Below, piece by piece: positions 1-64,000 of a stretch of 64,000 nucleotides of DNA. The position numbers were made by a program, and so were the translations under genes. The DNA comes from Cellulomonas endophytica (lineage in GTDB: Bacteria > Actinomycetota > Actinomycetes > Actinomycetales > Cellulomonadaceae): the NCBI RefSeq assembly GCF_004123805.1, contig NZ_RWJX01000001.1:1-64000 (forward strand). Direction: 5' to 3'. Below the pieces are notes generated by a model. It saw only the letters and a list, made by a program, of their open reading frames with translations. It had not been told where the DNA came from and did not search any database. Positions within the stretch are counted from its first letter, which is position 1, and every line of letters starts with the position of its first letter.

Positions 1-1776
1 GTGCGCGACGGCCCCCGCCGCGACGAGCGACCCGACGACCGCCGCGCCGGCCCCGGCAGCCCCGGCGGCCCCGGCGACGGGCGGCGCCGCCGTCCGGCGG
101 TCCACGCCGACGGCACCGGCGCGCAGCCCGGTGGCGACGAGCGGCCACTGCACGTAGGCCGACAGGGCGGCGAGCAGCACCATCGCCCACGTCACCTCGA
201 GGCCGCGGGTGAGCGTGACGTGGCCGAGGCCCGTCCACAGCAGCGCCTGGGCCACGGCCGCGTACAGCGTGGTCGTCCGCACGACGGTCGTCGCGACGGA
301 GGCGCGCCGCCCGCCCGTGGCGGCGGCGGTCGTGCCGGTGGCGACCCACTCCTGCGTCCGCCCGCGCACGAGGTCGACGATCGCGACGGCGTGCGCGAAG
401 GAGTACAGGTACTGCACGCGCAGGACGTCCACGCGCCAGTGGCCACGCATCACCACGGGGTACACGACGAGCCACAGCAGCACCGCGCCGAGCAGCCAGA
501 CGCTGTTCATCGGCTCCACCCAGGCCGGGAACGCCCAGAGCATGACGACGGCCGGCAGGGGCGCCACGACGGCGTTGACGCCGGTGGAGATGTAGTAGAG
601 GAAGCCGCTCCAGAAGCACAGGCGCTGCCGCAGCGTGAGGAAGCCGTCGTCGTGGAACGAGGGGTCCGCGAGCAGCGACATGCTGCCCGTGCACCACCGG
701 TACTGCTGGGTGACGAACGCCCGCACGTCGTCGGGGCACAGGCCCTTCGACAGCACCACGGGCACGTAGCGCACGACGAGCCCGCGCCGGAGCATCCCGA
801 CACCGGTGTGCACGTCCTCGCTGTGCCCGATCTGCGCGAAGCCGCCCGAGGCCTCCAGCGCCGAGCGCCGGTACAGCGCGCACGTGCCCACGCAGATGGC
901 GGCGTCGCTGCGGTCCCGCGCCGGCTGGATCCAGCGGTAGAACATCTCCTGGGTGGCGCCGGCGCAGCGCTGCAGCCACCCCATGCCGGCGACCGCGTCG
1001 AAGTACTGCGGCGACTGGACGATGCCGACGCGCGGGTCGTCGAGGTACGGCACGAGCGCGCGCAGGTAGTCCGGCCGGGGCACGAAGTCGGCGTCGAGGA
1101 CCGCCAGCACGTCGCCGGAGCTGTGCTCGTACCCGTACCGCAGGTTCCCGGCCTTCTTCAGCCGGCCCCGGTCCGGGCGGGTCAGGTACTCGAAGCCGTG
1201 GGCCGCCGCGAGCGCCGCGACCTCGGGGCGCGCGGAGTCGTCGAGGACGAGCACCCGCAGGGTCCCGTCCCACTCGAGGGCGGCGACGTGGTGGTACGTG
1301 TTCGCCAGCACGGCCAGGTCCTCCCCCGCGCTGGGCAGCAGCACGTCGACCGAGGGGACCGCGTCCGGCCGCCACGCCGCCAGGAGCGCGCGGTGGGAGG
1401 CGAGGTCGACGCGCCGACGGCGCGAGGACGACAGGAGGGAGACCACCATCGTCACCGCGAAGAGCGACAGCGGGACGAGGAAGAGCAGCAGGCGCAGGTC
1501 GGCGACGGCGAAGCTCGTCGCGGACACGGCGACGAGCACGAACGACAGCGCCTGGAGCACCAGCACCCACCGGTGCTGGCGCCCGAGGTAGGACACCATC
1601 TCCGCGTCGGAGGGGGGCGCGGGCAGCGCCGGGTCGACGGGCCGCACCCCCGTGCCCGGCCGCAGCCCCGACCCCGCGCCAGGACCGGGCTCCACCTGCC
1701 GGGCCGTGGCCGGGGCCGGCCCGGCGGGGACGACGAGGGGCGGTGCGGCGTCGGGTTCGTGCAGACCGGTCGTCAT
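1..1776 (-). CDS. Cellulose-synthase-like processive glycosyltransferase (GT2), partial at left edge
   Basis: The reading frame runs leftward off the window, so the C-terminus is missing; 592 codons are visible. It starts at ATG 1776, eight bases after GGAGG. After a Pro-rich cytoplasmic N-terminus come two membrane segments (about residues 70-115), then a GT2 catalytic core with the processive signature: a DDS motif, the metal-binding DAD (in VLDADF), a SEDVHTG acceptor motif and QQYRW (the QxxRW motif). Several membrane helices follow. Members of this family polymerise beta-linked glucan or similar chains at the inner membrane while translocating them. The product here is unknown. No BcsB- or BcsC-like partner is visible. 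The orphan binding lipoprotein is divergent to it. Confidence 0.88.
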   Translation of the reverse strand, partial: MTTGLHEPDAAPPLVVPAGPAPATARQVEPGPGAGSGLRPGTGVRPVDPALPAPPSDAEMVSYLGRQHRWVLVLQALSFVLVAVSATSFAVADLRLLLFLVPLSLFAVTMVVSLLSSSRRRRVDLASHRALLAAWRPDAVPSVDVLLPSAGEDLAVLANTYHHVAALEWDGTLRVLVLDDSARPEVAALAAAHGFEYLTRPDRGRLKKAGNLRYGYEHSSGDVLAVLDADFVPRPDYLRALVPYLDDPRVGIVQSPQYFDAVAGMGWLQRCAGATQEMFYRWIQPARDRSDAAICVGTCALYRRSALEASGGFAQIGHSEDVHTGVGMLRRGLVVRYVPVVLSKGLCPDDVRAFVTQQYRWCTGSMSLLADPSFHDDGFLTLRQRLCFWSGFLYYISTGVNAVVAPLPAVVMLWAFPAWVEPMNSVWLLGAVLLWLVVYPVVMRGHWRVDVLRVQYLYSFAHAVAIVDLVRGRTQEWVATGTTAAATGGRRASVATTVVRTTTLYAAVAQALLWTGLGHVTLTRGLEVTWAMVLLAALSAYVQWPLVATGLRAGAVGVDRRTAAPPVAGAAGAAGAGAAVVGSLVAAGAVAH

Positions 1777-2091
1777 CGCCTCGTCCTCCGGTGGCCCCCG
1801 GGGACCGACGGGTCGTCGGTGCACGGGTCGGGGACACTCTGCCCGGCGCACCGCCCACCCCGTCAACAATCCGGGGTGAACGGGACAGACCGGGCATGTG
1901 ACGCGCACGACGCCACCGACCGTCGCCGCACCGCCGCAGCACCGTCGCAGCACCCCCGCAGCACCGTCGCCCGTGCTGAGAGGCGGGTGAGGTGGCGCGG
2001 TCGCGTCGGGTCACGGTCCCCGTCACCGTGGTCGACGCGGACCCGCCGGGGTGCGCCCCGCCGTGGTGTCGGCGACCAGAGAGGCCACCCC
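1777..2091. promoter_or_regulatory. Divergent intergenic region between glycosyltransferase and binding lipoprotein
   Basis: I see no gene in these 315 bases. On the minus strand a TTGACG (1866-1861) followed 19 bases later by CAGAGT (1841-1836) could be a weak promoter for the glycosyltransferase. Overlapping it is an inverted repeat with arms ACCCCG (1857-1862) and CGGGGT (1872-1877), which could be an operator. The segment 1920-1975 repeats GCAGCACC-type words several times. The calls are by eye and uncertain. Confidence 0.35.
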
Positions 2092-3420
2092 ATGACGCGC
2101 TCCCGATCCGTCGCCCGCCGCGCCGCCGTCCCCGGTGCGGCCGCCCTGGTCCTGGGCCTCGTCGCCTGCTCCGCCGACGGCGGGTCCGCAGGGGCCGACG
2201 CGGCGGGCGGGGCGTCCTCCGGCGAGCCGGTGGAGCTCACGATGGCGTTCTGGGGCGACGCCGACCTCGCCGACCGCTACCGGCAGGCGACCGACCTCTT
2301 CTCCGAGGAGAACCCCGGGGTCACCGTGCAGTCGTCCTTCTCCTCCTGGGTGGACTACTGGCCGGCCCGCGCGACGGAGGCGGCCGCCCGGGCCCTGCCC
2401 GACGTCGTGCACTCGGACCTGCAGTACCTGCAGGAGTACGGCGGCCAGGGCAGCCTCCTCGACCTCGGCCCGTACGTCGAGGACGGCACGATCGACCTCG
2501 AGGGCTGGGACGAGACGCTCGTGGGGGCCGGCGAGGTGGACGGCACGCAGGTCGCCGTGCCGATCGCCACCAACACGCTCGGCGTCTTCCAGGACCCGGT
2601 CGTCCTCGCCGAGGCGGGCGTGGAGCCGCTCGACGCCACGTCGACGTGGCAGGACTACCTCGACCTCACCGCCGCCGTGTCCGCCGCCGGGCTCACGACG
2701 GCCGAGGGGCAGCCCGTCTACGGCTCGGTCGACGTGACCCGCAACCTCGAGCACTTCATGCTCTGGCGGCTGCAGCAGGGCACCCCGCCGTTCGACGCCG
2801 ACGGCACCCGGCAGTTCGACGCGGACGACATCGTCGAGTGGCTCGAGCTCACGGGGTCGCAGCGGGCCGACGGCGCGATCTACCCGGCCGCGCGCGCCAC
2901 CGCCGTGTCCCCCGCCCTGCCCTTCACCACCGGCGAGCTCGCGGTGGACCTCACCTGGAGCAGCTACATGGTCGAGTTCTCCGCGGCCACGGGGCGCGAC
3001 GACCTGCAGCTCGTGCCGGTCCCCCTCGCCGAGGACGGCGAGCGCCACACGTTCCTGCGGCCGGCCATGATGTTCTCGGCCTCGGCCGCCACCGAGCACC
3101 CGCAGGAGGCGGCCGAGCTCGTCGACTTCCTCCTCAACGACGAGCGGGTCGGCGCCATCTTCGGCACCGCGCGCGGCGTCCCGGCCGACCCCGAGCAGCG
3201 GGACCAGGTCGAGGCGCCGGAGGGCTCCGTCGACGCGCGGCTGCTGTCCTTCATGGAGGAGGTCACCGCCGAGGGCACCGACCCCGTGCCGGTCTACCCG
3301 CAGGGCTTCGGCTCGCTCGCGGCCACCTGGCGCGAGCTGTCCGAGGAGGTCAACTACGGGCAGCTGACGCCCGCGGAGCTCGCGGAGCAGTTCCTGGCGG
3401 AGGCCGAGCTCGTCGGCTGA
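2092..3420 (+). CDS. Extracellular solute-binding lipoprotein (carbohydrate ABC type), orphan
   Basis: This 442-residue protein has a basic N-terminus, a hydrophobic segment and a lipobox LVAC with Cys26, so it should be a lipid-anchored binding protein on the outer face of the membrane. The mature part has the usual order of a family 1 sugar-binding protein (ELTMAFWGDADLADRY near the start, NPGVTV, DVVHSDLQYL, later FLLNDERVGAIF). The start was chosen as the ATG giving the signal peptide directly; the open frame extends far upstream but only as antisense of the glycosyltransferase. No permease or ATPase gene adjoins it: the neighbours are a divergent glycosyltransferase and a flotillin-like gene. 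The ligand is unknown. Confidence 0.88.
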   Translation: MTRSRSVARRAAVPGAAALVLGLVACSADGGSAGADAAGGASSGEPVELTMAFWGDADLADRYRQATDLFSEENPGVTVQSSFSSWVDYWPARATEAAARALPDVVHSDLQYLQEYGGQGSLLDLGPYVEDGTIDLEGWDETLVGAGEVDGTQVAVPIATNTLGVFQDPVVLAEAGVEPLDATSTWQDYLDLTAAVSAAGLTTAEGQPVYGSVDVTRNLEHFMLWRLQQGTPPFDADGTRQFDADDIVEWLELTGSQRADGAIYPAARATAVSPALPFTTGELAVDLTWSSYMVEFSAATGRDDLQLVPVPLAEDGERHTFLRPAMMFSASAATEHPQEAAELVDFLLNDERVGAIFGTARGVPADPEQRDQVEAPEGSVDARLLSFMEEVTAEGTDPVPVYPQGFGSLAATWRELSEEVNYGQLTPAELAEQFLAEAELVG

Positions 3421-3629
3421 CCACCGACGGACGGGCCACCCGGCCGCGTGACGCCCCCGCGCGGCCGGGCGACGAGCTGGGGAGAACCGCTCCCACCCCG
3501 TGCCCGCGGCGCCTAGGGTGCAGGTCACGCACCCGTCGACGCCCGACGGGTCCGCGTCGCGGCGTGGCAGGGGGCCGGCCGGGGCGCTGCACCGCCCCTC
3601 GTCCGGGGCCCGTCCCCCGGAGGAGTCCC

Positions 3630-5222
3630 ATGGAGGTCGCAGGCACCCTGGCGGTCGTCGCCGTCGCGGTGGTCGTCCTGGTCGTGCTCGTCGTCGTCGC
3701 GCTCGTCTACGCCAAGGTGCGGTTCAAGATCGCCACGCCGGACGAGGCGCTCATCATCACCGGGCGCAAGAGCGGCACCCCGGTCATCAACCCCGAGACC
3801 GGCGACGAGACCACCGACCTGTCCGGCCAGCGCGTCGTCATCGGGGGCGGCACGTTCGTCAAGCCCGTCTTCGAGCAGGTCGTGCGCCTGTCGCTGGCGT
3901 CCCAGAGCTTCCCGGTGGCCGCGGAGGACGCGACGACGAAGAGCGGCGTCGGCGTCACGCTGCGCAGCATCGCGGTCGTGAAGGTGGGCGGCACCGAGCG
4001 GATGGTCCGGGCCGCCGCGCAGCGGTTCGCCGGCCGCGGCCAGGAGCAGGTCATCGAGCAGCAGACGAGCGAGGTGCTCGTCGGCGTGCTGCGCACCATC
4101 GCGGGCACCCTGACCGTCGAGTCGATCCTCTACGAGCGCCAGGACTTCTCGAAGGAGGTCAAGGACATCGCCGTGCCCATGCTCGCCGAGCGCGGCCTCG
4201 TCCTGGAGAACTTCGAGATCCAGACCGTGGAGGACTCGGGCAACTACATCCGCAACCTCGGCCGGCCGCGCGCCGCCGCCGTGGCGCGCGACGCGGAGAT
4301 CGCCGAGGCGCAGGCCCGGCAGGAGAGCACGGAGCGCTCGAACGAGGCCGCCGTGCAGATCGCCGAGTCCAACAAGGCCCTGGCCCTGCGCAACGCCCAC
4401 ATCGAGCAGGAGACGGCCACCGCGCGCGCCGAGGCGGAGGCGGCGAAGGAGCGCGCCGAGGCCGAGGCCGCCCAGTCCGTGCTCGTCCAGCAGGAGCAGG
4501 TCGCCGTGCGGCGCGCGGCGCTGCGCGAGCAGGAGCTCCAGACGGAGGTCCGCAAGCCGGCGGAGGCCCGCACCTACGAGGCCGCCCAGCAGGCCGACGC
4601 GCGCAAGTACGCCGCCGAGCAGGAGGCGGAGTCCGCCAAGACGGCCGCGATCCGCAAGTACGAGGCCGAGGCCCTGCGCACGACCGCCCAGGCGGACGCC
4701 GAGGCGGCCGCGGCTCGCGCCCGTGCCGAGGCGGCGCTCGTCGAGCAGCAGCGCCGCGCCGAGGGCGCCCTCGCGCTCGCGAAGGCCGAGGCGGACGGCG
4801 TCCGGGCCCGCGGCGAGGCCGAGGCCGCGTCGGAGCGCGCCAAGGGCGAGGCCCGGGCCGCCGCCATCAAGGCCGAGGCGGACGCCTACCAGGTGTTCCC
4901 CGAGTCGGCGCGACTGCAGATGGTGCTGGACGCCCTGCCCAAGGTCGCGCAGCCGTACGCCGACGCGCTCGCGAGCATCGACGGCATCACGATCATCGAC
5001 AAGGACGGCGCGTCGCGGGTGACCGGCCAGGTCGCCACGGGGGTCCAGGAGCTGACGGCCCTGCTCAAGGCCCAGACGGGGATCGACCTCGGCCGCCTGG
5101 TCGGCGGCGGCACCGGCGGGACGGGCGGTCCGGAGAGGACGTCCGGCGCGCCTGCCGACCCCGCCGAGGACGGCGCGTCCCGTGGCCTGACCGACGGGCC
5201 CGTGCTCGACGGGGCCCGCTGA
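3630..5222 (+). CDS. Flotillin-like SPFH/band 7 membrane-microdomain protein
   Basis: This 530-residue protein starts at an ATG behind a strong CGGAGGAG. A single N-terminal membrane anchor (about residues 1-27) leads into an SPFH/band 7 domain (about 30-220, including DEALIITGRKSG). A long Ala/Glu/Arg-rich coiled coil (about 220-430) follows, with many AEA and AEAE repeats. The C-terminal part (DGITIIDKDG) resembles the oligomerisation end of flotillins. Flotillins form ring-like scaffolds that organise membrane domains. The gene stands alone, 209 bases after the lipoprotein gene; no NfeD-type partner is visible. Confidence 0.9.
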   Translation: MEVAGTLAVVAVAVVVLVVLVVVALVYAKVRFKIATPDEALIITGRKSGTPVINPETGDETTDLSGQRVVIGGGTFVKPVFEQVVRLSLASQSFPVAAEDATTKSGVGVTLRSIAVVKVGGTERMVRAAAQRFAGRGQEQVIEQQTSEVLVGVLRTIAGTLTVESILYERQDFSKEVKDIAVPMLAERGLVLENFEIQTVEDSGNYIRNLGRPRAAAVARDAEIAEAQARQESTERSNEAAVQIAESNKALALRNAHIEQETATARAEAEAAKERAEAEAAQSVLVQQEQVAVRRAALREQELQTEVRKPAEARTYEAAQQADARKYAAEQEAESAKTAAIRKYEAEALRTTAQADAEAAAARARAEAALVEQQRRAEGALALAKAEADGVRARGEAEAASERAKGEARAAAIKAEADAYQVFPESARLQMVLDALPKVAQPYADALASIDGITIIDKDGASRVTGQVATGVQELTALLKAQTGIDLGRLVGGGTGGTGGPERTSGAPADPAEDGASRGLTDGPVLDGAR

Positions 5223-5264
5223 CGGGCCCGCCCGCGCCCACGCCGCGGCCCCGGTGCTGCGCGG

Positions 5265-5675
5265 TCAGCTCACGGGGTCGTAGGGGTCCGGCTCGTCCGG
5301 GTCGTCCGGGTAGTCCGGGTAGTCCGGGTAGTCGTCCTCCACCGAGCAGAGGATGACGTGGCTCAGGTCCTTGCCGGAGTAGTGCGTGTACACCGCACCG
5401 GGGACCGGGTCCTCGACGACCGTGCGGGCACCGCTGCCGGAGCCGGCCTTGAGCACGAGGACGGTCCAGACGCTGCCCGCGGGCGGCTGCGGCACCGTGA
5501 AGGAGCCGATGCCGTCGACGAGCTCGGTCTTCGTGCAGGAGGCGTCGTAGAGCGCCTCCCAGTAGGCCTCCGTGTTCTGGGTCGGGACGACGGCGGCGCT
5601 CGCGGGGGCGGCGGCGGCGCCGGCCAGCGCGACGCCGAGGACGGCGGCGGTGAGGGTACGACGAAGGGCGGGCAT
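5265..5675 (-). CDS. Small secreted protein with Asp-Pro-Tyr repeat tail
   Basis: This 136-residue protein starts at ATG 5675 behind AGGAGG. It has a clear Sec signal peptide (MPALRRTL, hydrophobic stretch, cleavage probably after ASA near residue 28). A small globular region with two cysteines (in DASCTKTEL and VILCSVED) follows; these could form a disulfide. The protein ends in an acidic low-complexity tail of PDY/PDD/PDE units. I do not recognise the family. The tail could bind metal ions or cell-wall material, but that is inference. The gene is convergent with the flotillin gene, and the next rightward gene starts 263 bases upstream. Confidence 0.75.
   Translation of the reverse strand: MPALRRTLTAAVLGVALAGAAAAPASAAVVPTQNTEAYWEALYDASCTKTELVDGIGSFTVPQPPAGSVWTVLVLKAGSGSGARTVVEDPVPGAVYTHYSGKDLSHVILCSVEDDYPDYPDYPDDPDEPDPYDPVS
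5294..5332. repeat. 9-bp tandem repeat encoding the acidic PDY tail
   Basis: Units of the form TCGTCCGGG or TAGTCCGGG repeat about four times in a row. Read on the minus strand, they encode the Tyr/Asp-Pro-Asp units at the end of the small secreted protein. Because the unit is three codons long, a change in copy number would lengthen or shorten the tail without shifting the frame. Confidence 0.7.
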
Positions 5676-5937
5676 GGCTCCTCCTGGCGTGGTCGGACGA
5701 GCCGGACGGCGGGACCGGGGACCACGTCGTGCCCGATCTGCCCGTTTCGTCAGGGTCCTGCGGACGGTCCTGGACTGCCGCCGCCCGGCAGGGTGCGGGG
5801 ACGATCTCACCCGGTCGACGGAGGCCGGGTCGGCCCGACCTCCGCGTTTCGGCGCGACAGACGCCAGGAGCAGAAGTGACGATCAGGCGGAGCCGCCGGG
5901 AGCACCCCCGGTCCCCCACCGCCGCCGGAGCGACCCC

Positions 5938-6672
5938 ATGGACGAGCACCGCGCCCCCGAGACGCCCCCCGACGGCCCCGAGGGCCGGGCTGGAGGTCCG
6001 GACGGGCCCGACGAGCACGACGGGTCCGACGAGACGGTGCTGCACGCCGGCGCCGCGCTCCTGGCCGTGCACGGCGTGGGGGCGGGCCTGCCGGACGGCC
6101 ACCTCGTGCGCCGGGCCGTGGTGCGCCAGATCCTCGCGCTCGCCGAGCCGCGGCCGGCGCCGAGCCGGGTGGCGGACCTGGGCGAGCTGCTCGTGCTCCC
6201 CGCCGGCGCGCTCCTGCGGCACCCGACCACGGGAGACCTCGTCGAGATGGTCCGCCGCCGGGGGCTGGTGTGGCCCGCGGTCGACGGCGCGCTGCTGCAC
6301 GGGCCGTCCCTCGTCCGCGAGGACGACTTCCCCATGGAGGTCCTGCACCTGCCGGACGTCGTCGCCGCCCCCTCCGCCGCCGTCCGCGAGCGCGCGGAGC
6401 ACGCCACGGCCGACGCGCTCGTCCCCGGCGACGTCCTCGACCCGGACACCCCGGTCGTCGCGGTCACCTCGATGAACGAGGACCGCACCCAGGGCACCGG
6501 GCTCCTGCTCGGGACGGTGCAGCAGGTGGCGGCCCGGGCCGCGCGCGTGGCCGTGCAGACGCTCACCGGCACGCCGACGACGCCCGACGGCCGCCCCGGC
6601 CCCGTCGCCGCCCCGCCGCGGCTGACGCGGCACGAGCGCGAGCTCGACCGTCTCGCCCGCGACGGCGGCTGA
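5938..6672 (+). CDS. Conserved-looking hypothetical protein
   Basis: This 244-residue protein starts at an ATG seven bases after GGAG. Its first 30 residues are acidic and Pro-rich. A mixed alpha/beta body follows, with no membrane segment and no motif I recognise; ALLAVHGVGAGLPDG and PVVAVTSMNEDRTQGTG are the most distinctive stretches. Codon use has the strong third-position G/C of a real gene. A TCACCCGG word lies about 130 bases upstream. It is not in an operon: the genes on both sides point left. Function unknown. Confidence 0.7.
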   Translation: MDEHRAPETPPDGPEGRAGGPDGPDEHDGSDETVLHAGAALLAVHGVGAGLPDGHLVRRAVVRQILALAEPRPAPSRVADLGELLVLPAGALLRHPTTGDLVEMVRRRGLVWPAVDGALLHGPSLVREDDFPMEVLHLPDVVAAPSAAVRERAEHATADALVPGDVLDPDTPVVAVTSMNEDRTQGTGLLLGTVQQVAARAARVAVQTLTGTPTTPDGRPGPVAAPPRLTRHERELDRLARDGG

Positions 6673-6723
6673 GGCACGCGACCGGGGCCGGCCGGCCGCG
6701 GGCGCCGACGGGGACGGCAGCCG

Positions 6724-7029
6724 TCAGGCCCAGAGCTCGTCGTCGACCGAGCCGGGGATGCGGACGCCGACGCCCCGGCTCAGCCGGTCCCGCTCGGGCT
6801 GCTCCGCGTGCCAGCCGAAGGTGTGGCCGGCCCGCTCGAGGTCCCGGCACGCCAGGACGGTGTCGTAGGTGACGCCCAGCGCGACGGCCACGCCCGCCGC
6901 GTCGCCCGGGAAGGACTCCCACCGGTGGCCCGTGGCGGTCAGCGCCTCCCGCGCGGCCGCCGCCTCCTCGGGGTGAGCGGCGACGAGCACGGTGTGGTGG
7001 GGCGTGGTGCGCACGAGCAGGTGGGCCAT
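6724..7029 (-). CDS. Hypothetical protein, 101 residues
   Basis: The small soluble protein begins MAHLLVRTTPHHTVLVAAHP at ATG 7029, with AGGA a few bases upstream. It has no signal peptide, membrane helix or recognised domain. The middle part (GVAVALGVTYDTVLACRDLERAG) looks helical and the end is DDELWA. It lies 71 bases downstream of the next leftward gene and may be cotranscribed with it. Function unknown. Confidence 0.6.
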   Translation of the reverse strand: MAHLLVRTTPHHTVLVAAHPEEAAAAREALTATGHRWESFPGDAAGVAVALGVTYDTVLACRDLERAGHTFGWHAEQPERDRLSRGVGVRIPGSVDDELWA

Positions 7030-7100
7030 GGCGCCATCCTGCCCGAGGCGGCGAGGGGGCTCCCGCCGAGCGGCGTGCAGGGGCGGGCGGGCGGCCGGCG

Positions 7101-7757
7101 TCAGGCCCCGTGCCCGTCCCGGCCCTCGTCCCGGCCCTCGCCCCGGGCCGCGGCGTAGGGGGCGCGGCGCAGCGCCGCCGCCCACGCGTAGGTGGGCAGC
7201 GACGGCGGTCGGTGACGGACGGGGTCGAACCGCCGGTCCGTCTCCTCCCCGGTGTCCTCCAGGACGAGGCGGGCCAGGACACCGGGCGGCCCGGCGCCGA
7301 TGGCGCCGAGCAGCAGCCGCTCGCGCTGCGCGGGCGCGTACCCGCGCCCCGGCACGACGAGCAGGACGAGCGGCCCGAGGCGCGAGCGGAACGGCATGAG
7401 CGTGCTCAGCGTCCCCTCGCCGCCCGGCCGGCGCGGCGCGAGGAGGAACCGGGCGACGGGCCCCGTGCCGGCGGAGGCGAGGAGCACGTCGCGGGGCGCG
7501 CCCGGCGGTCCCCAGCGCAGCGCCAGGCCGACGACGTCGGGCAGCGGCGCGGGCAGGCCGGCGGCGCGGGAGCGTCGGGCCTCCACCGGCTCCGTCGCCC
7601 CGGCGCGGCCGAGCCCGAGGGCGGCGCCGTCCGCCGTCCACGTCACCGTGCCGACCAGCCGCGTGCCCACCGGGTGCAGGGGCCGCTCGCGCCCGGCCGC
7701 GCGCACCGCCCGGGCGAGGACCGCGGCGACCGCGCCACCGGCCCGCGCCGCGGCCAC
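7101..7757 (-). CDS. Conserved hypothetical protein (actinobacterial type)
   Basis: This 218-residue protein starts at GTG 7757, five bases after GGAGG. Its central part (LPDVVGLALRWG, DVLLASAGTG, GTLSTLMPFRS, GPLVLLVV) resembles an actinobacterial family often labelled phosphodiesterase without firm proof, so I do not assign an enzymatic role. The C-terminus is Arg/Gly/Asp-rich low complexity from a short repeat. It is probably the first gene of a two-gene leftward unit. Confidence 0.6.
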   Translation of the reverse strand: MAAARAGGAVAAVLARAVRAAGRERPLHPVGTRLVGTVTWTADGAALGLGRAGATEPVEARRSRAAGLPAPLPDVVGLALRWGPPGAPRDVLLASAGTGPVARFLLAPRRPGGEGTLSTLMPFRSRLGPLVLLVVPGRGYAPAQRERLLLGAIGAGPPGVLARLVLEDTGEETDRRFDPVRHRPPSLPTYAWAAALRRAPYAAARGEGRDEGRDGHGA

Positions 7758-8145
7758 GAGGACCTCCGGGGCTCGCGGCGCCGGCGCCCGCTGCCCCTGC
7801 GCCCGCTGCCCCTGCGCCCGCCTACCCCTGCGCTCCGTGGTGCCCCCCTCCCCCCCGGTCCGCCGTCCCGCCGGTCCCCGACCGCCTCGTCCGCCCGGCC
7901 TGCCCCGGCCTCACGGCGTGCGCCGGCTGCACGGGCGCGACGCCCGGCTCCGGTGAGGGCACCGGCGCGCCGCGCTCCCGCCTGCCATCTCCCTGGTCGA
8001 GGAACGGCGCCGCCCCCGCGCCTCGCGGCGGGCGGCGCGTGATCCGTGCCGTGCTCCGTGCTCCCAGGCCACCAGGTCTCCGGCGGGCCGGCAACCGGAC
8101 ACGGTGCCCGGCGCGTCGACCAGCACGGGCAACCCCGGAGCCCGC
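7758..8145. other. Intergenic region with 15-bp repeat, no gene seen
   Basis: These 388 bases separate the end of the uracil-DNA glycosylase gene from the start of the next leftward gene. I find no frame with a plausible start, ribosome-binding site and protein-like composition. A GC-rich 15-base unit starting GCCCGCTGCC repeats twice, plus one degenerate copy, at 7786-7831. The promoter of the 7757 gene should lie here, but I cannot place it. Confidence 0.5.
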
Positions 8146-8889
8146 TCAGGCGGTGGCGAGGGCCCGTGCCCGGGCGAGGACGGCGTCGAGCATCGCGGGC
8201 GTGAGGCGGCCGGTGAAGGTGTTCTGCTGGCTGACGTGGTAGCAGCCCAGCAGGGTGAGCCGCCGCCCGTCGGGGCCGTCCAGGACCACCTCGGCACCGT
8301 GCCCGAACGCCGGCCGCGGCCGCGGCACGGCCCAGCCGAGGTCGCGCAGGGTCGCCAGCAGCGCGACCCAGCCGAAGCCCCCGAGCACGACGGCGACGAC
8401 CGGGTCGACGAGCTCCACCTCCCGCGCGAGGAACGGCGCGCACGTGCGGCGCTCCTCGGGCGTCGGCACGTTGGCCGGCGGTGCGCACCGGACCGGCGCC
8501 GTCATGCGTGCCCCGAGGAGCGTGAGCCCGTCCCCGGCGTGCACGGAGGTCGGCCGGTCCGCCAGGCCCGCGCGGTGCAGCGCGGCGACGAGGACGTCCC
8601 CGGACCGGTCGCCGGTGAACATCCGGCCCGTGCGGTTCGCGCCGTGCGCGGCGGGGGCCAGCCCCACCACGAGCACGCGCGCGGCCGGGTCCCCGAAGCC
8701 CGGCACGGGCCGTGCCCAGTAGGTCTCCTCGCGGAAGGCCGCCCGCCGCTCCCGTCCCACGGTCTCGCGCCAGGCGACGAGGCGCGGGCAGGCGCGGCAG
8801 CCCGTGAGCAGCGCGTCGAGCGCCGCGAGGTCCCCGGCCCCCGCCGCCCGCGCGGGCAGGGCCGCCGGGTCCGGCGCGCCGTCAGGCAC
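8146..8889 (-). CDS. Family 5 uracil-DNA glycosylase (UdgB type)
   Basis: This 247-residue enzyme removes uracil and other deaminated bases from DNA at the start of base-excision repair. The sequence shows the [4Fe-4S] cysteine pattern (CRACPRL near the N-terminus, later RCAPP and RTCAPF). The family-5 motif A appears as [14 protein letters not shown] and motif B as [13 protein letters not shown]. Most members have GG where this one has GA. The GTG start (8889) lies inside the end of the upstream phosphatase gene (8-base overlap) behind GGGAGGGG, so translation is coupled. Confidence 0.92.
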
Positions 8890-10444
8890 CCGGCGCGCCC
8901 CTCCCGGGCCGGGCCAGCGCGACGACGCACACGTCGTCCCGCTCGGCCCCCGGGTCGGGCAGCGCGGCGGAGACGAGCGCGGCCAGCCCGCCACCGAGGC
9001 CGCCCGCCCGGCCGCCCTCGAGCGCGGTGCGCAGCCGCGGCGCCAGGGCGGCGAGCGCGTCGAGCCCGTCGGACAGGGGCCGGTCCCGCCGCTCGACGAG
9101 ACCGTCCGTGTAGAGCAGGAGCGTCGAGCCCGGCGCGAGGCGGGCCTCGGCCTCGCCGCGCACGCCGTCGGCGGGCCGCAGCCCCAGCGGCGTCGAGCGC
9201 CCGTCCCACAGGTGGTGCACGTCGCCCGCGGCGTCGAGGAGCAGCGGTGGCGGGTGCGCGGCGACGGCGTACCGCAGCCGGCCGGTGACGAGGTCCACCT
9301 CGGCGTAGGCCATCGTCGAGAGCATGCCCGCCCCCGTGGCGGTGACGAACCGGTCGGCGCGGTCGAGCACCTCCGCCGGCCGCGCCCCCGGCCCGGCGAC
9401 GGCCCGCACCGCGCTGCGCAGGCGGCCCATCGCGGTGGCCGCCTCGAGCCCGCGCCCGACGACGTCCCCCACGGCGAGCGCGAGCCGGTCCTCGTCGACC
9501 CGGAAGGCGTCGTACCAGTCGCCGCCCACCTCCAGCGACGCCACGCCCGGCCGGTAGAGGGTCGCCAGCCGCATCCGCGGGTCCACCGGCTCACGGGTCG
9601 CGAGCATGGCGAGCTGCAGCCGGTGGGCGACCGAGACGTTCTCGTCGAGCAGCCGGGCGCGCTCCAGCGCGGTGCCCGCCGCCCGGCCGACGGCCTCGAG
9701 CACGTCGACGTCGAGGGGGTCGGCGCCGGCCGCGGCCGACGGCGCGACCGCGAGGACGCCCTCGGTGCGCTCGCGCCCCGGCAGGGCGACGACGACCGGA
9801 CCGCCCGGCCCGTGCGGCTGCGCGGGGCCGGCGGCGGCCGGCGTGGTCAGCAGGGCGGTGAGTGCCGCGACGGACGCGGCGTCGCCCGTGCTCCGCTCGA
9901 GGGGCGTGCCCGCCTCGTCGAGCACCCGCACGACCGCCGCCCCCGCCCCGAGCTCGCGCGAGGCCGCCAGGAGCAGCGCGTCCGCGACGCCGGAGACCCG
10001 GAACGCGCCGGCCAGGGCGGTCGAGGTCCGGTGCAGCGCCCGCAGCCGCTGCGCGGAGGCCTCGGCGGCGCGGCGGGCGGCGTCGATCTCGCGCTCGTAC
10101 CGGGAACGCTCGGCCCCGACGACGAGCGCGACCTCGACGCCCGGGGTGTCGTCGGGACCCGGTCCGACGACGGCCGTGAGGAGCACCGGGAGCCGACCCC
10201 CGGGCGTGGCGAGCGCGAGGGCGACCTCCTCGACCCGGCCCTGCGCGTGGAGGATCGGCGCGAGGTGCGTCTCCCAGTAGATGCGCCCGCCGGGCGTGAG
10301 GAGCTGCTCCAGGCGGACCCGGCCGACCGTCGCCGACCGGGTGCGGGACGTCCAGCGCAGGACCGTGCGGTTGGCGTCGACCACCGTGCCGTCGCGGTCG
10401 AGCCGCAGCAGGGCGACGGCGCCCCCGTCCCACCCGCCCGTCAC
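8882..10444 (-). CDS. PAS-GAF-SpoIIE protein phosphatase, RsbP-like partner of RsbQ
   Basis: This 520-residue protein has a PAS-like sensor domain (about 1-118, containing [13 protein letters not shown]), a GAF domain (about 135-300) and a PP2C/SpoIIE phosphatase (about 315-510). The metal-binding motifs [16 protein letters not shown] and DDVCVVAL are intact. In Bacillus, RsbP dephosphorylates the anti-anti-sigma factor RsbV under energy stress and needs the hydrolase RsbQ. Here the start GTG overlaps the stop of an RsbQ-like gene by four bases (GTGA). The added GAF domain is not in Bacillus RsbP. Its STAS-domain target is not in this window. Confidence 0.9.
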
Positions 10445-11241
10445 GCCGCGCCCACCCAGGCCCGCATCGCCTCCACGAGCTGCGCGGGGGCGCTGAGGTT
10501 CGGCGTGTGGCCGACCGTGTCGAGCACGACGAGCCGGCTGCCCGCGAGGTGCTCGTGCACGTAGCGCCCCACCTCCGGCGGCGCGATGGCGTCCTCGCGG
10601 GACTGGACGACGAGCGCCGGCGTCCGCACCCGCGCGAGGTCGGCGCGGCTGTCCGAGAGGAAGGTCACGCGCGCGAAGCGCCGGGCGATGGCGGGGTCGG
10701 CGCGGCAGAACGAGGCCGTCAGCTCCTCCCCGAGCTCGGGCCGGTCCGGCCGGCCGACGATGACGGGGGCGATGAAGCGGGACCACCCGAGGTAGTTGTC
10801 GTCCATCGTCGTCAGCAGGTCGTCGATCTCGGCGCGCGTGAAGCCGCCCCGGTAGCCCTCGTCGTCGACGTACCGGGGGCTGGGGCAGACGAGGACGAGC
10901 CGCTCGACGAGGTCGGGCCGGGCCGCCGCGACGAGGCACACCACCATGGCGCTCACGGAGTGCCCGACGAGCACGGCCGGCCCGGTCCCGAGCGCCTCCA
11001 GCACCTCGACGAGGTCCTGCGCGTACCCCTCCAGCGCGGCGTGCCGGACGGGGTCGTACGCGCCCGCGTCGCTGCCGCCGGCGCCCACGAGGTCGAGGAG
11101 GACGACGTCGTGCGTGCCCGTGAACGCCGGCGTCACGAACCGCCACATGGCCTGGTCGCACCCGAACCCGTGCACGAGGACGAGCGGGGGCCCGTCCCGG
11201 CGCCCCGCGCGGGTCACGTTGTTGCGGCGCAGCACGTCCAC
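10441..11241 (-). CDS. rsbQ: RsbQ-like alpha/beta hydrolase (KAI2/D14-type), activator of the adjacent PAS phosphatase
   Basis: This 266-residue protein follows Bacillus RsbQ nearly end to end: RNNV at the N-terminus, GFGCDQAMW, GAGGSDAGAYD, the nucleophile elbow GHSVSAM, CPSPRYVDD, FCRADPAIARRFA and FLSDSRADL. The catalytic triad falls at Ser95, Asp217 and His245, close to Ser96, Asp219 and His247 of RsbQ. RsbQ and its plant relatives KAI2 and D14 bind or hydrolyse a small hydrophobic signal and act on a partner protein. The partner here should be the overlapping PAS-SpoIIE phosphatase. The start is GTG 11241; GTG 11235 is also possible because no strong ribosome-binding site decides it. Confidence 0.92.
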   Translation of the reverse strand: MDVLRRNNVTRAGRRDGPPLVLVHGFGCDQAMWRFVTPAFTGTHDVVLLDLVGAGGSDAGAYDPVRHAALEGYAQDLVEVLEALGTGPAVLVGHSVSAMVVCLVAAARPDLVERLVLVCPSPRYVDDEGYRGGFTRAEIDDLLTTMDDNYLGWSRFIAPVIVGRPDRPELGEELTASFCRADPAIARRFARVTFLSDSRADLARVRTPALVVQSREDAIAPPEVGRYVHEHLAGSRLVVLDTVGHTPNLSAPAQLVEAMRAWVGAA

Positions 11242-11283
11242 GCTGGCACCCTAGGGCGTGGGCGGCCCGGTCGGCAGCGCGGC

Positions 11284-13410
11284 TCAGAGGCGGCCGACGA
11301 GCTCGGCGTGCGCGCCGTCCCGCGCGTAGACCGGCAGCGTCTCCAGGGGCGCGTCCGCCTCGACCCACGTCCCGCCGGGCAGCACCTCCCCCGTCCGCAG
11401 GCTCGTCCACGACGCCCCCGCCGGCAGGTAGACCCGCCGCGAGCGCGCGCCGGCCTCCAGCACGGGGGCGACGAGCAGCGACGCCCCGTGGAGGAACTGG
11501 TCGGCGACCCCCCACGCCTGCGGGTCGTCGGGGAACTCGTGGAAGAGCGCGCGCATGACCGGCTGCCCGTCCTCGTGCGCCTGCCGCATCGCCTCCCGGG
11601 TGTGGTCGCGCAGCGCCTCCCGCAGGTGCACGAACCGCTCCAGCACCCCGTACACCCTCTCCCCGAACGACCAGAGCTCGTTGCCGGCGCCGGAGGGGTT
11701 GCGCAGGGTGCCGTCGGCGGCGCGCACCTCGCGCGCGGGCTGCCGGTCGCCGTGCAGGCGCATGACGGGCAGGAACGTGCCCATCTGGAACCAGCGCACG
11801 AGCAGCTCGTGGAACGCGGGGTCGTCGGTGCGGCCGCCGGCGAACCCCCCGATGTCCGTGGTGAACCACGGGATGCCCGCCAGGCCCATGTGCAGGCCCG
11901 CGACGAGCTGGCGGCGCAGCGTCGGGAAGTCGGAGTGGATGTCCCCGGACCACACGAGCGCCCCGTAGCGCTGGGACCCGGCCCAGGCGCACCGCACGAG
12001 GCTGACGACCTGCGTCTCCCCCGCCGCCGTGAGGCCCTCGTGGAAGGCGCGGGCGAAGGTCTGGGGGTAGAGGTTCGCGACCTGCGCCCCCGCACCGGCG
12101 TGGAAGGCGTAGGCGTCCCACTGGTACAGGCCGAACTCGGGCTCGGCCTCGTCGAGCCAGAAGAGGCGGATGCCGTGGCGGGCGTACCCCTGCACGCAGC
12201 GGTCCCAGAGGAAGGCGCGCGCCTCGGGGTTCGTCGTGTCGACGAAACGGCTCGGGCCGCCGAACCACATCTGCACGTCGATGCCGCGCCGCGTGCGCAC
12301 GAGCAGGTCGTGCCGGTCCATCTCGGCGTAGTTCTCCGAGTCGAGCCCGACCTGCGGCCAGACGGACACCATGAGCTCGACGCCCGCCTCCCGCAGCTCG
12401 GCGACCATCGCCGCCGGGTCGGGCCAGAACTCCTCGTCGAAGCGGTAGTCGCCCAGGTGGGGCCAGTGGAAGAAGTCGGCGACCACGACGTCCAGCGGCA
12501 GCCCGCGGCGCCGGTGCTCGCGCACGACGGCGAGCAGCTCCTCCTGGTGCGTGTAGCGCAGCTTGCACTGCCAGAAGCCCAGGCCGTGCTCGGGCATCAT
12601 CGGCGCGTGACCCGTCGCCTCGGCGTAGCGGCGCGTGATCTCCGCCGGGGTCCGGCCCACCGTCACCCACCAGTCGATCTGGCGGCAGCTCTCCGCCGCC
12701 CACTCCGTGCGGTTGCGCGCGAACGTCGCGCGCCCGACCGCCGGGTTGTGCCAGAGGAAGCCGTAGCCCGCGCTGGAGACGACGAACGGCACGCTCGCCT
12801 GGGAGTTGCGGTGCGCCAGCTCGAGGGTGGCCCCCTTGAGGTCGAGCAGGTCGTCCTGGTACTGCCCCATGCCCGCGAGGTGCTCGTCGGCGGGCGTCTC
12901 CAGCGCGAGCACGGCGCTCACCGACTCGCCCTCCAGCGGCCGCAGCTGGCGCGCGCGCAGGGCGAGGGCGCCGCTCTCGCCGACCTCGCGGAGCAGGACG
13001 CGACCGTCGGCGTCGCGGACCTCGATGCGGCAGTCGTGGCGCAGGCCGCCCGTCTGCATGTGCTCCACCGTGCGGGCGGTGAGCACGACGACGGCCCGCC
13101 CGTGGCGCAGCTCCGCCCGGTACCGCTCGGGCCCCTCGTCGACGAGCGCCGTCAGCCTCACCGTCGCGCCCGCCGCCGTCACCGGGTCGGGGGGCAGGAG
13201 CGCCCAGTCGGCGTCGACGACCGGCCCGAGCGCGGCGCGCACGCGGACGGAGTCCGCGCCCCACGGCTCGACGAGGAGCGTCTCGCCGCCGCCGCGCCAG
13301 CGCACGGCGGTGCCGAGGACGTCGAAGGGCCCGAGGTGGTCGGTGGTCGTCGCGGTGGATGTCGTCGCGGTGGATGTCGTCGCGGTGGATGTCGTCGCGG
13401 TGGATGTCAC
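11284..13410 (-). CDS. GH31 family alpha-glycosidase (alpha-xylosidase/alpha-glucosidase type)
   Basis: This 708-residue protein has an N-terminal beta-sandwich (about 25-250), a GH31 TIM barrel (about 270-580) and C-terminal sheet domains. The nucleophile is probably Asp420 in LFWLDEAEPE and the acid/base Asp490 in VWSGDIHSDF; FFHWPHLGDYRFD forms part of the substrate site. There is no signal peptide, so it should act on imported oligosaccharides in the cytoplasm. The GTG start (13410) overlaps the YesL-like stop by four bases (GTGA). The first 22 residues are four STATT-like repeats. The substrate is uncertain: alpha-xylose or alpha-glucose side chains would fit. It is the last gene of the operon. 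Confidence 0.88.
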   Translation of the reverse strand: MTSTATTSTATTSTATTSTATTTDHLGPFDVLGTAVRWRGGGETLLVEPWGADSVRVRAALGPVVDADWALLPPDPVTAAGATVRLTALVDEGPERYRAELRHGRAVVVLTARTVEHMQTGGLRHDCRIEVRDADGRVLLREVGESGALALRARQLRPLEGESVSAVLALETPADEHLAGMGQYQDDLLDLKGATLELAHRNSQASVPFVVSSAGYGFLWHNPAVGRATFARNRTEWAAESCRQIDWWVTVGRTPAEITRRYAEATGHAPMMPEHGLGFWQCKLRYTHQEELLAVVREHRRRGLPLDVVVADFFHWPHLGDYRFDEEFWPDPAAMVAELREAGVELMVSVWPQVGLDSENYAEMDRHDLLVRTRRGIDVQMWFGGPSRFVDTTNPEARAFLWDRCVQGYARHGIRLFWLDEAEPEFGLYQWDAYAFHAGAGAQVANLYPQTFARAFHEGLTAAGETQVVSLVRCAWAGSQRYGALVWSGDIHSDFPTLRRQLVAGLHMGLAGIPWFTTDIGGFAGGRTDDPAFHELLVRWFQMGTFLPVMRLHGDRQPAREVRAADGTLRNPSGAGNELWSFGERVYGVLERFVHLREALRDHTREAMRQAHEDGQPVMRALFHEFPDDPQAWGVADQFLHGASLLVAPVLEAGARSRRVYLPAGASWTSLRTGEVLPGGTWVEADAPLETLPVYARDGAHAELVGRL
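13351..13410. repeat. 15-bp tandem repeat, four copies, at the start of the GH31 gene
   Basis: The unit CGCGGTGGATGTCGT occurs at 13351, 13366, 13381 and 13396; the last copy ends CAC and contains the GTG start codon and the TGA stop of the upstream gene. On the minus strand it encodes a five-residue Ser-Thr-Ala-Thr-Thr unit four times. Fifteen bases is five codons, so slippage would change the N-terminal length without breaking the frame. Confidence 0.9.
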
Positions 13411-14132
13411 GGGGCGGTCCGTCCTGGCCGCAGGGCGACCGTGGGGAGCAGGGGGCGGTCGAGGGCCGGAGCGGGTCCGGGCGGCGCGGTCGCGGCCGGC
13501 AGCACGCCGGACCGCCAGAGGGTGGTGAAGGACAGCAGGGCCGGCAGGGCCAGGCCGACGACGGCCACGAGCCCCGGCACGAGCCCGTACGCGGCGAGCA
13601 CGACGCCGACGACGGCCGCGTGCCCGAGCGCGACGAGCGGCCGCCCGAGCACGAGGAGCACCGCGCGCCGCAGGGTGGCGCGCACCCCCTCGTCGAAGTG
13701 CGCGGCCAGGGCCGGGACGGCGAGGGTCGCGACGGCGGCGACGAGCGTGAGGACCCACAGCAGGCCGGCGAGCGCGGGCCCGAGCCCGCCCAGGTCCACG
13801 GTCGCGACGAGGCGCCGGTCGAGCAGCAGCACCGCCCACAGCGCCGTCACGGTCCAGCCGAGCCGGTTGGCGGGGCCGAACGAGGCGCGCCACGCCGCGC
13901 GGAACTCGGCGACGAGGGACGTGCGCGCCGCCGGGTCCGCCGCACCGGGCCGCTCGGCGGCCGCCGCGTCGAGCACGTCGCGCCGGACCACGGCTAGGAC
14001 CGCCGCGCCCGCCGGGAACGCCCCGAGCACGACCCCGCCGGCCAACGTCCCCGCGACCCACAGGAGGTGCAGGGCGAGGAGCCGCAGGCCGACCTCGCCG
14101 ACGCGCGTGTGGAGCCCCAGGAGGCGACCCAT
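13407..14132 (-). CDS. YesL-like DUF624 membrane protein
   Basis: This 241-residue protein has about five or six hydrophobic helices, beginning RLLALHLLWVAGTLAGGVVL and ending near LVAVVGLALPALL. The pattern and context match the DUF624/YesL family, which is nearly always found beside LplA-LplB-LplC sugar transporters and has no proven biochemical role. The ATG start shares one base with the stop of the upstream permease (TGATG), and its own stop overlaps the GH31 start, so all three are translationally coupled. Confidence 0.8.
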   Translation of the reverse strand: MGRLLGLHTRVGEVGLRLLALHLLWVAGTLAGGVVLGAFPAGAAVLAVVRRDVLDAAAAERPGAADPAARTSLVAEFRAAWRASFGPANRLGWTVTALWAVLLLDRRLVATVDLGGLGPALAGLLWVLTLVAAVATLAVPALAAHFDEGVRATLRRAVLLVLGRPLVALGHAAVVGVVLAAYGLVPGLVAVVGLALPALLSFTTLWRSGVLPAATAPPGPAPALDRPLLPTVALRPGRTAP

Positions 14133-15097
14133 CAGCCCTTCACCGACCCGATCATCACGCCCTTCTCGAAGTACTTCTGGATGAACGGGTAGACGAGCAG
14201 CACCGGCAGCGTCGAGACGATGATGACCCCGTACTTGATCTGGTCGGCGTACTGCTGGCCGTACGCGCCGCCGGTGCCGCCCGCCCCGCCCGCGCCGCCG
14301 GCGAACGCCTGGTTGGACAGCAGGATGTCGCGCAGGACGATCTGCAGGGGCTGCTTGTCGTAGTCGCGGACGAAGATGAGGCCCGTGAAGAAGTCGTTCC
14401 AGTGCTGCACGAGGTAGTACAGCCCGATGACGGACACGATCGCCTTCGACAGCGGCAGCGCGATGCGCAGGAAGAACTGCAGGTAGCTGACGCCGTCGAG
14501 GGTCGCGGCCTCGAACAGCTCCTCGGGCAGGGAGTGCTCGAAGAACGCCCGCGCGATGATGAGGTTGTAGACGTTCAGCGCCGACGGGATGACGAACACG
14601 AGCCAGTTGTCGAGCAGCCCGAGGTCCTTGTAGAGCAGGTACTGCGGGATGAGCCCGCCGCTGAAGAACATCGTGAAGGCGAAGAAGAACATCAGCGGCC
14701 GGCGCGGCGCGAACTCCCGGCGCGAGAGCGCGTAGGCGGCCGGCAGCGTCACGACGAGGTTCAGCGCGGTGCCCACCACCGTGTAGAGGATCGTGTTGCG
14801 GTACCCGGTCCAGATGCGCCCGTCGGACAGGATCTGCTCGTACCCGAAGAGGCTCAGCTCGGCCGGCAGCACCCAGACCTGGCCGGTGTTCACGGCGGCC
14901 GGGCTGCTCACGGAGGCGATGAGCACGAACCAGATCGGGTACAGCGTCGCGAACAGCACGAGCGCGCAGACGAGGCCGAGCAGCACGGAGAACGCGAGCT
15001 CCCCCGGCGTGCGCGGGTGGCGGACGCGCGGACGGCGCGTCGTGGTCGCGGCCGGCCGGAGCCGGCGCGGCGGGCGGGGCGGGGACGTGGTCGTCAT
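14132..15097 (-). CDS. Carbohydrate ABC transporter permease (LplC/CUT1 type)
   Basis: This 321-residue inner-membrane protein has six predicted helices. The inner-membrane loop motif EELFEAATLDGVSYLQFFLRI (EAA motif) docks the ATPase. FFSGGLIPQYLLYKDLGLLDN is typical of the LplC/YtcP branch, which imports oligosaccharides. Near residue 275 a Gly/Ala-rich insert (AGGAGGAGGTGG) is unusual. The ATG start sits eight bases after GAGGAG. It is the second permease of the operon, 23 bases after the first. No ATPase gene is present, so a shared MsmK-like ATPase is likely. Confidence 0.92.
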   Translation of the reverse strand: MTTTSPPRPPRRLRPAATTTRRPRVRHPRTPGELAFSVLLGLVCALVLFATLYPIWFVLIASVSSPAAVNTGQVWVLPAELSLFGYEQILSDGRIWTGYRNTILYTVVGTALNLVVTLPAAYALSRREFAPRRPLMFFFAFTMFFSGGLIPQYLLYKDLGLLDNWLVFVIPSALNVYNLIIARAFFEHSLPEELFEAATLDGVSYLQFFLRIALPLSKAIVSVIGLYYLVQHWNDFFTGLIFVRDYDKQPLQIVLRDILLSNQAFAGGAGGAGGTGGAYGQQYADQIKYGVIIVSTLPVLLVYPFIQKYFEKGVMIGSVKG

Positions 15098-15120
15098 GGG
15101 GGTGCTCCTCGCTGTCCCGG

Positions 15121-16104
15121 TCACCAAAGGCTGGTGTTGGAGACGCGCTTGGCGACCTGGTTCGTGACGACCAGGAAGACGAAGTTGATGAGGGTGTTGA
15201 ACAGGCCGATGGCGGTGGCGTAGGAGAACTGGCTGGAGAGGATGCCGATCTTGTACGCGTAGGTGGAGATGACCTCGCTCACCGGCAGGTTCAGCGGGTT
15301 CTGCAGGAGGAACACCTTCTCGAAGCCCGCGTTGAGCACGCCGCCCATGTTGAGGATGAGCAGCACGATCATCGTGGGGACGAGCGCCGGCAGGTCGATG
15401 TGGCGCACGGTCTGGGCCCGGCTGGCGCCGTCGACGCGGGCCGCCTCGTACAGCTGCGGGTCGACGCTGGCCAGCGCGGCGAGGTAGATGATCGAGTTCC
15501 AGCCGCAGTGCTGCCAGACCTCGGAGATGACGTACACGGGGACGAACGCCGACGTCGAGCCGAGGAGGTTGCCGCCCTCGACCCCGAGCAGGCCCAGAGA
15601 GCGCGGCAGCACGCCGGTCGCGGGGTTGAGGAAGACCTGCAGCATGCCGACCACGACGACGATCGAGATGAAGTGCGGCAGGTAGGTCGCCGTCTGCAGG
15701 AACCGCTTGCGGCGGCGCCCGACGACCTGGTTGACCACCAGCGCGAGCGCGATCGGCGCGACGAACCCGACGACGAGCGTCGTCAGGCTGATGGCGACCG
15801 TGTTGCGGAGCAGGTCCCAGAAGAGCGGGCTGGCGAAGAACTGCCGGAAGTACGCCAGCCCCACCCAGTCGCCGCCCGTGAGCCCCTGCGCGAAGTCGAA
15901 CTCGCGGAAGGCCAGCTGCAGCCCGTACATCGGCACGTACGCGAAGACGACCGTCAGCGCGATCGCCGGCGCGAGCATGAGCCACAGCTGCCACCGCGAG
16001 CGCAGGTGGTCCGAGACCACCGCGCCCGGGGGCCGTCGTCGTCGGCCTCCCGCGACCGGCGGGACCGGCACCTTCTCCGCCGTCTCTCCCAGCGTCAACG
16101 CCAC
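15121..16104 (-). CDS. Carbohydrate ABC transporter permease (LplB/CUT1 type)
   Basis: This 327-residue inner-membrane protein starts at GTG 16104, about seven bases after GGAGGAGG; the upstream in-frame codons have no such site. A short basic N-terminus leads into the first helix (LWLMLAPAIALTVVFAYVPM). The EAA loop reads QLYEAARVDGASRAQTVRHI. YVPMYGLQLAFREFDF and GMLQVFLNPATGVLP are typical of LplB/YtrP permeases. It pairs with the downstream permease and the upstream binding lipoprotein to import an oligosaccharide. Confidence 0.92.
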   Translation of the reverse strand: MALTLGETAEKVPVPPVAGGRRRRPPGAVVSDHLRSRWQLWLMLAPAIALTVVFAYVPMYGLQLAFREFDFAQGLTGGDWVGLAYFRQFFASPLFWDLLRNTVAISLTTLVVGFVAPIALALVVNQVVGRRRKRFLQTATYLPHFISIVVVVGMLQVFLNPATGVLPRSLGLLGVEGGNLLGSTSAFVPVYVISEVWQHCGWNSIIYLAALASVDPQLYEAARVDGASRAQTVRHIDLPALVPTMIVLLILNMGGVLNAGFEKVFLLQNPLNLPVSEVISTYAYKIGILSSQFSYATAIGLFNTLINFVFLVVTNQVAKRVSNTSLW

Positions 16105-16227
16105 CCTGCACCTCCTCCGGGGCCACCGCCCCACGTCCGGCCCGTCCCGGGCCGCCGGACCGGCCGCGCGGGTGCGCGGCCGGCGGGCGGGGGCGGCGCG
16201 CCGTGCGACGCACCGCCCCCGGGGGCG

Positions 16228-17874
16228 TCAGCCCTCCGACGCGTCGTAGTACTGCTGGTAGAGGTCGATGTTCTGCTGCAGCCCGGCGGCCTCGAGCGAG
16301 GCGACGTAGTCGTCCCAGCCGGCCTCGACGCCGCCGTTGGTGACGAACTGCGCGAAGGCGTTCTGCGTGAGGTTGAGCAGCGTGGTGTTGTTCAGCGAGA
16401 GGGTCGACAGGTCGGCGGCCGACATCTTGATGTAGGGCGGCCAGACGTCCTCGTCGGGGTCGACGTTCGCCAGCGCGGGCTCCAGCGGCGCGCTCTGCTC
16501 CACGGCCTCGGCGAGGTCGGTGGGCAGCACGAGCTGGGTCTCCTCGCGGATCCAGCCGGGCGAGGCGTCGGCGAGGGAGTTCGTCCACTTCCAGGTCGAG
16601 GGGTCGCTCGTGCCGTCCGCGGGCGGGAGCACCTCGTACGCGCCCTCGCCGGTCTTCGTCACGTACTCGCCCTCGTCGCCGAAGAGCGTCTGCACCGACA
16701 GGTCCTCGTCGTAGAACGCGTCGATGACCCGCAGGCCGGCGTCGATCGCGTCGGACTGCGCCGACAGGAGGATGTGGTTGGGCGTGAGGTTCTCGAAGTC
16801 CCAGCTCCACGTGGGCTCCACACCCGGCTCGGACAGCACCGGCGCCATGGAGGCGTACTGCGGGGCGAGCTGCGCCCCGAAGCGGTCGGAGGAGGTCCAG
16901 CCCCAGCTCATGCCGACCGTGGCGTCGTCGCCGGAGCCGCGCCCCACGGACTGGTAGGCGGAGTAGTCCTGCGTCATGACGTTCGTCGAGACGAGGCCCG
17001 CCGCGTTCGCCCTCTCGAGGAAGAGCAGGACCTCCTTCCACCGCTCGTCGGCCAGCCAGTTCCCGACCGTCCCGTCCTCGACGAAGTACCCCGTGCCGCC
17101 GCCGCCCGAGATCGGCAGGCCGGTGCCGCCGAGCAGGGCGGAGGGCTGGAAGTAGCCCCAGCCCGTCGTCGCCACGGGCGCCCAGTCCAGGGGGATCTCG
17201 TCGTCGGGGTCGCCGTTGCCGTTCGCGTCCTCCGTCTTGAAGGCGAGCAGCACGTCGTAGAGCTCGTCGAAGGTCGTGGGCATCTCCAGGCCGAGGGCGT
17301 CGAGCCACTGCTGGTTGATGTACTGGCGCGTGATGGCCTGGGGCCAGGCCTGCTTCCAGCGCGGGAGGGCGTACACCGATCCGTCGGTCTGCGTGGCCGT
17401 CTGCTCGGCGCCGTCGACCTCCTCGAACATCGCCTGCACGTTGGGCAGCGCGTCCATGTGCTCGGACAGGTCGACGAAGAGCGAGCCGTAGGTGGCCAGG
17501 TCCGAGTCCGTGATGACGTTCGTGCCGATGACGAGGTCGGGCACGTCCCCGGCGGCGAGCATCGTCGACTTCTTCTGGTCCCAGTCCGCCGACACCTCCT
17601 CCCAGTTGAGGGTGACGCCGGCCTCCTCCTCGAGGGTCTTCACCCAGGCCATCTCGTCCATGCCCTTGGTCAGCGGGTGCTTCACGACGAGCACGTCGAG
17701 CGTGCTGCTGCCGCCGGCCTCGCCGCCCTCGTCGTCCCCGCCGCCGGTGCACCCGGCGACCAGGAGTGCGGGGGCGACGAGCGCGGCCGCCCCGGTGCGC
17801 AGCGCGCGGCGGGACCGGCGGGGCCGGGCCTCACCGCCGGGCGCGGCGGACGGGGTGCGGGGGGTGCGTGCCAT
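16228..17874 (-). CDS. LplA-type extracellular sugar-binding lipoprotein
   Basis: This 548-residue protein carries a Tat-like basic N-terminus and lipobox LVAGC (Cys42), followed by a Gly/Asp/Glu linker. The length and the motifs MLAAGDVPDLVIGT, YALPRWKQAW and KTEDANGNGDPDDEIPL (a calcium-loop-like segment) match the large binding proteins of LplABC systems. It captures the oligosaccharide for the two permeases downstream. The ATG start (17874) lies four bases after GGAGGAG. It is the second gene of the operon; the 143-base gap upstream holds GGTGCG repeats. Confidence 0.92.
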   Translation of the reverse strand: MARTPRTPSAAPGGEARPRRSRRALRTGAAALVAPALLVAGCTGGGDDEGGEAGGSSTLDVLVVKHPLTKGMDEMAWVKTLEEEAGVTLNWEEVSADWDQKKSTMLAAGDVPDLVIGTNVITDSDLATYGSLFVDLSEHMDALPNVQAMFEEVDGAEQTATQTDGSVYALPRWKQAWPQAITRQYINQQWLDALGLEMPTTFDELYDVLLAFKTEDANGNGDPDDEIPLDWAPVATTGWGYFQPSALLGGTGLPISGGGGTGYFVEDGTVGNWLADERWKEVLLFLERANAAGLVSTNVMTQDYSAYQSVGRGSGDDATVGMSWGWTSSDRFGAQLAPQYASMAPVLSEPGVEPTWSWDFENLTPNHILLSAQSDAIDAGLRVIDAFYDEDLSVQTLFGDEGEYVTKTGEGAYEVLPPADGTSDPSTWKWTNSLADASPGWIREETQLVLPTDLAEAVEQSAPLEPALANVDPDEDVWPPYIKMSAADLSTLSLNNTTLLNLTQNAFAQFVTNGGVEAGWDDYVASLEAAGLQQNIDLYQQYYDASEG

Positions 17875-17916
17875 GGATCTCCTCCTCGAGATCGCTGCCC
17901 GGTCGGGCGGCGGTGG

Positions 17917-17955
17917 GCGGTGCGGGACGGTGCGGTGCGGTGCGGGGCGGTGCGG
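17917..17955. repeat. GGTGCG short-period repeat between GH127 and binding-protein genes
   Basis: A run of GGTGCG and GGTGCGG units lies in the gap between the GH127 stop and the binding lipoprotein start. It may form RNA structure that separates expression of the two genes. That is inference; the repeat itself is plain. Confidence 0.5.
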
Positions 17956-18017
17956 GTGAGCGGTCGGGCCGTGCGCGAGGCACGACCGGAGGTGCGTCCG
18001 GGCGGAGGGCGCCCGCG

Positions 18018-19943
18018 TCAGCCGGTCGTGACGGGCAGCCAGACGCGCATGGCCCCGGCCCGGCGGTTCCCCCAGGCGGCGAACGGCACGGCCAGGACGT
18101 CCACGGCCGGGCCCGCGGCGGCCGCCGGCCCGTCGGCGCGGGCGTAGAGATCGGTCTCCGGCGGCCGTACGGTCGCGGCCAGCCGCAGCGCCGGTGCCGC
18201 GGGTCCGGGGAGGCCGGCCGGCGCCGGCACCTCGTCGGGCGTGCGCGCCGGGTCGACGACGAGGTCGTCCACCGCCGCGCCCGCGGGCAGGTCGGCCTCC
18301 TCGACGCAGTAGACGAGCGGCCCGCGCTCGAGGGCGAGGCAGCCCCGGACGGCGTCGACGCGGGCGTTCGCCCGGGTCCAGCGCGCGGAGACGTCGAGGT
18401 CGAGGCGCACCGTCGCGCCGCCGACGAGGGGGACGCGCACGTAGCCGTCGGCGTCGGCGCCCGTCACGGTGCCGTCCGCGGTGACGGCCGTCGTGCCGGC
18501 CGACCACGCCGGCAGCCGCAGCGCCACCGTGGCACCGGGCCGCAGTTCGCCGCGGACCGTCAGCTCGACGCGCCCGTCGACGGGGTAGCCCGTGCGCACC
18601 TCGACCACGCCGGACCCCAGGTGGGCGGGCACGTCGATCTCGCCGGCGGCGTACTGGTGGACGACGAGGGCGTCCGGTGTGCTCGTCGCGACGTAGGAGG
18701 ACAGCTGCGCGACCGTCCGGGCGATGTTCGGGGGGCAGCAGGCGCAGGCGTACCAGGGGGTGCGCTCCCGGGGCGCGTTCTCCTCCGAGTAGCGGTCGGG
18801 GCGCAGCTGGAGCGGGTTGGAGTAGAAGAACCGGCAGCCGGTGGCGTCCACGGCCGCGGCCAGGGCGTTGTGGATCTCGCGCTCGACGACGTCGCCGTAG
18901 CGGGCGTCGAGGTCGACGAGCTGCATCCGCCACGTCCAGTGCAGGTCCGCGATGGTCGCGCACGTCTCGGCGTAGGCGCGGTCGGAGGGCAGCTCGTGGT
19001 CGTCGCCGAAGGCCTCGTCGCGGTGGCGGGAGCCGAAGGCGCCCGACAGGTACATCTTCCGCTCGTGCGCGGCGGCCCACTGCGCCCGCATCGCGGCGAG
19101 GAGCGTCGGGTCGCCCGTCTCGAGGTGGACGTCGGTGACGCCGGCGTTGAGGTACAGCTGGCGCACCGCGTGGCCCACCGGCGAGAGGGACTCGCGCACC
19201 GGGGCGTGGTCCTGGAAGTAGCGCGCACCGAGCCCGCCGACGGGCAGCAGCCCGGTGCCGCGCAGGTCGACCATGTGGGCCGCGAGCTCCAGGTGCCGGC
19301 GGTCCCCGGTGTGGCGGTAGAGCTCGACGAGGGCCGTCTCGATCTCGGGGTGGCCGCAGACGCCCTTCTCGCGCCCGGGCCCGAAGCGCCGGTCGACGAG
19401 GTCGACGAAGCGCAGCGCGATCTCGAGCAGGTCGCGCCGGCCGGCCGCCCGGTCGAGGGCCACCGCGGCCTGGACCATGTGCCCGAGCACGTACATCTCG
19501 TGCGTCCACTCGAGCTCGGCGAACCGCTTCTCGGGGTGCACGCCCTGGATCCAGGACATGACGTAGCCGCTCGGGTCCTGCACGCGGGCGACGAGGGCGA
19601 TGACGTCGTCGAGCCAGCCGTCGAACGCGCCGGTGCCGGACCGGGCGATCTCCCAGGCGACCGCCTCGATCGTCTTGTAGAGGTCGGAGTCGGCGAAGAC
19701 GAAGCCGCGGTAGGCGGCGCCCGACTCCCCCACGACGCGCCGCAGGTTGTCGAGCACGCCCGACGCCTCGAGCCGCTCGATGCAGTGCGGGATGGTCGCC
19801 TCGGCGTTGCGCCGCTGCCAGACGCCGAGCGGGCTGCGCGGGTCGAGGCGCACCGACCGCAGGTCCAGCGGACGGTGCCGCGCCACGTCCGCGAGCGGGA
19901 CGGCGGGTGCTGCGGCCACGGGGGCCGCCAAGGTCTCGGTCAA
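18018..19943 (-). CDS. GH127 beta-L-arabinofuranosidase-like enzyme
   Basis: This 641-residue enzyme belongs to the family of Bifidobacterium HypBA1, which releases beta-linked L-arabinofuranose using a zinc-bound cysteine nucleophile. The key residues are present with the family's spacing: Glu310 (acid/base) in RDEAFG, Glu326 and Cys328 in YAETCA, and Cys402-Cys403 in CACCPPN. There is no signal peptide, so it works on imported arabino-oligosaccharides. The start is TTG 19943, six bases after AGGAG; no ATG or GTG nearby has a better site. It is the first gene of the operon, behind a TTGACA promoter. Confidence 0.92.
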   Translation of the reverse strand: MTETLAAPVAAAPAVPLADVARHRPLDLRSVRLDPRSPLGVWQRRNAEATIPHCIERLEASGVLDNLRRVVGESGAAYRGFVFADSDLYKTIEAVAWEIARSGTGAFDGWLDDVIALVARVQDPSGYVMSWIQGVHPEKRFAELEWTHEMYVLGHMVQAAVALDRAAGRRDLLEIALRFVDLVDRRFGPGREKGVCGHPEIETALVELYRHTGDRRHLELAAHMVDLRGTGLLPVGGLGARYFQDHAPVRESLSPVGHAVRQLYLNAGVTDVHLETGDPTLLAAMRAQWAAAHERKMYLSGAFGSRHRDEAFGDDHELPSDRAYAETCATIADLHWTWRMQLVDLDARYGDVVEREIHNALAAAVDATGCRFFYSNPLQLRPDRYSEENAPRERTPWYACACCPPNIARTVAQLSSYVATSTPDALVVHQYAAGEIDVPAHLGSGVVEVRTGYPVDGRVELTVRGELRPGATVALRLPAWSAGTTAVTADGTVTGADADGYVRVPLVGGATVRLDLDVSARWTRANARVDAVRGCLALERGPLVYCVEEADLPAGAAVDDLVVDPARTPDEVPAPAGLPGPAAPALRLAATVRPPETDLYARADGPAAAAGPAVDVLAVPFAAWGNRRAGAMRVWLPVTTG

Positions 19944-19950
19944 CGTTGAC
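19939..19950. promoter_or_regulatory. Perfect 12-bp palindrome over the GH127 start codon, candidate LacI-family operator
   Basis: GTCAACGTTGAC is a perfect palindrome with a central CG step, a form common in LacI-family operators. It contains the TTG start codon of the GH127 gene. A second, imperfect site GTTGTCAAC (19996-20004) overlaps the -35 box of the same promoter. Two LacI-type regulators are encoded 2.7-4.8 kb to the right. Binding is inferred. Confidence 0.55.
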
Positions 19951-19974
19951 TCCTGTCCAGGGGCGACGCGGACG

Positions 19975-20003
19975 ATCGTGGCGAGGTTGTTCAGCGTTGT
20001 CAA
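19975..20003 (-). promoter_or_regulatory. Promoter of the GH127-ABC-GH31 operon
   Basis: On the minus strand a perfect TTGACA (-35, 20003-19998) is followed by a 17-base spacer and CACGAT (-10, 19980-19975). Transcription should start about 25 bases before the GH127 start codon. The -35 overlaps a GTTGACAAC near-palindrome that could bind a repressor. Confidence 0.65.
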
Positions 20004-20448
20004 CCATCGGACAGCAGCCTGTCCCGCGGTCTGTCGGCTCACCGGCGGACGTCGGCCGACGGGGTCGGTGGCCGACGGCGGAGGCGTGGTCGCGCTCCCT
20101 CCCTGCGCCGACCTGGACGGACGTCCTGCGGGCCACGTCGTCGCCCCGGGACCGGGGAGGGAGACGAGGCGCCCACGCCCGCCCACGTCCGAGTCGCTGC
20201 CAGGGCGGGGACGACCTCGAGCCCGAGCAGCATCTGCCGGGCGGGTCTTCCGAGGCTCCACCGGCCGCGGCGCGCCGTCGCCGCCGGCGGGATGGTCGGC
20301 GACCTGGTCGAGCTCTTCCCGCCGTCGCACACGCTCCTGGTGCAGGAGCAGGAGCGCCGCCGGAGGTTCCGGCGTCACGAGGAGCCCAGGGCTCACCGCG
20401 CCAGACCGTGCCGGACCGTGCCGGACCGTGCCGGACCGTGCCGGACGG
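20004..20448. other. Intergenic region without a supported gene, ending in a 10-bp tandem repeat
   Basis: This stretch lies between the GH127 operon promoter and the stop of the DUF222-HNH gene. I find no convincing coding region. At 20401-20446 the unit CCGGACCGTG is repeated (three exact copies flanked by two degenerate ones) just downstream of the DUF222 stop codon. Complementary CCGGAC and GTCCGG words could fold and help end transcription. Confidence 0.5.
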
Positions 20449-22485
20449 TCAGAAGGGCGGCGTGTCGTCCGGTGCCGGCGGGGCGCTGCGGGCGCGGCGG
20501 TGCCCGCTGGCGCTCTCCTCCGCGGCCGCCGCGTCCGGGTCGTGCACGATCCGTCCCCGGCGGTCCCGGCGAGCCCCGGCAGGCACGGCCACCGCCGCAG
20601 GCCGCCTCAGCGGCTCGTGGTCCGCGGGACCGATCCCGACCGGTCCACCGGCACCGGCACCGGCACCGGCGTCCTCCCCTGCCGGCCCGTCGTGGCCCTC
20701 GACGACGCGCCACCGACCGTCGGGGGTGCCGGCGGCGTTCTCGTCGGTGGCGTCGAGGTGGGCGTGGGGGTGCAGGTGCAGGTCGGGCAGGGTGGTGTGG
20801 TGGCGTCCGGTGGGCGTGGTCCAGCAGGCCGTGCCGTCCCGGTCCAGGGTCATCGACCAGCCCGTCAGGTGCCGCAGCCGGTGGTGGTGCCGGCACAGGT
20901 GGACCAGCTCGTGCGGGTCCGAGGCCCCGGTGATCGCCCAGTCCTGCACGTGGTCCACGTCGCAGCGGTGCACCGGCCGCGGGCACCCCGGGAACCGGCA
21001 CGTGCCGTCACGGGCCTGCAGGAACCGACGCAACGCCCCGGTGATCCGGTACGTGCGCCGGTCCACCGCCCGCACCGCCCCCGTGACCGGGTCGGTGAGG
21101 ATCCGCGTCAACGTCCGCGCGGTGGACGCCAGCTGGCGTGCCGTGGCCGCGTCGACCGGACCCACACCGGCGACCTCCGCCGGCTCGTCCCCGCCCAGCA
21201 ACGTCCCCACCGGCACCGTCACGAACAGGTGCGTCACCCGACCACCCGTCGGCACCACCGGCCCTGCCCGACGACCCGGCGGCCCGGCCTCCGCCTCGTC
21301 GTCGTCCCTCGACGGCTTCCCTCCCGGTCCACCCCCCGCGACCACCGACCCCGGGCCCGTCCCCACGTCCGGCGCTGAAGGGGCGCGTACCGCCGGGCGC
21401 GGTCGACCCTGGTCCGCTTCGGAGGCCCGCTCCTCGCTCATCTCGAGGAGCAGGTCCTCGTCCGGAGGCACCGGGGCCAGCGCGTCGGCCGACCCTGCGC
21501 TCACCTCGCCCGGCAGGGACAGGGGTGGCAGCTCCGGCAGGGTCGCGCTCACGTGCAGCACCGCCTCCACCAGCGCGTCCGCTCGCAACTGGTCCAGGGT
21601 CCGCCCGTCGCGGGCCTCCTGCGGACGCGCGACCTCCGCCGCCCACGCCGTCAACGTGTCGTGGATGCCGTGGGCGTCGACCGCCGGCAGGTACGCGTGC
21701 AACGAGGCCATCCCGTCCCGCTCGGGCAGCAGCCGCACGCACCGCTCCTCCCGCGCCGCCCGCCGCCGCTGCGCCACCGGCCGCGGGTGGTGCCGCTCGC
21801 ACCACCGCTGCGCCCGCCTCCCCAGCGCACGCGGGGTCAGGTCCACCGGCGCGGCCCACCCCTCCTCACCCTCGTCCGTCAGCAACGCCCGGTCCGCCTC
21901 CTGCGCCACCTCCACCGACAGGTGCGCCGTGGCCTGCAGCAGCACCTCCACGTGTCGCCACCCCAACCGCCCCGTCGCCAACGCCCCCAGCACCACCGGC
22001 CGCTCCCGCACCAGCGCCGTCGAGGCCCCCACCAGACCCCCGGCCGTCTGCTCCGGCAGGCCCAGCGCCGCCGCGACCTCGGCCACCACGCTGCGCGCCG
22101 GCAGGTCATCACCCAGCGGCACCCCCACGCCCAGCGCCACCGCCAACCGCCCGAAGGACGCCGCCTGCGCCAACCTCTCCGCCCGCCACGCCTGCCAGGC
22201 CCGGATCGACTGCTCGACCTGCACGACCTCCTCCAGCAGCACCCGCGCACTGGCCTCCACCCGCTCCCGCAGACCCGGCACACCGGCCAGCACCCCCACC
22301 GGCAGCTCACCACCGACCAGGTCCTCCACGGCCGCCAGCTCGGGCACCGACCAGGCGCCCACGCCCTCGGTCATGATCCGCCGGACCGTCTCGGAGTCGA
22401 GCCGGTCACCGCCCCCACGCTCGCGGGTCGAGCCGCCCGGCCGCGACTCCCGCTCCCCCGCCACCTCCCACACCCCCGACGACAT
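20449..22485 (-). CDS. DUF222 and HNH endonuclease domain protein
   Basis: This roughly 678-residue protein has an N-terminal DUF222 region (about 40-300, with SVVAEVAAALGLPEQTA and RALGRRAQRWCERHHP), a variable acidic linker, and a C-terminal HNH nuclease domain. The HNH domain reads DGTCRFPGCPRPVHRCDVDHVQDW and LVHLCRHHHRLRH across nearby residues, with zinc-binding Cys/His and the catalytic DVDH. The type occurs in many scattered copies in actinobacteria and its role is not settled; mobility or DNA repair has been proposed. The ATG at 22485 is my best start, but the ribosome-binding site is weak and ATG 22374 is an alternative. Confidence 0.85.
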   Translation of the reverse strand: MSSGVWEVAGERESRPGGSTRERGGGDRLDSETVRRIMTEGVGAWSVPELAAVEDLVGGELPVGVLAGVPGLRERVEASARVLLEEVVQVEQSIRAWQAWRAERLAQAASFGRLAVALGVGVPLGDDLPARSVVAEVAAALGLPEQTAGGLVGASTALVRERPVVLGALATGRLGWRHVEVLLQATAHLSVEVAQEADRALLTDEGEEGWAAPVDLTPRALGRRAQRWCERHHPRPVAQRRRAAREERCVRLLPERDGMASLHAYLPAVDAHGIHDTLTAWAAEVARPQEARDGRTLDQLRADALVEAVLHVSATLPELPPLSLPGEVSAGSADALAPVPPDEDLLLEMSEERASEADQGRPRPAVRAPSAPDVGTGPGSVVAGGGPGGKPSRDDDEAEAGPPGRRAGPVVPTGGRVTHLFVTVPVGTLLGGDEPAEVAGVGPVDAATARQLASTARTLTRILTDPVTGAVRAVDRRTYRITGALRRFLQARDGTCRFPGCPRPVHRCDVDHVQDWAITGASDPHELVHLCRHHHRLRHLTGWSMTLDRDGTACWTTPTGRHHTTLPDLHLHPHAHLDATDENAAGTPDGRWRVVEGHDGPAGEDAGAGAGAGGPVGIGPADHEPLRRPAAVAVPAGARRDRRGRIVHDPDAAAAEESASGHRRARSAPPAPDDTPPF

Positions 22486-22640
22486 CGCCGTCGCAGCAGG
22501 ACGCGAAGCAACAGGGGCGCACTCCTCCGCGCCCCTGGCCCCCAGCAGCCCCGCACCCGTCGCCACGGGACCATCCCACCACCCACCACTGACACGCCGC
22601 CTGCTCCCTGACTGCGCCCCGGGGAGCGGGGACGCGACCG

Positions 22641-23645
22641 TCAGCGGGGGGCGGTGGACTCGCGGACGACGAGGTGCGCGCCCGTGCGGACGTGCTCCGC
22701 GGGCCCCTCGTCGCCGGCGAGCCGCGCGACGAGCATCCGGACGGCCGCATCGACCATGGACGCCTGCTCGGGGCTCACCGACGACAGCGGCGGGACGGTG
22801 AAGGCCGCCTCCTCGGTGTCGTCGAACCCGGACACCGCGACGTCCTCGGGGACGCGGACGCCGTGCGCACGCAGGGCGCCGAGGGCCCCGACGGCGATGG
22901 CGTCGTTGACGCACAGCGCCGCGTCGAACGCCAGGCCCGACCGCAGCAGCCCGACCATCGCCTCGTAGCCGGAGGCGCGGCGGTCCCAGTCCGAGCCGGC
23001 GACGACGAGCCGGTCGTCGCGCTCCAGCCCCCGCTCGGCGAGCGCCTCGAGGTACCCCTCGAACCGGTCGCCCGAGGGCTGCGCGCCGGGCGCCTGGTTC
23101 CACACGAGGGCGATCCGGCGCCGGCCGCCGTCGAGCAGGTGGCGCGTCATGGCGCGGGCGCCCTCCCGCTCCGCCATGACGACGCAGTCCAGGCCAGGGG
23201 TGGGCCCCCCGCCGAGCTGGACGATGGGCCGCGGCGGCACCGTCCCGCGGATCATGTCGCCGACGGCGTGGTGGGGGCAGACGACCACGGCGTCGACGTC
23301 CCGCGTGGCCGGCCCGAGCAGCGCCTCGCGCTCGGCGGCCTCCCCGTGGGCCACGCGCAGGGTCGCGACGAGGCCGTGCGCCTCGAGGGCGTGGATGAGC
23401 CGCTCGGCGATCTCGGCGAAGTAGGGCTGGTAGAGGTTCGGCACCACGACGGCCACGCGCCCCGTCCGGCCCGAGGCGAGCCCCCGGCCGGCGAGGTTGA
23501 CCGTGTAGCCGACCTGCTCGACCGCCGCGAGCACCGCGGCCCGCGTCGCGGCCGACACCCCGGGGCGCCCGAGCAGCACGTTCGACACGCTCTTGGCCGA
23601 GACGCCGGCGACGGCGCCGACGTCGGCGAGGGTGGGGCGCGTCAC
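22641..23645 (-). CDS. LacI-family transcriptional regulator
   Basis: This 334-residue repressor has an N-terminal helix-turn-helix and hinge (TLADVGAVAGVSAKSVSNVL, then RGLASGRTGRVAVVVP). A periplasmic-binding-protein-like effector domain follows (FDAALCVNDAIAVGALGALR, DVAVSGFDDTEEAAF). The GTG start overlaps the stop of a second LacI gene by four bases (GTGA). It lies near the GH127 operon, and a palindrome there makes it a candidate regulator of sugar use. The effector is unknown. Confidence 0.92.
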   Translation of the reverse strand: MTRPTLADVGAVAGVSAKSVSNVLLGRPGVSAATRAAVLAAVEQVGYTVNLAGRGLASGRTGRVAVVVPNLYQPYFAEIAERLIHALEAHGLVATLRVAHGEAAEREALLGPATRDVDAVVVCPHHAVGDMIRGTVPPRPIVQLGGGPTPGLDCVVMAEREGARAMTRHLLDGGRRRIALVWNQAPGAQPSGDRFEGYLEALAERGLERDDRLVVAGSDWDRRASGYEAMVGLLRSGLAFDAALCVNDAIAVGALGALRAHGVRVPEDVAVSGFDDTEEAAFTVPPLSSVSPEQASMVDAAVRMLVARLAGDEGPAEHVRTGAHLVVRESTAPR

Positions 23646-24739
23646 GGGGCCTGCTCCCCCAGCGTCGAGGCCCGCCGCAGGAGCTCCACGGGGAGCACGA
23701 GCGTCCGTGGCCCGGCCGGCCCGGCCCCGTCGAGGCGGTCGACGACGAGGTCCACCGCCGCCCGCGCGAGCGCGCGCGGACCAGGGTCGAGGGTCGTCAG
23801 GGTCGGTGCCGAGAAGCGGCCGTCGTCGAGCGCGTCGTAGCCGACCACCGCGACGCGGTGCGGCACGGGCACCCCGGCGGCGGCGAGCGCGGCGAGCGCC
23901 CCGAGCGCGACCTCGTCGTTCGTGCAGACGAACGCGTCGACCGACGGGTGCTCCGACAGGGCGAGGGCGGCCGCCCGTGCGCCGGCGGCCCGGTCGGCGA
24001 CCGTGCCGAGCGGCACCAGCGGCGGCTCCGGGGGCGCCTCCGCGCCCGGCACCGCGGCGGCGACGGCGGCCCGCAGCGCCGCCGACGGCCGGCGGCGGTC
24101 CTCCCCGGAGCCGTGGGCGCGGTCGGGTCCGAGCAGCACCGGGTGGCGGCGCCCCATCACCGCCAGGTGCCGGGCCACGAGCACCACGGCCTGCACCACG
24201 TCCTCGTCGACCCGGTCCACGACCGCCCGCGCCGGCCCGAGGCCGTCGCCGCCGGCGCCCCCGGGGGAGAGGGCGTCGAGGGCGCCCGCCACCGGCACCG
24301 GCCCGCCCTGCACCACGACGAGGGGCCGGTCCGGCACGCCCTCGTCGAGCGGGACGCCCTCGGGCAGGGGCCCGACGTGCACCACCGCGTCGACCGAGCG
24401 GCCGCGCGAGGCGAGCAGCGCGCGCAGCCGCTCGGGGTCGTCGTGCAGCGGCTCCACCGCGACGGGCAGCCGCCGCCGGTCCGCCTCGACGACCAGCGCC
24501 TCGACGAGGGTGGCCAGGTAGGGGCGCCGCAGCGCCGCGACCCCGACGCCGAGCATGCCGGTCCGCCCGGTCCGCAGGCTCCGGGCCGCGGCGCTCGGCG
24601 TCCAGGCGAGCTCGTCGATGGCCGCCCGCACCCGGGCGACGACCTCCGGGCGCGTGTGCGGCTCGCGGTTGACCACGCGCGAGACCGTCTTGACCGAGAC
24701 CCCCGCGAGCGCGGCGACGTCGCGCATCGTGGCTGCCAC
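23642..24739 (-). CDS. LacI-family transcriptional regulator
   Basis: This 365-residue protein begins VAATMRDVAALAGVSVKTVS at GTG 24739; ATG 24727 inside the same stretch is an alternative. It has the LacI helix-turn-helix, hinge (AARSLRTGRTGMLGVGV) and sugar-binding fold (DAFVCTNDEVALGALAALA, RVAVVGYDALDDGRFS). It lies immediately upstream of, and overlaps, the next LacI gene, so the two regulators are made together. The two are only moderately alike. Confidence 0.9.
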   Translation of the reverse strand: MAATMRDVAALAGVSVKTVSRVVNREPHTRPEVVARVRAAIDELAWTPSAAARSLRTGRTGMLGVGVAALRRPYLATLVEALVVEADRRRLPVAVEPLHDDPERLRALLASRGRSVDAVVHVGPLPEGVPLDEGVPDRPLVVVQGGPVPVAGALDALSPGGAGGDGLGPARAVVDRVDEDVVQAVVLVARHLAVMGRRHPVLLGPDRAHGSGEDRRRPSAALRAAVAAAVPGAEAPPEPPLVPLGTVADRAAGARAAALALSEHPSVDAFVCTNDEVALGALAALAAAGVPVPHRVAVVGYDALDDGRFSAPTLTTLDPGPRALARAAVDLVVDRLDGAGPAGPRTLVLPVELLRRASTLGEQAP

Positions 24740-24809
24740 GGGGGTCAGCGTAGGTGTCGGCGGGGACCGGGGACCCGCGGAGGGACGGCCGGCGTCGGCC
24801 CGCGCCGGC

Positions 24810-25712
24810 TCACGCGCCGTCCTCGAGCACCGTCGCGAGCATCCGCCGCGCCACGGCCGCGAACGACGGGTGCGTCGTCGCGTAGTACGGCAGCGCGACC
24901 GCACCGACGAGGAGCGCCCACCCGCGCCCGCGCTCCCAGGTGGGTTCGTCGACCCTGAGGTCGCGCCGCAGCACGGCCCGGCCGCCCGGGCCCAGCAGGG
25001 ACCACGCCGGCAGGAGGTCGACGGCCGGGTCCCCCAGGCCCGCGGCCGCCCAGTCCAGGACGCCCGTGAGGCGGCCGTCCGCGACGAGGAGGTTGCCCGG
25101 CAGCAGGTCGGCGTGCACCCAGGTGCCCGGCGCGCGCGCCGGCGGCACCACCAGGGCCGCGTCCCACCGCGAGGTCAGCGCCGGGACGTCGACGACGGCG
25201 CCGAGCTGCCCGAGCGCGGTGCGGACGGCCGCGTCGTAGGCGTCGAGCCGCCGGCCGCGGAAGGCGGTGGGCCCGTCGGGCAGCCCCAGGTCGCGCAGCG
25301 CGCGGACGACGGCGACGAGGTCCTGCGCGAGCGCCTCGTCGTCGCCCTCCGCGGGCTCCGGCGGCCGGCCGGGCACCCGCTCCTGGACGGACCACGCGAA
25401 GGGGTAGCCCTCGCCCGGCGCGCCGACGGCCACGACCCGCGGGACCGCGACCGGCAGGCGGCCGGCCAGACGCGGGAGCAGGGCCCGCTCCCGGGCGAGG
25501 TCGTCGGCGCCCGCCGCCCGCAGGGGCAGCCGGACGACGAGCGCGTCCCCGAGGGCGAACACGGCGTTCACGGTGCCGGCCGGCACGATCTCGACGACCG
25601 CGTCCGCCCCGCCCGCACCGACGAGCAGGTCGGGCACCTGCCCCGCCAGGAGTCGGACGACGAGGCCCGCGTCGACGGGCACCTCGTCGTCGTGCAGCCG
25701 GAGGCGCGGCAC
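24810..25712 (-). CDS. Aminoglycoside phosphotransferase-like (APH/choline kinase fold) enzyme
   Basis: This 300-residue protein has the APH fold: an N-lobe with ALVVRLPLRAAGADD and ERALLPRLAGRLPVAVP, the catalytic HADLLPGNLL motif, and the metal-binding segment VLDWAAAGLGDPAVDLLP. Such enzymes phosphorylate small hydroxylated compounds. The family includes antibiotic-modifying and housekeeping kinases, and nothing here proves drug resistance. The GTG start at 25712 follows a weak AGGG. It follows the aldo/keto reductase gene with a 45-base gap. Confidence 0.85.
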   Translation of the reverse strand: MPRLRLHDDEVPVDAGLVVRLLAGQVPDLLVGAGGADAVVEIVPAGTVNAVFALGDALVVRLPLRAAGADDLARERALLPRLAGRLPVAVPRVVAVGAPGEGYPFAWSVQERVPGRPPEPAEGDDEALAQDLVAVVRALRDLGLPDGPTAFRGRRLDAYDAAVRTALGQLGAVVDVPALTSRWDAALVVPPARAPGTWVHADLLPGNLLVADGRLTGVLDWAAAGLGDPAVDLLPAWSLLGPGGRAVLRRDLRVDEPTWERGRGWALLVGAVALPYYATTHPSFAAVARRMLATVLEDGA

Positions 25713-25757
25713 CCGTGCCCTCGCCGCCCCTCGCCGGCTCCGCCGCCCCCGCCGCCG

Positions 25758-26549
25758 TCAGCGCGTGGCCAGCGCGTCGACCGCCGCGACCTCATCGGGC
25801 GTGAGGGAGAACCCGAGGACCGCGAGGTTGGCCGCGAGGCGGCCCGGGTCCGTCGACTTCGGGATGACGACGACGTCGTGCTCGACGTGCCAGCGCAGCA
25901 CCACCTGGGCGGGCGTGACGTCGTGCGCGCGCGCGACCTCGACGAGGGCCGGCGCGTCGAGGTCCGTCCGCTTCAGCGGGCTGTACCCCTCGAGGACGAC
26001 GCCGCGCCCGCGGTGCGCGTCGAGCAGCGCCGGGTCGTGGTCGACCGGGCTCCAGGGCACCTGGTTGACCGCCGGCGCCTCGCCCGTCGCCGCGACGAGG
26101 GCGTCGACCTGCTCCAGCGAGTAGTTCGACACGCCGACGGAGCGGACGAGGCCCTCGTCGCGCGCGGCGAGCAGCTTCTCCCAGACGTCGGGCCGGGCCT
26201 CGCCCCCGGGCGGCCAGTGGATGAGCCAGAGGTCGAGGTGGTCCAGGCCGAGGGCCTCCAGCGACGCCTCGAGCGTCTGCCGCTCGCGCCCGGCGTGGTC
26301 CGGCGGCAGCTTCGTGGTGACGAAGACCTCCTCGCGCGGCAGGCCGGCCGCGGCGAGCGCGCGCCCGACCTCGGCCTCGTTGCCGTAGCCCGTGGCGGTG
26401 TCGACGTGGCGGTAGCCCAGCCCGAGCGCGGTCTCGACCGCGGAGCGGGCCCCGTCGCCGGAGGCCTGCCAGGTGCCCAGGCCCAGCACGGGGATGGCGC
26501 CGCCCGGCAGGGGCAGCGTCGGTGAGGTGGGGGCGGCGTCGGTGCTCAT
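25758..26549 (-). CDS. Aldo/keto reductase
   Basis: This 263-residue NADPH-dependent oxidoreductase carries the full catalytic tetrad: Asp50 and Tyr55 in DTATGYGNE, Lys80 in TTKLPP and His111 in LIHWPPG. The C-terminal cofactor-binding IPKSTDPGRLAANLAVLGF is intact. The size and motifs suit the AKR5-like group, often described as 2,5-diketo-gluconate reductases. The physiological substrate is unknown. The ATG start at 26549 has AGGA about eight bases upstream. Confidence 0.92.
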   Translation of the reverse strand: MSTDAAPTSPTLPLPGGAIPVLGLGTWQASGDGARSAVETALGLGYRHVDTATGYGNEAEVGRALAAAGLPREEVFVTTKLPPDHAGRERQTLEASLEALGLDHLDLWLIHWPPGGEARPDVWEKLLAARDEGLVRSVGVSNYSLEQVDALVAATGEAPAVNQVPWSPVDHDPALLDAHRGRGVVLEGYSPLKRTDLDAPALVEVARAHDVTPAQVVLRWHVEHDVVVIPKSTDPGRLAANLAVLGFSLTPDEVAAVDALATR

Positions 26550-26631
26550 GCCGCCATCCTGCGCGCGCCCCCCGCCCCGCGCGCGCCGCACCGCGCCCGG
26601 CGTGCCCCGCCCGCCGCACCCCGCGCGGTGC

Positions 26632-28404
26632 CTACAGGGCAGCCAGCTCCCGCTCGAGGTCCGCCAGCCCGAGCGAGCCGAGCCCGAGCGCCGCCGAGTG
26701 CCACGCCCGCAGGTCGAAGGCCTCCCCCGCCGCCCTCCGCCGCGCCCGGGCCGCCGCACGGCCGGCGAGCCAGGCCCGCTCGCCGAGCTTGTAGGCCACC
26801 GCCTGCCCCGGCCAGCCCAGGTAGCGCGTGACCTCGCTGGCCACGAACGCCGACGAGGAGCCGGACCGCTCGCCCAGGAAGGCCAGGCCGCGGCCCGCCG
26901 TCCACCGTGCGCCGTCCTCGCCGCGCACCGGCAGGCCGAGGTGCATGCCGGTGTCGACCACGACCCGCACGGCCCGCAGCCGCTGCCCGTCGAGGTACCC
27001 CAGCCGCTCGCCGGCGTCCCGCAGGCGGCCGAGCTCGTCCATGAGGCGCTCGGCGTACAGGGCCCAGCCCTCCGTGGTGGCGGGCACGGAGCCGACGCTC
27101 ACCTGGAAGCGGGAGAGCTCCCCGGCGCGGTGCGCCCAGCGCCCGAGCTGGAGGTGGTGGCCGGGGACGCCCTCGTGGTACCAGGTGCTCACCAGGTCCC
27201 ACGTCGGGAACCGGGTGCGGCCGAGCGTCGGCAGCCACGTGCGGCCAGGACGGGCGAAGTCCAGCGAGGGCCGGGTGTAGTACGGCGCGGCCGCCGACCC
27301 CGGGGGCGCGATCATCGCCTCCACGCGGCGGACGGGGGCCGGGACGTCGACGACCGTCCCGTCGAGCTCGGCGATCGTGCGGTCCATCAGGTCCTGCAGC
27401 CAGGCGCGCACCGCGTCCTCGCCGTCGACGGCCGGGCCGTGCTCCGCGAGGTGCGCGGCCGCCTCCGCCGGCGTGGCGCCCGGGCGCAGCACCCGGCCCG
27501 CCTCCTCGTCCATCTCCGCCTCGATGCGGGCCAGCTCCTCCCACCCCCAGGCGTGCGCCTCGTGGGGGTCCACCTGCGCCCCGAGGTGCTGCCGCGCCGC
27601 CAGCGCCCACCGCTCCGCGCCGACGCCGTCCGGGACGTCCGCGACGGCGGGGCGGTACGCCGCGGCGAGCCAGTCCCGCAGGCCGGCGACCGCACCCGTC
27701 GCGGCGGCCGCGCCGCGCTCGAGGTCGCGGCGCAGGGCCTCCGGCACGCTCCCGGCGGCCCCGGCCACGAGGTCGGCGTACCAGCCGGCGCCGGACCCGT
27801 CCGCCCCGCCCCGACCGGCGCCCGGCAGCCAGGCCGACAGCTGCGCGACGACCGCGTCCGCCTGCCGCGACGCGCTCACGTGGCCCGTCGCGAGGCCGTG
27901 CTCGAGGCCGGCGCGCACGGAGGCGGCCGCCTCGGGCACGCGCGCCAGCCGCCGGGCGACGACCGCCCACTCGTCGGGGGTGCTGCGCGGCATGAGCAGG
28001 AAGACGCCCTGGAGGGTGCCGACGGGCGAGCCGATGGGTCGCAGGTGCGCGAGGTCCTCGCCGGCCTCGTGCAGGGCCAGCGCCGTCCCGAGCCGCTCGC
28101 GCAGGAGGGTCCCGCATCGGCGGTCGTCGTCGTCGGGTCCGGTCGTGGACCCCTCCGACGAGGCCCCGCCGCCGGGGAGGCCGTCGAGCTCGGCCAGCGC
28201 CGCCCGGGCCGCCGCCGCCCGGGCCGCGAAGCCGTGCCACGACAGGTCCGGGAGCCCGTCCTCGTCGGGCCGCGTCCCCAGCGCCGTGGCGACGGTGGGG
28301 TCCAGCCGCGCGAGCGTCTCGACCCAGCGGTCCGCCACGTCGCGGGCGCGACGCGCGCCCCCTCGGCCGTCCGTCCCCGCGGCCGCCACCCCGTGCTGCG
28401 TCAT
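26632..28404 (-). CDS. DUF885 family putative metallopeptidase-like protein
   Basis: This 590-residue soluble protein shows the DUF885 signature YHEGVPGHHLQ (an HExxxxHH-type metal site) followed about 30 residues later by TEGWALYAERL, supplying a likely third ligand. These resemble zinc peptidase sites, and the fold is mostly helical. No signal peptide is seen. Function is unproven for most of the family. The ATG start is 28404, and it ends 82 bases before the aldo/keto reductase start. Confidence 0.85.
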   Translation of the reverse strand: MTQHGVAAAGTDGRGGARRARDVADRWVETLARLDPTVATALGTRPDEDGLPDLSWHGFAARAAAARAALAELDGLPGGGASSEGSTTGPDDDDRRCGTLLRERLGTALALHEAGEDLAHLRPIGSPVGTLQGVFLLMPRSTPDEWAVVARRLARVPEAAASVRAGLEHGLATGHVSASRQADAVVAQLSAWLPGAGRGGADGSGAGWYADLVAGAAGSVPEALRRDLERGAAAATGAVAGLRDWLAAAYRPAVADVPDGVGAERWALAARQHLGAQVDPHEAHAWGWEELARIEAEMDEEAGRVLRPGATPAEAAAHLAEHGPAVDGEDAVRAWLQDLMDRTIAELDGTVVDVPAPVRRVEAMIAPPGSAAAPYYTRPSLDFARPGRTWLPTLGRTRFPTWDLVSTWYHEGVPGHHLQLGRWAHRAGELSRFQVSVGSVPATTEGWALYAERLMDELGRLRDAGERLGYLDGQRLRAVRVVVDTGMHLGLPVRGEDGARWTAGRGLAFLGERSGSSSAFVASEVTRYLGWPGQAVAYKLGERAWLAGRAAARARRRAAGEAFDLRAWHSAALGLGSLGLADLERELAAL

Positions 28405-28551
28405 GGTCGGACGGTAACAACAGGCCCCGCAGCGCCCGCCCGGCCTCACGGCGCCGCCGCCCGGGCCTCGTCACCTGGCGCCCGCGGGCCGCACCGGCCA
28501 CGCTGGAGCCAGCGCCGGCGGAGGGGCCGCGGGCGCCGGGGAGGTGCCACC

Positions 28552-28806
28552 GTGAGCGAGACCATGGGCACGGGCGGGTCGCCGGAGGCCGACGAGGCCG
28601 ACCGCCTCGACCAGGGCCGGGAGCAGGACGGCTCCCCCGCCGGCGGTCCCGGGGACCTGCCGGACGCCGAGGACCGGCCGGCGCTGCCCGAGGCGGGGGC
28701 CGACGACCTGCCCGACGCGCTCCCGGACGGCGCCGCGGAGGCGGACGCCCTCGAGCAGGCGCTGCCCGCGGGCGGTGACGGCGAGGACGAGCACCCTCGG
28801 GCCTGA
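28552..28806 (+). CDS. Small acidic hypothetical protein
   Basis: This 84-residue protein starts at GTG 28552, six bases after GGGGAGG. It is rich in Asp, Glu, Pro, Gly and Ala (DLPDAEDRPALPEAGADDLP in the middle), with no hydrophobic helix, and is probably disordered. I recognise no family. The strong ribosome-binding site and frame composition support it as a real gene. Confidence 0.6.
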   Translation: MSETMGTGGSPEADEADRLDQGREQDGSPAGGPGDLPDAEDRPALPEAGADDLPDALPDGAAEADALEQALPAGGDGEDEHPRA

Positions 28807-28939
28807 CGCGCCTGCAGCCAGGGGGCCCGTCCGTCCGTCCTCCGGGCACGGCCGCACGGGTCGGCGGCGCGGGTCATGATGGACGGGCCCCGCGGCGCCG
28901 CCCGCCGGGGCGCGCCCCACCGCACGAGGAGAGGTCACC

Positions 28940-29059
28940 ATGAGCACCGCCCCCGAGACCCAGCGCCCGCGGCCGTCCCGGCTCGGTGAGACGCCGGTGT
29001 ACGACGAGGTCGTCGCCGAGCGCGGCGAGCCCTTCGAGACGCGACCCTCCCGCCACTGA
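28940..29059 (+). CDS. 39-residue small protein
   Basis: The ATG lies six bases after a strong AGGAGAGG. The peptide starts MSTAPETQRPRPSRLGETPV and ends FETRPSRH; it is charged, Pro-rich and without membrane segments. The reading frame is closed by TGA at 29057. It stands between the acidic protein and the ketopantoate-reductase-like gene. Function unknown. Confidence 0.6.
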   Translation: MSTAPETQRPRPSRLGETPVYDEVVAERGEPFETRPSRH

Positions 29060-29119
29060 CGGCGGGCACGCCGCCCGGACGGTCCAGCGCCCGCCGCGCG
29101 GGCCTGCCAGACTCCCGCC

Positions 29120-30196
29120 ATGCCCCGCACCCCCGACCCCGGCGCGGCGAGCGCGCCCGTCACCGGCACGGGACCCGTGCCCGGGCCCGCACCGACCCCC
29201 CGGCGTCTCGTCGTCCTCGGTGCCGGCGCGGTCGGGCTCACGCTGGCGGCCCGCGCCACCGAGGCCGGGGTGCCCGTGCTCCTCGTCGCGCGGGGCGCGG
29301 CGCTCGAGCGCCTGCGCACCGCGCCCGTCCGCTACGCCGACCCCGACGGGGTGCGCGAGGTACGGGTGCCCGTCGCCGCCGAGGACGAGGTCGCCCTCGA
29401 GCCCTCCGACGTCCTGGTCCTCACCGTGAAGGCGCAGCAGGCCGAGGACGCGCTCACCGCGTGGGCCTACCGAGAGGTGGCAGGCGGCGGCCTCGGGGCC
29501 GACCTGCCGGTCGTGACCCTGCAGAACGGCCTCGACACCGAGCGGGCCGCCCTGCGCCGGTTCACCACCGTGCTCTCGGCCTCGATCCTCGTCCCCGCGC
29601 AGTCCTTCGCGCCGGGCGAGGTCGCCACGGCCGCCGCCGGGCCCGCGGCGGTCCTCACGCTCGGCCCGGCCGGGGCCGGCCCGCACCCGCCCGCGACGCA
29701 CGCGGCCCTGGCCGACGTGGCGGCGGCGCTCGTGGCCACCGGGTGCGCGGCGCACGTCGTCGAGGACGCGGCGCCGTGGAAGGCGCTCAAGCTGCTCGGC
29801 AACGTGCTCAACGGCGTCGAGGTCCTCGCCGGTGACGAGGACGCGCGCGCCGCCCTCGGCCGGGAGGTCGTCGAGGAGGCGCGCGCGGTGCTCGACGCGG
29901 CGGGCCTGGCGGTCGCGGACGGCGCCGAGCGCGAGCGGGCCGTCGGCGCCGTGCGCGTGCGCCGGACCGAGGGCTGGGAGCCGGGCCGCTCGTCGACCTT
30001 CCAGAGCTTCGCGCGCGGCGCGGCCAGCGTCGAGACCGACCACCTCAACGGCGAGGTCGTGCTGCTGGCCCGCCTCCACGGCGTGCCGGCCCCGCTCAAC
30101 GCGGCGCTGCAGCGCGTCCTCGGGCGGGCCGCCGCCCGCGGCGAGGGGCCCGGCAGCGCCACCGTCGCCGACGTGCGCGCCGCCGCGGCGGGCTGA
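29120..30196 (+). CDS. Ketopantoate reductase (PanE/ApbA) family protein
   Basis: This 358-residue protein has an N-terminal Rossmann fold with GAGAVGLTLAARA (about residues 33-45), a conserved VKAQQ segment and Asn in LQNGLD. The C-terminal helical domain carries WKALKLLGNVLNG, STFQSFARG and ETDHLNGEVV, the family's substrate-binding motifs. PanE reduces 2-dehydropantoate to pantoate with NADPH in coenzyme A synthesis, but many paralogues act on other 2-keto acids. It is placed 10 bases before a LacI regulator rather than near other pan genes, which weakens a pantothenate role. Confidence 0.82.
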   Translation: MPRTPDPGAASAPVTGTGPVPGPAPTPRRLVVLGAGAVGLTLAARATEAGVPVLLVARGAALERLRTAPVRYADPDGVREVRVPVAAEDEVALEPSDVLVLTVKAQQAEDALTAWAYREVAGGGLGADLPVVTLQNGLDTERAALRRFTTVLSASILVPAQSFAPGEVATAAAGPAAVLTLGPAGAGPHPPATHAALADVAAALVATGCAAHVVEDAAPWKALKLLGNVLNGVEVLAGDEDARAALGREVVEEARAVLDAAGLAVADGAERERAVGAVRVRRTEGWEPGRSSTFQSFARGAASVETDHLNGEVVLLARLHGVPAPLNAALQRVLGRAAARGEGPGSATVADVRAAAAG

Positions 30197-30206
30197 GGAC
30201 GGGCGG

Positions 30207-31286
30207 ATGGTGACCCTCCAGGACGTCGCGCGCGCCGCCGGCGTCTCGCCGATGACGGTGTCGAACGTCGTGAACGCCCGGGTCCCCGTCCGCCCCGAGA
30301 CCCGCGAGCGCGTCCTCGCCGCCGTCGAGACGCTCGGCTACCGCGTCAACGGCGCCGCGCGGAACCTGCGCGCCGGACGGACCGGCACCATCGCCCTCGC
30401 GGTGCCCGACCTCGACCGCCCGTACTCCGGCCAGCTGGCGGACCGCGTCGTGCACGCGGGCCGGCGGCGGGGGCTGCGCGTGGTCGTGGAGGTCACCGGG
30501 GCCCGGCGGGAGGACGAGCTGGACGCCATCGCCCTCTCGCGCGTGCGCCTGCACGACGGGGTCATCGTCAGCGCCGTCGGGCTTCGGCCGGAGGACCTCC
30601 GGCTCCTGCCGCTGTCCGGGCCCGTGGTGCTGCTCGGCGAGCGCGTGCTCGACGCCCGCGTGGACCACGTCGGCATGCCGAACGTCGCCGGGGCCCGGGC
30701 GGCCGTGGAGCACCTGCTCGCCACGGGCCGGCGGCGGGTGGCCGTCGTGGGCGCGCCGCCGGAGGCCGTGGCGGGCGCCGGCCGTGCGGGCGACCCGCAC
30801 GACGCGGCCGCGAGCGGGACCCCGCTGCCCGCCGACGCCGACGCCGGGCACCCCCGTGGCGAGGGCTACCGGCAGGCGCTGGCCGCGGCCGGCCTCCCGG
30901 TGGACCCCGCGCTCGTGGTGCCGGCACCGGACTGGACGCTCGCCGGCGGGGCCGCCGCCGCGCGGGCCCTCCTGGCGGCGGCACCGGACGTCGACGGCGT
31001 GCTCGCCGTGACCGACACCCTCGCGCTCGGGGTCCTGCGCGGCCTCGCCGACGCCGGCCGTCGCGTGCCGCAGGACGTCGCGGTGGTCGGCTTCGACGAC
31101 GTCCTCGAGGCGTCCTACTCCGTGCCCCGGCTCAGCACCGTCGCGCCGGACCACGAGGAGATCGCCGAGACGGCGGTCGAGCTCCTCGTCGCCCGGATCG
31201 CGGAGACCGGCGTGCCGGCGCCGGCGCGGGACGTCACCAGCGGCTTCCGCCTCGTCGTGCGGGAGTCCTCCGCCCCTGCGGGCTGA
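30207..31286 (+). CDS. LacI-family transcriptional regulator
   Basis: This 359-residue repressor has the helix-turn-helix TLQDVARAAGVSPMTVSNVV and hinge AARNLRAGRTGTIALAVPD, then an effector domain (VDGVLAVTDTLALGVLRGLA, VAVVGFDDVLEASYSV). A Gly/Ala/Asp-rich insert near residues 190-215 is longer than usual. It starts at ATG 30207, 10 bases after the PanE-like gene, so the two are probably cotranscribed. The regulated genes are not evident. Confidence 0.9.
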   Translation: MVTLQDVARAAGVSPMTVSNVVNARVPVRPETRERVLAAVETLGYRVNGAARNLRAGRTGTIALAVPDLDRPYSGQLADRVVHAGRRRGLRVVVEVTGARREDELDAIALSRVRLHDGVIVSAVGLRPEDLRLLPLSGPVVLLGERVLDARVDHVGMPNVAGARAAVEHLLATGRRRVAVVGAPPEAVAGAGRAGDPHDAAASGTPLPADADAGHPRGEGYRQALAAAGLPVDPALVVPAPDWTLAGGAAAARALLAAAPDVDGVLAVTDTLALGVLRGLADAGRRVPQDVAVVGFDDVLEASYSVPRLSTVAPDHEEIAETAVELLVARIAETGVPAPARDVTSGFRLVVRESSAPAG

Positions 31287-31340
31287 GGGGCACGTCCGCG
31301 ACCCCGGGCCCCCGGGACGGCTGCCGTCAACCCCGCCGCG

Positions 31341-31862
31341 TCAGCGCGCCCGTGCCGCCGCGCGGAGGGGGAGCCGGTGCAGGGTCACGTCGTGCAGGGC
31401 GCCGTCCCTCGCGACGGCCGTCACGTAGGTGCAGGTCGGCTGGCGCCGCCGGTCGGTCGGCGAGCCGGGGTTGAGCAGCCGGAGCCCGCCGGGCGCGACC
31501 GTGTCCCACGGGATGTGGCTGTGCCCGAAGACGAGCACGTCCAGGTCGGGGTACCCCGCCGCGCACCGGGCCTCGCGACCCGTGGCCGGGCCCGTCTCGT
31601 GGACGACCCCGAGGCGCAGGCCGTCGACCTCCCGACGCCCCACCTCCGGGAGCCGGGCCCGCAGGTCCGGCCCGTCGTTGTTGCCCCAGCAGGCGAGGAG
31701 CTGCGGCGCCCGCCCGGCGAGGGCGTCGAGCAGCGCGACGTCCACCCAGTCGCCGGCGTGGACGACGAGGTCCGCGGCGTCGACCGCCTCCCAGACCTGC
31801 GGCGGCAGGTCACGGGCCCGTCGCGGCACGTGGGTGTCGGCGAGGAGCAGCAGGCGCGTCAC
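31341..31862 (-). CDS. YfcE-type metallophosphoesterase
   Basis: This 173-residue enzyme carries the calcineurin-like metal motifs in order: ADTH (Asp9, His11), HAGDW, CWGNND and FGHSHIPWD. It would hydrolyse phosphodiester or phosphomonoester bonds in the cytoplasm. The GTG start at 31862 lies 13 bases after the stop of the acyl carrier protein gene, with GAGG upstream. This places it last in the FkbH-ACP gene set. A role in that pathway is possible but not shown. Confidence 0.88.
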   Translation of the reverse strand: MTRLLLLADTHVPRRARDLPPQVWEAVDAADLVVHAGDWVDVALLDALAGRAPQLLACWGNNDGPDLRARLPEVGRREVDGLRLGVVHETGPATGREARCAAGYPDLDVLVFGHSHIPWDTVAPGGLRLLNPGSPTDRRRQPTCTYVTAVARDGALHDVTLHRLPLRAAARAR

Positions 31863-31875
31863 CGCGCGTCCCGCC

Positions 31876-32112
31876 TCAGGACGCCTTCCGCTCGACGATC
31901 CGCACGAGCTCGCCCACGTCCTGGATGGACCCCATCTCCGCGTCGCTGAAGGTGATGCCGAACCGGCTCTCCAGCGAGAACAGCACCGACAGGTGGGCCA
32001 GGGAGTCCCAGCCCTCCACGTCGCCCGCCGTGCTCGTGTCCTCCAGCTCGAGGTCCGGCTGGAGCAGCACGTCCCGGATCACCTCGTGGACGTCGTCGCG
32101 CACCGTGCTCAT
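31876..32112 (-). CDS. Stand-alone acyl carrier protein
   Basis: This 78-residue protein has the acyl carrier fold, with Ser37 in the GWDSLAH motif as the phosphopantetheine attachment site. It starts at ATG 32112 behind GAGAGGGAGAG. It is distinct from a fatty-acid ACP in context: upstream lie FkbH-like and hexapeptide acyltransferase genes, with no ketosynthase in view. It probably carries a small acyl unit such as glyceryl loaded by the FkbH-like protein. Confidence 0.92.
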   Translation of the reverse strand: MSTVRDDVHEVIRDVLLQPDLELEDTSTAGDVEGWDSLAHLSVLFSLESRFGITFSDAEMGSIQDVGELVRIVERKAS

Positions 32113-32200
32113 CGGCTCTCCCTCTCCCCGGTCCTGCTGCCTGTCCGCCCGGCTGCTGACTCGTCACCCGCGCCCGGTGCGGGGCGCGCCCGTGCTCTCC

Positions 32201-32218
32201 GGGGTGCCGGAGCACCCC
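32201..32218 (-). terminator. Hairpin after the FkbH-like gene
   Basis: GGGGTGC and GCACCCC form a perfect seven-base stem with loop CGGA, three bases after the FkbH-like stop codon. There is no T tract. It may attenuate rather than end transcription into the ACP gene. Confidence 0.5.
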
Positions 32219-32221
32219 GCC

Positions 32222-34162
32222 TCACGCCACCGCGGCGACCTGCGTCGCCCGGCGGACGGGCAGGTGCTCCGACCCGCGGGCCGCGTCCCGCCCGACGACG
32301 AGCTCCCACGTCTCCACGGGCCCGTGCTCGCCGGCCGGCGGCGCGGCGTCGACGTCGGGCCCGCCCTCGACCCGGACGAAGCCGGCCTCGGGGAGGATGC
32401 GCTGCGCCGGCGCGTTGCGCCCCGAGGGCACGAAGTGCGCCAGCACCCGCGCGAAGCCCTTCTCGCCCGCGTGCTCGACGAGGGCCGCCAGGAGCGCGCG
32501 CTCCGCCGTGCGGCCCAGCACCCGGCACGACATCACGAAGGTGTCGAGCCTGAGCGTCGTGCCGTCGGGCACCGCGACGACGGCGGCGACGAGGCCGTGG
32601 TCGTCGAACCGGTCCCGCACCCGCATCGCCCAGACGACGGCCCCCGGCGTCACCCCGAAGGCCTCGACGGCGGCCGTGCCGTGGCGCCGGCCCGTGAGGT
32701 TGAGCTGGTTCGTCTTGCCGATGAGCTGCACCACGCGCGCGAGGTTCGTCTCGGACAGGTCCTCCACCGTCGCCGTCATCCCGAGCGCGGCGAGGAACTC
32801 CTCCGGCGAGGCCGCGGACGTGCTCAGCCGCTGCGCCTCGTGCCGGGCGCGGTACTGCTCCGTGCGGCGGGCGTCCTCGGCCGTGAGGGCGACGGTCTGC
32901 AGCCCCGGGAAGCGCGCGAGGGCCGCCACGTACCCGCTGGGGTCCGGCGGCAGGTCCACGACGCCGACCTGCGGCAGCTCGTGCCGCATCCGCTCCCGCT
33001 CGGCCGGGTTGTCGTCGACGAGGACGAACGCCTCGAGGCCCAGGCCCAGCGTCGCCGCCATGGAGCGGACGGCGTCGGGCTTCGTGCCCCAGCCCGCCTC
33101 GAAGGCCACGAGGTCGTCGAGCCCGAGCACCATCTCCGGGTGCGCGCTGAACGGCCGGCGCGCCTCGTCGGGGTTGTTCTTCGTCGAGACCGCGAGCACG
33201 AGCCCGCGGCGCCGCAACGAGCGGACGTAGTGCTGGAAGGCGACGAACGCCTCCCCCGCCGGCGTCCCGCCGAGGGCGATGCCGCCGAGGCCGTCCTCAC
33301 CGACGACACCGCCCCACAGCGTGTTGTCGAGGTCGAGCACGACGACCTTGCGCGAGAGCCCCAGCGCGGCGGCGGCGACGTCCGTGAGCCGAGCGGCCAG
33401 CGCGCCGACCGCCCCGAGGCCGACGGCGTGCTTCGCGGCGAACCAGTAGCGGCTGTCGGCCCACACCCGCGCGCCGACCTCGGCCGCCACCGCCTCGGCG
33501 TCGACGAGGTGCACGCCCGCGGGTGCGGCGTCGGCCAGGCGGAGGTTGAGCTCGCGCACGAGGCGGCGACGGGCCCCCGGCAGGACCGCGCCGAGGTCGC
33601 CCAGCGCGTCGTCGGGGGCCGGCACGAAGGTCGCCTGGACCACCGTGGCGCCCGACCGCTCCCGGAGCGGCCGCCACAGCCCCGTCCACCGCGCCACCTC
33701 GGCCGCCAGGTCGGCCTCGGGGTCCTCCGACAGCTCCGGCAGGTGCAGCTCGCGGGCGTCCACGACGAGCAGCACCACGTCCGGGGCCGCCGCGTAGAGC
33801 TCGGAGGCCGGGTCGACGACCGCGGCCTCGTACGTGCGGTAGCCGGTCTCGACGGTCGTGGCCGCCAGCCCGTGCGCGAGCGCCGCGACGCGGACGGCGG
33901 CGGCGAGCTGCCCGCTCGTGTGGCTCGACACGACCGCCACCGTCGCCTCGCGGCGGGCCCAGCCCGCCACCGCCCCGTCCGCCCGCAGCCGGGCCAGGAG
34001 GCGGTCGGCGCCGGAGGTCTGCCGCAGGTCGGGCCGGCCCTGCGCGAGCCGCGCCAGCACGTCGAGCGCGGCGGCGCCCCGGCCCGCGCGCTGGTGCTCG
34101 AGGGCGGTGGCCAGCGGCTCGGCCGCGACGCCCGTCGTGGTGGTGCCGTGGTCGGTGCTCAC
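32222..34162 (-). CDS. FkbH-like HAD-IIIC protein with N-terminal SGNH-like and C-terminal GNAT regions
   Basis: In this 646-residue protein a region resembling an SGNH-type fold (about 70-260) precedes a HAD-IIIC domain with DLDNTLWGGVVGED (Asp277 and Asp279 catalytic) and STKNNPDEA. The C-terminus (about 490-640) looks like a GNAT acyltransferase (TNQLNLTGRR, RDRFDDHGLV). FkbH proteins take 1,3-bisphosphoglycerate and load a glyceryl group on an ACP. The GTG start overlaps the acyltransferase stop by four bases (GTGA). With the ACP downstream this suggests a glyceryl-ACP supply, here in a polysaccharide island rather than a polyketide cluster. Confidence 0.88.
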   Translation of the reverse strand: MSTDHGTTTTGVAAEPLATALEHQRAGRGAAALDVLARLAQGRPDLRQTSGADRLLARLRADGAVAGWARREATVAVVSSHTSGQLAAAVRVAALAHGLAATTVETGYRTYEAAVVDPASELYAAAPDVVLLVVDARELHLPELSEDPEADLAAEVARWTGLWRPLRERSGATVVQATFVPAPDDALGDLGAVLPGARRRLVRELNLRLADAAPAGVHLVDAEAVAAEVGARVWADSRYWFAAKHAVGLGAVGALAARLTDVAAAALGLSRKVVVLDLDNTLWGGVVGEDGLGGIALGGTPAGEAFVAFQHYVRSLRRRGLVLAVSTKNNPDEARRPFSAHPEMVLGLDDLVAFEAGWGTKPDAVRSMAATLGLGLEAFVLVDDNPAERERMRHELPQVGVVDLPPDPSGYVAALARFPGLQTVALTAEDARRTEQYRARHEAQRLSTSAASPEEFLAALGMTATVEDLSETNLARVVQLIGKTNQLNLTGRRHGTAAVEAFGVTPGAVVWAMRVRDRFDDHGLVAAVVAVPDGTTLRLDTFVMSCRVLGRTAERALLAALVEHAGEKGFARVLAHFVPSGRNAPAQRILPEAGFVRVEGGPDVDAAPPAGEHGPVETWELVVGRDAARGSEHLPVRRATQVAAVA

Positions 34163-34788
34163 GCGGTCTCCTCCGGCGTCGTGCGGGCGCGGACCACGCG
34201 CGGCGGCTGGGCCAGCACCGTGGCCCCCGCCGGCACGTGCGTCATGACGACCGCGTTCGGTCCGATCGTGGCGCCGTCGCCGATGCGCACGGCCCCCACG
34301 ACGACGCAGCCCGCGCCCAGGGACACCCCCCGCCCGACCTGCGGCGCCTGCTGGGCGAACGTCGCCCGGTCCCCGCTGCCCGCGCCGAGCGAGACGCCCT
34401 GGCGCAGCACGCAGTCGTCGCCGATCGCGGCGAAGGGGTGGACGACGATGCCGTGCTGGTGCGCGACCCGCACGCGGCGCCCGAGGCGGACGGTGCGCGG
34501 GATCTGGATGCCGTACACGTTCCGCACGAGCAGCCACGCCAGCTTGTGCGCCCGCAGCGCCGGCCCCCGCAGGACGGCCGCACCGCCCCCCGCGTCCAGC
34601 CAGACCCCCACCCGGTGCAGCGCCACCGCGTGGAACCCCGGCGTCAGCGGCCCCGTGCTGTTCGTCCGGCGGTCCTCCCGGAGCAGCTCGACGAGCTCGC
34701 CCACCGACCGCGGCACGGGCTGCTCGCCCGTGACGGCCGGCACCCGTCCTGCCGCGCCCGTGCCCGCCGTCCCCGCCTGCGTCGTCAT
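34159..34788 (-). CDS. Serine-acetyltransferase-like hexapeptide acyltransferase
   Basis: This 209-residue protein has a helical N-terminus (SVGELVELLREDRRTNS) and a left-handed beta-helix made of hexapeptide repeats (GIVVHPFAAIGDDCVLRQG, then GAGCVVVGAVRIGDGATIGP). It resembles CysE-type serine O-acetyltransferases, but such proteins in polysaccharide clusters often acylate sugars. The ATG start at 34788 follows a run of G. It leads the leftward unit with FkbH and ACP, so the donor could be an acyl-ACP; that is inference. Confidence 0.82.
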   Translation of the reverse strand: MTTQAGTAGTGAAGRVPAVTGEQPVPRSVGELVELLREDRRTNSTGPLTPGFHAVALHRVGVWLDAGGGAAVLRGPALRAHKLAWLLVRNVYGIQIPRTVRLGRRVRVAHQHGIVVHPFAAIGDDCVLRQGVSLGAGSGDRATFAQQAPQVGRGVSLGAGCVVVGAVRIGDGATIGPNAVVMTHVPAGATVLAQPPRVVRARTTPEETA

Positions 34789-34820
34789 GGCCCCGCCCCC
34801 CTCCGGCTCGTGACACGGCG

Positions 34821-34842
34821 ATGCTAGGACGACGCCCGTCCG
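34821..34842 (-). promoter_or_regulatory. Candidate promoter of the acyltransferase-FkbH-ACP unit
   Basis: On the minus strand CGGAC (34842-34838) is followed after 11 bases by TAGCAT (34826-34821). The same arrangement occurs upstream of the cytidylyltransferase gene and, with 12 bases, the FMN dehydrogenase gene. TAGCAT is a plausible -10 about 33 bases before the ATG. No normal TTGACA is seen at -35. Confidence 0.5.
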
Positions 34843-34895
34843 ATTTGGGCGGTTTTGCCCGGGTGAGTTTCGGGCCACCCGAGGGTTGCTCGTCC

Positions 34896-34912
34896 GGGTG
34901 ACGACGTCACCC
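34896..34912. promoter_or_regulatory. Perfect GGGTGACG/CGTCACCC inverted repeat
   Basis: The 17 bases GGGTGACGACGTCACCC are a perfect inverted repeat with a one-base centre, too tight for an RNA loop and so more like a protein-binding site. Single GGGTGA words lie at 34861 and 34931. The rest of the 264-base gap up to 35053 shows no gene. Confidence 0.5.
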
Positions 34913-35052
34913 GCACGGCCCGCACCCGGACGGGTGATCCTGCTCCGCGCCCGGCAGTGCCGCCGGGCCGGCCCGAGGACGACGACGCCCCCGCCGAGCG
35001 GCTCGCAGGGAGCCGCCCGACGGGGGCGCGGTGCCGGCCGGGGCCGGACGTG

Positions 35053-35880
35053 TCAGTCCTGCCAGACCTTCCAGGGCGCCTTGTCGGCGTCCCAGAGGGC
35101 GTTGAGGTCGGTCCAGTCGCGGAACGTGTCCATGCCGGCCCAGAAGCCCTCGTGCGCGAAGACGCCGAGCTGGCCGTCGCGCGCCACCTGCTGCAGGGGC
35201 GCCCGCTCCAGGAGCAGCTCGGGGTCGTCGTCGAGGTACTTGTCGACGAAGGCGCGCTCGAAGAGGAAGTAGCCGCCGCTGACGAAGCCGGTGGTGCTCT
35301 GCGGCTTCTCGAGGAAGGCGGTGACCTTCGTGTTCGTCGCGTCCGCGGTCATCTCGCCGAAACGGCTGGTCGGGCGCACGCCCGTGACCGTCGCGAGCAG
35401 GCCGCTCTCGTTGTGCTGCTTGAGCTGGGCGGTGAGGTCGACGTCGCCGACGCCGTCGCCGTACGTGAGCGCGAAGGGGCCGTCGCCGATGTAGTCGGCC
35501 ACGCGGCGGACGCGGGCGCCCGTGCCGCTGAGCAGGCCGGTCTCCGCGAAGGTGACCTCCCAGTCCACGTCGCTCGCGTCGCCGTGGAACACGGGCGTGT
35601 GGTCGCCGCCGACGTGCAGCGTGAAGTCCTCGGAGTGCTCGCGCATGTCGAGGAAGTAGCGCTTGATGAGGTCGCCCTTGTAGCCCAGGCAGAGGACGAA
35701 CTTGCGGAAGCCGTGGGCCTCGTACGTCTTCATGATGTGCCACAGGATCGGCTTGCCGCCGATGTCGACCAGGGGCTTGGGGAGCTTCTCGCTCGCCTCG
35801 CGGAGGCGGGTGCCCATGCCCCCGCAGAGGATGACGACCGGCACGTCGGCCGGGTCGAGGTCTCGCGTCGGTTCTGCCAT
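35053..35880 (-). CDS. rfbF: Glucose-1-phosphate cytidylyltransferase
   Basis: This 275-residue nucleotidyltransferase makes CDP-glucose from CTP and glucose 1-phosphate, the entry step to CDP-linked deoxy and branched sugars. The nucleotide-binding signature is VVILCGGMGTRLREASEKLP with the following KPLVDIGGKPILWHIM. HEGFWAGMDTFRDW near the C-terminus is characteristic of RfbF/DdhA. The ATG start is 35880. It is divergent from a sugar-modifying operon. No CDP-glucose 4,6-dehydratase of standard type adjoins it. Confidence 0.92.
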   Translation of the reverse strand: MAEPTRDLDPADVPVVILCGGMGTRLREASEKLPKPLVDIGGKPILWHIMKTYEAHGFRKFVLCLGYKGDLIKRYFLDMREHSEDFTLHVGGDHTPVFHGDASDVDWEVTFAETGLLSGTGARVRRVADYIGDGPFALTYGDGVGDVDLTAQLKQHNESGLLATVTGVRPTSRFGEMTADATNTKVTAFLEKPQSTTGFVSGGYFLFERAFVDKYLDDDPELLLERAPLQQVARDGQLGVFAHEGFWAGMDTFRDWTDLNALWDADKAPWKVWQD

Positions 35881-35983
35881 GGCTGATGCCTCTCGTGGTG
35901 TGGACGTCGTCAGGGCGCGCCGCCCCTGCCCCGACCCGCCGGCGTACCGCTCGGTGGTCCGGGGCCGCTGCCCGCCAGGGAGC

Positions 35984-36005
35984 ACGCTAGGACAGGTGCT
36001 GTCCG
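35984..36005 (-). promoter_or_regulatory. Candidate promoter of the cytidylyltransferase gene
   Basis: On the minus strand CGGAC (36005-36001), 11 bases, then TAGCGT (35989-35984) repeats the element seen at 34842 and 41586; the bases just upstream (CACAAAC) resemble CCCAAAT at the first site. The leader would be about 100 bases. A TCACCCGG word lies nearby at 36030. Confidence 0.5.
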
Positions 36006-36123
36006 GTTTGTGCCGGATCGTGGGTTTTCTCACCCGGTCAACCACCCTCGGGCCCCCTCCCCGGCCTCTACTGTCTCGCCGAGGCGATACCGCCATCACC
36101 GCTGACCGCTCCGAGGGGGAGAC

Positions 36124-37146
36124 GTGCGCATTCTGGTCACCGGCACCGAGGGTTACCTCGGCTGCCTCCTGGCCCCGACGCTGGTCCAGGAGGGCCACGA
36201 GGTCGTCGGGCTGGACACGGGCTACTACCGGGCCGGCTGGCTCTACAACGGCGTCCCGCTGACGGTGCAGACCGTCCAGAAGGACATCCGCGACACCACG
36301 GAGGCCGACTTCGAGGGCTTCGACGCGGTCGTCCACATGGCCGAGCTGTCGAACGACCCGCTGGGCGACCTCCTGGGCGAGGTCACCTACGAGGTGAACC
36401 ACAAGGGCTCGCTGCACGTGGCCGAGACCGCCAAGCGCGCCGGCGTGGAGCGCTTCGTCTACATGTCCTCGTGCTCCGTGTACGGCGTGGCCGACGGCAC
36501 GGTCGACGAGACCTCGCCGACGAACCCCCAGACGGCCTACGCCGTCTGCAAGGCGCTCGTCGAGCGGGACGTCACCGCGCTGGCCGACGACAGCTTCACG
36601 CCGACCTTCATGCGCAACGCGACGGCCTTCGGGGCCTCGCCGCGCATGCGGTTCGACATCGTGCTGAACAACCTGTCGGGCCTGGCGTACACGACCGGCG
36701 AGATCGCCATGACGTCGGACGGCACCCCGTGGCGCCCGCTCGTCCACGGCCTGGACATCGCGAAGGCGATCCGCCACGTCCTGGCCGCCCCGCGCGAGGA
36801 CGTCCACGCGCAGGTCTTCAACGTCGGCTCCGAGGCGCAGAACTACCAGGTGCGCGAGATCGCCGAGACCGTCGCCGACGCGTTCCCCGGCTGCAAGCTC
36901 TCCTTCGGCGAGCCCAGCGCGGACAACCGCAGCTACAAGGTGAACTTCGACAAGATCCACTCGGTCCTGCCGGGCTTCTCCTGCGACTGGGACGCCCAGA
37001 GCGGCGCCCGCCAGCTCGCGCAGGTCTTCGGGTCGATCGACCTCGACGAGGCCACCTTCACCGGTCGTGGCCACACGCGTCTGAAGCAGCTCCAGCACCT
37101 GCTCGCGACGAAGCAGATCGACGCCGAGCTGCAGTGGGTGTCCTGA
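36124..37146 (+). CDS. NAD-dependent sugar epimerase/dehydratase (extended SDR)
   Basis: This 340-residue protein has GTEGYLG for NAD binding near the N-terminus, MSSCSVYG and the catalytic YAVCK (YxxxK). RPLVHGLDIAKAIRHVL and FNVGSEAQNYQVREIA are typical of nucleotide-sugar SDRs. It starts at GTG 36124 behind GAGGGGGAGAC. The substrate is probably the CDP-sugar made by the divergent RfbF enzyme. Whether it acts as a 4,6-dehydratase, epimerase or reductase cannot be told by eye. The next gene overlaps by one base. Confidence 0.88.
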   Translation: MRILVTGTEGYLGCLLAPTLVQEGHEVVGLDTGYYRAGWLYNGVPLTVQTVQKDIRDTTEADFEGFDAVVHMAELSNDPLGDLLGEVTYEVNHKGSLHVAETAKRAGVERFVYMSSCSVYGVADGTVDETSPTNPQTAYAVCKALVERDVTALADDSFTPTFMRNATAFGASPRMRFDIVLNNLSGLAYTTGEIAMTSDGTPWRPLVHGLDIAKAIRHVLAAPREDVHAQVFNVGSEAQNYQVREIAETVADAFPGCKLSFGEPSADNRSYKVNFDKIHSVLPGFSCDWDAQSGARQLAQVFGSIDLDEATFTGRGHTRLKQLQHLLATKQIDAELQWVS

Positions 37147-37718
37147 TGCGTCTCGTCCCCACCGCGATCGCGGGCGCCACGGTCATCGAGCTCGACCTCC
37201 TGTCGGACGAGCGCGGCTTCTTCGCGCGCACGTTCGACCGCAAGGCCTTCGAGGAGGCCGGCCTCGAGCCGCTCGTCGAGCAGGGCAACGTCTCGTTCAA
37301 CTACAAGGCCGGCACGCTGCGCGGCATGCACTTCCAGGTCGCCCCGGCGCCGGAGGCCAAGCTCGTGCGCTGCACCCGCGGCGCGATCGTCGACATCATC
37401 GTGGACGTGCGGGAGGGGTCGCCGACCTACCTCCAGCACGTCGCGGTGGAGCTGACGGCCGAGAACCGTCGCGCGCTGTACGTGCCGCCCTTCTTCGCCC
37501 ACGGCTACCAGACGCTCGTGGACGACACGGAGGTCGTGTACCAGGTCAGCGGCACCTACACGCCGGCCGCCGAGCGCGGCCTGCGGCACGACGACCCGGT
37601 CCTCGGCCTGCGGTGGCCCCTCCCGGTGGACTCGACGTCCCCGAAGGACGCCTCGTGGCCGCTGCTCGGCACGCCCGAGGCGGCCGTGCCGCTGCCGGCG
37701 ACGGAGGGCGCCCGGTGA
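37146..37718 (+). CDS. dTDP-4-dehydrorhamnose 3,5-epimerase family protein
   Basis: This 190-residue cupin enzyme shows His62 in LRGMHFQ, His119 in PPFFAHGYQTL, and Tyr132 and Tyr138 in VVYQVSGTY, matching the catalytic residues of RmlC. RmlC epimerises 4-keto-6-deoxy sugars at C3 and C5. No rmlA, rmlB or rmlD gene lies beside it, so its substrate may be a CDP-linked 4-keto sugar. It starts with TGATG overlap with the SDR gene and ends with a GTGA overlap into the next gene. Confidence 0.9.
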   Translation: MRLVPTAIAGATVIELDLLSDERGFFARTFDRKAFEEAGLEPLVEQGNVSFNYKAGTLRGMHFQVAPAPEAKLVRCTRGAIVDIIVDVREGSPTYLQHVAVELTAENRRALYVPPFFAHGYQTLVDDTEVVYQVSGTYTPAAERGLRHDDPVLGLRWPLPVDSTSPKDASWPLLGTPEAAVPLPATEGAR

Positions 37719-39001
37719 TCCTCGTCGACAGCGCCCTCGAGCGCCGCCGGGTCGAGGGTCGGCCGCTGCGCGTCGGCATGATCGGCGCCGGCTTCCAGGG
37801 CAAGGGTCTGGCCAACCAGATCGTCAACAGCGTGCCCGGCATGGAGCTCGTCGCCATCGCCAACCGCACGGGCCAGCGCGGCGTGGACGCCTACGCCTAC
37901 GCCGGCGTCACCGACGTCGACCTCGTCGACTCCCCCGCCGCCCTCGACGCGGCGATCACCCACGGCCGCCCCGCGGTGACCGAGGACTGGTCGCTGCTGG
38001 TCGGCTCCGGGCTCGTCGACTGCCTCGTCGACGTCACGGGTGCCGTGGAGTTCGGCGCGCACCTGACGATGGCGGCCATCGAGGGCGGCAAGCCGCTCGT
38101 CACGATGAACGCCGAGCTGGACGGCACCGTCGGCCCGCTCCTGGCGGACCGCGCCCGCAAGGCCGGGGTCGTCCTGACGGGCGCCGACGGCGACCAGCCC
38201 GGCGTGCAGCAGAACCTGCTGCGCTTCGTGCGCTCGCTCGGTGCGGAGCCGCTCGTCGCGGGCAACATCAAGGGTCTGCAGGACCCCTACCGGAACCCGA
38301 CGACCCAGCAGGGCTTCGCCGAGAAGTGGGGGCAGGACCCCTACATGGTGACGAGCTTCGCCGACGGCACGAAGATCTCCTTCGAGCAGGCGATCGTCGC
38401 CAACGCGGCGGGCTTCACCGTGCCGAAGCGCGGCATGAACGGCTGGGACCACGCCGGTCACGTCGACGAGCTGACGTCCCGGTACGACGTGGAGGAGCTG
38501 CGGGCGCTCGGCGGCGTCGTCGACTACGTGGTCGGGTCCAAGCCCGGCCCCGGCGTCTACGTGCTGGCGGCGCACAGCGACCCCAAGCAGCAGCACTACC
38601 TGAACCTGTACAAGCTCGGCACCGGGCCCCTGTACAGCTTCTACACGCCGTACCACCTGTGCCACTTCGAGGTGCCGAACAGCGTCGTGCGGGCGGTCGA
38701 CTTCGCCGACGCCGCGCTCGCGCCGACCGGTGGCCCGCAGGTCGACGTCGTCACGACCGCCAAGCGCGACCTGCCCGCCGGGCACGTGCTCGACGGCCTC
38801 GGCGGCTACGACACCTACGGCCAGGCGGAGGCGTACGCCGTCTCGCGCCGCGAGGACCTGCTCCCGCAGGGCGTCGCGGTGGACTGCCGGCTCACGCGCG
38901 CCGTCCGCAAGGACGAGGTGCTCACCTACGCCGACGTCGAGCTGCCCGCGGGCCGGCTCGTCGACCGGCTGCGGCAGGAGCAGGTCGACCTCTTCGGCTG
39001 A
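37715..39001 (+). CDS. NAD(P)-binding oxidoreductase with C-terminal SAF domain (homoserine-dehydrogenase-like)
   Basis: This 428-residue protein has a Rossmann fold with VGMIGAGFQGKGLANQI and a middle region (LVTMNAELDGTVG, TGADGDQPGVQQNLL, NPTTQQGFAEKWGQDP) seen in a homoserine-dehydrogenase-like family of surface-sugar clusters. It ends in a SAF domain (about 360-428, RREDLLPQGVAVDCRLTRAV). SAF domains also occur in sialic-acid synthases and altronate dehydratases. The reaction is unknown. The GTG start overlaps the RmlC-like stop, so it belongs to the same operon and probably completes the same sugar. Confidence 0.82.
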   Translation: MILVDSALERRRVEGRPLRVGMIGAGFQGKGLANQIVNSVPGMELVAIANRTGQRGVDAYAYAGVTDVDLVDSPAALDAAITHGRPAVTEDWSLLVGSGLVDCLVDVTGAVEFGAHLTMAAIEGGKPLVTMNAELDGTVGPLLADRARKAGVVLTGADGDQPGVQQNLLRFVRSLGAEPLVAGNIKGLQDPYRNPTTQQGFAEKWGQDPYMVTSFADGTKISFEQAIVANAAGFTVPKRGMNGWDHAGHVDELTSRYDVEELRALGGVVDYVVGSKPGPGVYVLAAHSDPKQQHYLNLYKLGTGPLYSFYTPYHLCHFEVPNSVVRAVDFADAALAPTGGPQVDVVTTAKRDLPAGHVLDGLGGYDTYGQAEAYAVSRREDLLPQGVAVDCRLTRAVRKDEVLTYADVELPAGRLVDRLRQEQVDLFG

Positions 39002-39018
39002 CCGGCCCCGCACGACCG

Positions 39019-39058
39019 CGACCCCCGTCCCGACCCTCACCGGTCGGGGCGGGGGTCG
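39019..39058 (+). terminator. Strong hairpin terminator after the sugar operon
   Basis: Two 17-base arms (39019-39035 and 39042-39058), rich in C and G, pair with a single G-T wobble around a six-base loop. The hairpin lies 18 bases after the stop of the SAF-domain gene. Confidence 0.75.
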
Positions 39059-39180
39059 TGGCGTCGGGAGGCCCGCCGCCGGCCCGCGTCCGAGGGGACC
39101 AGCCCCGGCCGGCGTGGGCGACGGTGCGCCGGCGGGAGGAGGCCGGAGCCGTGACGATGTCCCGAGCCGGGGCGGGACCG

Positions 39181-39228
39181 ACACGACAGCAGGGCCCCCG
39201 CGCGGTGCACGGGGGCCCTGCTCGTGTG
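39181..39228 (-). terminator. Hairpin terminator after the glycosyltransferase gene
   Basis: The arms GCAGGGCCCCCG and CGGGGGCCCTGC pair perfectly around CGCGGTGCA. They extend outward into ACACGA/TCGTGT with a small bulge. The hairpin lies about 35 bases beyond the stop of the leftward GT2 gene and could serve both directions. Confidence 0.7.
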
Positions 39229-39262
39229 CGGTGGGTGGCCGCCCCGAGGGGCGGCCGTCCGG

Positions 39263-40414
39263 TCAGGCGGCGCCGGCGGTCTCCGAGCGGCTCGGGGTCA
39301 GGACGCCGGCACCCGCCGTGGCGGGGCCGCCGAGGCCGGCGGGCGCGTGGCCCGGGACCTTGATCGCGGGGGCCGTGGCCTGCGGGACCGCTGCCACCGG
39401 GGCGCTGACGGGCGAGGCCGGCGCCGGCGCCGGCACGACGGCGACCGGGGCCGCCGCGACCGGGGCCGCGACGACGGCCGGGGCCGGGGCCGCGGCCAAG
39501 GCGACGGCCGGGGCCTTCGGCGTCGAGCGGCCGGAGAGGCCGGCGACGTGGAACGTGCGCCGCTGCAGCTCGCGCAGCAGCCCGCGGGTGCTCACCTGCG
39601 TGTAGTCGGACAGCGCCGCGAGGCAGCGCGCCCGCTCGGCGGCCGGCAGCGGCGCGCGCCGCAGGCCCGCCAGGAACCCCTCGAGCAGGTCCCAGTGCGG
39701 CATGGGCGCCGGGGGCACGGGGCCGCCGGTGAAGACGGGGTAGCGGGTGCGCAGGTCGGTGGCACGCGTGGTCCGGCCCGAGTACTCGCGGCGGTGGAAG
39801 AGGACCTCCGGCACCTCGACGAGGCGCCCGTGCAGGCCCATCTCCGCGAGCAGCGCCCGGTCCGAGCGCGGGTAGGCGCCGTGCAGCCCCGTCATGCGGA
39901 GCACGTCGAGCCGCATGAGGCCGAAGATCTGCACGCAGGGCCAGCCCTTGTGCGTCAGGGCGTGGAAGCGCTCGTGCGGCGTGGCCGCGTCCATCGCCAG
40001 GCCGTTGGGGACGAGGCCGAGGAACTGGCCGTTCTCGTCGACGTCCATCGTGCGGCAGTGCGCCAGCACGGCCGTCGGGTCCTCCTCGAGGAGACCGACC
40101 GTGGCCTCGAGGTACCCGGGCAGGTGCATGTCGTCCGCGGCGGCCCACTTGAAGTAGCGGCCCCGCGCCATCGGGACGGCGCGGTTCCAGTTCCAGGCGA
40201 GCCCGCGGTTGACCGGCGCGCGGTCGTAGCGGATCCGGTCGTCCTCGCGCATCCACGCGCGGACCATGTCCTCCGTGGCGTCGGTCGAGGCGTTGTCGGT
40301 GATGACGAGCTCGAGGTCCCCCATCGTCTGCCCGAGCAGCGACTCGACCGCCGGCGTGAGGAACTCCTGGGCGTTGTAGACGGGCAGGGCGACGGTGACG
40401 AGTGGTGCGCTCAT
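39263..40414 (-). CDS. Family 2 glycosyltransferase with Ala/Pro-rich tail
   Basis: In this 383-residue protein a GT-A domain (about 1-220) begins TVALPVYNAQEFLTPAVESL and includes LVITDNASTDAT and the metal-binding WAAADDMHLPGYL. It transfers a sugar from a nucleotide donor, probably onto the surface polysaccharide. From about residue 290 the protein becomes a long Ala/Pro/Val low-complexity tail with no membrane helix. The ATG start at 40414 has GGAGG seven bases upstream and overlaps the FMN dehydrogenase stop (ATGA). Confidence 0.88.
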   Translation of the reverse strand: MSAPLVTVALPVYNAQEFLTPAVESLLGQTMGDLELVITDNASTDATEDMVRAWMREDDRIRYDRAPVNRGLAWNWNRAVPMARGRYFKWAAADDMHLPGYLEATVGLLEEDPTAVLAHCRTMDVDENGQFLGLVPNGLAMDAATPHERFHALTHKGWPCVQIFGLMRLDVLRMTGLHGAYPRSDRALLAEMGLHGRLVEVPEVLFHRREYSGRTTRATDLRTRYPVFTGGPVPPAPMPHWDLLEGFLAGLRRAPLPAAERARCLAALSDYTQVSTRGLLRELQRRTFHVAGLSGRSTPKAPAVALAAAPAPAVVAAPVAAAPVAVVPAPAPASPVSAPVAAVPQATAPAIKVPGHAPAGLGGPATAGAGVLTPSRSETAGAA

Positions 40415-41499
40415 GCTCGGACCTCCGGGAGGGTGGTGCCGGGGACGACCAGGCTGGGGTCGAGGGACGTGAGGTCGGCGGAGCCGGCGAGCGCCATGGT
40501 GTGCACGAGCTCCGCGCGCACCTGCTCGAGCAGGCCCTCGACCCCGTCGGCGCCCTCGGCCGCGAGGGCCCAGAGCGCGGGACGGCCGAGCAGCACGCCG
40601 CGGGCCCCGAGGGCCAGCGCGACGAGGACGTCGAGGCCGGACCGCAGCCCGCCGTCGACGAGGACCGGGGCGCGGCCGCCGACGGCGGCCACCACCTCGG
40701 GCAGAGCGAGCGCCGCGGGGAGCGCCCGGTCGAGCTGGCGGCCCCCGTGGTTGGAGACGACGACGCCGGCGGCACCGGCGTCGAGCAGGCGGACGGCCTC
40801 GTCGCCCCGCAGGACGCCCTTGACCAGCACCGGCAGCCCGCTGACCTCGTGCAGCCAGCCGATGACGTCCGCGTCGACGGAGGGGTCCTGCTCCGTCAGC
40901 GCGGGCACGTCGGCGCCCTCGGGCAGGTGCTCCGCGAGGTTGACGAGGAACTGCTCCGGCGGCACCGCGATGCGCACGCCGCCGACGGACCGCTTGGCAC
41001 CGACGTAGGGCGTGTCGACCGTGAGGACGAGGGCCCGCGCGCCGGCCGCGGCGGCCCGCTCGACGAGGGCCCGCGTGAGCGAGCGGTCCTTCATGACGTA
41101 GACCTGGAACCACCAGGGCCCGGCGACCGCCGCGACGTCCTCGATCCGCCGCGAGCAGCGGGTGGACAGCACGAAGAGGGACCCGGCCCGCGCCGTTCCG
41201 GCCGCGGTGGCGAGCTCGGCGTCGGGGTGCGCGAGCCCGTGGAACGCCATGGGCGCCACGCCGACCGGCGACGCCAGCGGCGTGCCCAGCAGCTCCGTCG
41301 TCGTGGACACGTGCGCGACGTCCCGCAGCGACCGCGGGCGCAGCCGGTAGGACGCCCAGGCGCGGGCCGCCTCGTGCACGGTCGTCTCGCTGCCCGAGCC
41401 GGCGGCGTAGTACGAGTACACCTCCGGCGGCAGCAGCTCCCGCGCCGCGTGCTCGCGGTCGTCCGGCAGCATGCTCCGCCGCGGTGTCGTGGTGGTCAC
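40411..41499 (-). CDS. FMN-dependent alpha-hydroxy-acid dehydrogenase/oxidase
   Basis: This 362-residue flavoenzyme of the LldD/glycolate oxidase family oxidises an L-2-hydroxy acid to the 2-keto acid. Conserved parts are VGVAPMAFHGLAHPDAE (FMN site), WWFQVYVMKDR, LPVLVKGVLRGDEA with catalytic Lys, SNHGGRQLD with catalytic His, and VLVDGGLRSGLDVL. It starts at GTG 41499; ATG 41472 is an alternative. It is translationally coupled to the downstream glycosyltransferase, an unusual pairing. It might act on lactate or glycerate tied to the polysaccharide; that is inference. Confidence 0.88.
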   Translation of the reverse strand: MTTTTPRRSMLPDDREHAARELLPPEVYSYYAAGSGSETTVHEAARAWASYRLRPRSLRDVAHVSTTTELLGTPLASPVGVAPMAFHGLAHPDAELATAAGTARAGSLFVLSTRCSRRIEDVAAVAGPWWFQVYVMKDRSLTRALVERAAAAGARALVLTVDTPYVGAKRSVGGVRIAVPPEQFLVNLAEHLPEGADVPALTEQDPSVDADVIGWLHEVSGLPVLVKGVLRGDEAVRLLDAGAAGVVVSNHGGRQLDRALPAALALPEVVAAVGGRAPVLVDGGLRSGLDVLVALALGARGVLLGRPALWALAAEGADGVEGLLEQVRAELVHTMALAGSADLTSLDPSLVVPGTTLPEVRA

Positions 41500-41563
41500 G
41501 GCTCCGCTCACCTCCCCCTGTGGTGCCTGTCGGCCGCCGGGACCTGGGCCCCGGCTCGGCGTC

Positions 41564-41614
41564 ACGCTAACCACCCGGAATGTCCGAAGTGGGTGAATTC
41601 GCCGGATTTCACCC
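41564..41614. promoter_or_regulatory. Promoter of the FMN dehydrogenase unit with GGGTGAA/TTCACCC inverted repeat
   Basis: On the minus strand CGGAC (41586-41582), 12 bases, then TAGCGT (41569-41564) is the third copy of the shared promoter element. Just upstream lies an inverted repeat: GGGTGAA at 41591-41597 and TTCACCC at 41608-41614 with a ten-base spacer. More half-sites (41630, 41732, 41778) follow toward the divergent glycoside hydrolase gene, so one regulator could serve both directions. Confidence 0.5.
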
Positions 41615-41798
41615 GCTCCTGATCCGTTCGGGTGACGGCGGTCGCGACGGCTCCACGACACGTGCGGGACGAGCGTCGCCCGTGCTGTCCCGTTCCGTCC
41701 TGCTCCGCACCGGCGTGGCGCTGCTCCGACCGGGTGAACGTCGTCACACCCGCGTCACGGGGCTCAGGTCGGCGATTTCACCCGCCGAACCACTCCCC

Positions 41799-43754
41799 AT
41801 GCTGACCCGACCGCTCCTCGCCCTGCTGACCGGGATCGCGCTCACCGCGACCGGCGCGGTGGCCGCCCCGGCCGCCGTGGCCGCCCTCCCCGCGACCGGC
41901 ACCGACGCCGCGGGCACCGACGCCGTCGCGACGGACGTCACCACGAGCGCCACCACCGCCGCGACGTCGGCCGTGCGCGTCAACGCCGGCGGCGGCGCGC
42001 TCGTCGACGCCGCGGGCCGCACCTGGGCGGCTGACGCCGGCGCCGTCGGCGGCCGGGCATCGACGCAGACGGACGGGGACGTCGCCGGGACCACGGAGGA
42101 CGCCCTCTACCGCCAGCTGCGCGTGGGGATGACGGGGTACGCCCTGAAGGTGCCCGCAGCCGGCACGTACCGCGTGACCCTGCACATGCAGGAGAACTAC
42201 CACACGGCCGTCGGCGCCCGGGTCTTCTCCGCCCGGGCCGAGGGCACGACCGTCTTCACCGACCTGGACCTGGTCCGCACGGCGGGACCCCGCACCGCCT
42301 ACGCGGTGTCGAAGGACGTCGCCGTCACCGACGGCACCCTCGACCTGGCCTTCTCGGCGCGCACGAACCTCAGCACGGTCTCCGCCATCGAGGCGGTCCT
42401 GTCCTCGCCCACGACCGGCACGGTGGGCCCGAGCCCCTCGCCCACGCCGCTCCCCTCGCCGACGACCCCCGCGCCGACGGGCCCCGTGGCCTTCCCGGTC
42501 CGCGCGAGCGCCGACGGCACGGCCCTCGTCGACGCCCAGGGCGCGCCGTTCACGTACCTCGCCGACACCCCGTGGCTCGCGCCGACGAAGCTGGACCAGG
42601 CCGGCATGCGCACGCTGCTCGACACGCGCCGGGCGCAGGGCTTCACCGCCGTGCAGATGTCCGTCCTGCACTTCTTCGGGCAGCAGTCGCAGTCGACGAA
42701 GAACGCCTACGGCGACCTGCCCTTCGTCGGCGGGTACGACCTGGCACGGCCCCTCGAGGTCGGGGCCCGGACGAGCAACCCGGCCAGCCCGGACTACGAC
42801 TACTGGGACCACATCGCGTGGGTCGTGGAGCAGGCGCAGGCGCGCGGCCTGGCGATCACGCTCGTGCCGTCCTGGTACGGCTACGACGGGCAGGACTGGC
42901 GCCCGCGCGTGAACACGACCAACGCGAAGGTCTACGGCACCTTCCTCGGCCAGCGCCTCGGGCACTACGGCAACATCGTCTGGATGCTGGGCGGGGACAA
43001 CAACCCCGTCGGCGACGTCGAGAAGGTCTCGACGACCGCGGACCGCAGCGACAAGGTGGCGGCGACCGACGCCATGGCCTACGCCATCCGCGCCGCGGAG
43101 CCCGTCCGGCACCTCATGACCTACCACGCCGCCCGCACCGTGAGCTCGCACGTGCACTTCGCCGGCCGCTCCTGGCACACCCTCGCCTCCGCCTACGCGA
43201 ACGAGTACACGCACAAGTGGGCGGTCGCGAGCAGCGGCAAGGGCATCCCCGTCGTCGTGACCGAGGCCTACTACGACAACCGGCCCAAGGCCCCCGTCCT
43301 CGACCACCGCAAGCTCCGCGCGGAGGCCTGGTGGTCCGTCCTGTCCGGCGCGGGCTTCGCGTACGGGCACGAGAACGTCTGGGACGTCGACGGCGCCTGG
43401 TCGACCGGCATCCGCGACGGCTCGGCGTCCGACATCGGCCGCATCCGCACGATCCTGGCCCCCTTCGGGCCCGTGAAGGCCTCGCGCACGGTGCTGACCT
43501 CGGGCGCGGGCACGACGAACGGCCTCGACGCCGCCGTCACCGGCCGCGCCGGCAGCACCGCGGTCACGTACGTCCCGACGAGCCGCTCCGTGACCGTCGA
43601 CCTCGACGCGCTCGGCGGCAGCCAGGTCCAGCTCGTCTGGGTCGACCCGGCGACGGGCACGACGCGGACGGTCGGCACGGTGCCCGCCCAGGGCACGAAG
43701 ACGCTGTCCTGGCCGGGCTGGTCCGACGCCGTGCTGCTCATGACGGCGCGCTGA
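41799..43754 (+). CDS. Secreted DUF4038 glycoside hydrolase with malectin-like domain
   Basis: In this 651-residue protein a signal peptide (about 1-30) is followed by a malectin-like carbohydrate-binding domain (about 50-205, VRVNAGGGALVDAAGRTW), a Pro/Thr/Ser linker (SPSPTPLPSPTTPAPT) and a DUF4038 catalytic barrel (about 225-560). Key segments are YLADTPWLAP, WMLGGDNNPVGD and VVVTEAYYDNRP, where Asp and Glu are likely catalytic. The end resembles the collagen-binding-like domain of the family. The family includes apiosidases (GH140). The start gives the signal peptide directly but has no clear ribosome-binding site. Confidence 0.85.
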   Translation: MLTRPLLALLTGIALTATGAVAAPAAVAALPATGTDAAGTDAVATDVTTSATTAATSAVRVNAGGGALVDAAGRTWAADAGAVGGRASTQTDGDVAGTTEDALYRQLRVGMTGYALKVPAAGTYRVTLHMQENYHTAVGARVFSARAEGTTVFTDLDLVRTAGPRTAYAVSKDVAVTDGTLDLAFSARTNLSTVSAIEAVLSSPTTGTVGPSPSPTPLPSPTTPAPTGPVAFPVRASADGTALVDAQGAPFTYLADTPWLAPTKLDQAGMRTLLDTRRAQGFTAVQMSVLHFFGQQSQSTKNAYGDLPFVGGYDLARPLEVGARTSNPASPDYDYWDHIAWVVEQAQARGLAITLVPSWYGYDGQDWRPRVNTTNAKVYGTFLGQRLGHYGNIVWMLGGDNNPVGDVEKVSTTADRSDKVAATDAMAYAIRAAEPVRHLMTYHAARTVSSHVHFAGRSWHTLASAYANEYTHKWAVASSGKGIPVVVTEAYYDNRPKAPVLDHRKLRAEAWWSVLSGAGFAYGHENVWDVDGAWSTGIRDGSASDIGRIRTILAPFGPVKASRTVLTSGAGTTNGLDAAVTGRAGSTAVTYVPTSRSVTVDLDALGGSQVQLVWVDPATGTTRTVGTVPAQGTKTLSWPGWSDAVLLMTAR

Positions 43755-43771
43755 CCCGCCCCCTCCGCCCC

Positions 43772-43806
43772 GCGCACCCCCGGACGCCGCCCGTCCGGGG
43801 GTGCGC
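43772..43806 (+). terminator. Perfect 15-bp stem terminator
   Basis: GCGCACCCCCGGACG (43772-43786) and CGTCCGGGGGTGCGC (43792-43806) form a perfect 15-base stem around CCGCC. It sits between the two DUF4038 genes, so they are probably separate transcripts. Confidence 0.8.
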
Positions 43807-43872
43807 GGCGTCACGCCCGGATCATCCCCCGCCCCGGCGCGTCCGGGCCGGGGCGTGGGGCAGGCTGGTCGC

Positions 43873-45381
43873 GTGGACCAGGGGCGCACGGACGACCGCC
43901 AGGACGACGGCGTGAGGGCGGACGCCGAGGGCGTCGGCGCCCGCGTCGACGGCGGGGCGGCCCCGCGCCGCCCGCGCCGGCGGGTGCTCCTGGGTGCCGC
44001 CGCCGGTGCCGTCCTCCTCGCCGGGGGTGTCACGGCGGCCGTCGTCGCGAGCCGGGACGGCGCCCCCGCCCCCGCCGCCGGCACCTACCCGGTGCGGGCG
44101 TCGGACGACGGGACCTCGCTCGTCACGGCCGACGGGGACCCCTTCCTCTACCTCGCCGACACCGTGTGGCTCGCGCCCAGCCGGCTGGACCAGGAGGGGT
44201 GGGCGTCCCTCCTGGACGTGCGCGCGGAGCAGGGCTTCACCACGGTCCAGGTGTCGCTGCTGCCGTTCAGGAACCTGTCCGACGACCTGGCGAACTTCGG
44301 CGGCGCCGAGCCGCTGGAGGGCACGGACCTCGGGGCCCCGCTCGAGGTCGGCGGGCGGACGGACGACCCGGGCAGCCCCGACTACGACTACTGGGACCAC
44401 GTCGACGCCCTGCTGCGCCTGGCCGACGAGCGCGGCCTGCAGGTGGCCCTCGTGCCCGCCTGGTACGGCTACGAGGGCGAGAACTGGCGCGGCGAGCTCG
44501 ACGAGGGGGCCGCCGCGGCCTACGGCACGTTCCTCGGCGAGCGCCTCGGCGGCCACCGCAACCTCCTCTGGCTGCTCGGCGGCGACAACGACCCGGTCGA
44601 CGACGTGGACAAGGTCGACGGGGACCGGGCCGACCGGGTGCGCGACGTGCGCGACGCGACGGACGCCATGGCGGAGGCGATCGCGGAGGCCGAGGCCGTC
44701 CCGCACCTCATGAGCTACCACGCCCGTCGCACGGTGAGCAGCCTGGAGTTCTTCGCCGGCCGCGACTGGCACACGTTCGCGTCGGCGTACGGGGACGCGC
44801 TCACCTGGGAGGCCGTGGCCGGCAGCAGCGGCCAGGGCGTGCCCGTCGTGCTCACGGAGGCCTACTACGACGGCCGCGAGCGGGCCCCCGAGCTCGGCGA
44901 GCGCCGGCTGCGGGCTCAGGCGTGGTGGGCGGTGCTCGGCGGCGCGGGGTATGCGTACGGCCACGAGGACGTCTGGGACCTCGACCCCGGGCACGGGGCG
45001 GACTCGGACGCGTCGGGCCGCTGGCAGGACGCGCTCGCCGCCCCCTCGGCGGCCGACCTGACCGTCCTGGCCGACGCGGTCGCGGGCTCCCTGCCGCTGC
45101 GCCCCGCCGACGACGTGCTCGTCTCCGACCCCGGGGAGGGCGACGGGCGCGTCGTCGCGGCCCGCTCCGGCGACGGCCGCCGCGCCTGGCTCTACCTCCC
45201 CGAGGCCCGCCCCGTGGAGGTCGCCCTCGACGCCGTCGGGGGCCGGCGCGTCACGCTCACGTGGATCGACCCGGACGACGGGGCCGCGGACGTGGTCGAC
45301 ACCGTGGACGCCGAGGGCACCCTGGATCTCGAGCCGCCGGAGGACCTCGACGACGCGGTGCTCCTCGTCGAGAGCGCCTGA
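43873..45381 (+). CDS. Second DUF4038 glycoside hydrolase, membrane-anchored
   Basis: This 502-residue protein has a charged N-terminus, RRPRRR and one hydrophobic segment (about 38-60), which suggest a membrane anchor or Tat-type signal rather than a cleaved Sec peptide. The DUF4038 domain is close to the neighbouring copy, with YLADTVWLAP, DYDYWDHVDALL, WLLGGDNDPVDD and VVLTEAYYDGRE, but the malectin domain is absent. It is probably a tandem duplicate with a different location or substrate. The GTG start at 43873 is the best fit to the anchor; the ribosome-binding site is weak. Confidence 0.85.
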   Translation: MDQGRTDDRQDDGVRADAEGVGARVDGGAAPRRPRRRVLLGAAAGAVLLAGGVTAAVVASRDGAPAPAAGTYPVRASDDGTSLVTADGDPFLYLADTVWLAPSRLDQEGWASLLDVRAEQGFTTVQVSLLPFRNLSDDLANFGGAEPLEGTDLGAPLEVGGRTDDPGSPDYDYWDHVDALLRLADERGLQVALVPAWYGYEGENWRGELDEGAAAAYGTFLGERLGGHRNLLWLLGGDNDPVDDVDKVDGDRADRVRDVRDATDAMAEAIAEAEAVPHLMSYHARRTVSSLEFFAGRDWHTFASAYGDALTWEAVAGSSGQGVPVVLTEAYYDGRERAPELGERRLRAQAWWAVLGGAGYAYGHEDVWDLDPGHGADSDASGRWQDALAAPSAADLTVLADAVAGSLPLRPADDVLVSDPGEGDGRVVAARSGDGRRAWLYLPEARPVEVALDAVGGRRVTLTWIDPDDGAADVVDTVDAEGTLDLEPPEDLDDAVLLVESA

Positions 45382-45406
45382 CCCGGCCGTCCCGTCCGGG
45401 CGGGTG

Positions 45407-45439
45407 CCGGCACGCCCGGCCCCGGCGCGCCCGTGCCGG
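45407..45439. terminator. Hairpin between convergent genes
   Basis: CCGGCACG (45407-45414) and CGTGCCGG (45432-45439) pair around a GC-rich loop in the 58-base gap between convergent genes, and touch the stop of the leftward phosphatase gene. It could end transcription from both sides. Confidence 0.5.
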
Positions 45440-47572
45440 TCAGACCCGGACGGCGAGGACCGCGATGTCGTCCCCGTCGCCGCCGAGCGCGCCCAGCACG
45501 TGGTCGCACAGGCCGTCGGGGTCGTCGGGACCCTCCGCCAGGGCCGCGGCGAGCCGCTCCAGGCCGCGCTCGAGGTGCTCCCCGCGCCGCTCCACGAGCC
45601 CGTCCGTGTAGGCCAGGAGCAGGGACCCGGGGGCGAGGTGGTGGCGGGCGGTGCGGCGCGACCGGGGCTGGACCCCGAGCAGCAGGTCCTGCGCGTCGTC
45701 GAGCGCCTCGACCCGCCCCGACGGGTCGCGCAGGAGGAACGGGGGGTGGCCCGCGCTGGAGTAGGTGAGCGTCCAGCCGCCGTCGTCCGCGGGGTCGAGC
45801 CGGCCGTACGCGAGCGTGGCCATCGTCGTCAGGCCGAGGCCGCTCATGAGCTGGTCGACCCGCTCGAGGACGTCGCCGGTGGAGCCCGTGCCCGCCCCCC
45901 AGGCGGCGGCGCGCAGCAGCCCGCGCAGGTGGCCCATCCGCGCGGCGGCCAGCACGTCGTGCCCCACGACGTCCCCGATGGCGACGCCGAGCGAGCCGTC
46001 GGGCAGGTCGATGAGCTCGTAGAAGTCGCCGCCGACCTGCGCGCCGGTCTCGCTGGCGCGGTAGCGCGCGGCGGCGGCGACGCGGTCGAGCACGGGCAGC
46101 TCCGGCAGGAGGCTGTGCTGCAGCGTCTCCGCGATCCGGTGCTGCGCCCGGAAGAGCCGGGCGTTGTCGAGGATGATCCCCGCCCGCCGGGCGAGGTCGA
46201 CCGCGACCTCGAGGTCCTCGTCGGTGTGCCGGGGGCTCTCCGGGCCGCGCACGAGCACGAGCAGGTCCGTGATGCGCTCGCGCCCCGGCACGGCGACGAG
46301 CAGGACGGAGGACCGGCCCAGGCCGTCGCCGGTGGGCAGCACGTCGGGGTCCCGGACCCACGTGCGGCGCTCGTCCAGGTGGCGCGGGTCGTCGAAGTCG
46401 CTGATCCGGCGCGCGTGCGCCTCCCCGAGGAGCAGCGGCACGACGGGTCCCGGGACGAGCGTCTCGCGAACCCCCTCGACCCAGCGCTCGAGGTCGGGGG
46501 TGCGGCCCGGGTCGCGGTGCAGGGCGGCGGTCTCCGCGACCCCGCCGCGGTCGTCCGTCGTCACGAGCACCGCCCAGTCGGCGAGGCGCGGGACGAGCAG
46601 CCGGGTGAGGCGCCGCCGGCACTCGTCGACGTCGAGGCTGCCCGTGAGCTCGCTCGTCGCCTCGACGAGGAGGTCCAGCCGCTGCTGGGCGCGCTCGGCG
46701 GCCACGCGTGCCCGGCGCTCCGCCTCCAGCGCGCGGTCGCGCTCCGCGTCCGCGGCCACGCGGGCCGTCACGTCCGCCTGGATGCCGACGAAGTGGGTCA
46801 GCTCCCCGTCCGGCCCGTGGATCGGGCTCATGGACACCTGGTTCCAGAAGGCCGTCCCGTCCTTGCGGTAGTTGAGGATCGTCACGGTGGCGTCCTCCTC
46901 CGCCTCGATCGCCCGCCGCAGCGCCGCCCGCGCCTGCGGGTCCGTGGCCGGGCCCTGGAGGAAGCGGCAGTTGCGGCCCAGCACCTCCTCCGCGGCGTAC
47001 CCCGTGGTCGCCTCGAACGCCGGGTTGACCCAGACGAGCGGGACGTCCTCGTCCTGCGCGTCCGCCACGGTGAAGGACAGCCCCGTGGCGACGACCGCGC
47101 GGTCGCGCAGCTGGGCGCTCGCCTGCGCGGCGTCGAGCGCGGCCTGGGCGGCCTCGCGCCGGCTGAGCGGCAGGAAGACGACGAGCGCGTGCCCCTCGAG
47201 CATCGGGGCGTCGGCCATCGGCAGCGCGACGACCCACAGCGGCAGCCGCTGACGGCCCATGGCGCTCCCCCGCGCCGCCGAGACCGCCTCGCCCACGACC
47301 GGCACGGACCGCGCCACCTTCGACAGCGGGTGGTCCGTCTCCGACAGCTCGGCGCCGTCGAGGTCGCGCAGGTCCGCCAGGTCCGACCACGCGTCGAGGG
47401 CGACCGGCAGGCGGGCGCCGGGGGCGAGCTGGTCCGCCACCGGGTTCGTGTAGACGACGCGGCGGCTGCGCAGGTCGACGAGCAGCACGGCGGCCGGGGC
47501 GTCCCCGGTCACGAGGGCGAGCTCGAGCGAGGAGGTCAGCGCGCCGGCTCGCGCGCGCTGCTCGACCGTCAC
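45440..47572 (-). CDS. LOV-domain SpoIIE protein phosphatase, putative blue-light sensor
   Basis: This 710-residue protein has a PAS-like region (about 1-140), a LOV domain (about 155-270), a short coiled coil, a GAF domain (about 300-450) and a SpoIIE/PP2C phosphatase (about 485-708). The LOV signature GRNCRFLQG with the adduct-forming Cys202, RKDGTAFWNQVSMSPI and FVGIQADVT is complete. Phosphatase motifs GGDFYELI, IGDVVGHD and GDDIAVLAV are intact. Blue light should form a flavin-cysteine adduct and alter dephosphorylation of a STAS protein. GTG 47572 is chosen for its spacing to GAGG; GTG 47578 is possible. Confidence 0.9.
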   Translation of the reverse strand: MTVEQRARAGALTSSLELALVTGDAPAAVLLVDLRSRRVVYTNPVADQLAPGARLPVALDAWSDLADLRDLDGAELSETDHPLSKVARSVPVVGEAVSAARGSAMGRQRLPLWVVALPMADAPMLEGHALVVFLPLSRREAAQAALDAAQASAQLRDRAVVATGLSFTVADAQDEDVPLVWVNPAFEATTGYAAEEVLGRNCRFLQGPATDPQARAALRRAIEAEEDATVTILNYRKDGTAFWNQVSMSPIHGPDGELTHFVGIQADVTARVAADAERDRALEAERRARVAAERAQQRLDLLVEATSELTGSLDVDECRRRLTRLLVPRLADWAVLVTTDDRGGVAETAALHRDPGRTPDLERWVEGVRETLVPGPVVPLLLGEAHARRISDFDDPRHLDERRTWVRDPDVLPTGDGLGRSSVLLVAVPGRERITDLLVLVRGPESPRHTDEDLEVAVDLARRAGIILDNARLFRAQHRIAETLQHSLLPELPVLDRVAAAARYRASETGAQVGGDFYELIDLPDGSLGVAIGDVVGHDVLAAARMGHLRGLLRAAAWGAGTGSTGDVLERVDQLMSGLGLTTMATLAYGRLDPADDGGWTLTYSSAGHPPFLLRDPSGRVEALDDAQDLLLGVQPRSRRTARHHLAPGSLLLAYTDGLVERRGEHLERGLERLAAALAEGPDDPDGLCDHVLGALGGDGDDIAVLAVRV

Positions 47573-47634
47573 GGGCACATCCTCACCTGGACGCCGCCGG
47601 CGCCGCCACCGCTGCTACCCGTGGGGGTGTCCCC

Positions 47635-49758
47635 TCATCGGGTGGCGCGCCGGCGGGCGAGCCCGACGAGGGCGCCACCGGCCGCGAGGACGACGAGGGC
47701 GAGGAGCCCCAGGTCGGCGGCGTCCGTGCCCGTGGCGGCCAGGGCCGCCGTCCCGGTGCGGCGCGGGCCCCCCGCCGTGACCCCCGGGGCGCTCGTCGTC
47801 GTCGGCGCGGCCGTGGGGTGCGCGGTCGGGTCGCCGACGGGCGCCGGGGTGGGCACGGATGTCGGGCTCGGGTCCGCGATCGGGGTCGGCGTCGGGGTGG
47901 GCGTCGGGGTGGGCGTCGGGGTGGGCGTCGGCGCGGGAGCCGCCGGGGTCGTCGTCGTCAGCGTCCAGTTCGTGTCGCTGAACGCGGTCGGGTCGATGAC
48001 GCCGTCGGCCGTGGCGCGGTCGATGAGGAGCTGGCGGATCTCGAGCAGCTCGTCGTAGACGACCGGCGCCGACGCGACGTGCGGGAAGCCACCGCCGCCG
48101 CTGGCGCGGTAGTTGTTGACCGCGAGCACGAAGCGGTCCTCCGGGGCGACCGGGGTCCCGTCGGGGTGGGCGAGCCCGAGCACCCGCGACCCGGCGGGCT
48201 CGGAGACGTCGATCGTGTAGTCCACGCCGGACAGGGCGTCGAAGTTGTAGTCGGGGATGCCCGTGGGGCGGTCGGGCGTCACGGCGTTCGTGCCCGTCGC
48301 GGGGTCGAAGGTCGCGCCCTCGGCCGTCTGCACGAAGTACCGCGCCGACCACTCGAGGTAGTCCCGCAGCTGCGCGCCCGTGAGCTCGACGCCGCGCAGG
48401 GTGTTCTCGTAGATGTACAGGCCCGCCATGTCGCGGATCGTCACCGCGCCCTGCGGGAAGACCGCGGTGCGCGAGAACGGCGACGCCTGGGAGACCACCG
48501 GCACGTCGGCCCAGGCGGTCCCCTCCAGCGCGGCCTCGACGGTGCGCGCCTGGGTGTCGTTGATGAAGTCGATGATCGGCGTGTCCTCGTAGCGCGAGGT
48601 GGCGGCCGGCAGCGCGGTCGCCGAGGTGGCGATCTCCGTGTTCACGTAGTCGACGGTCGCGGCGTGCTGGTCCGCGACCGCGGCGACGACGTCCGGGTCC
48701 TCGGCGGCCACGTCGCGCGCGTAGTGCGGCTCCACGGTCGGTGCCTGCCCCGTCCAGTCCACCTCGAGGCCGCCGTCCGCCCCCTCGACGAGGTGCAGGG
48801 TGGTCTCCGTGACGCCGCGGGCCCAGTAGTCCGGCTGCGTGACGAGCACCTTGCCGCCGTCGGCGGCGTCGTAGACCGTCGCGGGGCGGTCCTGGTGGCT
48901 GTGGCCGGCGACGACCACGTCGACGCCCGGGACGAGACGGGCGATGTTGCCCGCGACGTCCTCGTGCAGCGCGCTCGGGTCGTAGCCGGCGTCCGGCACC
49001 GTGCCGTCGCCGGTGTGCGCCAGGACGACGACGACGTCCGCCTGCGCCGCGACCTCCGGCACCCAGCGTTGCGCGGAGGCGACCATGTCCTCGAACACGA
49101 TCTCGTCCTCGACGAACGCCTTGTCCCAGACCCGGACGCCGGGGGTCACGAGCCCGAGGACCCCCACGGTGACCGTGCGCCCGTCGACCGTCCGCTCGAC
49201 GAGCGTGTAGGGACGCTGCGCCTCCCCGTCGTCGGGCAGCAGGTCGAACGGGTCGCCCGTCTGCACGTCGACGGCGTTGCCGGCGAGGAGGGGCGCGTCC
49301 AGCTGCGCCGCGTACGCCTGCAGCAGCGGCAGGTCGTAGTTGAACTCGTGGTTCCCGACGACCTGCGCGTCGTAGCCGATGCTGTTGAAGGCGCGCGCCG
49401 TGGGGTGCGTCGTGGTGCCCGCGAGGACCCCGGGGGCCTCCTCGCCCAGCCCGTACAGGTACGTCAGGGGCGTGCCCTGGATCGCGTCGCCGTTGTCCAC
49501 GACGAGCACGGACTCCGCACCCTTCTCCGCGCGCACCTCGTCGACGACGGTGCCGACCCGGGCCAGCCCGAGGGCGTCCTCGCCCTCGTAGGGCCCGTCG
49601 GCGAAGTAGTCCCAGTCCAGGACGTGCCCGTGGACGTCGGTGGTGGCGAGCAGCGTGAGGTCGATCCCCTCGTCGCCGGGCGCCGCGTGGGCCGGGGCCC
49701 CGAGGGCCAGGGCGCCGAGGGCGGCGGGCAGGACGAGCAGGCGGCGGCGCGAGGGCAT
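47635..49758 (-). CDS. Cell-wall-anchored 5'-nucleotidase / 2',3'-cyclic phosphodiesterase
   Basis: This 707-residue protein has a signal peptide (about 1-25) and a calcineurin-like domain with TTDVHGH, DNGDAIQG, VGNHEFNYD, AHTGDG and GHSHQDRP. A 5'-nucleotidase C-terminal domain follows (about 360-570, ending NNYRASGGGGFP). A Thr-Pro repeat linker then leads to a sorting signal LAATG (673-677), a hydrophobic helix and a basic tail. Such enzymes release nucleosides and phosphate from outside nucleotides. LAATG points to a class E-type sortase, which is not encoded here. Confidence 0.92.
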   Translation of the reverse strand: MPSRRRLLVLPAALGALALGAPAHAAPGDEGIDLTLLATTDVHGHVLDWDYFADGPYEGEDALGLARVGTVVDEVRAEKGAESVLVVDNGDAIQGTPLTYLYGLGEEAPGVLAGTTTHPTARAFNSIGYDAQVVGNHEFNYDLPLLQAYAAQLDAPLLAGNAVDVQTGDPFDLLPDDGEAQRPYTLVERTVDGRTVTVGVLGLVTPGVRVWDKAFVEDEIVFEDMVASAQRWVPEVAAQADVVVVLAHTGDGTVPDAGYDPSALHEDVAGNIARLVPGVDVVVAGHSHQDRPATVYDAADGGKVLVTQPDYWARGVTETTLHLVEGADGGLEVDWTGQAPTVEPHYARDVAAEDPDVVAAVADQHAATVDYVNTEIATSATALPAATSRYEDTPIIDFINDTQARTVEAALEGTAWADVPVVSQASPFSRTAVFPQGAVTIRDMAGLYIYENTLRGVELTGAQLRDYLEWSARYFVQTAEGATFDPATGTNAVTPDRPTGIPDYNFDALSGVDYTIDVSEPAGSRVLGLAHPDGTPVAPEDRFVLAVNNYRASGGGGFPHVASAPVVYDELLEIRQLLIDRATADGVIDPTAFSDTNWTLTTTTPAAPAPTPTPTPTPTPTPTPTPIADPSPTSVPTPAPVGDPTAHPTAAPTTTSAPGVTAGGPRRTGTAALAATGTDAADLGLLALVVLAAGGALVGLARRRATR
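47891..47926. repeat. 12-bp repeat encoding the Thr-Pro linker
   Basis: GTCGGGGTGGGC occurs three times in a row with partial copies on both sides. On the minus strand it encodes the alternating Pro-Thr linker between the nucleotidase and its sorting signal. Confidence 0.75.
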
Positions 49759-50000
49759 GGGTCTCCCGGGTCGGTCGGTCCGGTGTCACCCGGATGCGCG
49801 CACACCGTACCGGCGGGTACGCCGGACGGGTGACGCCGACGGCGGCTGTTCACGCACTCTTCTCCCGGCCGCCCGGGGTACCGGCGGCGGCAGGCACCTC
49901 AACCGTCCGCGCTGAGGAGCCGATGAGACGGGGGTAGCCCCGGGGCCATCCCGCCCGTCTACCGTGACGCCGCGACAGCCCCCTCGACGAGAGGCCTCCC

Positions 50001-50111
50001 GTGACCGAACTGCACCTGCTCGGCTTCGTCCTCGTGCTCGCCGGCTCCACGACGGTCAGCTGGCACCTCGCGGGGGCCGCGCTCTGGTTGCGCCAGCGCG
50101 TCGTGCGCTGA
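50001..50111 (+). CDS. 36-residue single-helix membrane peptide
   Basis: The GTG at 50001 lies six bases after GAGAGG. The peptide starts MTELHLLGFVLVLAGSTTVS and ends LRQRVVR, giving one membrane helix with a basic C-terminal end, as in many small membrane proteins. It lies between genes of the opposite strand and is followed by a tandem repeat. Function unknown; short length limits certainty. Confidence 0.5.
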   Translation: MTELHLLGFVLVLAGSTTVSWHLAGAALWLRQRVVR

Positions 50112-50113
50112 CC

Positions 50114-50146
50114 GCACCTCACCCGCACCTCACCCGCACCTCACCC
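50114..50146. repeat. 11-bp tandem repeat, three copies
   Basis: GCACCTCACCC is repeated three times directly after the small membrane peptide gene, before the convergent SMP-30 gene. It carries TCACCCG words like those in the polysaccharide-island promoters. A length of 11 bases matches one DNA helical turn, so the copies face the same side. Confidence 0.8.
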
Positions 50147-50166
50147 GCGTCTCGGCCGCCCCGCGC

Positions 50167-51024
50167 TCACCCGCCGAACGGCAGGACCGGCTTTCCCGGC
50201 ACCTCGACGCGGACGCGGAACACCGCCCCGTCGGCCTCGCCCGGCGCCTCGAGCCCCTCGCGCGAGGTCGTGACGAACAGGTCGCGCCCGTCGGGACCGC
50301 CGAGCGCGCAGGCGGTCGTGTTCGCCCCGGGGAGCCCGACCTCCGCCAGCGTCCGCCCCTCGGGCGACGACAGGCGGACGACGCCGTCGCCGTAGAACGC
50401 CACCCACACGTTGCCCGCCGCGTCGACGGTGAGGCCGTCCGGCCGCCCCTCGCCCCAGTCGCGCCACGGCCGCCGGTCCCTCAGCCGGCCGTCCTGCACG
50501 GTGAAGACGTCCGTGCGGTGCGTGTGCGTGTCGTCGTAGTACGCGAGCGTGCCGTCCGGCGAGAGGTCGATGCCGTTCGACACCGTCGCGTCGGGGACGA
50601 CCACCGACACCTCGAGGGACGGCGTCACCCGGTACAGCCGCGCCGCCCCGGGCGTCCCCTCGTACGCCATCGACCCCGCGTAGAGGTTGCCCGCGGTGTC
50701 GCAGCCGCCCTCGTTGAGACGCACCGCCGGGTCCTCCCACAGGGGCGGCAGCGCCCGCGGCGGCTCGTCGACGCGCTCGGCGAGCCCGAGGCCGCGTTCC
50801 AGCCCGACGACGTACCCGCCGCGCGCCCGGGGCCGGACGAACGCCGCCACGTCGCCGACGTGGAGCCGGTCGACCGCGCCGTCGGCCCCCACGGTGAGCA
50901 GGTCGCCGGCCAGCATGTCGACGAACCGCAGGCCGCCCCACGCCGGCGACCACACCGGCCCCTCCGCGTGGAAGGCGACCGGCCCCGTCAGCGGCTCCAC
51001 GGTGCCGGTCGGTGGCGTCGTCAT
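50167..51024 (-). CDS. SMP-30/gluconolactonase family protein
   Basis: This 285-residue six-bladed beta-propeller contains EGPVWSPAWGGLRFVDM, RLNEGGCDTAGNLYAGSM, VSNGIDLSPDGTLAYYDDT and RPDGLTVDAAGNVWVAFY. These supply the Glu, Asn and Asp metal ligands of the family. Members hydrolyse sugar lactones. The ATG start at 51024 overlaps the stop of the upstream phosphatase gene (ATGA), so the two are translated together. Confidence 0.9.
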   Translation of the reverse strand: MTTPPTGTVEPLTGPVAFHAEGPVWSPAWGGLRFVDMLAGDLLTVGADGAVDRLHVGDVAAFVRPRARGGYVVGLERGLGLAERVDEPPRALPPLWEDPAVRLNEGGCDTAGNLYAGSMAYEGTPGAARLYRVTPSLEVSVVVPDATVSNGIDLSPDGTLAYYDDTHTHRTDVFTVQDGRLRDRRPWRDWGEGRPDGLTVDAAGNVWVAFYGDGVVRLSSPEGRTLAEVGLPGANTTACALGGPDGRDLFVTTSREGLEAPGEADGAVFRVRVEVPGKPVLPFGG

Positions 51025-53222
51025 CTCTGCTCCCTGCTGTCGTCGGTCGGGGGGATGCGCGTCGTCGGTCCGGTGGGGCCGGTGGCCCCCGGACGGTCCG
51101 GGGCGTCGGGCGGGACGTCCGACGGCACCTGGTTCGGGCCCGCCTGGGCGGGCCGGGGCTCGTCCTGCCGGTGCAGCCGGACGCCGACGAGCGCCACGTC
51201 GTCCGTGGGCCGGGCGGGGAGCAGCCGCGCCACGAGCGTGTCGAGCAGCGCCTTCAGCGGCTGGTCGCGCGCCGCGGGCTCGGCGAGGACGTCCCGCAGG
51301 CGCCGCGTGCCCTCCGCGAGGGGCTCGCCGCGGCGCTCGACGAGGCCGTCCGTGTACAGCAGGACGGTGCTGCCCCGCTCCAGCAGCAGGGTGTGCTCCT
51401 CGCGCGGGCTGTCGGGCACGACGCCGAGCAGGGCGTCGGTCGCGCCCGGCGCGACGGCGTCGACGGTCCCGTCGGGGTGCGCGACGACCGGCGCGGGGTG
51501 GCCGGCGCTGGACCACACCACGCGGGACACCCCGCGCGCCCGCTCGTCGGGGGTCTGCTCCACGCGGGCGACGACCGCCGTCGCGATCGTCGGCGAGCCC
51601 AGCGTCCGCAGCGTCCCGTCGACCCGGCGGAGCAGCTCGGCCGGACCGGCACCCGTCGCCACGGCGACGCCCCGCAGGAGGGCGCGCAGCTGGCCCATCT
51701 GCGCGGCGGCCTCCATGTCGTGCCCGACCACGTCCCCGACGACGAGCACCGTGCGGCCGTCGCCCTGGAGGAACGCGTCGTACCAGTCGCCGCCGACACG
51801 CGCGGCCTCCGCGGCCGGCTCGTACCGCACCGCGATCTCCACGTGGTCGGGCTCCGGCGGGTCGGACAGCATCGCCCGCTGCAGGGCCTCCGCCACGTGG
51901 ACCTGCTCGCCGTACAGGCGGGCGTTGTCCAGCGCGAGGCCGGCCCGGGCGGCGACCTCCGTCGCCGTGCGCAGGTCCTCCTCGTCGAACCCCTCGCGCG
52001 CCGGGCCGGTGAAGAGGCTCAGCGCCCCGACCGTGCGGCCGCGGGCGCGCATGGGCAGCACCGCCGCGGACCGGGGAGCGAGCACCGCGAGCAGCTCCCG
52101 GGCCTCGCCCGAGCGCAGCACGGTCGCGATCCGCTCGTGCGCCGGCTCCGGCACGCGGACCGGGAGGCCGCCCTCGAGCGCGGCCCGCAGGAAGGACGCG
52201 TCGTCGAGCGCGGTCAGGCGCGAGGCCGTGTACCGCTCGACGAGGGGCCGGTAGGCGGGGTCCACGTGCCAGGAGGCGATGTCGCGGACCCGCCGGCCCG
52301 CCGGCCCGTGCTCGTCGACGAGGGTGACCACGCACCAGTCGGCGAGCGCCGGCACGATCGTGCGGGCCAGGAGGCCCACCGCCCGCTCCGCGTCGAGGGT
52401 CTCCCCCAGGCGTCCGGAGACCTCCGCCAGCAGCTCGAGGCGGCGGCGGGCGCGCTCCGCGGCCTCCTGCGCACGGTGGCGCGCGCTGACGTCGAGGAAG
52501 TAGACCGACAGCCCCTCCGGCCCCGGCCAGGCGCGCACCTCGTACCAGCGGTCGAGCGGCGCGGGGTAGTAGGCGTCGAACGCGACGGGCTCCCCCGTCG
52601 CGAGGGCGTGCCGGTAGTGGCGCTCGAAGTCCGTGCCGGGCGCGGCCGGGAAGAGGGACCAGACGTCCCCCCCGAGGAGCTCCTCCCGGCCGCGGCCGAG
52701 CAGGCGCTCCGCCTCGCCGTTGACGAACGTGAACCGCCAGTCGTGGTCGAGGGCGATGAACGCCGTGGGCATCGCCTCGAGCAGCCGTGCGACGCGCAGG
52801 GCGGCGTCGGAGACGTCGGTGGTGTCGAACGCCGACCCGACGACGCGGACCGGCGTGCCGTCGAGGTCCAGCAGCACCCGCCCGCGGGCCGCGAACCAGC
52901 GCGTGCGGCCGGCGGGGGTGGTGATGCGGTACTCGATGGCGAAGTCGCCGCCCGTCGGCATCGCGGCGCCGATCGCGGCGTGCACCCCGGCCCGGTCGTC
53001 CGGGTGCACGATGGCGTCGAAGTCCTCGATCCGCCCGCCCCAGCGGCTGCGGTCGAACCCCGCGAGCTCGAGCATCCGGTCCGACCAGCGCAGCTCGCCC
53101 GTGGCCAGGTCCCACTCGTAGGTGCCGATGCCGGCCGCCTCGATGGCGAGCCGGCCCAGGACGAGGTCCACGTCCGCGCGCGGCGCCGCGGCCGGGTGCT
53201 CCCCGGTGCCCTCGGTCCCCAT
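51021..53222 (-). CDS. PAS-PAS-GAF-SpoIIE protein phosphatase
   Basis: This 733-residue protein has two PAS domains (about 20-140 and 143-265), GAF (about 285-460) and SpoIIE/PP2C (about 490-690) with [16 protein letters not shown] and TDDVALVGV intact. The first PAS shows the PAS_3 pattern (FDAIVHPDDRAGV, EYRITTPAGRTRWF). There is no LOV cysteine, so the signal is unknown. A Pro-rich tail of about 40 residues ends the protein. It would dephosphorylate a STAS-domain protein. It leads the two-gene unit with SMP-30. Confidence 0.9.
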   Translation of the reverse strand: MGTEGTGEHPAAAPRADVDLVLGRLAIEAAGIGTYEWDLATGELRWSDRMLELAGFDRSRWGGRIEDFDAIVHPDDRAGVHAAIGAAMPTGGDFAIEYRITTPAGRTRWFAARGRVLLDLDGTPVRVVGSAFDTTDVSDAALRVARLLEAMPTAFIALDHDWRFTFVNGEAERLLGRGREELLGGDVWSLFPAAPGTDFERHYRHALATGEPVAFDAYYPAPLDRWYEVRAWPGPEGLSVYFLDVSARHRAQEAAERARRRLELLAEVSGRLGETLDAERAVGLLARTIVPALADWCVVTLVDEHGPAGRRVRDIASWHVDPAYRPLVERYTASRLTALDDASFLRAALEGGLPVRVPEPAHERIATVLRSGEARELLAVLAPRSAAVLPMRARGRTVGALSLFTGPAREGFDEEDLRTATEVAARAGLALDNARLYGEQVHVAEALQRAMLSDPPEPDHVEIAVRYEPAAEAARVGGDWYDAFLQGDGRTVLVVGDVVGHDMEAAAQMGQLRALLRGVAVATGAGPAELLRRVDGTLRTLGSPTIATAVVARVEQTPDERARGVSRVVWSSAGHPAPVVAHPDGTVDAVAPGATDALLGVVPDSPREEHTLLLERGSTVLLYTDGLVERRGEPLAEGTRRLRDVLAEPAARDQPLKALLDTLVARLLPARPTDDVALVGVRLHRQDEPRPAQAGPNQVPSDVPPDAPDRPGATGPTGPTTRIPPTDDSREQR

Positions 53223-53369
53223 GCGCGTCCCGTCGCCCGTCCTCGCCCGCCCGGCCGGGCGGCGGCCCCATCCTGTCGGATCCCGGTGCGCCCCGCGTCC
53301 CCGCGGGACCGCGCGCCGCGTCCCGGGCGGATCGTGGTCCGTGCCGCCCGCCCCGGCGCGGTGCGACGG

Positions 53370-54350
53370 TCAGCCGGGGACGGGCCGGCGGCGGGGGGCG
53401 ACGCCGCGCAGGTCCCGTGCGGCGGCGAGGACGTCGGCCGCGGACACGGCCAGCAGGGCGGGGTCCGGCGTCTCGGCGAAGGTCTCCCCCCGGCGCACGG
53501 AGGCGTCCGTGAGGACCACGTGCGGGCCGTCGGCGGGCGGTCCCCACTCCTCCGGCGGCGCGGGCCCGAAGAGGACCACGGACGGCACGCCGTAGGCCGA
53601 CGCCAGGTGCGCGACGCCGGTGTCCGCGCTGACGACGAGGGCGGCGTCGTGGACGAGCAGGGCGAGGGCGGTGAGATCGAGGTCGCCGGCCAGCACGGCG
53701 GCCGGCGGCAGGCCGGCGCCCCGGGCGACGGCGCGCGCCCGCTCCGCCTCCGCCGCGCTCCCGGTCACCACGACGGGCAGGCCGTCCTCGGCCAGCGCGG
53801 CGGCCACGGCCGCGAAGCGCTCGACGGGCCAGCGCCGCGCCCCGTGGAACGCACCGACGTGCACCACCGCCGCGGCGGTCACCACGGCGTCCCCGTCAGG
53901 CCGCCGCAGGGCGAGGTCGTCCGGGTCGGCGGGGACGCCGTGCGCCGTCACCAGCCGTGCCCAGCGGACGCGCTCGTGGATGCCGTCCTGCCACGGCGGC
54001 CCGTCGGGGTCGCTCGGCGATCGGTGCTGCAGCACCCGTCGGGCCCCCAGGGCCGCGATGACGTCCCGGCTGTCCGGCCCGTCCCCGTGGAGGTTCACCG
54101 CGACGTCGACGCGGCCCGGGGCGAGCGGCAGCGGCGCGTCGAGGCCCGGCGTGGGCAGGTGGGCGTCCACGCCGCCGACGAGGTCGACCAGCGGCGCCAG
54201 CCAGCCGGGGACCGCCACGACGAGGTCGTGGTCGGGGAAGCCGCGCCGCAGCGCGTGGAGCGCCGGCACCGCGACGAGCAGGTCGCCGAGCTTGAGCGCG
54301 CGCAGGGCCAGGACCTCGGGCCGGTCGCGGACCTCGCCGGGCGGCCTCAC
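53370..54350 (-). CDS. Family 9 glycosyltransferase (heptosyltransferase-like)
   Basis: This 326-residue GT-B protein has VLALRALKLGDLLVAVPALHALRR at the start in two parts, HVGAFHGARRWPVERFAAVA in the middle and the donor-binding end VSADTGVAHLASAYGVPSVV followed by LFGPAPPEEWGPP. It resembles WaaF/ADP-heptose transferases, which also occur in actinobacteria for surface glycans. The GTG start overlaps the membrane-protein stop by four bases (GTGA). Confidence 0.9.
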   Translation of the reverse strand: MRPPGEVRDRPEVLALRALKLGDLLVAVPALHALRRGFPDHDLVVAVPGWLAPLVDLVGGVDAHLPTPGLDAPLPLAPGRVDVAVNLHGDGPDSRDVIAALGARRVLQHRSPSDPDGPPWQDGIHERVRWARLVTAHGVPADPDDLALRRPDGDAVVTAAAVVHVGAFHGARRWPVERFAAVAAALAEDGLPVVVTGSAAEAERARAVARGAGLPPAAVLAGDLDLTALALLVHDAALVVSADTGVAHLASAYGVPSVVLFGPAPPEEWGPPADGPHVVLTDASVRRGETFAETPDPALLAVSAADVLAAARDLRGVAPRRRPVPG

Positions 54351-55561
54351 GCCGCGCCGCCCCGGGACGCTGCCGACGGGTCGCGCCCTGTCCCGTGCCT
54401 TGTCCCGTCCCCGGCCCCGTGCCCCTGCCCGTGGTCGTGGTCGTGATCCGCGCGGCGCTCGATCTCGCCCAGCTCCGCGGTGACGATGCCGAGGACCAGC
54501 AGGTCGGCCACCAGGCCCGCGACCGCTGCCCACTCGAGCAGGCCGAAGAGGAACACGTCGGTGACGAGCAGGCTCACCAGGACGGCACGACGGAAGCGGC
54601 GGTAGGCCCGTTCCCGGTCGCGTCCGACCACCGCCAGGCCGGCCCCCGCGAAGGCGGTCGACACCACGGCGCCGGCGACGAGGCCGACGACGACCCACGC
54701 GGGTGCCGGCGCGCCCGCCCGGCCCGCGAGCACCCCGCCGACGGCGGTCGTGAGCGAGACGAGGACGAGGACGAGGACCGTGAGCACCGGGACCCACCGC
54801 TCCGCGACGGCGCGGTGCGTCGCGCGGCTGACGGCGCGCTGCACCGCGTCGACGGGGTTCGGCACCTCGGCGTCGTCGTCGGCCACCGCGTCCAGCAGCG
54901 CCCGGACCTCGCGGCTCCCCCGCACGTCGCCCGCGTGGTCGAGCAGCCCGTAGGCCTCGCGGCGCGCGTGCGGCGTGAACCCCCCGACGAGCCCGGCGAC
55001 CGCCCGGTCCGCGGCGGCGGCCAGGTGCTCGGCGGGGTCGTGCGGCCGCCGCCCGTGCAGCGCGTCGGCGAGCAGCACGAGCAGGACGACCGTGCCGTAG
55101 ATGAGGGCGGCGGCCGGCCGGTAGAAGTAGTCGTTGTCGGACGTGACGAACTTGCCGATCTCGTCGACGAACAGCCCGAAGCCGATGCCGCCGATCACCG
55201 CGCCCAGGGGGCGGGCCGTCGGGCCCGCGAACGACAGCAGCGCGAGGAAGGCGACCGCGAGCAGGAGCCCGCCCCACAGCACGTGGGCGACGTGGAGCCC
55301 GTCACCGCCCAGGCGCGGCCAGCCCAGGGCGGCCAGCACGAGGCGGGTGACCATGACCGTCGCCACGGTGACCACCAGGAAGGCGGCCACCGAGGACGGC
55401 GCCGCGGGGTCGCGCGGCAGGCCGAGGCGCAGGAGCGGGCTGCGGTGACGTGGGCGCGTGCCGACGGGTCGCGCACCCGACGCCGGACCGCCGGCCGGGG
55501 CGGCGGCTCGGGTCCCGGGGGCGCCGCGGTCGGCGTCGCGGGGCGAGGAGGGGTCGGGCAC
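54347..55561 (-). CDS. Integral membrane protein of unknown function
   Basis: This 404-residue protein has about eight hydrophobic helices in two groups (60-175 and 265-380) around a cytoplasmic middle region (PHDPAEHLAAAADRAVAGLV). GIGFGLFVDEIGKFVTSDNDYFY is a conserved-looking stretch seen in actinobacterial membrane proteins. The C-terminus has a His-Asp run (HDHDHGQGHG) that could bind metal. It starts at GTG 55561 behind GAGG and is coupled to the glycosyltransferase. Confidence 0.75.
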   Translation of the reverse strand: MPDPSSPRDADRGAPGTRAAAPAGGPASGARPVGTRPRHRSPLLRLGLPRDPAAPSSVAAFLVVTVATVMVTRLVLAALGWPRLGGDGLHVAHVLWGGLLLAVAFLALLSFAGPTARPLGAVIGGIGFGLFVDEIGKFVTSDNDYFYRPAAALIYGTVVLLVLLADALHGRRPHDPAEHLAAAADRAVAGLVGGFTPHARREAYGLLDHAGDVRGSREVRALLDAVADDDAEVPNPVDAVQRAVSRATHRAVAERWVPVLTVLVLVLVSLTTAVGGVLAGRAGAPAPAWVVVGLVAGAVVSTAFAGAGLAVVGRDRERAYRRFRRAVLVSLLVTDVFLFGLLEWAAVAGLVADLLVLGIVTAELGEIERRADHDHDHGQGHGAGDGTRHGTGRDPSAASRGGAA

Positions 55562-55568
55562 GGGCGCC

Positions 55569-56153
55569 TCAGGCCGCGTGCGCCGCGAGGGCGCGCTCCA
55601 CCGCGGCGACGGCGTCGAGCAGGGGGTGCCGACCCGCGAGCCGGTCGAGGGCCACGAGCCCGGCCCGGCCGTGGCGCGCGTGCAGCGCGACCACGGCCGC
55701 GAGCACCTCGCCCGCCGCGGACGGGACGTCGGCCGGTGCCGCGACGACCGCGTCCAGCGCCGGTCCGTCCGCGTCCTCCGCCGTGACGAGCAGTGCCGGG
55801 GCGAACTCGCGCGCCGGGCGCACCCGGACCCGCAGGCCCTCCGCCTCGTGGGGCAGCGGCAGGTCGAGCCCGCCGAGGCGGGCCCCCGCGAGGGCGGCCC
55901 GCAGCCGTGCGGCCTCCTCGGTGCCCAGGCCCGCCGTCGCGTCGACCTCGTCGAGGTCCGCCAGCAGCACGCAGGCCTCGTCGGGCTCGCCGTGCGCGGG
56001 GTGCCAGGCGCCGTCGAGCTCGAGCACGAGGAAGCCGTCCTCGACGGACCAGGCGGCCTCGACGAGCGCGAGCCGCTCGGCGAGACCCAGGCCCGCGAAC
56101 GGGTTCCGCCGGGTCGTCGCCACCAGGCCGCAGGAGCAGGAGAGCGTCGTCAT
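55569..56153 (-). CDS. Hypothetical protein with CSCG motif
   Basis: This 194-residue soluble protein begins MTTLSCSCGLVATTRRNPFA; two close cysteines could bind a metal or be redox active. The rest is Ala/Leu-rich and mixed alpha/beta, with no domain I recognise. It starts at ATG 56153 with a weak ribosome-binding site and ends eight bases before the membrane-protein gene, so it is probably in the same unit. Confidence 0.6.
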   Translation of the reverse strand: MTTLSCSCGLVATTRRNPFAGLGLAERLALVEAAWSVEDGFLVLELDGAWHPAHGEPDEACVLLADLDEVDATAGLGTEEAARLRAALAGARLGGLDLPLPHEAEGLRVRVRPAREFAPALLVTAEDADGPALDAVVAAPADVPSAAGEVLAAVVALHARHGRAGLVALDRLAGRHPLLDAVAAVERALAAHAA

Positions 56154-56248
56154 GCCACCAGGGTGCACCGGGGGTCCGACACGGCGGCCCCCGGCGCGCC
56201 GACGGGGCCGCACGGCCGCCCCCCTGGCGGGCCCGAGGAGGGCCCGGC

Positions 56249-56479
56249 TCAGGCGTCCCGCTCCAGCACCTTGGCCTCGTGGACGTCGACGCCGGGCACG
56301 GACAGCCCCTTGGCGGCCTTGGAGAACGCGGCGACGAGGCTGGAGGCCGTGCGGTCCTCCTCGCGGATGTCGTCGGGCTGGAGGGAGTCCTCCGGAGTGG
56401 AGTCGCGGACGGCGTCGACGAGCGCCGCCTCGTCCGTCACGTCGACCTGGAGCTCGAGGGTCAGGGTGTGCTTCGCCAT
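56249..56479 (-). CDS. Small hypothetical protein
   Basis: This 76-residue protein starts MAKHTLTLELQVDVTDEAAL and contains SSLVAAFSKAAKGLSVPGVD. It looks like a beta-alpha-beta single domain with no signal or membrane segment. The ribosome-binding site is weak (CTGGGGG). Protein-like composition supports it. Function unknown. Confidence 0.6.
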   Translation of the reverse strand: MAKHTLTLELQVDVTDEAALVDAVRDSTPEDSLQPDDIREEDRTASSLVAAFSKAAKGLSVPGVDVHEAKVLERDA

Positions 56480-56624
56480 GCCCCCAGCCTGGGGCCCCGC
56501 CCGCCTCCCGGCCACCGCAGGGCGCCGGGCCGGGCCTCAGGTGATCGCCGCCCGGCCGACGGGCGGCGTGCGGGCGGCGTGCGGGCGGCGTGCGGGCGGG
56601 GCGGCCCGGTGCGACGGTGGGGCC

Positions 56625-57410
56625 ATGCCCCCCACCGCCGCCCCCCCGCCGTCGGGCCTGCCCACCGCCCCCGCGTCGCCCGACCGGCCCGCCCACCTGC
56701 TGCTCGTCCGGCACGGCGAGAGCGTGGGCAACGTCGCCGCGACCGCGGCCGAGGCGTCCGCGGCCGAGGTCGTCGACGTCGTCACCCGGGACGCCGACAC
56801 GCCTCTGTCCGACCGCGGCGTGGAGCAGGCGCGCGCCCTCGGCCGCCGGCTCGCGGCCCTCGACCCCGGGGACCGGCCGGACGCCGTCTGGTGCTCGCCC
56901 TACGTCCGGGCGCACCGCACGACCCTCGAGGCGCTCGCTGCCGCCGGGCTGGCGGTCCCCGTCCGCGTCGACGAGCGCCTGCGCGACCGCGAGCTCGGCA
57001 TCACGGACCGGCTGACGGCCCGCGGCATCGCGGCCCGGCTGCCCGACGAGGCGGCGCGGCGCAGGCTCCTCGGCAAGATGTACTACCGGCCGCCGGGCGG
57101 GGAGTCATGGGCGGACGTCGCCCTGCGGCTGCGGTCGGTCCTCGCCGACGTCGAACGCCTCGCCGCGGGCCGGCGGGTGCTCGTCGTCACCCACGACGCC
57201 GTCGTGCACCTCGTCCGCTACGTGCTCGAGGAGCTCTCGGAGGACCAGCTCCTGGCCGCGGTGCGCGAGCGCAGCGTCCGCAACGCCTCCCTCACCCGCC
57301 TCGACCCGCCGGCGGACGGGACGGGCCCCTGGCGCACGGTGCTGCTCGACGACGTCGGCCACCTCGACGACGTGCCCGTGACGGAGCACGAGGGGCGGGG
57401 GGACGCGTGA
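56625..57410 (+). CDS. Histidine phosphatase (phosphoglycerate-mutase-like)
   Basis: This 261-residue protein carries the RHG motif LLVRHGESVGN with the phospho-accepting His, a conserved Arg in SPYVRAHRTT, RDRELGITDR, and the second catalytic His in VVTHDAVVH. It hydrolyses phosphate esters; the substrate is unknown. Its stop overlaps the start of the NAD(P)H-hydrate dehydratase gene (GTGA). Confidence 0.9.
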   Translation: MPPTAAPPPSGLPTAPASPDRPAHLLLVRHGESVGNVAATAAEASAAEVVDVVTRDADTPLSDRGVEQARALGRRLAALDPGDRPDAVWCSPYVRAHRTTLEALAAAGLAVPVRVDERLRDRELGITDRLTARGIAARLPDEAARRRLLGKMYYRPPGGESWADVALRLRSVLADVERLAAGRRVLVVTHDAVVHLVRYVLEELSEDQLLAAVRERSVRNASLTRLDPPADGTGPWRTVLLDDVGHLDDVPVTEHEGRGDA

Positions 57411-58330
57411 GCGAGCACGCTCCGGCCCCGCTCCCCCTGACGCCGTCCGCCCTGCGGGCCTGGCCCCTGCCCGACCGGCGGGGCTCGAAGGACGACCGCG
57501 GCGGGGTGCTCGTGATCGGCGGCGCCCGCGCCACCGTCGGCGCAGTCCTGCTGGCCGGCACCGCGTCGCTGCGGGTGGGCGCCGGGCGGCTCACGCTCGC
57601 GGTCGCGCGCTCGGCAGCGCCGTCCCTCGCCGTCGCCGTCCCCGAGGCGGGCGTCGTCGGGCTGCCCGAGACGGCGGCGGGCTCCCTCGTCGGCACGCAC
57701 GGCGGGCTCCTGGACGCCGAGCTCGAGCGTGCGGACGTGGTCCTGCTGGGGCCGGGCCTCGACGAGCCCGACGGCACCCGGGCACTGCTGCGTGCGGTGG
57801 TCGCCGCGCTGCCGCCCACGACGCCCGTGGTCCTCGACGCCTTCGCCCTCGGCGTCCTGCCCAGCACCCCCGACGTGCGCGCCGCGCTCGCCGGGCGCCT
57901 CGCGCTGACGCCGAACGGCGCGGAGGCCGCACGCCTGCTGGGCAGCCGGGGCGAGGAGGACGACGCCACGGCGGCCGCCCGCGTGGCCGAGCGCTTCGGG
58001 GCGGTCGTCACGCTGCGCGGCCAGGTCGCCGCGCCCCCGGACGACGACGGCACGCACGAGGACGGCGACGGCCCGTCGGCGTCGGGCGCCTGGGCCTGCG
58101 CCAGCGGGTACTCCGGGCTGGGGACCTCGGGCAGCGGAGACGTGCTCGCCGGGGCGGTCGCCGGGCTCGTCGCGGGCGGCGCCACGTTGCCGCAGGCCAC
58201 CGCCTGGGGCGTGTCCCTGCACGCGACGGCCGGTGACCGCCTCGCGGCGCGCGTCGGCCCGCTGGGCTACCTCGCCCGCGAGCTGCTCGACGAGCTGCCG
58301 CGCGTGCTCGTCGAGCTCACGGCTCGCTGA
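57407..58330 (+). CDS. nnrD: ADP-dependent NAD(P)H-hydrate dehydratase (NnrD type)
   Basis: This 307-residue protein of ribokinase-like fold repairs hydrated NAD(P)H. It shows GGVLVIGGARATVGAVLLAG, VVLLGPGLDEPDG, LTPNGAEAARLLG and the nucleotide-binding YSGLGTSGSGDVLAGAVAG with catalytic Asp. The usual N-terminal NnrE epimerase domain is absent, so only the dehydratase half is encoded. The start GTG is within the stop of the phosphatase gene. Confidence 0.9.
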   Translation: MSEHAPAPLPLTPSALRAWPLPDRRGSKDDRGGVLVIGGARATVGAVLLAGTASLRVGAGRLTLAVARSAAPSLAVAVPEAGVVGLPETAAGSLVGTHGGLLDAELERADVVLLGPGLDEPDGTRALLRAVVAALPPTTPVVLDAFALGVLPSTPDVRAALAGRLALTPNGAEAARLLGSRGEEDDATAAARVAERFGAVVTLRGQVAAPPDDDGTHEDGDGPSASGAWACASGYSGLGTSGSGDVLAGAVAGLVAGGATLPQATAWGVSLHATAGDRLAARVGPLGYLARELLDELPRVLVELTAR

Positions 58331-58583
58331 GGCCGGAGGGCGGCGCGACGACGGGGACACCCCCGCCCGGCGTCCGCAGCAGCGAGCCGGGTCCCCGCGC
58401 GGTGGGCACCGCGGCCACCCTCCGGCGGCGCGCCCGACGGCGGTCGAGCTCCTCCGCGACCTGGAGCAGCCGGACGGCGGCCGCCGCACGCTCGTCGTCG
58501 CACGCCGACTCGGTCCGGACGGTGACCGCCTGGGCGAACAGCACACGGAGACGGTCGTCGGTGACGAGCACGAGCTCGGTCAT
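58317..58583 (-). CDS. Small hypothetical protein, 88 residues
   Basis: The ATG at 58583 follows GGAGAG by four bases. The protein begins MTELVLVTDDRLRVLFAQAV, continues as a charged helix (ERAAAAVRLLQVAEELDRRR) and ends in a Pro/Gly-rich tail. Its last 14 bases overlap the end of nnrD in convergent orientation. No family recognised. Confidence 0.55.
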   Translation of the reverse strand: MTELVLVTDDRLRVLFAQAVTVRTESACDDERAAAAVRLLQVAEELDRRRARRRRVAAVPTARGPGSLLRTPGGGVPVVAPPSGLSEP

Positions 58584-58610
58584 GGGGCTCTCCGGGCGGG
58601 GCCAGCCGGG

Positions 58611-58625
58611 CGGGTGCTTCACCCG
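58611..58625. promoter_or_regulatory. CGGGTG-CTT-CACCCG inverted repeat upstream of the 88-residue gene
   Basis: A perfect six-base inverted repeat with a three-base centre lies 28 bases before the ATG. It uses the same GGGTG/CACCC words as the polysaccharide-island promoters, so it may be a site for the same or a related regulator. Confidence 0.4.
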
Positions 58626-58727
58626 GGCGGGCGACCAGGCTCCCACATCGACGCGGTCGTGTACACGGGCGCGTCGGCCGAGGACGTCGGCCGTGACGAG
58701 CCGGTCCGCCCGGCCGCGACCCGGGCC

Positions 58728-60062
58728 TCAGGCGGCCGGGCCGGCGGGACGGTGGGCGGCCGTCTGCTCGACGATGGACGCGGCGAGGTCGCGGACCTTC
58801 ACGTTGCGCTGCTGGCTGAGCCGGGCCAGGAACGCGAAGGCCTCGTCCGGGGTGCCGCCACGCCGGGCCATGACGATGCCCTTGGCCTCGTCGATGACCG
58901 CGCGGGACCGCAGCGCCTCGTCGAGCTGCCCCGCCAGGTCCCGCAGGCGCTGCTTCTGCCGCACCTCGGCCAGCACGGCGCCCGCCGCCGCGGCGAGCAG
59001 CTCGGCGGTCTGCACCTCGGCCTCGCCGTACGCGGCCGTGCGCGTGGCGTAGCAGTTGATCGCCCCGGCCGGCTCGCCGTCGACCACCAGGGGCACGGCG
59101 ACGACGGAGCGGGCGGCGGCGGCCCGCGCGCGAGCCGCCAGCCGCGGCCACCGGGGGTCGGCGCTGACATCCCCCGTGAGCACCGTCTCGTGCGACTCGG
59201 GGGCCGTCACGCACGGACCCTGTCCCGTCTGGACCTGGAGCCCGTCGAGCTCGTCCGCGACGGGGGACGTCGACGCCAGCGCCGTCGGAGCCGCGGCGGA
59301 GCCGAGCTCGACGCTCACCGCGTCCGTGCCCGGGAGGGCTCGCTCGACCACGGTCGCGACCCGCTGCAGCAGGGCACGCGGGTCCAGGTCCTGCGCCGGC
59401 AGCGCGCACATCTCGACGAAGCCCGCCGCCAGGAGCAGCGGCTCGGACCCCGCTCCACCGGCGCCGTCGACGGGCGACCCCGCCTCCGGGCCGGCGAGCA
59501 GCGTCCATGCGAGCTCGTCCTCGCCGCCGGCCCAGCCGTCCCCGGTCACGACCAGGTCGACCTCGACCGCGTCGGACCGCCGGGGCAGGAGGCGGACACG
59601 CCCGCGGGCCGTGCCCTCCCCTGCGCCCGGCAGCAGGCCGAGGACCGCACCCCGGTCGTCCTCGTGGACGAAGCCCACCAGCGGCTTGCGCAGGAGGTGC
59701 AGCAGGGCGATGCGCAGCAGGCGGGCGGCGGCGCTGTTCGCGGAGGTGACGACCCCGGCGCGGTCGGTGACCAGCATGGGCACGGGCAGGAGCCCGGCCA
59801 GCCACTGACGCTGGAGCCCGGACGCGCGACGCTCGGCGAGCAGCGCTGCGATCTGGTCCCGCTGGACCCGCGCCTCCTCGTCGGCGACCCGCAGCGCCGC
59901 GTGCGCGCTCTCCAGCTTCTCGAGCAGCGCGACGGGGTCGGCGTCGGCGGTCGTCAGACCCGTGAGGACCTCGTCCAGGGCGGTGGGCCCGCCCGGTGCC
60001 CAGGGGCGGCCCGCGCCCGGCCCGGGTCGTGGCGTCCGGCGACGGTCCGGGGTCGTGGTCAC
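58728..60062 (-). CDS. PAS-GAF-ANTAR RNA-binding antiterminator-type regulator
   Basis: In this 444-residue protein a short coiled coil (about 35-75) is followed by PAS (about 80-165, LLPVPMLVTDRAGVVTSANS), GAF (about 215-370, VQTGQGPCVTA and GAINCYA) and C-terminal ANTAR (about 380-435, RSRAVIDEAKGIVMARRG and FLARLSQQRNVKVRDLA). ANTAR domains bind paired RNA hairpins to prevent termination. The GTG start at 60062 follows AAGAGG. The signal is unknown. Confidence 0.9.
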   Translation of the reverse strand: MTTTPDRRRTPRPGPGAGRPWAPGGPTALDEVLTGLTTADADPVALLEKLESAHAALRVADEEARVQRDQIAALLAERRASGLQRQWLAGLLPVPMLVTDRAGVVTSANSAAARLLRIALLHLLRKPLVGFVHEDDRGAVLGLLPGAGEGTARGRVRLLPRRSDAVEVDLVVTGDGWAGGEDELAWTLLAGPEAGSPVDGAGGAGSEPLLLAAGFVEMCALPAQDLDPRALLQRVATVVERALPGTDAVSVELGSAAAPTALASTSPVADELDGLQVQTGQGPCVTAPESHETVLTGDVSADPRWPRLAARARAAAARSVVAVPLVVDGEPAGAINCYATRTAAYGEAEVQTAELLAAAAGAVLAEVRQKQRLRDLAGQLDEALRSRAVIDEAKGIVMARRGGTPDEAFAFLARLSQQRNVKVRDLAASIVEQTAAHRPAGPAA

Positions 60063-60157
60063 GGTGCCTCTTCTCGGCGTGGCCCCTCCGGACGAGGGGA
60101 CCGGCCCCCAGCCTGGCACAGGCCGCCCGAGGGGCGGGGCGGGGTCCGGGCACGGCG

Positions 60158-60190
60158 ACGCCCCCCGGCACCGGCGGTCCCGGGGGGCGT
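60158..60190 (-). terminator. Hairpin terminator after manganese catalase gene
   Basis: ACGCCCCCCGG (60158-60168) and CCGGGGGGCGT (60180-60190) pair perfectly around an eleven-base loop, ten bases after the catalase stop codon. Confidence 0.75.
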
Positions 60191-60199
60191 GCCGTGGCG

Positions 60200-61081
60200 T
60201 CAGCCCTTGTGCAGCACGTCCTTGATCGTGCTCGTCACCTTCTCCACGGCGTTCGGCACCGGCGAGGTGCCGTACAGGCGCGGGTCGGGGACGGTGGGCG
60301 GCGGCATGGGCACACCGGCCGGCGGCTCGGCGACGTACGTGAACTCGCCCTTGCCGTCCGGGGTGGGGCCGGACGCCCACGAGCCCTCGCCCGCCTGGGC
60401 GCCGTCGGAGAAGTTGATGTACTGGTAGGACACGTCGCGGTCCTCCTGCGCCAGGGGGAAGTTGCTCGGCACGGGCAGCAGCTCGTGGCCCTCCTCCTGC
60501 AGCTCGCGCGCCGCGGCCATCCACTGGTTCTGGTGCATGGTGTCGCGCGCGAGGAGGAACCCCAGCAGGTCCTTCACGCCGTGGTCGTCGGTCATGTGGT
60601 AGAGCCGGGCGACCTGGAGGCGGCCCTGCATCTCCGCGTTGGCGTTGGCCGTGAAGTCGGCCAGGAGGTTGCCGCTGGCGGTGATGTAGCTGCCCTGCCA
60701 GGGGTTGCCGTTGCTGTCCACGGGGCGCGCGCCGGCGCCCGCGACGATCGCGTGCTGCACGTCGGTGCCGCCGATGACCGCCGCGACGGTCGGGTCCTTC
60801 TGGATCGCGTCCTCCGTGAGCCCGACGGGCGCCTTCTCGAGCAGCTGGGCGATCATCGTCGCGAGGATCTCCACGTGCCCGAACTCCTCGGCACCGATGC
60901 CGTAGAGCAGGTCGCGGTACTTGCCCGGGATGTGGATGTTCCAGGCCTGGAACCCGTACTGCATGGCGACGGAGATCTCGCCGTACTGCCCGCCCAGGAC
61001 CTCCTGGAGCTTGCGCGCGTAGACCGCGTCGGGCTTGTCGGGCTTGGCCTGGTGCTGGAGCTCCTGGCGGTGGAAGAACAT
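60200..61081 (-). CDS. Manganese catalase
   Basis: This 293-residue protein has the dinuclear manganese ligands of the family at the expected spacing: Glu35 in GQYGEIS, Glu66 and His69 in AEEFGHVE, Glu150 in NAEMQGR and His183 in RDTMHQNQW. It disproportionates hydrogen peroxide without haem. The C-terminal 60 residues are Pro-rich with VEKVTSTIKDVLHKG at the end. The ATG start at 61081 follows GGAGAGG. It is a single-gene unit with a long upstream region. Confidence 0.92.
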   Translation of the reverse strand: MFFHRQELQHQAKPDKPDAVYARKLQEVLGGQYGEISVAMQYGFQAWNIHIPGKYRDLLYGIGAEEFGHVEILATMIAQLLEKAPVGLTEDAIQKDPTVAAVIGGTDVQHAIVAGAGARPVDSNGNPWQGSYITASGNLLADFTANANAEMQGRLQVARLYHMTDDHGVKDLLGFLLARDTMHQNQWMAAARELQEEGHELLPVPSNFPLAQEDRDVSYQYINFSDGAQAGEGSWASGPTPDGKGEFTYVAEPPAGVPMPPPTVPDPRLYGTSPVPNAVEKVTSTIKDVLHKG

Positions 61082-61453
61082 GGCTCTCCTCTCCGGCGCG
61101 TCCGTCGGGCGCGTCGGTCAGCGGTGCGCAGGGGACGACGACCGGCCCGTGCGCGGCGGGTGCCGGCGGTCGACCGCGGCGGGACGGGCCCGTCCGGGTC
61201 GGGGGCACCCCGGCGCCGTCCGGCGGGCGGGTCGCGTCCGGCCGCAGGGCCGGAGGCACGGCCGCCCGTCCCGAGCGACGGGGGTGCGGTGCGTCGGGCG
61301 GCTCGCGCCCGGTTCGGGCCCGCCGGTCCCCGCTCGCTCGACGCCCGGCCGGGCTGACGTCTCGACGTTAGGTCGCCCTCACCGGCCCCGCCACCGGGAC
61401 GCCGGCCCGGGGAGCGCGCTCCCACCCGGGCCCGCCGCGCGCCGCGCGGGCGC
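61082..61453. other. Long intergenic region upstream of manganese catalase
   Basis: These 372 bases hold no gene I can support. The catalase promoter should lie here. Around 61350-61375 there is a GACGTCTCGACGTTA segment with overlapping dyads, the only clearly structured and less GC-rich stretch. The DUF2231 gene ends at 61454 and reads into this region. Confidence 0.45.
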
Positions 61454-61999
61454 CTACCGCGACTGCTGCGGCCGCGCCCCCGTGGCGTACGCCATGTGGC
61501 CGCCGAGGTACGCCCCGCCGCCCGCCAGCCCCATGCCCGCGAGGCTGAGCGCCTTGCCCGTCCGCCGGTGGCCGCGCCGGCGCGCCCACCAGGAGGCGGT
61601 GAGGGCGACGAGCCCGACGCCGTTGAGAGTCGCGTGGACGGTGCCGACCCGGCGGAGGGCCAGGTCCCCCGCCGACCAGTCGGCCAGGCCCGTGATCATC
61701 GTCGGCACGGCCGCCGGCACCCCGAGGCCGAGGAGGCGGTCGGCCGCCGCCTCGGACCCCGGCCCCCCGGCGAGGTCGAGGACGAGGCTCGAGGACCACA
61801 GGCCGACGGGCGCGTCGGAGAGCACCGGGTGCAACGGGTGTCCCAGGGCGGCGCCGCGCAGCGTGCGCCACCGTCGGCGCCCTCCGACGAACGGCTGAGC
61901 CACGCGCTCGAGCACCGCGACCGCCGGGTCGAGGGCAGGCAGGTGCTCAAGGCCTTCGGTGAGGCGGCGGGCGGTCGAGCTGGCGTAGACGGAGCGCAC
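61454..61999 (-). CDS. DUF2231 family membrane protein
   Basis: This 181-residue protein starts at GTG 61999, six bases after a GGGGGG run. ALGHPLHPVLSDAPVGLWSS contains the HPLHP signature of DUF2231. Four hydrophobic helices follow, ending LGGHMAYATGARPQQ. Related proteins occur near redox and haem genes, but their function is unknown. Confidence 0.8.
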   Translation of the reverse strand: MRSVYASSTARRLTEGLEHLPALDPAVAVLERVAQPFVGGRRRWRTLRGAALGHPLHPVLSDAPVGLWSSSLVLDLAGGPGSEAAADRLLGLGVPAAVPTMITGLADWSAGDLALRRVGTVHATLNGVGLVALTASWWARRRGHRRTGKALSLAGMGLAGGGAYLGGHMAYATGARPQQSR

Positions 62000-62169
62000 G
62001 GTGGTCCCCCTGGGGTCGCGCCGGCGCCACTCGGCTCGACGCCCGGCCCCGTGCAGGATCGCAGCCCGGCACCACCCCGGCGACCGCAGCCGCGGGTGGG
62101 CCGGGCGCGCACCCGGGGCCGTCGACCCCGCGACCGCTGGCGGGGACACGCCGCCCGGCCGGGGTGCCG

Positions 62170-62820
62170 TCAGCCCGTCGCGCGCCGGTCCAGCCCGTCG
62201 CCGGCCGTCGCGTCGCCGGCGGCGTCCGCCGCCGCCAGGGCCTCGCGGACGGCGTCCGGCCCGCCGGCGACGACGAGGGAGCGGAGCACGCCCGCCGCGA
62301 GCGCCAGGTCCTGCCCCTCGGACTGCGCCCACGCCCGCAGCGCCGCCTCCGCCGCGTCCACGGGCAGGCCGGTCGCGGCGGCCACGACCCCCACGGCCTG
62401 GTCGACCGCCGCCGTCCCCGCGACCTCGTGCTCGATCGCCCGTCCTGCCGCGACCGACGCCACCCGCCGGGCGTGGTCGGTGAGGTCCACCAGGACGCCG
62501 ACGAGCACCTCGTCGTCCTCCCCCTCGCGGTCGACGAGCAGCGCGACCACGCGGTCGCGGGCCCGCGCGTCCCGCAGGGTGTGCACCGACACGAAGGTCT
62601 CCAGCGGTGCGTCGAACGCGAGCAGCGTGGCCAGGCGCGAGCGGACGGCCGGCGCCGTGTGGTGCAGCAGCAGCTCCGTGGTCGGGACCACCTCGCCGGG
62701 GGCGAAGCCGTGCACGGCGAACATCCCGTCGGACCAGGTCCACCGGTCGTCGCGGCGCTGCAGCCGGAAGGTGCCCGCCCGGAGGGTGGGGACGGACGTC
62801 GTCGCAGGGTGGTCGAGCAC
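62170..62820 (-). CDS. PAS domain protein with ANTAR-like C-terminus
   Basis: In this 216-residue protein a PAS domain (about 15-115) has the PAS_3 look (RDDRWTWSDGMFAVHGFAPG, FVSVHTLRDARARDR). The C-terminal helices (AAVDQAVGVVAAATGLPVDA, ALRAWAQSEGQ) resemble ANTAR but lack several usual residues. It starts at GTG 62820 behind GGGAG. It may be an RNA-binding or degenerate regulator. Confidence 0.72.
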   Translation of the reverse strand: MLDHPATTSVPTLRAGTFRLQRRDDRWTWSDGMFAVHGFAPGEVVPTTELLLHHTAPAVRSRLATLLAFDAPLETFVSVHTLRDARARDRVVALLVDREGEDDEVLVGVLVDLTDHARRVASVAAGRAIEHEVAGTAAVDQAVGVVAAATGLPVDAAEAALRAWAQSEGQDLALAAGVLRSLVVAGGPDAVREALAAADAAGDATAGDGLDRRATG

Positions 62821-63058
62821 GCGCGGCTCCCGGGTAGGCGGACGGGCGGAGCCGCGTCCTGACTCGACCGGGGAGGTTACCGCACCGGCGACGCGCCGTC
62901 GCGACCAGGCACGGGACGCTCGCGCCGCGCCCCCGCGGTCCTGCGCGCGGTCGGGCGCGGGTCGGGCGCGGGTCGGGCGCGGCCGGGCGGGCCCGCGCCC
63001 GATCCCCTACGGTGGTCGCGGGTCAAGCAGCGGCTCGAGGGATCGTGAAAGGCCCCCA

Positions 63059-63754
63059 TTGACCGCGCAGCCCCTCCCGTCGTCGCCGACGTCGGCCCCC
63101 GTGCCGCACCCCGCGCCGTCCGAGGTCCCGGCCCCCACGCCGACGCCCGTCCCTGCCCCGCCGGCCGCCGGTGTGCCGGCGCCGGCCCCCTCGCCCGTCC
63201 CCGCGCCGGCCTCCCCGCCACCCGCCCCGGGCGACCACTGGCTGCAGCCCCTCGACGGTGCCGGCGGCGACCCCGCGACGGTCCACGCCGCGGCCGTGGC
63301 GCTCGCCGACCCCGACGAGCGGGAGGCGCTGCGGCGGTCGCTGCGCCGCAGCACCCGGGACGACGACGCGGTCGCGCACGTCGTGCGGTCGGCGGGCGCG
63401 GGCGGCCCGGACGCCACGGCCGGCTCGGGCGGCACGGGCGCGGACGGCGTCCACCTCCTCGTCGACCTGCCGGGCCGGTCCTGGCTCGTCGACCTCACGG
63501 GGGCGTACCAGGGGCTCGTCGCGCGCGAGGTCGAGGAGGCCGTGCGCGCGGCGGCGCTGCACCGCACGGACATCGAGCACGCGAAGGGGGTCGTCATGGC
63601 CGAGCTCGGCCTCGACGAGGGCGCCGCCTTCGCGCTCCTGCGCCGTATGTCCAACGAGAGCAACGTGAAGCTGCGCGACCTCGCCGTGCGCATCGCGGCG
63701 GCGGGCACGGCCGCACCGGGCCTGGAGCGGCTGCGGCGGACGGACGCGACCTAG
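63059..63754 (+). CDS. ANTAR-domain regulator with Pro-rich N-terminus
   Basis: This 231-residue protein starts at TTG 63059, about six bases after AAAGG; the GTG at 63045 reads into a stop. The first 60 residues are Pro/Ala/Ser-rich, then a small unknown domain, then ANTAR at about 160-215 (DIEHAKGVVMAELGLDEGAA, RRMSNESNVKLRDLAVRI). It would bind RNA hairpins; no classic receiver or GAF domain is present. Confidence 0.82.
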   Translation: MTAQPLPSSPTSAPVPHPAPSEVPAPTPTPVPAPPAAGVPAPAPSPVPAPASPPPAPGDHWLQPLDGAGGDPATVHAAAVALADPDEREALRRSLRRSTRDDDAVAHVVRSAGAGGPDATAGSGGTGADGVHLLVDLPGRSWLVDLTGAYQGLVAREVEEAVRAAALHRTDIEHAKGVVMAELGLDEGAAFALLRRMSNESNVKLRDLAVRIAAAGTAAPGLERLRRTDAT

Positions 63755-63860
63755 GTCCCGGGGGCGGGGCGGCCGGCGGGCCGATCCTGGTGGTGGCACC
63801 GGGACCGGTGCCCGGGTCGGGCGGGAGCCGCGGCCCCGATCCCCCACAGGAGGCACCACC

Positions 63861-64000
63861 GTGAACGCCACCCCCACAGCCCGCCGTCCCCTCGTGCGCG
63901 TCGTCGCCGTCCTGGCGATGGTCGCCGGCCTCGTCCTCGTCGTCGGCGGGGCCGTCACCTGGGGCATGGTCTCGACGAAGCTCGCCGCGGAGAACATCAC
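63861..64000 (+). CDS. Membrane or secreted protein, partial at right edge
   Basis: The GTG at 63861 follows a strong AGGAGG. The visible 46 residues begin VNATPTARRPLVRVVAVLAM and form one hydrophobic segment followed by GAVTWGMVSTKLAAENI. Similar actinobacterial proteins are often labelled aromatic ring-opening dioxygenase LigA, a name the sequence does not support. The rest lies outside the window. Confidence 0.65.
   Translation, partial: MNATPTARRPLVRVVAVLAMVAGLVLVVGGAVTWGMVSTKLAAENI

Follow-up and report, generated by a model that had tools for sequence, protein, structure and literature searches.

A GAF-bearing RsbQ-RsbP-type sensor pair in Cellulomonas endophytica, from a genus with no detectable SigB-type sigma factor

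What would an RsbQ-RsbP-type pair control in a genus in which no SigB is detectable? The question is raised by the window, i.e., the 64,000-nucleotide stretch of Cellulomonas endophytica DNA analyzed here, in which an alpha/beta hydrolase gene is followed by a phosphatase gene. The presence of the sensor where SigB is undetected suggests that sensing and output are separable, and makes the genus a clean place to seek other targets of the RsbQ-PAS module; according to the available text of a 2011 study (PMC3183031), its regulatory target is known in Bacillus subtilis only. It should be noted that the idea of the pairing is already known from that study (Nadezhdin et al. 2011), the available text of which describes 45 RsbQ-PAS modules, including phosphatase-type pairs in Streptomyces. 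Our main reading, to which we assign a probability of roughly 70%, is that the window encodes a bipartite RsbQ-PAS sensor with a PPM phosphatase as its output, which would dephosphorylate STAS proteins and thereby act on a partner-switch target other than SigB. The features considered are:

10441..11241, minus strand: RsbQ-type alpha/beta hydrolase, 266 aa, GTG start, triad S95/D217/H245
8882..10444, minus strand: RsbP-like phosphatase, 520 aa, GTG start, PAS - helix - GAF - helix - PPM (SpoIIE)
10441..10444, minus strand: GTGA overlap of phosphatase start and hydrolase stop, common to both frames
10109..10432, minus strand: PAS domain, residues 5-112, with the conserved F-alpha segment
10007..10108, minus strand: helical linker, residues 113-146, the first 15 matching F-alpha in conservation, whichever the output type
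9710..10006, minus strand: GAF-fold domain, residues about 147-245
9602..9709, minus strand: second helical linker, residues 246-281
8909..9496, minus strand: PPM/SpoIIE phosphatase domain, acidic motifs present
8146..8889, minus strand: uracil-DNA glycosylase, nearest PDB match 2d3y
11284..13371, minus strand: GH31 glycoside hydrolase, start codon picked by judgement, 42 bp upstream of the RsbQ-type hydrolase

As judged from their sequences, the two genes are an RsbQ-RsbP-type pair and a member of the published module, because an RsbP-type PAS protein is encoded directly downstream of the hydrolase in all 90 distinct related loci, a constancy that applies only down to about 51% hydrolase identity. 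This conservation, with RsbQ as the best PDB match and a PAS-GAF-PPM protein downstream, upholds the pair proposed in the first-pass annotation of this DNA. The overlap of the two frames that it had claimed is also real (four bases, GTGA), and translational coupling of hydrolase and phosphatase is likely. The arrangement resembles the B. subtilis rsbQP operon (RsbQ structure, 1wom), in which a hydrolase with the same triad lies upstream of a PAS-PPM phosphatase, and it agrees with the module family, as described in the available part of PMC3183031, in gene order, in the N-terminal PAS with class residues and in a phosphatase output in a Gram-positive bacterium. The survey comprised 96 loci, those from genome contigs being the best 80 of 147 confirmed matches. 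Six genomes entered twice (L046-L051 repeat L064, L071, L080, L086, L072 and L085), and the sets of 91 below contain the window and 90 loci, with L046-L051 dropped; L067 and L069 represent one genome. Flank lengths vary and some flanks end at contig ends, such that absence of a neighbor means absence from the sequence examined; the calling of neighboring genes relied on a simple rule of codon G+C, which missed some. The downstream frames of L117, L137 and L139 were chosen by length, not by PAS match; contig ends truncate the downstream proteins of L062 and L116, and that of L095 is incomplete. A scan of positions 7900-11600 for promoters and terminators found nothing and is uninformative at this G+C.

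By sequence comparison, the hydrolase is RsbQ-type, not D14-type. Its best PDB sequence match is RsbQ (1wom, E 2.4e-71, 243.8 bits), compared to 183.5 bits for D14 (4ih4), and identity is 45% over 256 residues with Bacillus RsbQ versus 40% over 242 residues with plant D14, in keeping with the near full-length resemblance claimed earlier. The predicted triad, also claimed, is identical in 91 of 91 aligned hydrolases (the window and 90 homologues). Among the 25 NCBIfam matches listed of 36, no model exceeded its cut-off for the hydrolase, the best score being 112.9 bits against a cut-off of 390. In a quick tree, a branch with support 100 unites RsbQ, Olei00960 and the 91 bacterial hydrolases, leaving outside D14 and 7ukb, the sole receptor-type rows in a tree with no KAI2 row. 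Together, the PDB and NCBIfam comparison, the tree and the identities place the protein nearer to RsbQ than to other alpha/beta hydrolases.

The PAS domain (PAS_4 match over the cut-off, 25.8 bits vs. 23.1) is the most N-terminal domain of the phosphatase, whose gene lies directly behind the RsbQ gene. Its residues N25 and P63 are the same in every one of the 91 downstream proteins, whichever the output domain (69 SpoIIE, 18 HisKA, 2 GGDEF and 2 cut by contig ends). Alanine changes of L48, F55, Y59 and E72 in the PAS domain of B. subtilis RsbP gave a null phenotype, according to the available text of PMC3183031; their equivalents in the window, assigned by spacing with the numbering of that paper and not by alignment to RsbP, are L49, Y56, H60 and E73, and P63 corresponds to P62. 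By spacing, then, the F-alpha residues of RsbP are conserved in the window, with other aromatic residues (Y56, H60) at the F55 and Y59 positions. The mean frequency of the commonest residue is 0.74 for F-alpha, 0.74 for residues 113-127 and 0.37 for residues 128-146; conservation of the first two segments fits the contact of RsbQ with PAS and linker that is predicted in the available part of PMC12143880. In contrast to B. subtilis, the hPhG motif, usually with a Cys (C10), is not kept: the window reads GAVA, without the proline that is nearly invariant in relatives. The C10A change had a modest effect only in B. subtilis (PMC3183031, available text). Linker residue 121 is D in the window and Leu in 74 of 91 proteins. 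The window sequence contains no DIT motif at the PAS end, as in the RsbP-PAS class.

Compared to B. subtilis RsbP, the window phosphatase has a GAF domain and a second helix between PAS and PPM, whereas in RsbP proper a helical linker alone joins these two. The GAF domain, an addition already claimed in the first pass, is genuine according to both sequence and model. Its GAF_3 match in the window is under the cut-off (18.5 bits vs. 27), and GAF_3 matches at E <= 0.01 were found in 20 of the 26 clade members. A fold search with the whole protein was swamped by the PPM domain; hence, the GAF region was modelled alone by AlphaFold (pLDDT 93.4), and this model yielded 11 PDB matches at E <= 0.001, nine titled GAF domain and two being chains of the dual-sensor histidine kinase 6oap. 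At the sequence level the domain marks one hydrolase clade, the single-GAF clade; in assigning GAF classes by spacing, a default starting position was used wherever the F-alpha pattern had no match. The SpoIIE match is over the cut-off (E 1.7e-41), and the acidic motifs of the PPM domain, which we take to be its metal ligands, are present. In both sequence and fold, the nearest PPM domain of solved structure is that of the PPM-RsbW structure of Rv1364c (3ke6), in which PPM is joined to HATPase_c_2; the window phosphatase has no such kinase domain. Clostridioides difficile RsbZ (tandem GAF-PPM) and Streptomyces coelicolor OsaC (GAF and PAS) are, like the window protein, GAF-bearing PPM phosphatases with helical linkers, with no RsbQ partner described for them in the available text of PMC12143880. 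The word GAF does not occur in the main text of PMC3183031 (Figure 2 itself excluded), and the literature matches listed, from a search outside which most subscription journals lie, include no description of this RsbP-GAF variant; as far as the available text of that paper goes, its module family appears to be extended here by PAS-GAF-PPM proteins, two-GAF forms and the fused kinase.

The genome of C. endophytica contains both STAS and RsbW-like genes, as the first pass had proposed to check: there are 8 STAS matches (7 over the cut-off) and 23 HATPase_c_2 matches (13 over the cut-off, by a model that also matches ordinary histidine kinases), along with 14 SpoIIE matches (13 over the cut-off). 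A DSxG-type serine is present in four of the five STAS proteins examined at full length. Among 68 SpoIIE-type loci, 12 have a same-strand STAS gene beside the pair: ten of these genes adjoin it directly, that of L105 follows a kinase gene, and that of L106 lies about 270 bp upstream. This STAS and kinase tally does not count an opposite-strand STAS match 4.4 kb away (L125), two more STAS matches (L121), weak kinase matches that fall within histidine kinases (L122, L133, L134) and one 8.5 kb away in L056. In L065 (Kineococcus) and L081 (a Frankiales MAG), the PAS-GAF-PPM protein is, as in Rv1364c, fused to HATPase_c_2 (an RsbW-type kinase), and a STAS gene with a DSGG or DSAG serine motif follows. 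Given the fused kinase and linked STAS in these two clade members, the most likely role of the window phosphatase is dephosphorylation of STAS proteins in trans, as input to a partner switch that does not involve SigB. No pair-linked STAS gene was found in any Cellulomonas or Georgenia locus examined. Identification of a cognate STAS protein by co-occurrence was rejected, since two STAS proteins of this genome are nearly genus-wide and neither tracks the pair (L165, at least 57% identity in 33 of 36 genus genomes including its own; L166, at least 50% in 35 of 36).

In the mechanism that we favor, the hydrolase would bind or convert a small molecule in its triad site, by analogy with B. subtilis, and would dock on the PAS F-alpha and the start of the next helix in a phosphatase dimer. 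The signal would pass down the helix-GAF-helix segment to the PPM domains, with GAF serving as a second input or as a dimer lever. The PPM domains would then dephosphorylate at least one stand-alone STAS protein whose gene lies elsewhere in the genome, countering RsbW-like kinases, as the linked genes of relatives suggest, and the output would be another partner-switch target, not SigB. STAS proteins are the likely substrate class, as indicated by the relatives with a fused kinase and a linked STAS gene; a few proteins could then suffice to reconstitute the module in vitro, providing a read-out for a ligand hunt.

A plainer alternative is the energy-stress route of B. subtilis, with a general-stress sigma factor activated by the pair. 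RsbQ is indeed the closest solved relative, and L065 and L081, of the same hydrolase clade, combine the fused kinase and linked STAS with a SigB-type sigma factor. However, the SigB/F/G-type model TIGR02980, a single family model that a strongly divergent partner-switch sigma could escape, had no match over the cut-off in any of the 36 genus genomes, own included, compared to 8 of 22 other genomes of the order; G040 and G051 score 204-213 bits, just under the cut-off. The best sigma matches of the own genome are, by reading, RpoD-like and WhiG/FliA-like. Among the 26 clade genomes scanned (a scan that took in L105 for its linked kinase), 24 also gave no match over the cut-off (two of these, G064 and G069, have no RpoD-level match and may be incomplete), leaving L065 and L081 only. 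Because this sigma type was not found in the genus, a Bacillus-like SigB output is unlikely here, and the pair probably controls something else. Regarding the history of the system, we consider it close to an even chance that the RsbQ-RsbP sensor persisted after the loss of SigB in Cellulomonas and its single-GAF relatives and was rewired, via the GAF-bearing phosphatase, to a partner switch whose output is not a sigma factor, the fused kinase and linked STAS being found only where the sigma factor remains. In the quick tree, L081 lies inside the clade, not at its base; thus, a single loss of kinase, STAS and SigB would be insufficient, and several losses or transfer would be needed.

The pair could also be a decaying copy that has diverged and lost signalling, consistent with the missing hPhG proline, with D121 and with a terminal hydrolase branch of 0.29 versus a median of 0.13 in the quick tree; we find this quite improbable, as the triad, the PPM acidic motifs, the F-alpha segment and the reading frames are all intact. 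Slightly more doubtful still is an analogue of the KAI2/D14 hormone receptors, by which a bacterium from a plant-litter genus would sense butenolides of plants: fold, triad and 40% identity are shared with D14, but the receptor-type rows fall outside the RsbQ branch, and such pairs are also found in Hymenobacter, Rhizobium, Pseudomonas and Mycobacterium. Membership of the hydrolase in the D14/KAI2 group was rejected on the same tree, in which D14 and 7ukb are the only rows of this kind, and the karrikin-type label given in the first pass is not supported. Coupling to the GH31 gene was likewise rejected, with no GH31 match in the 96 loci. Least credible is a unit of hydrolase, phosphatase and uracil-DNA glycosylase for stress and DNA repair, the shared transcript that the first-pass annotation had envisaged. 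The phosphatase and glycosylase frames overlap by 8 bases, and no terminator-like site was seen in the scan described above. Nevertheless, the coupling was rejected, the linkage not being kept in relatives: no glycosylase match was found in the examined flanks of the 96 loci, so that the linkage looks private to this genome and the enzyme is probably outside the sensor system. In all 11 other pair-bearing genomes searched, the glycosylase gene is either on a different contig or at a distance of at least about 0.5 Mb; eight genus genomes of that search that lack the pair carry it as well.

The hydrolase and phosphatase genes of the window have four bases, GTGA, in common:

11241 to 10441, minus strand: alpha/beta hydrolase of 266 residues (Pfam)
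10444 to 8882, minus strand: phosphatase of 520 residues (Pfam SpoIIE and PAS_4)

This pair truly belongs to a known module and shows a new architecture. The RsbQ-PAS family was described in 2011, and the available text of Nadezhdin et al. (PMC3183031) lists 45 such modules; our survey reproduces the module in more genomes. What is added is a hydrolase branch whose partner phosphatases carry one GAF domain between PAS and PPM (the single-GAF clade, which includes the window), and a missing SigB. The interest is therefore moderate, the family being known, yet both additions bear on the output of the module, which they turn into a testable question.

When PDB entries were ranked by sequence match to the hydrolase, RsbQ came first (1wom, 2.4e-71); next were Olei00960 (3qvm, 3.1e-63) and then 7ukb, with plant receptors appearing from 1e-53. 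Pairwise identity was 45% to RsbQ versus 40% to D14, and a quick maximum-likelihood tree (95 rows) united RsbQ and Olei00960 with 91 bacterial hydrolases on a branch with support of 100, leaving D14 and 7ukb outside; the RsbQ resemblance proposed in the first-pass annotation thus holds. Among further genomes, 15/35 in the genus and 1/22 elsewhere in the order have an orthologue (E below 1e-80). A contig search contributed 80 additional loci, the best 80 of 147 matches, from Actinomycetota, Pseudomonadota, Bacteroidota and Acidobacteriota. Once six duplicated genomes were dropped, 90 loci were left, which together with the window form our sets of 91. The catalytic triad is the same in all 91 hydrolases. 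The gene pair is likewise conserved in relatives: in the window and in 90/90 loci, the downstream gene encodes a PAS protein with invariant N25 and P63. The output domains of these 91 proteins are SpoIIE (69), HisKA (18) and GGDEF (2), and two proteins run off their contigs.

In the window phosphatase, Pfam detected SpoIIE (1.7e-41) and PAS_4 above the cut-off, and GAF_3 below threshold. In the AlphaFold model (mean pLDDT 90, input alignment of 26 sequences), a long helix (113-146) joins PAS to a small alpha/beta domain, and a second long helix (246-281) leads on to PPM. A separate model of the middle region (pLDDT 93.4) gave 11 PDB matches at E <= 0.001, nine titled GAF domain and two being dual-sensor histidine kinase chains; among single-GAF clade members, GAF_3 matched 20/26 and GAF_2 19/26 (E <= 0.01). 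The earlier three-domain reading (PAS, GAF, SpoIIE) is therefore correct. Two further large SpoIIE phosphatases lie in the window within 45 kb (45440-47578 and 51021-53222, both minus strand).

The spacing from the conserved PAS helix F-alpha to the PPM motif divides the phosphatases into forms without GAF (~114-143 residues), with one GAF (229-269) and with a long insert (at least 466). A single hydrolase branch (28 rows, support 99) matches the 27 single-GAF proteins plus one that is cut short, and has members in Cellulomonas, Actinotalea, Georgenia, Oceanitalea, Cellulosimicrobium, Isoptericola, Kineococcus and a Frankiales MAG; thus, phosphatase type and hydrolase type travel together. Within the genus of the window, 7/36 genomes have the single-GAF form, 9/36 the GAF-less form and 20/36 no orthologue (E below 1e-80). 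The long-insert forms (~466-625 residues from PAS to PPM) are paired with RsbQ hydrolases mostly in Blastococcus and Geodermatophilus (loci L089, L092, L093, L094, L108, L112, L113, L123, L124, L126, L128 and L130); of three scanned singly, L089 and L093 had two GAF matches and L094 one. A Kineococcus phosphatase (L065, 6795-8915) carries a long tandem PEH peptide repeat N-terminal to PAS.

In B. subtilis RsbP, according to the part of PMC3183031 available, alanine at L48, F55, Y59 or E72 abolishes signalling, and F55A and Y59A weaken the interaction with RsbQ; by spacing, the window equivalents are L49, Y56, H60 and E73. The accessible text of PMC12143880 predicts that RsbQ contacts the RsbP PAS together with the first part of the linker. 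The C. endophytica hydrolase would grip the same surfaces, in which case equal conservation of F-alpha and linker start is expected. Across the 91 proteins, conservation was 0.74 for F-alpha, 0.74 for the first 15 post-PAS residues and 0.37 for the next helix stretch (0.69, 0.69 and 0.33 in the 19 whose output domain is a kinase or cyclase). The window PAS has lost the near-invariant proline of the hPhG motif, and the window phosphatase has D121 where most relatives have Leu.

A same-strand STAS gene accompanies the pair in 12/68 SpoIIE-type loci:

directly adjacent to the pair: L065, L081, L095, L100, L101, L104, L114, L119, L121, L129
behind a kinase gene: L105
~270 bp upstream: L106

Two of these, L065 and L081, belong to the clade of the window and encode PAS-GAF-PPM-HATPase_c_2 fusions followed by the STAS gene. 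Given such neighbours and fusions, STAS proteins are best read as the probable substrate of the phosphatase. The suggested search for STAS and RsbW-like genes found both in the window genome, but none linked to the pair. STAS-only proteins with targets outside the canonical sigma route are described in the available portion of a review (PMC8256260).

The classical output of the module was not found in the genus: a single SigB/F/G family model gave no match above cut-off in 36 genomes, and 8/22 other genomes of the order had one, two more being within about 30 bits. The window genome has 14 SpoIIE matches, yet no SigB-type sigma above cut-off; its three best sigma matches look RpoD-like and WhiG/FliA-like. 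Among 26 scanned single-GAF clade genomes (of which G064 and G069 may be incomplete), a SigB-type sigma occurred in two, those of L065 and L081, both with the fused kinase and linked STAS (Fisher p 0.003, shared ancestry ignored). The L105 genome, scanned for its linked kinase, has such a sigma, and the same scan found none in the L089 and L092 genomes (long-insert form). The reading we favour is that the sensor was retained while SigB, the kinase domain and the linked STAS were lost. In the quick tree, L065 stands at the base of the clade and L081 inside it (surrounding support 90-92); a single loss would therefore be insufficient, and several losses or a transfer would be needed.

The first-pass annotation also coupled the pair to a uracil-DNA glycosylase, so that stress sensing and DNA repair would share a transcript. 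The glycosylase gene does overlap the phosphatase end by 8 bases, and its nearest PDB match is 2d3y, which we take to be a family 5 uracil-DNA glycosylase. We rejected it as part of the system: it had no match in the available flanks of 96 loci, and among 35 genomes it is either on a different contig or at least about 0.5 Mb away in 11/11 other pair-bearing ones, while 8 genomes of the genus that lack the pair carry it too. A local rearrangement is the simplest explanation for the position of the glycosylase in the window. The upstream GH31 gene, with no match in the 96 loci, was likewise rejected. In seven loci, all Cellulomonas (L063, L064, L066, L071, L072, L082 and L086), tblastn placed a flotillin-like gene immediately upstream of the hydrolase and in the same orientation (L063, the sole one scanned with Pfam, matches Band_7); the flotillin-like gene of the window (3630 to 5222, plus strand) has just 37-39% identity to these. 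At 5265-5810 (minus strand), the window has an ORF that, by reading, encodes a small, putatively secreted protein whose acidic tail is made up of YPD repeats.
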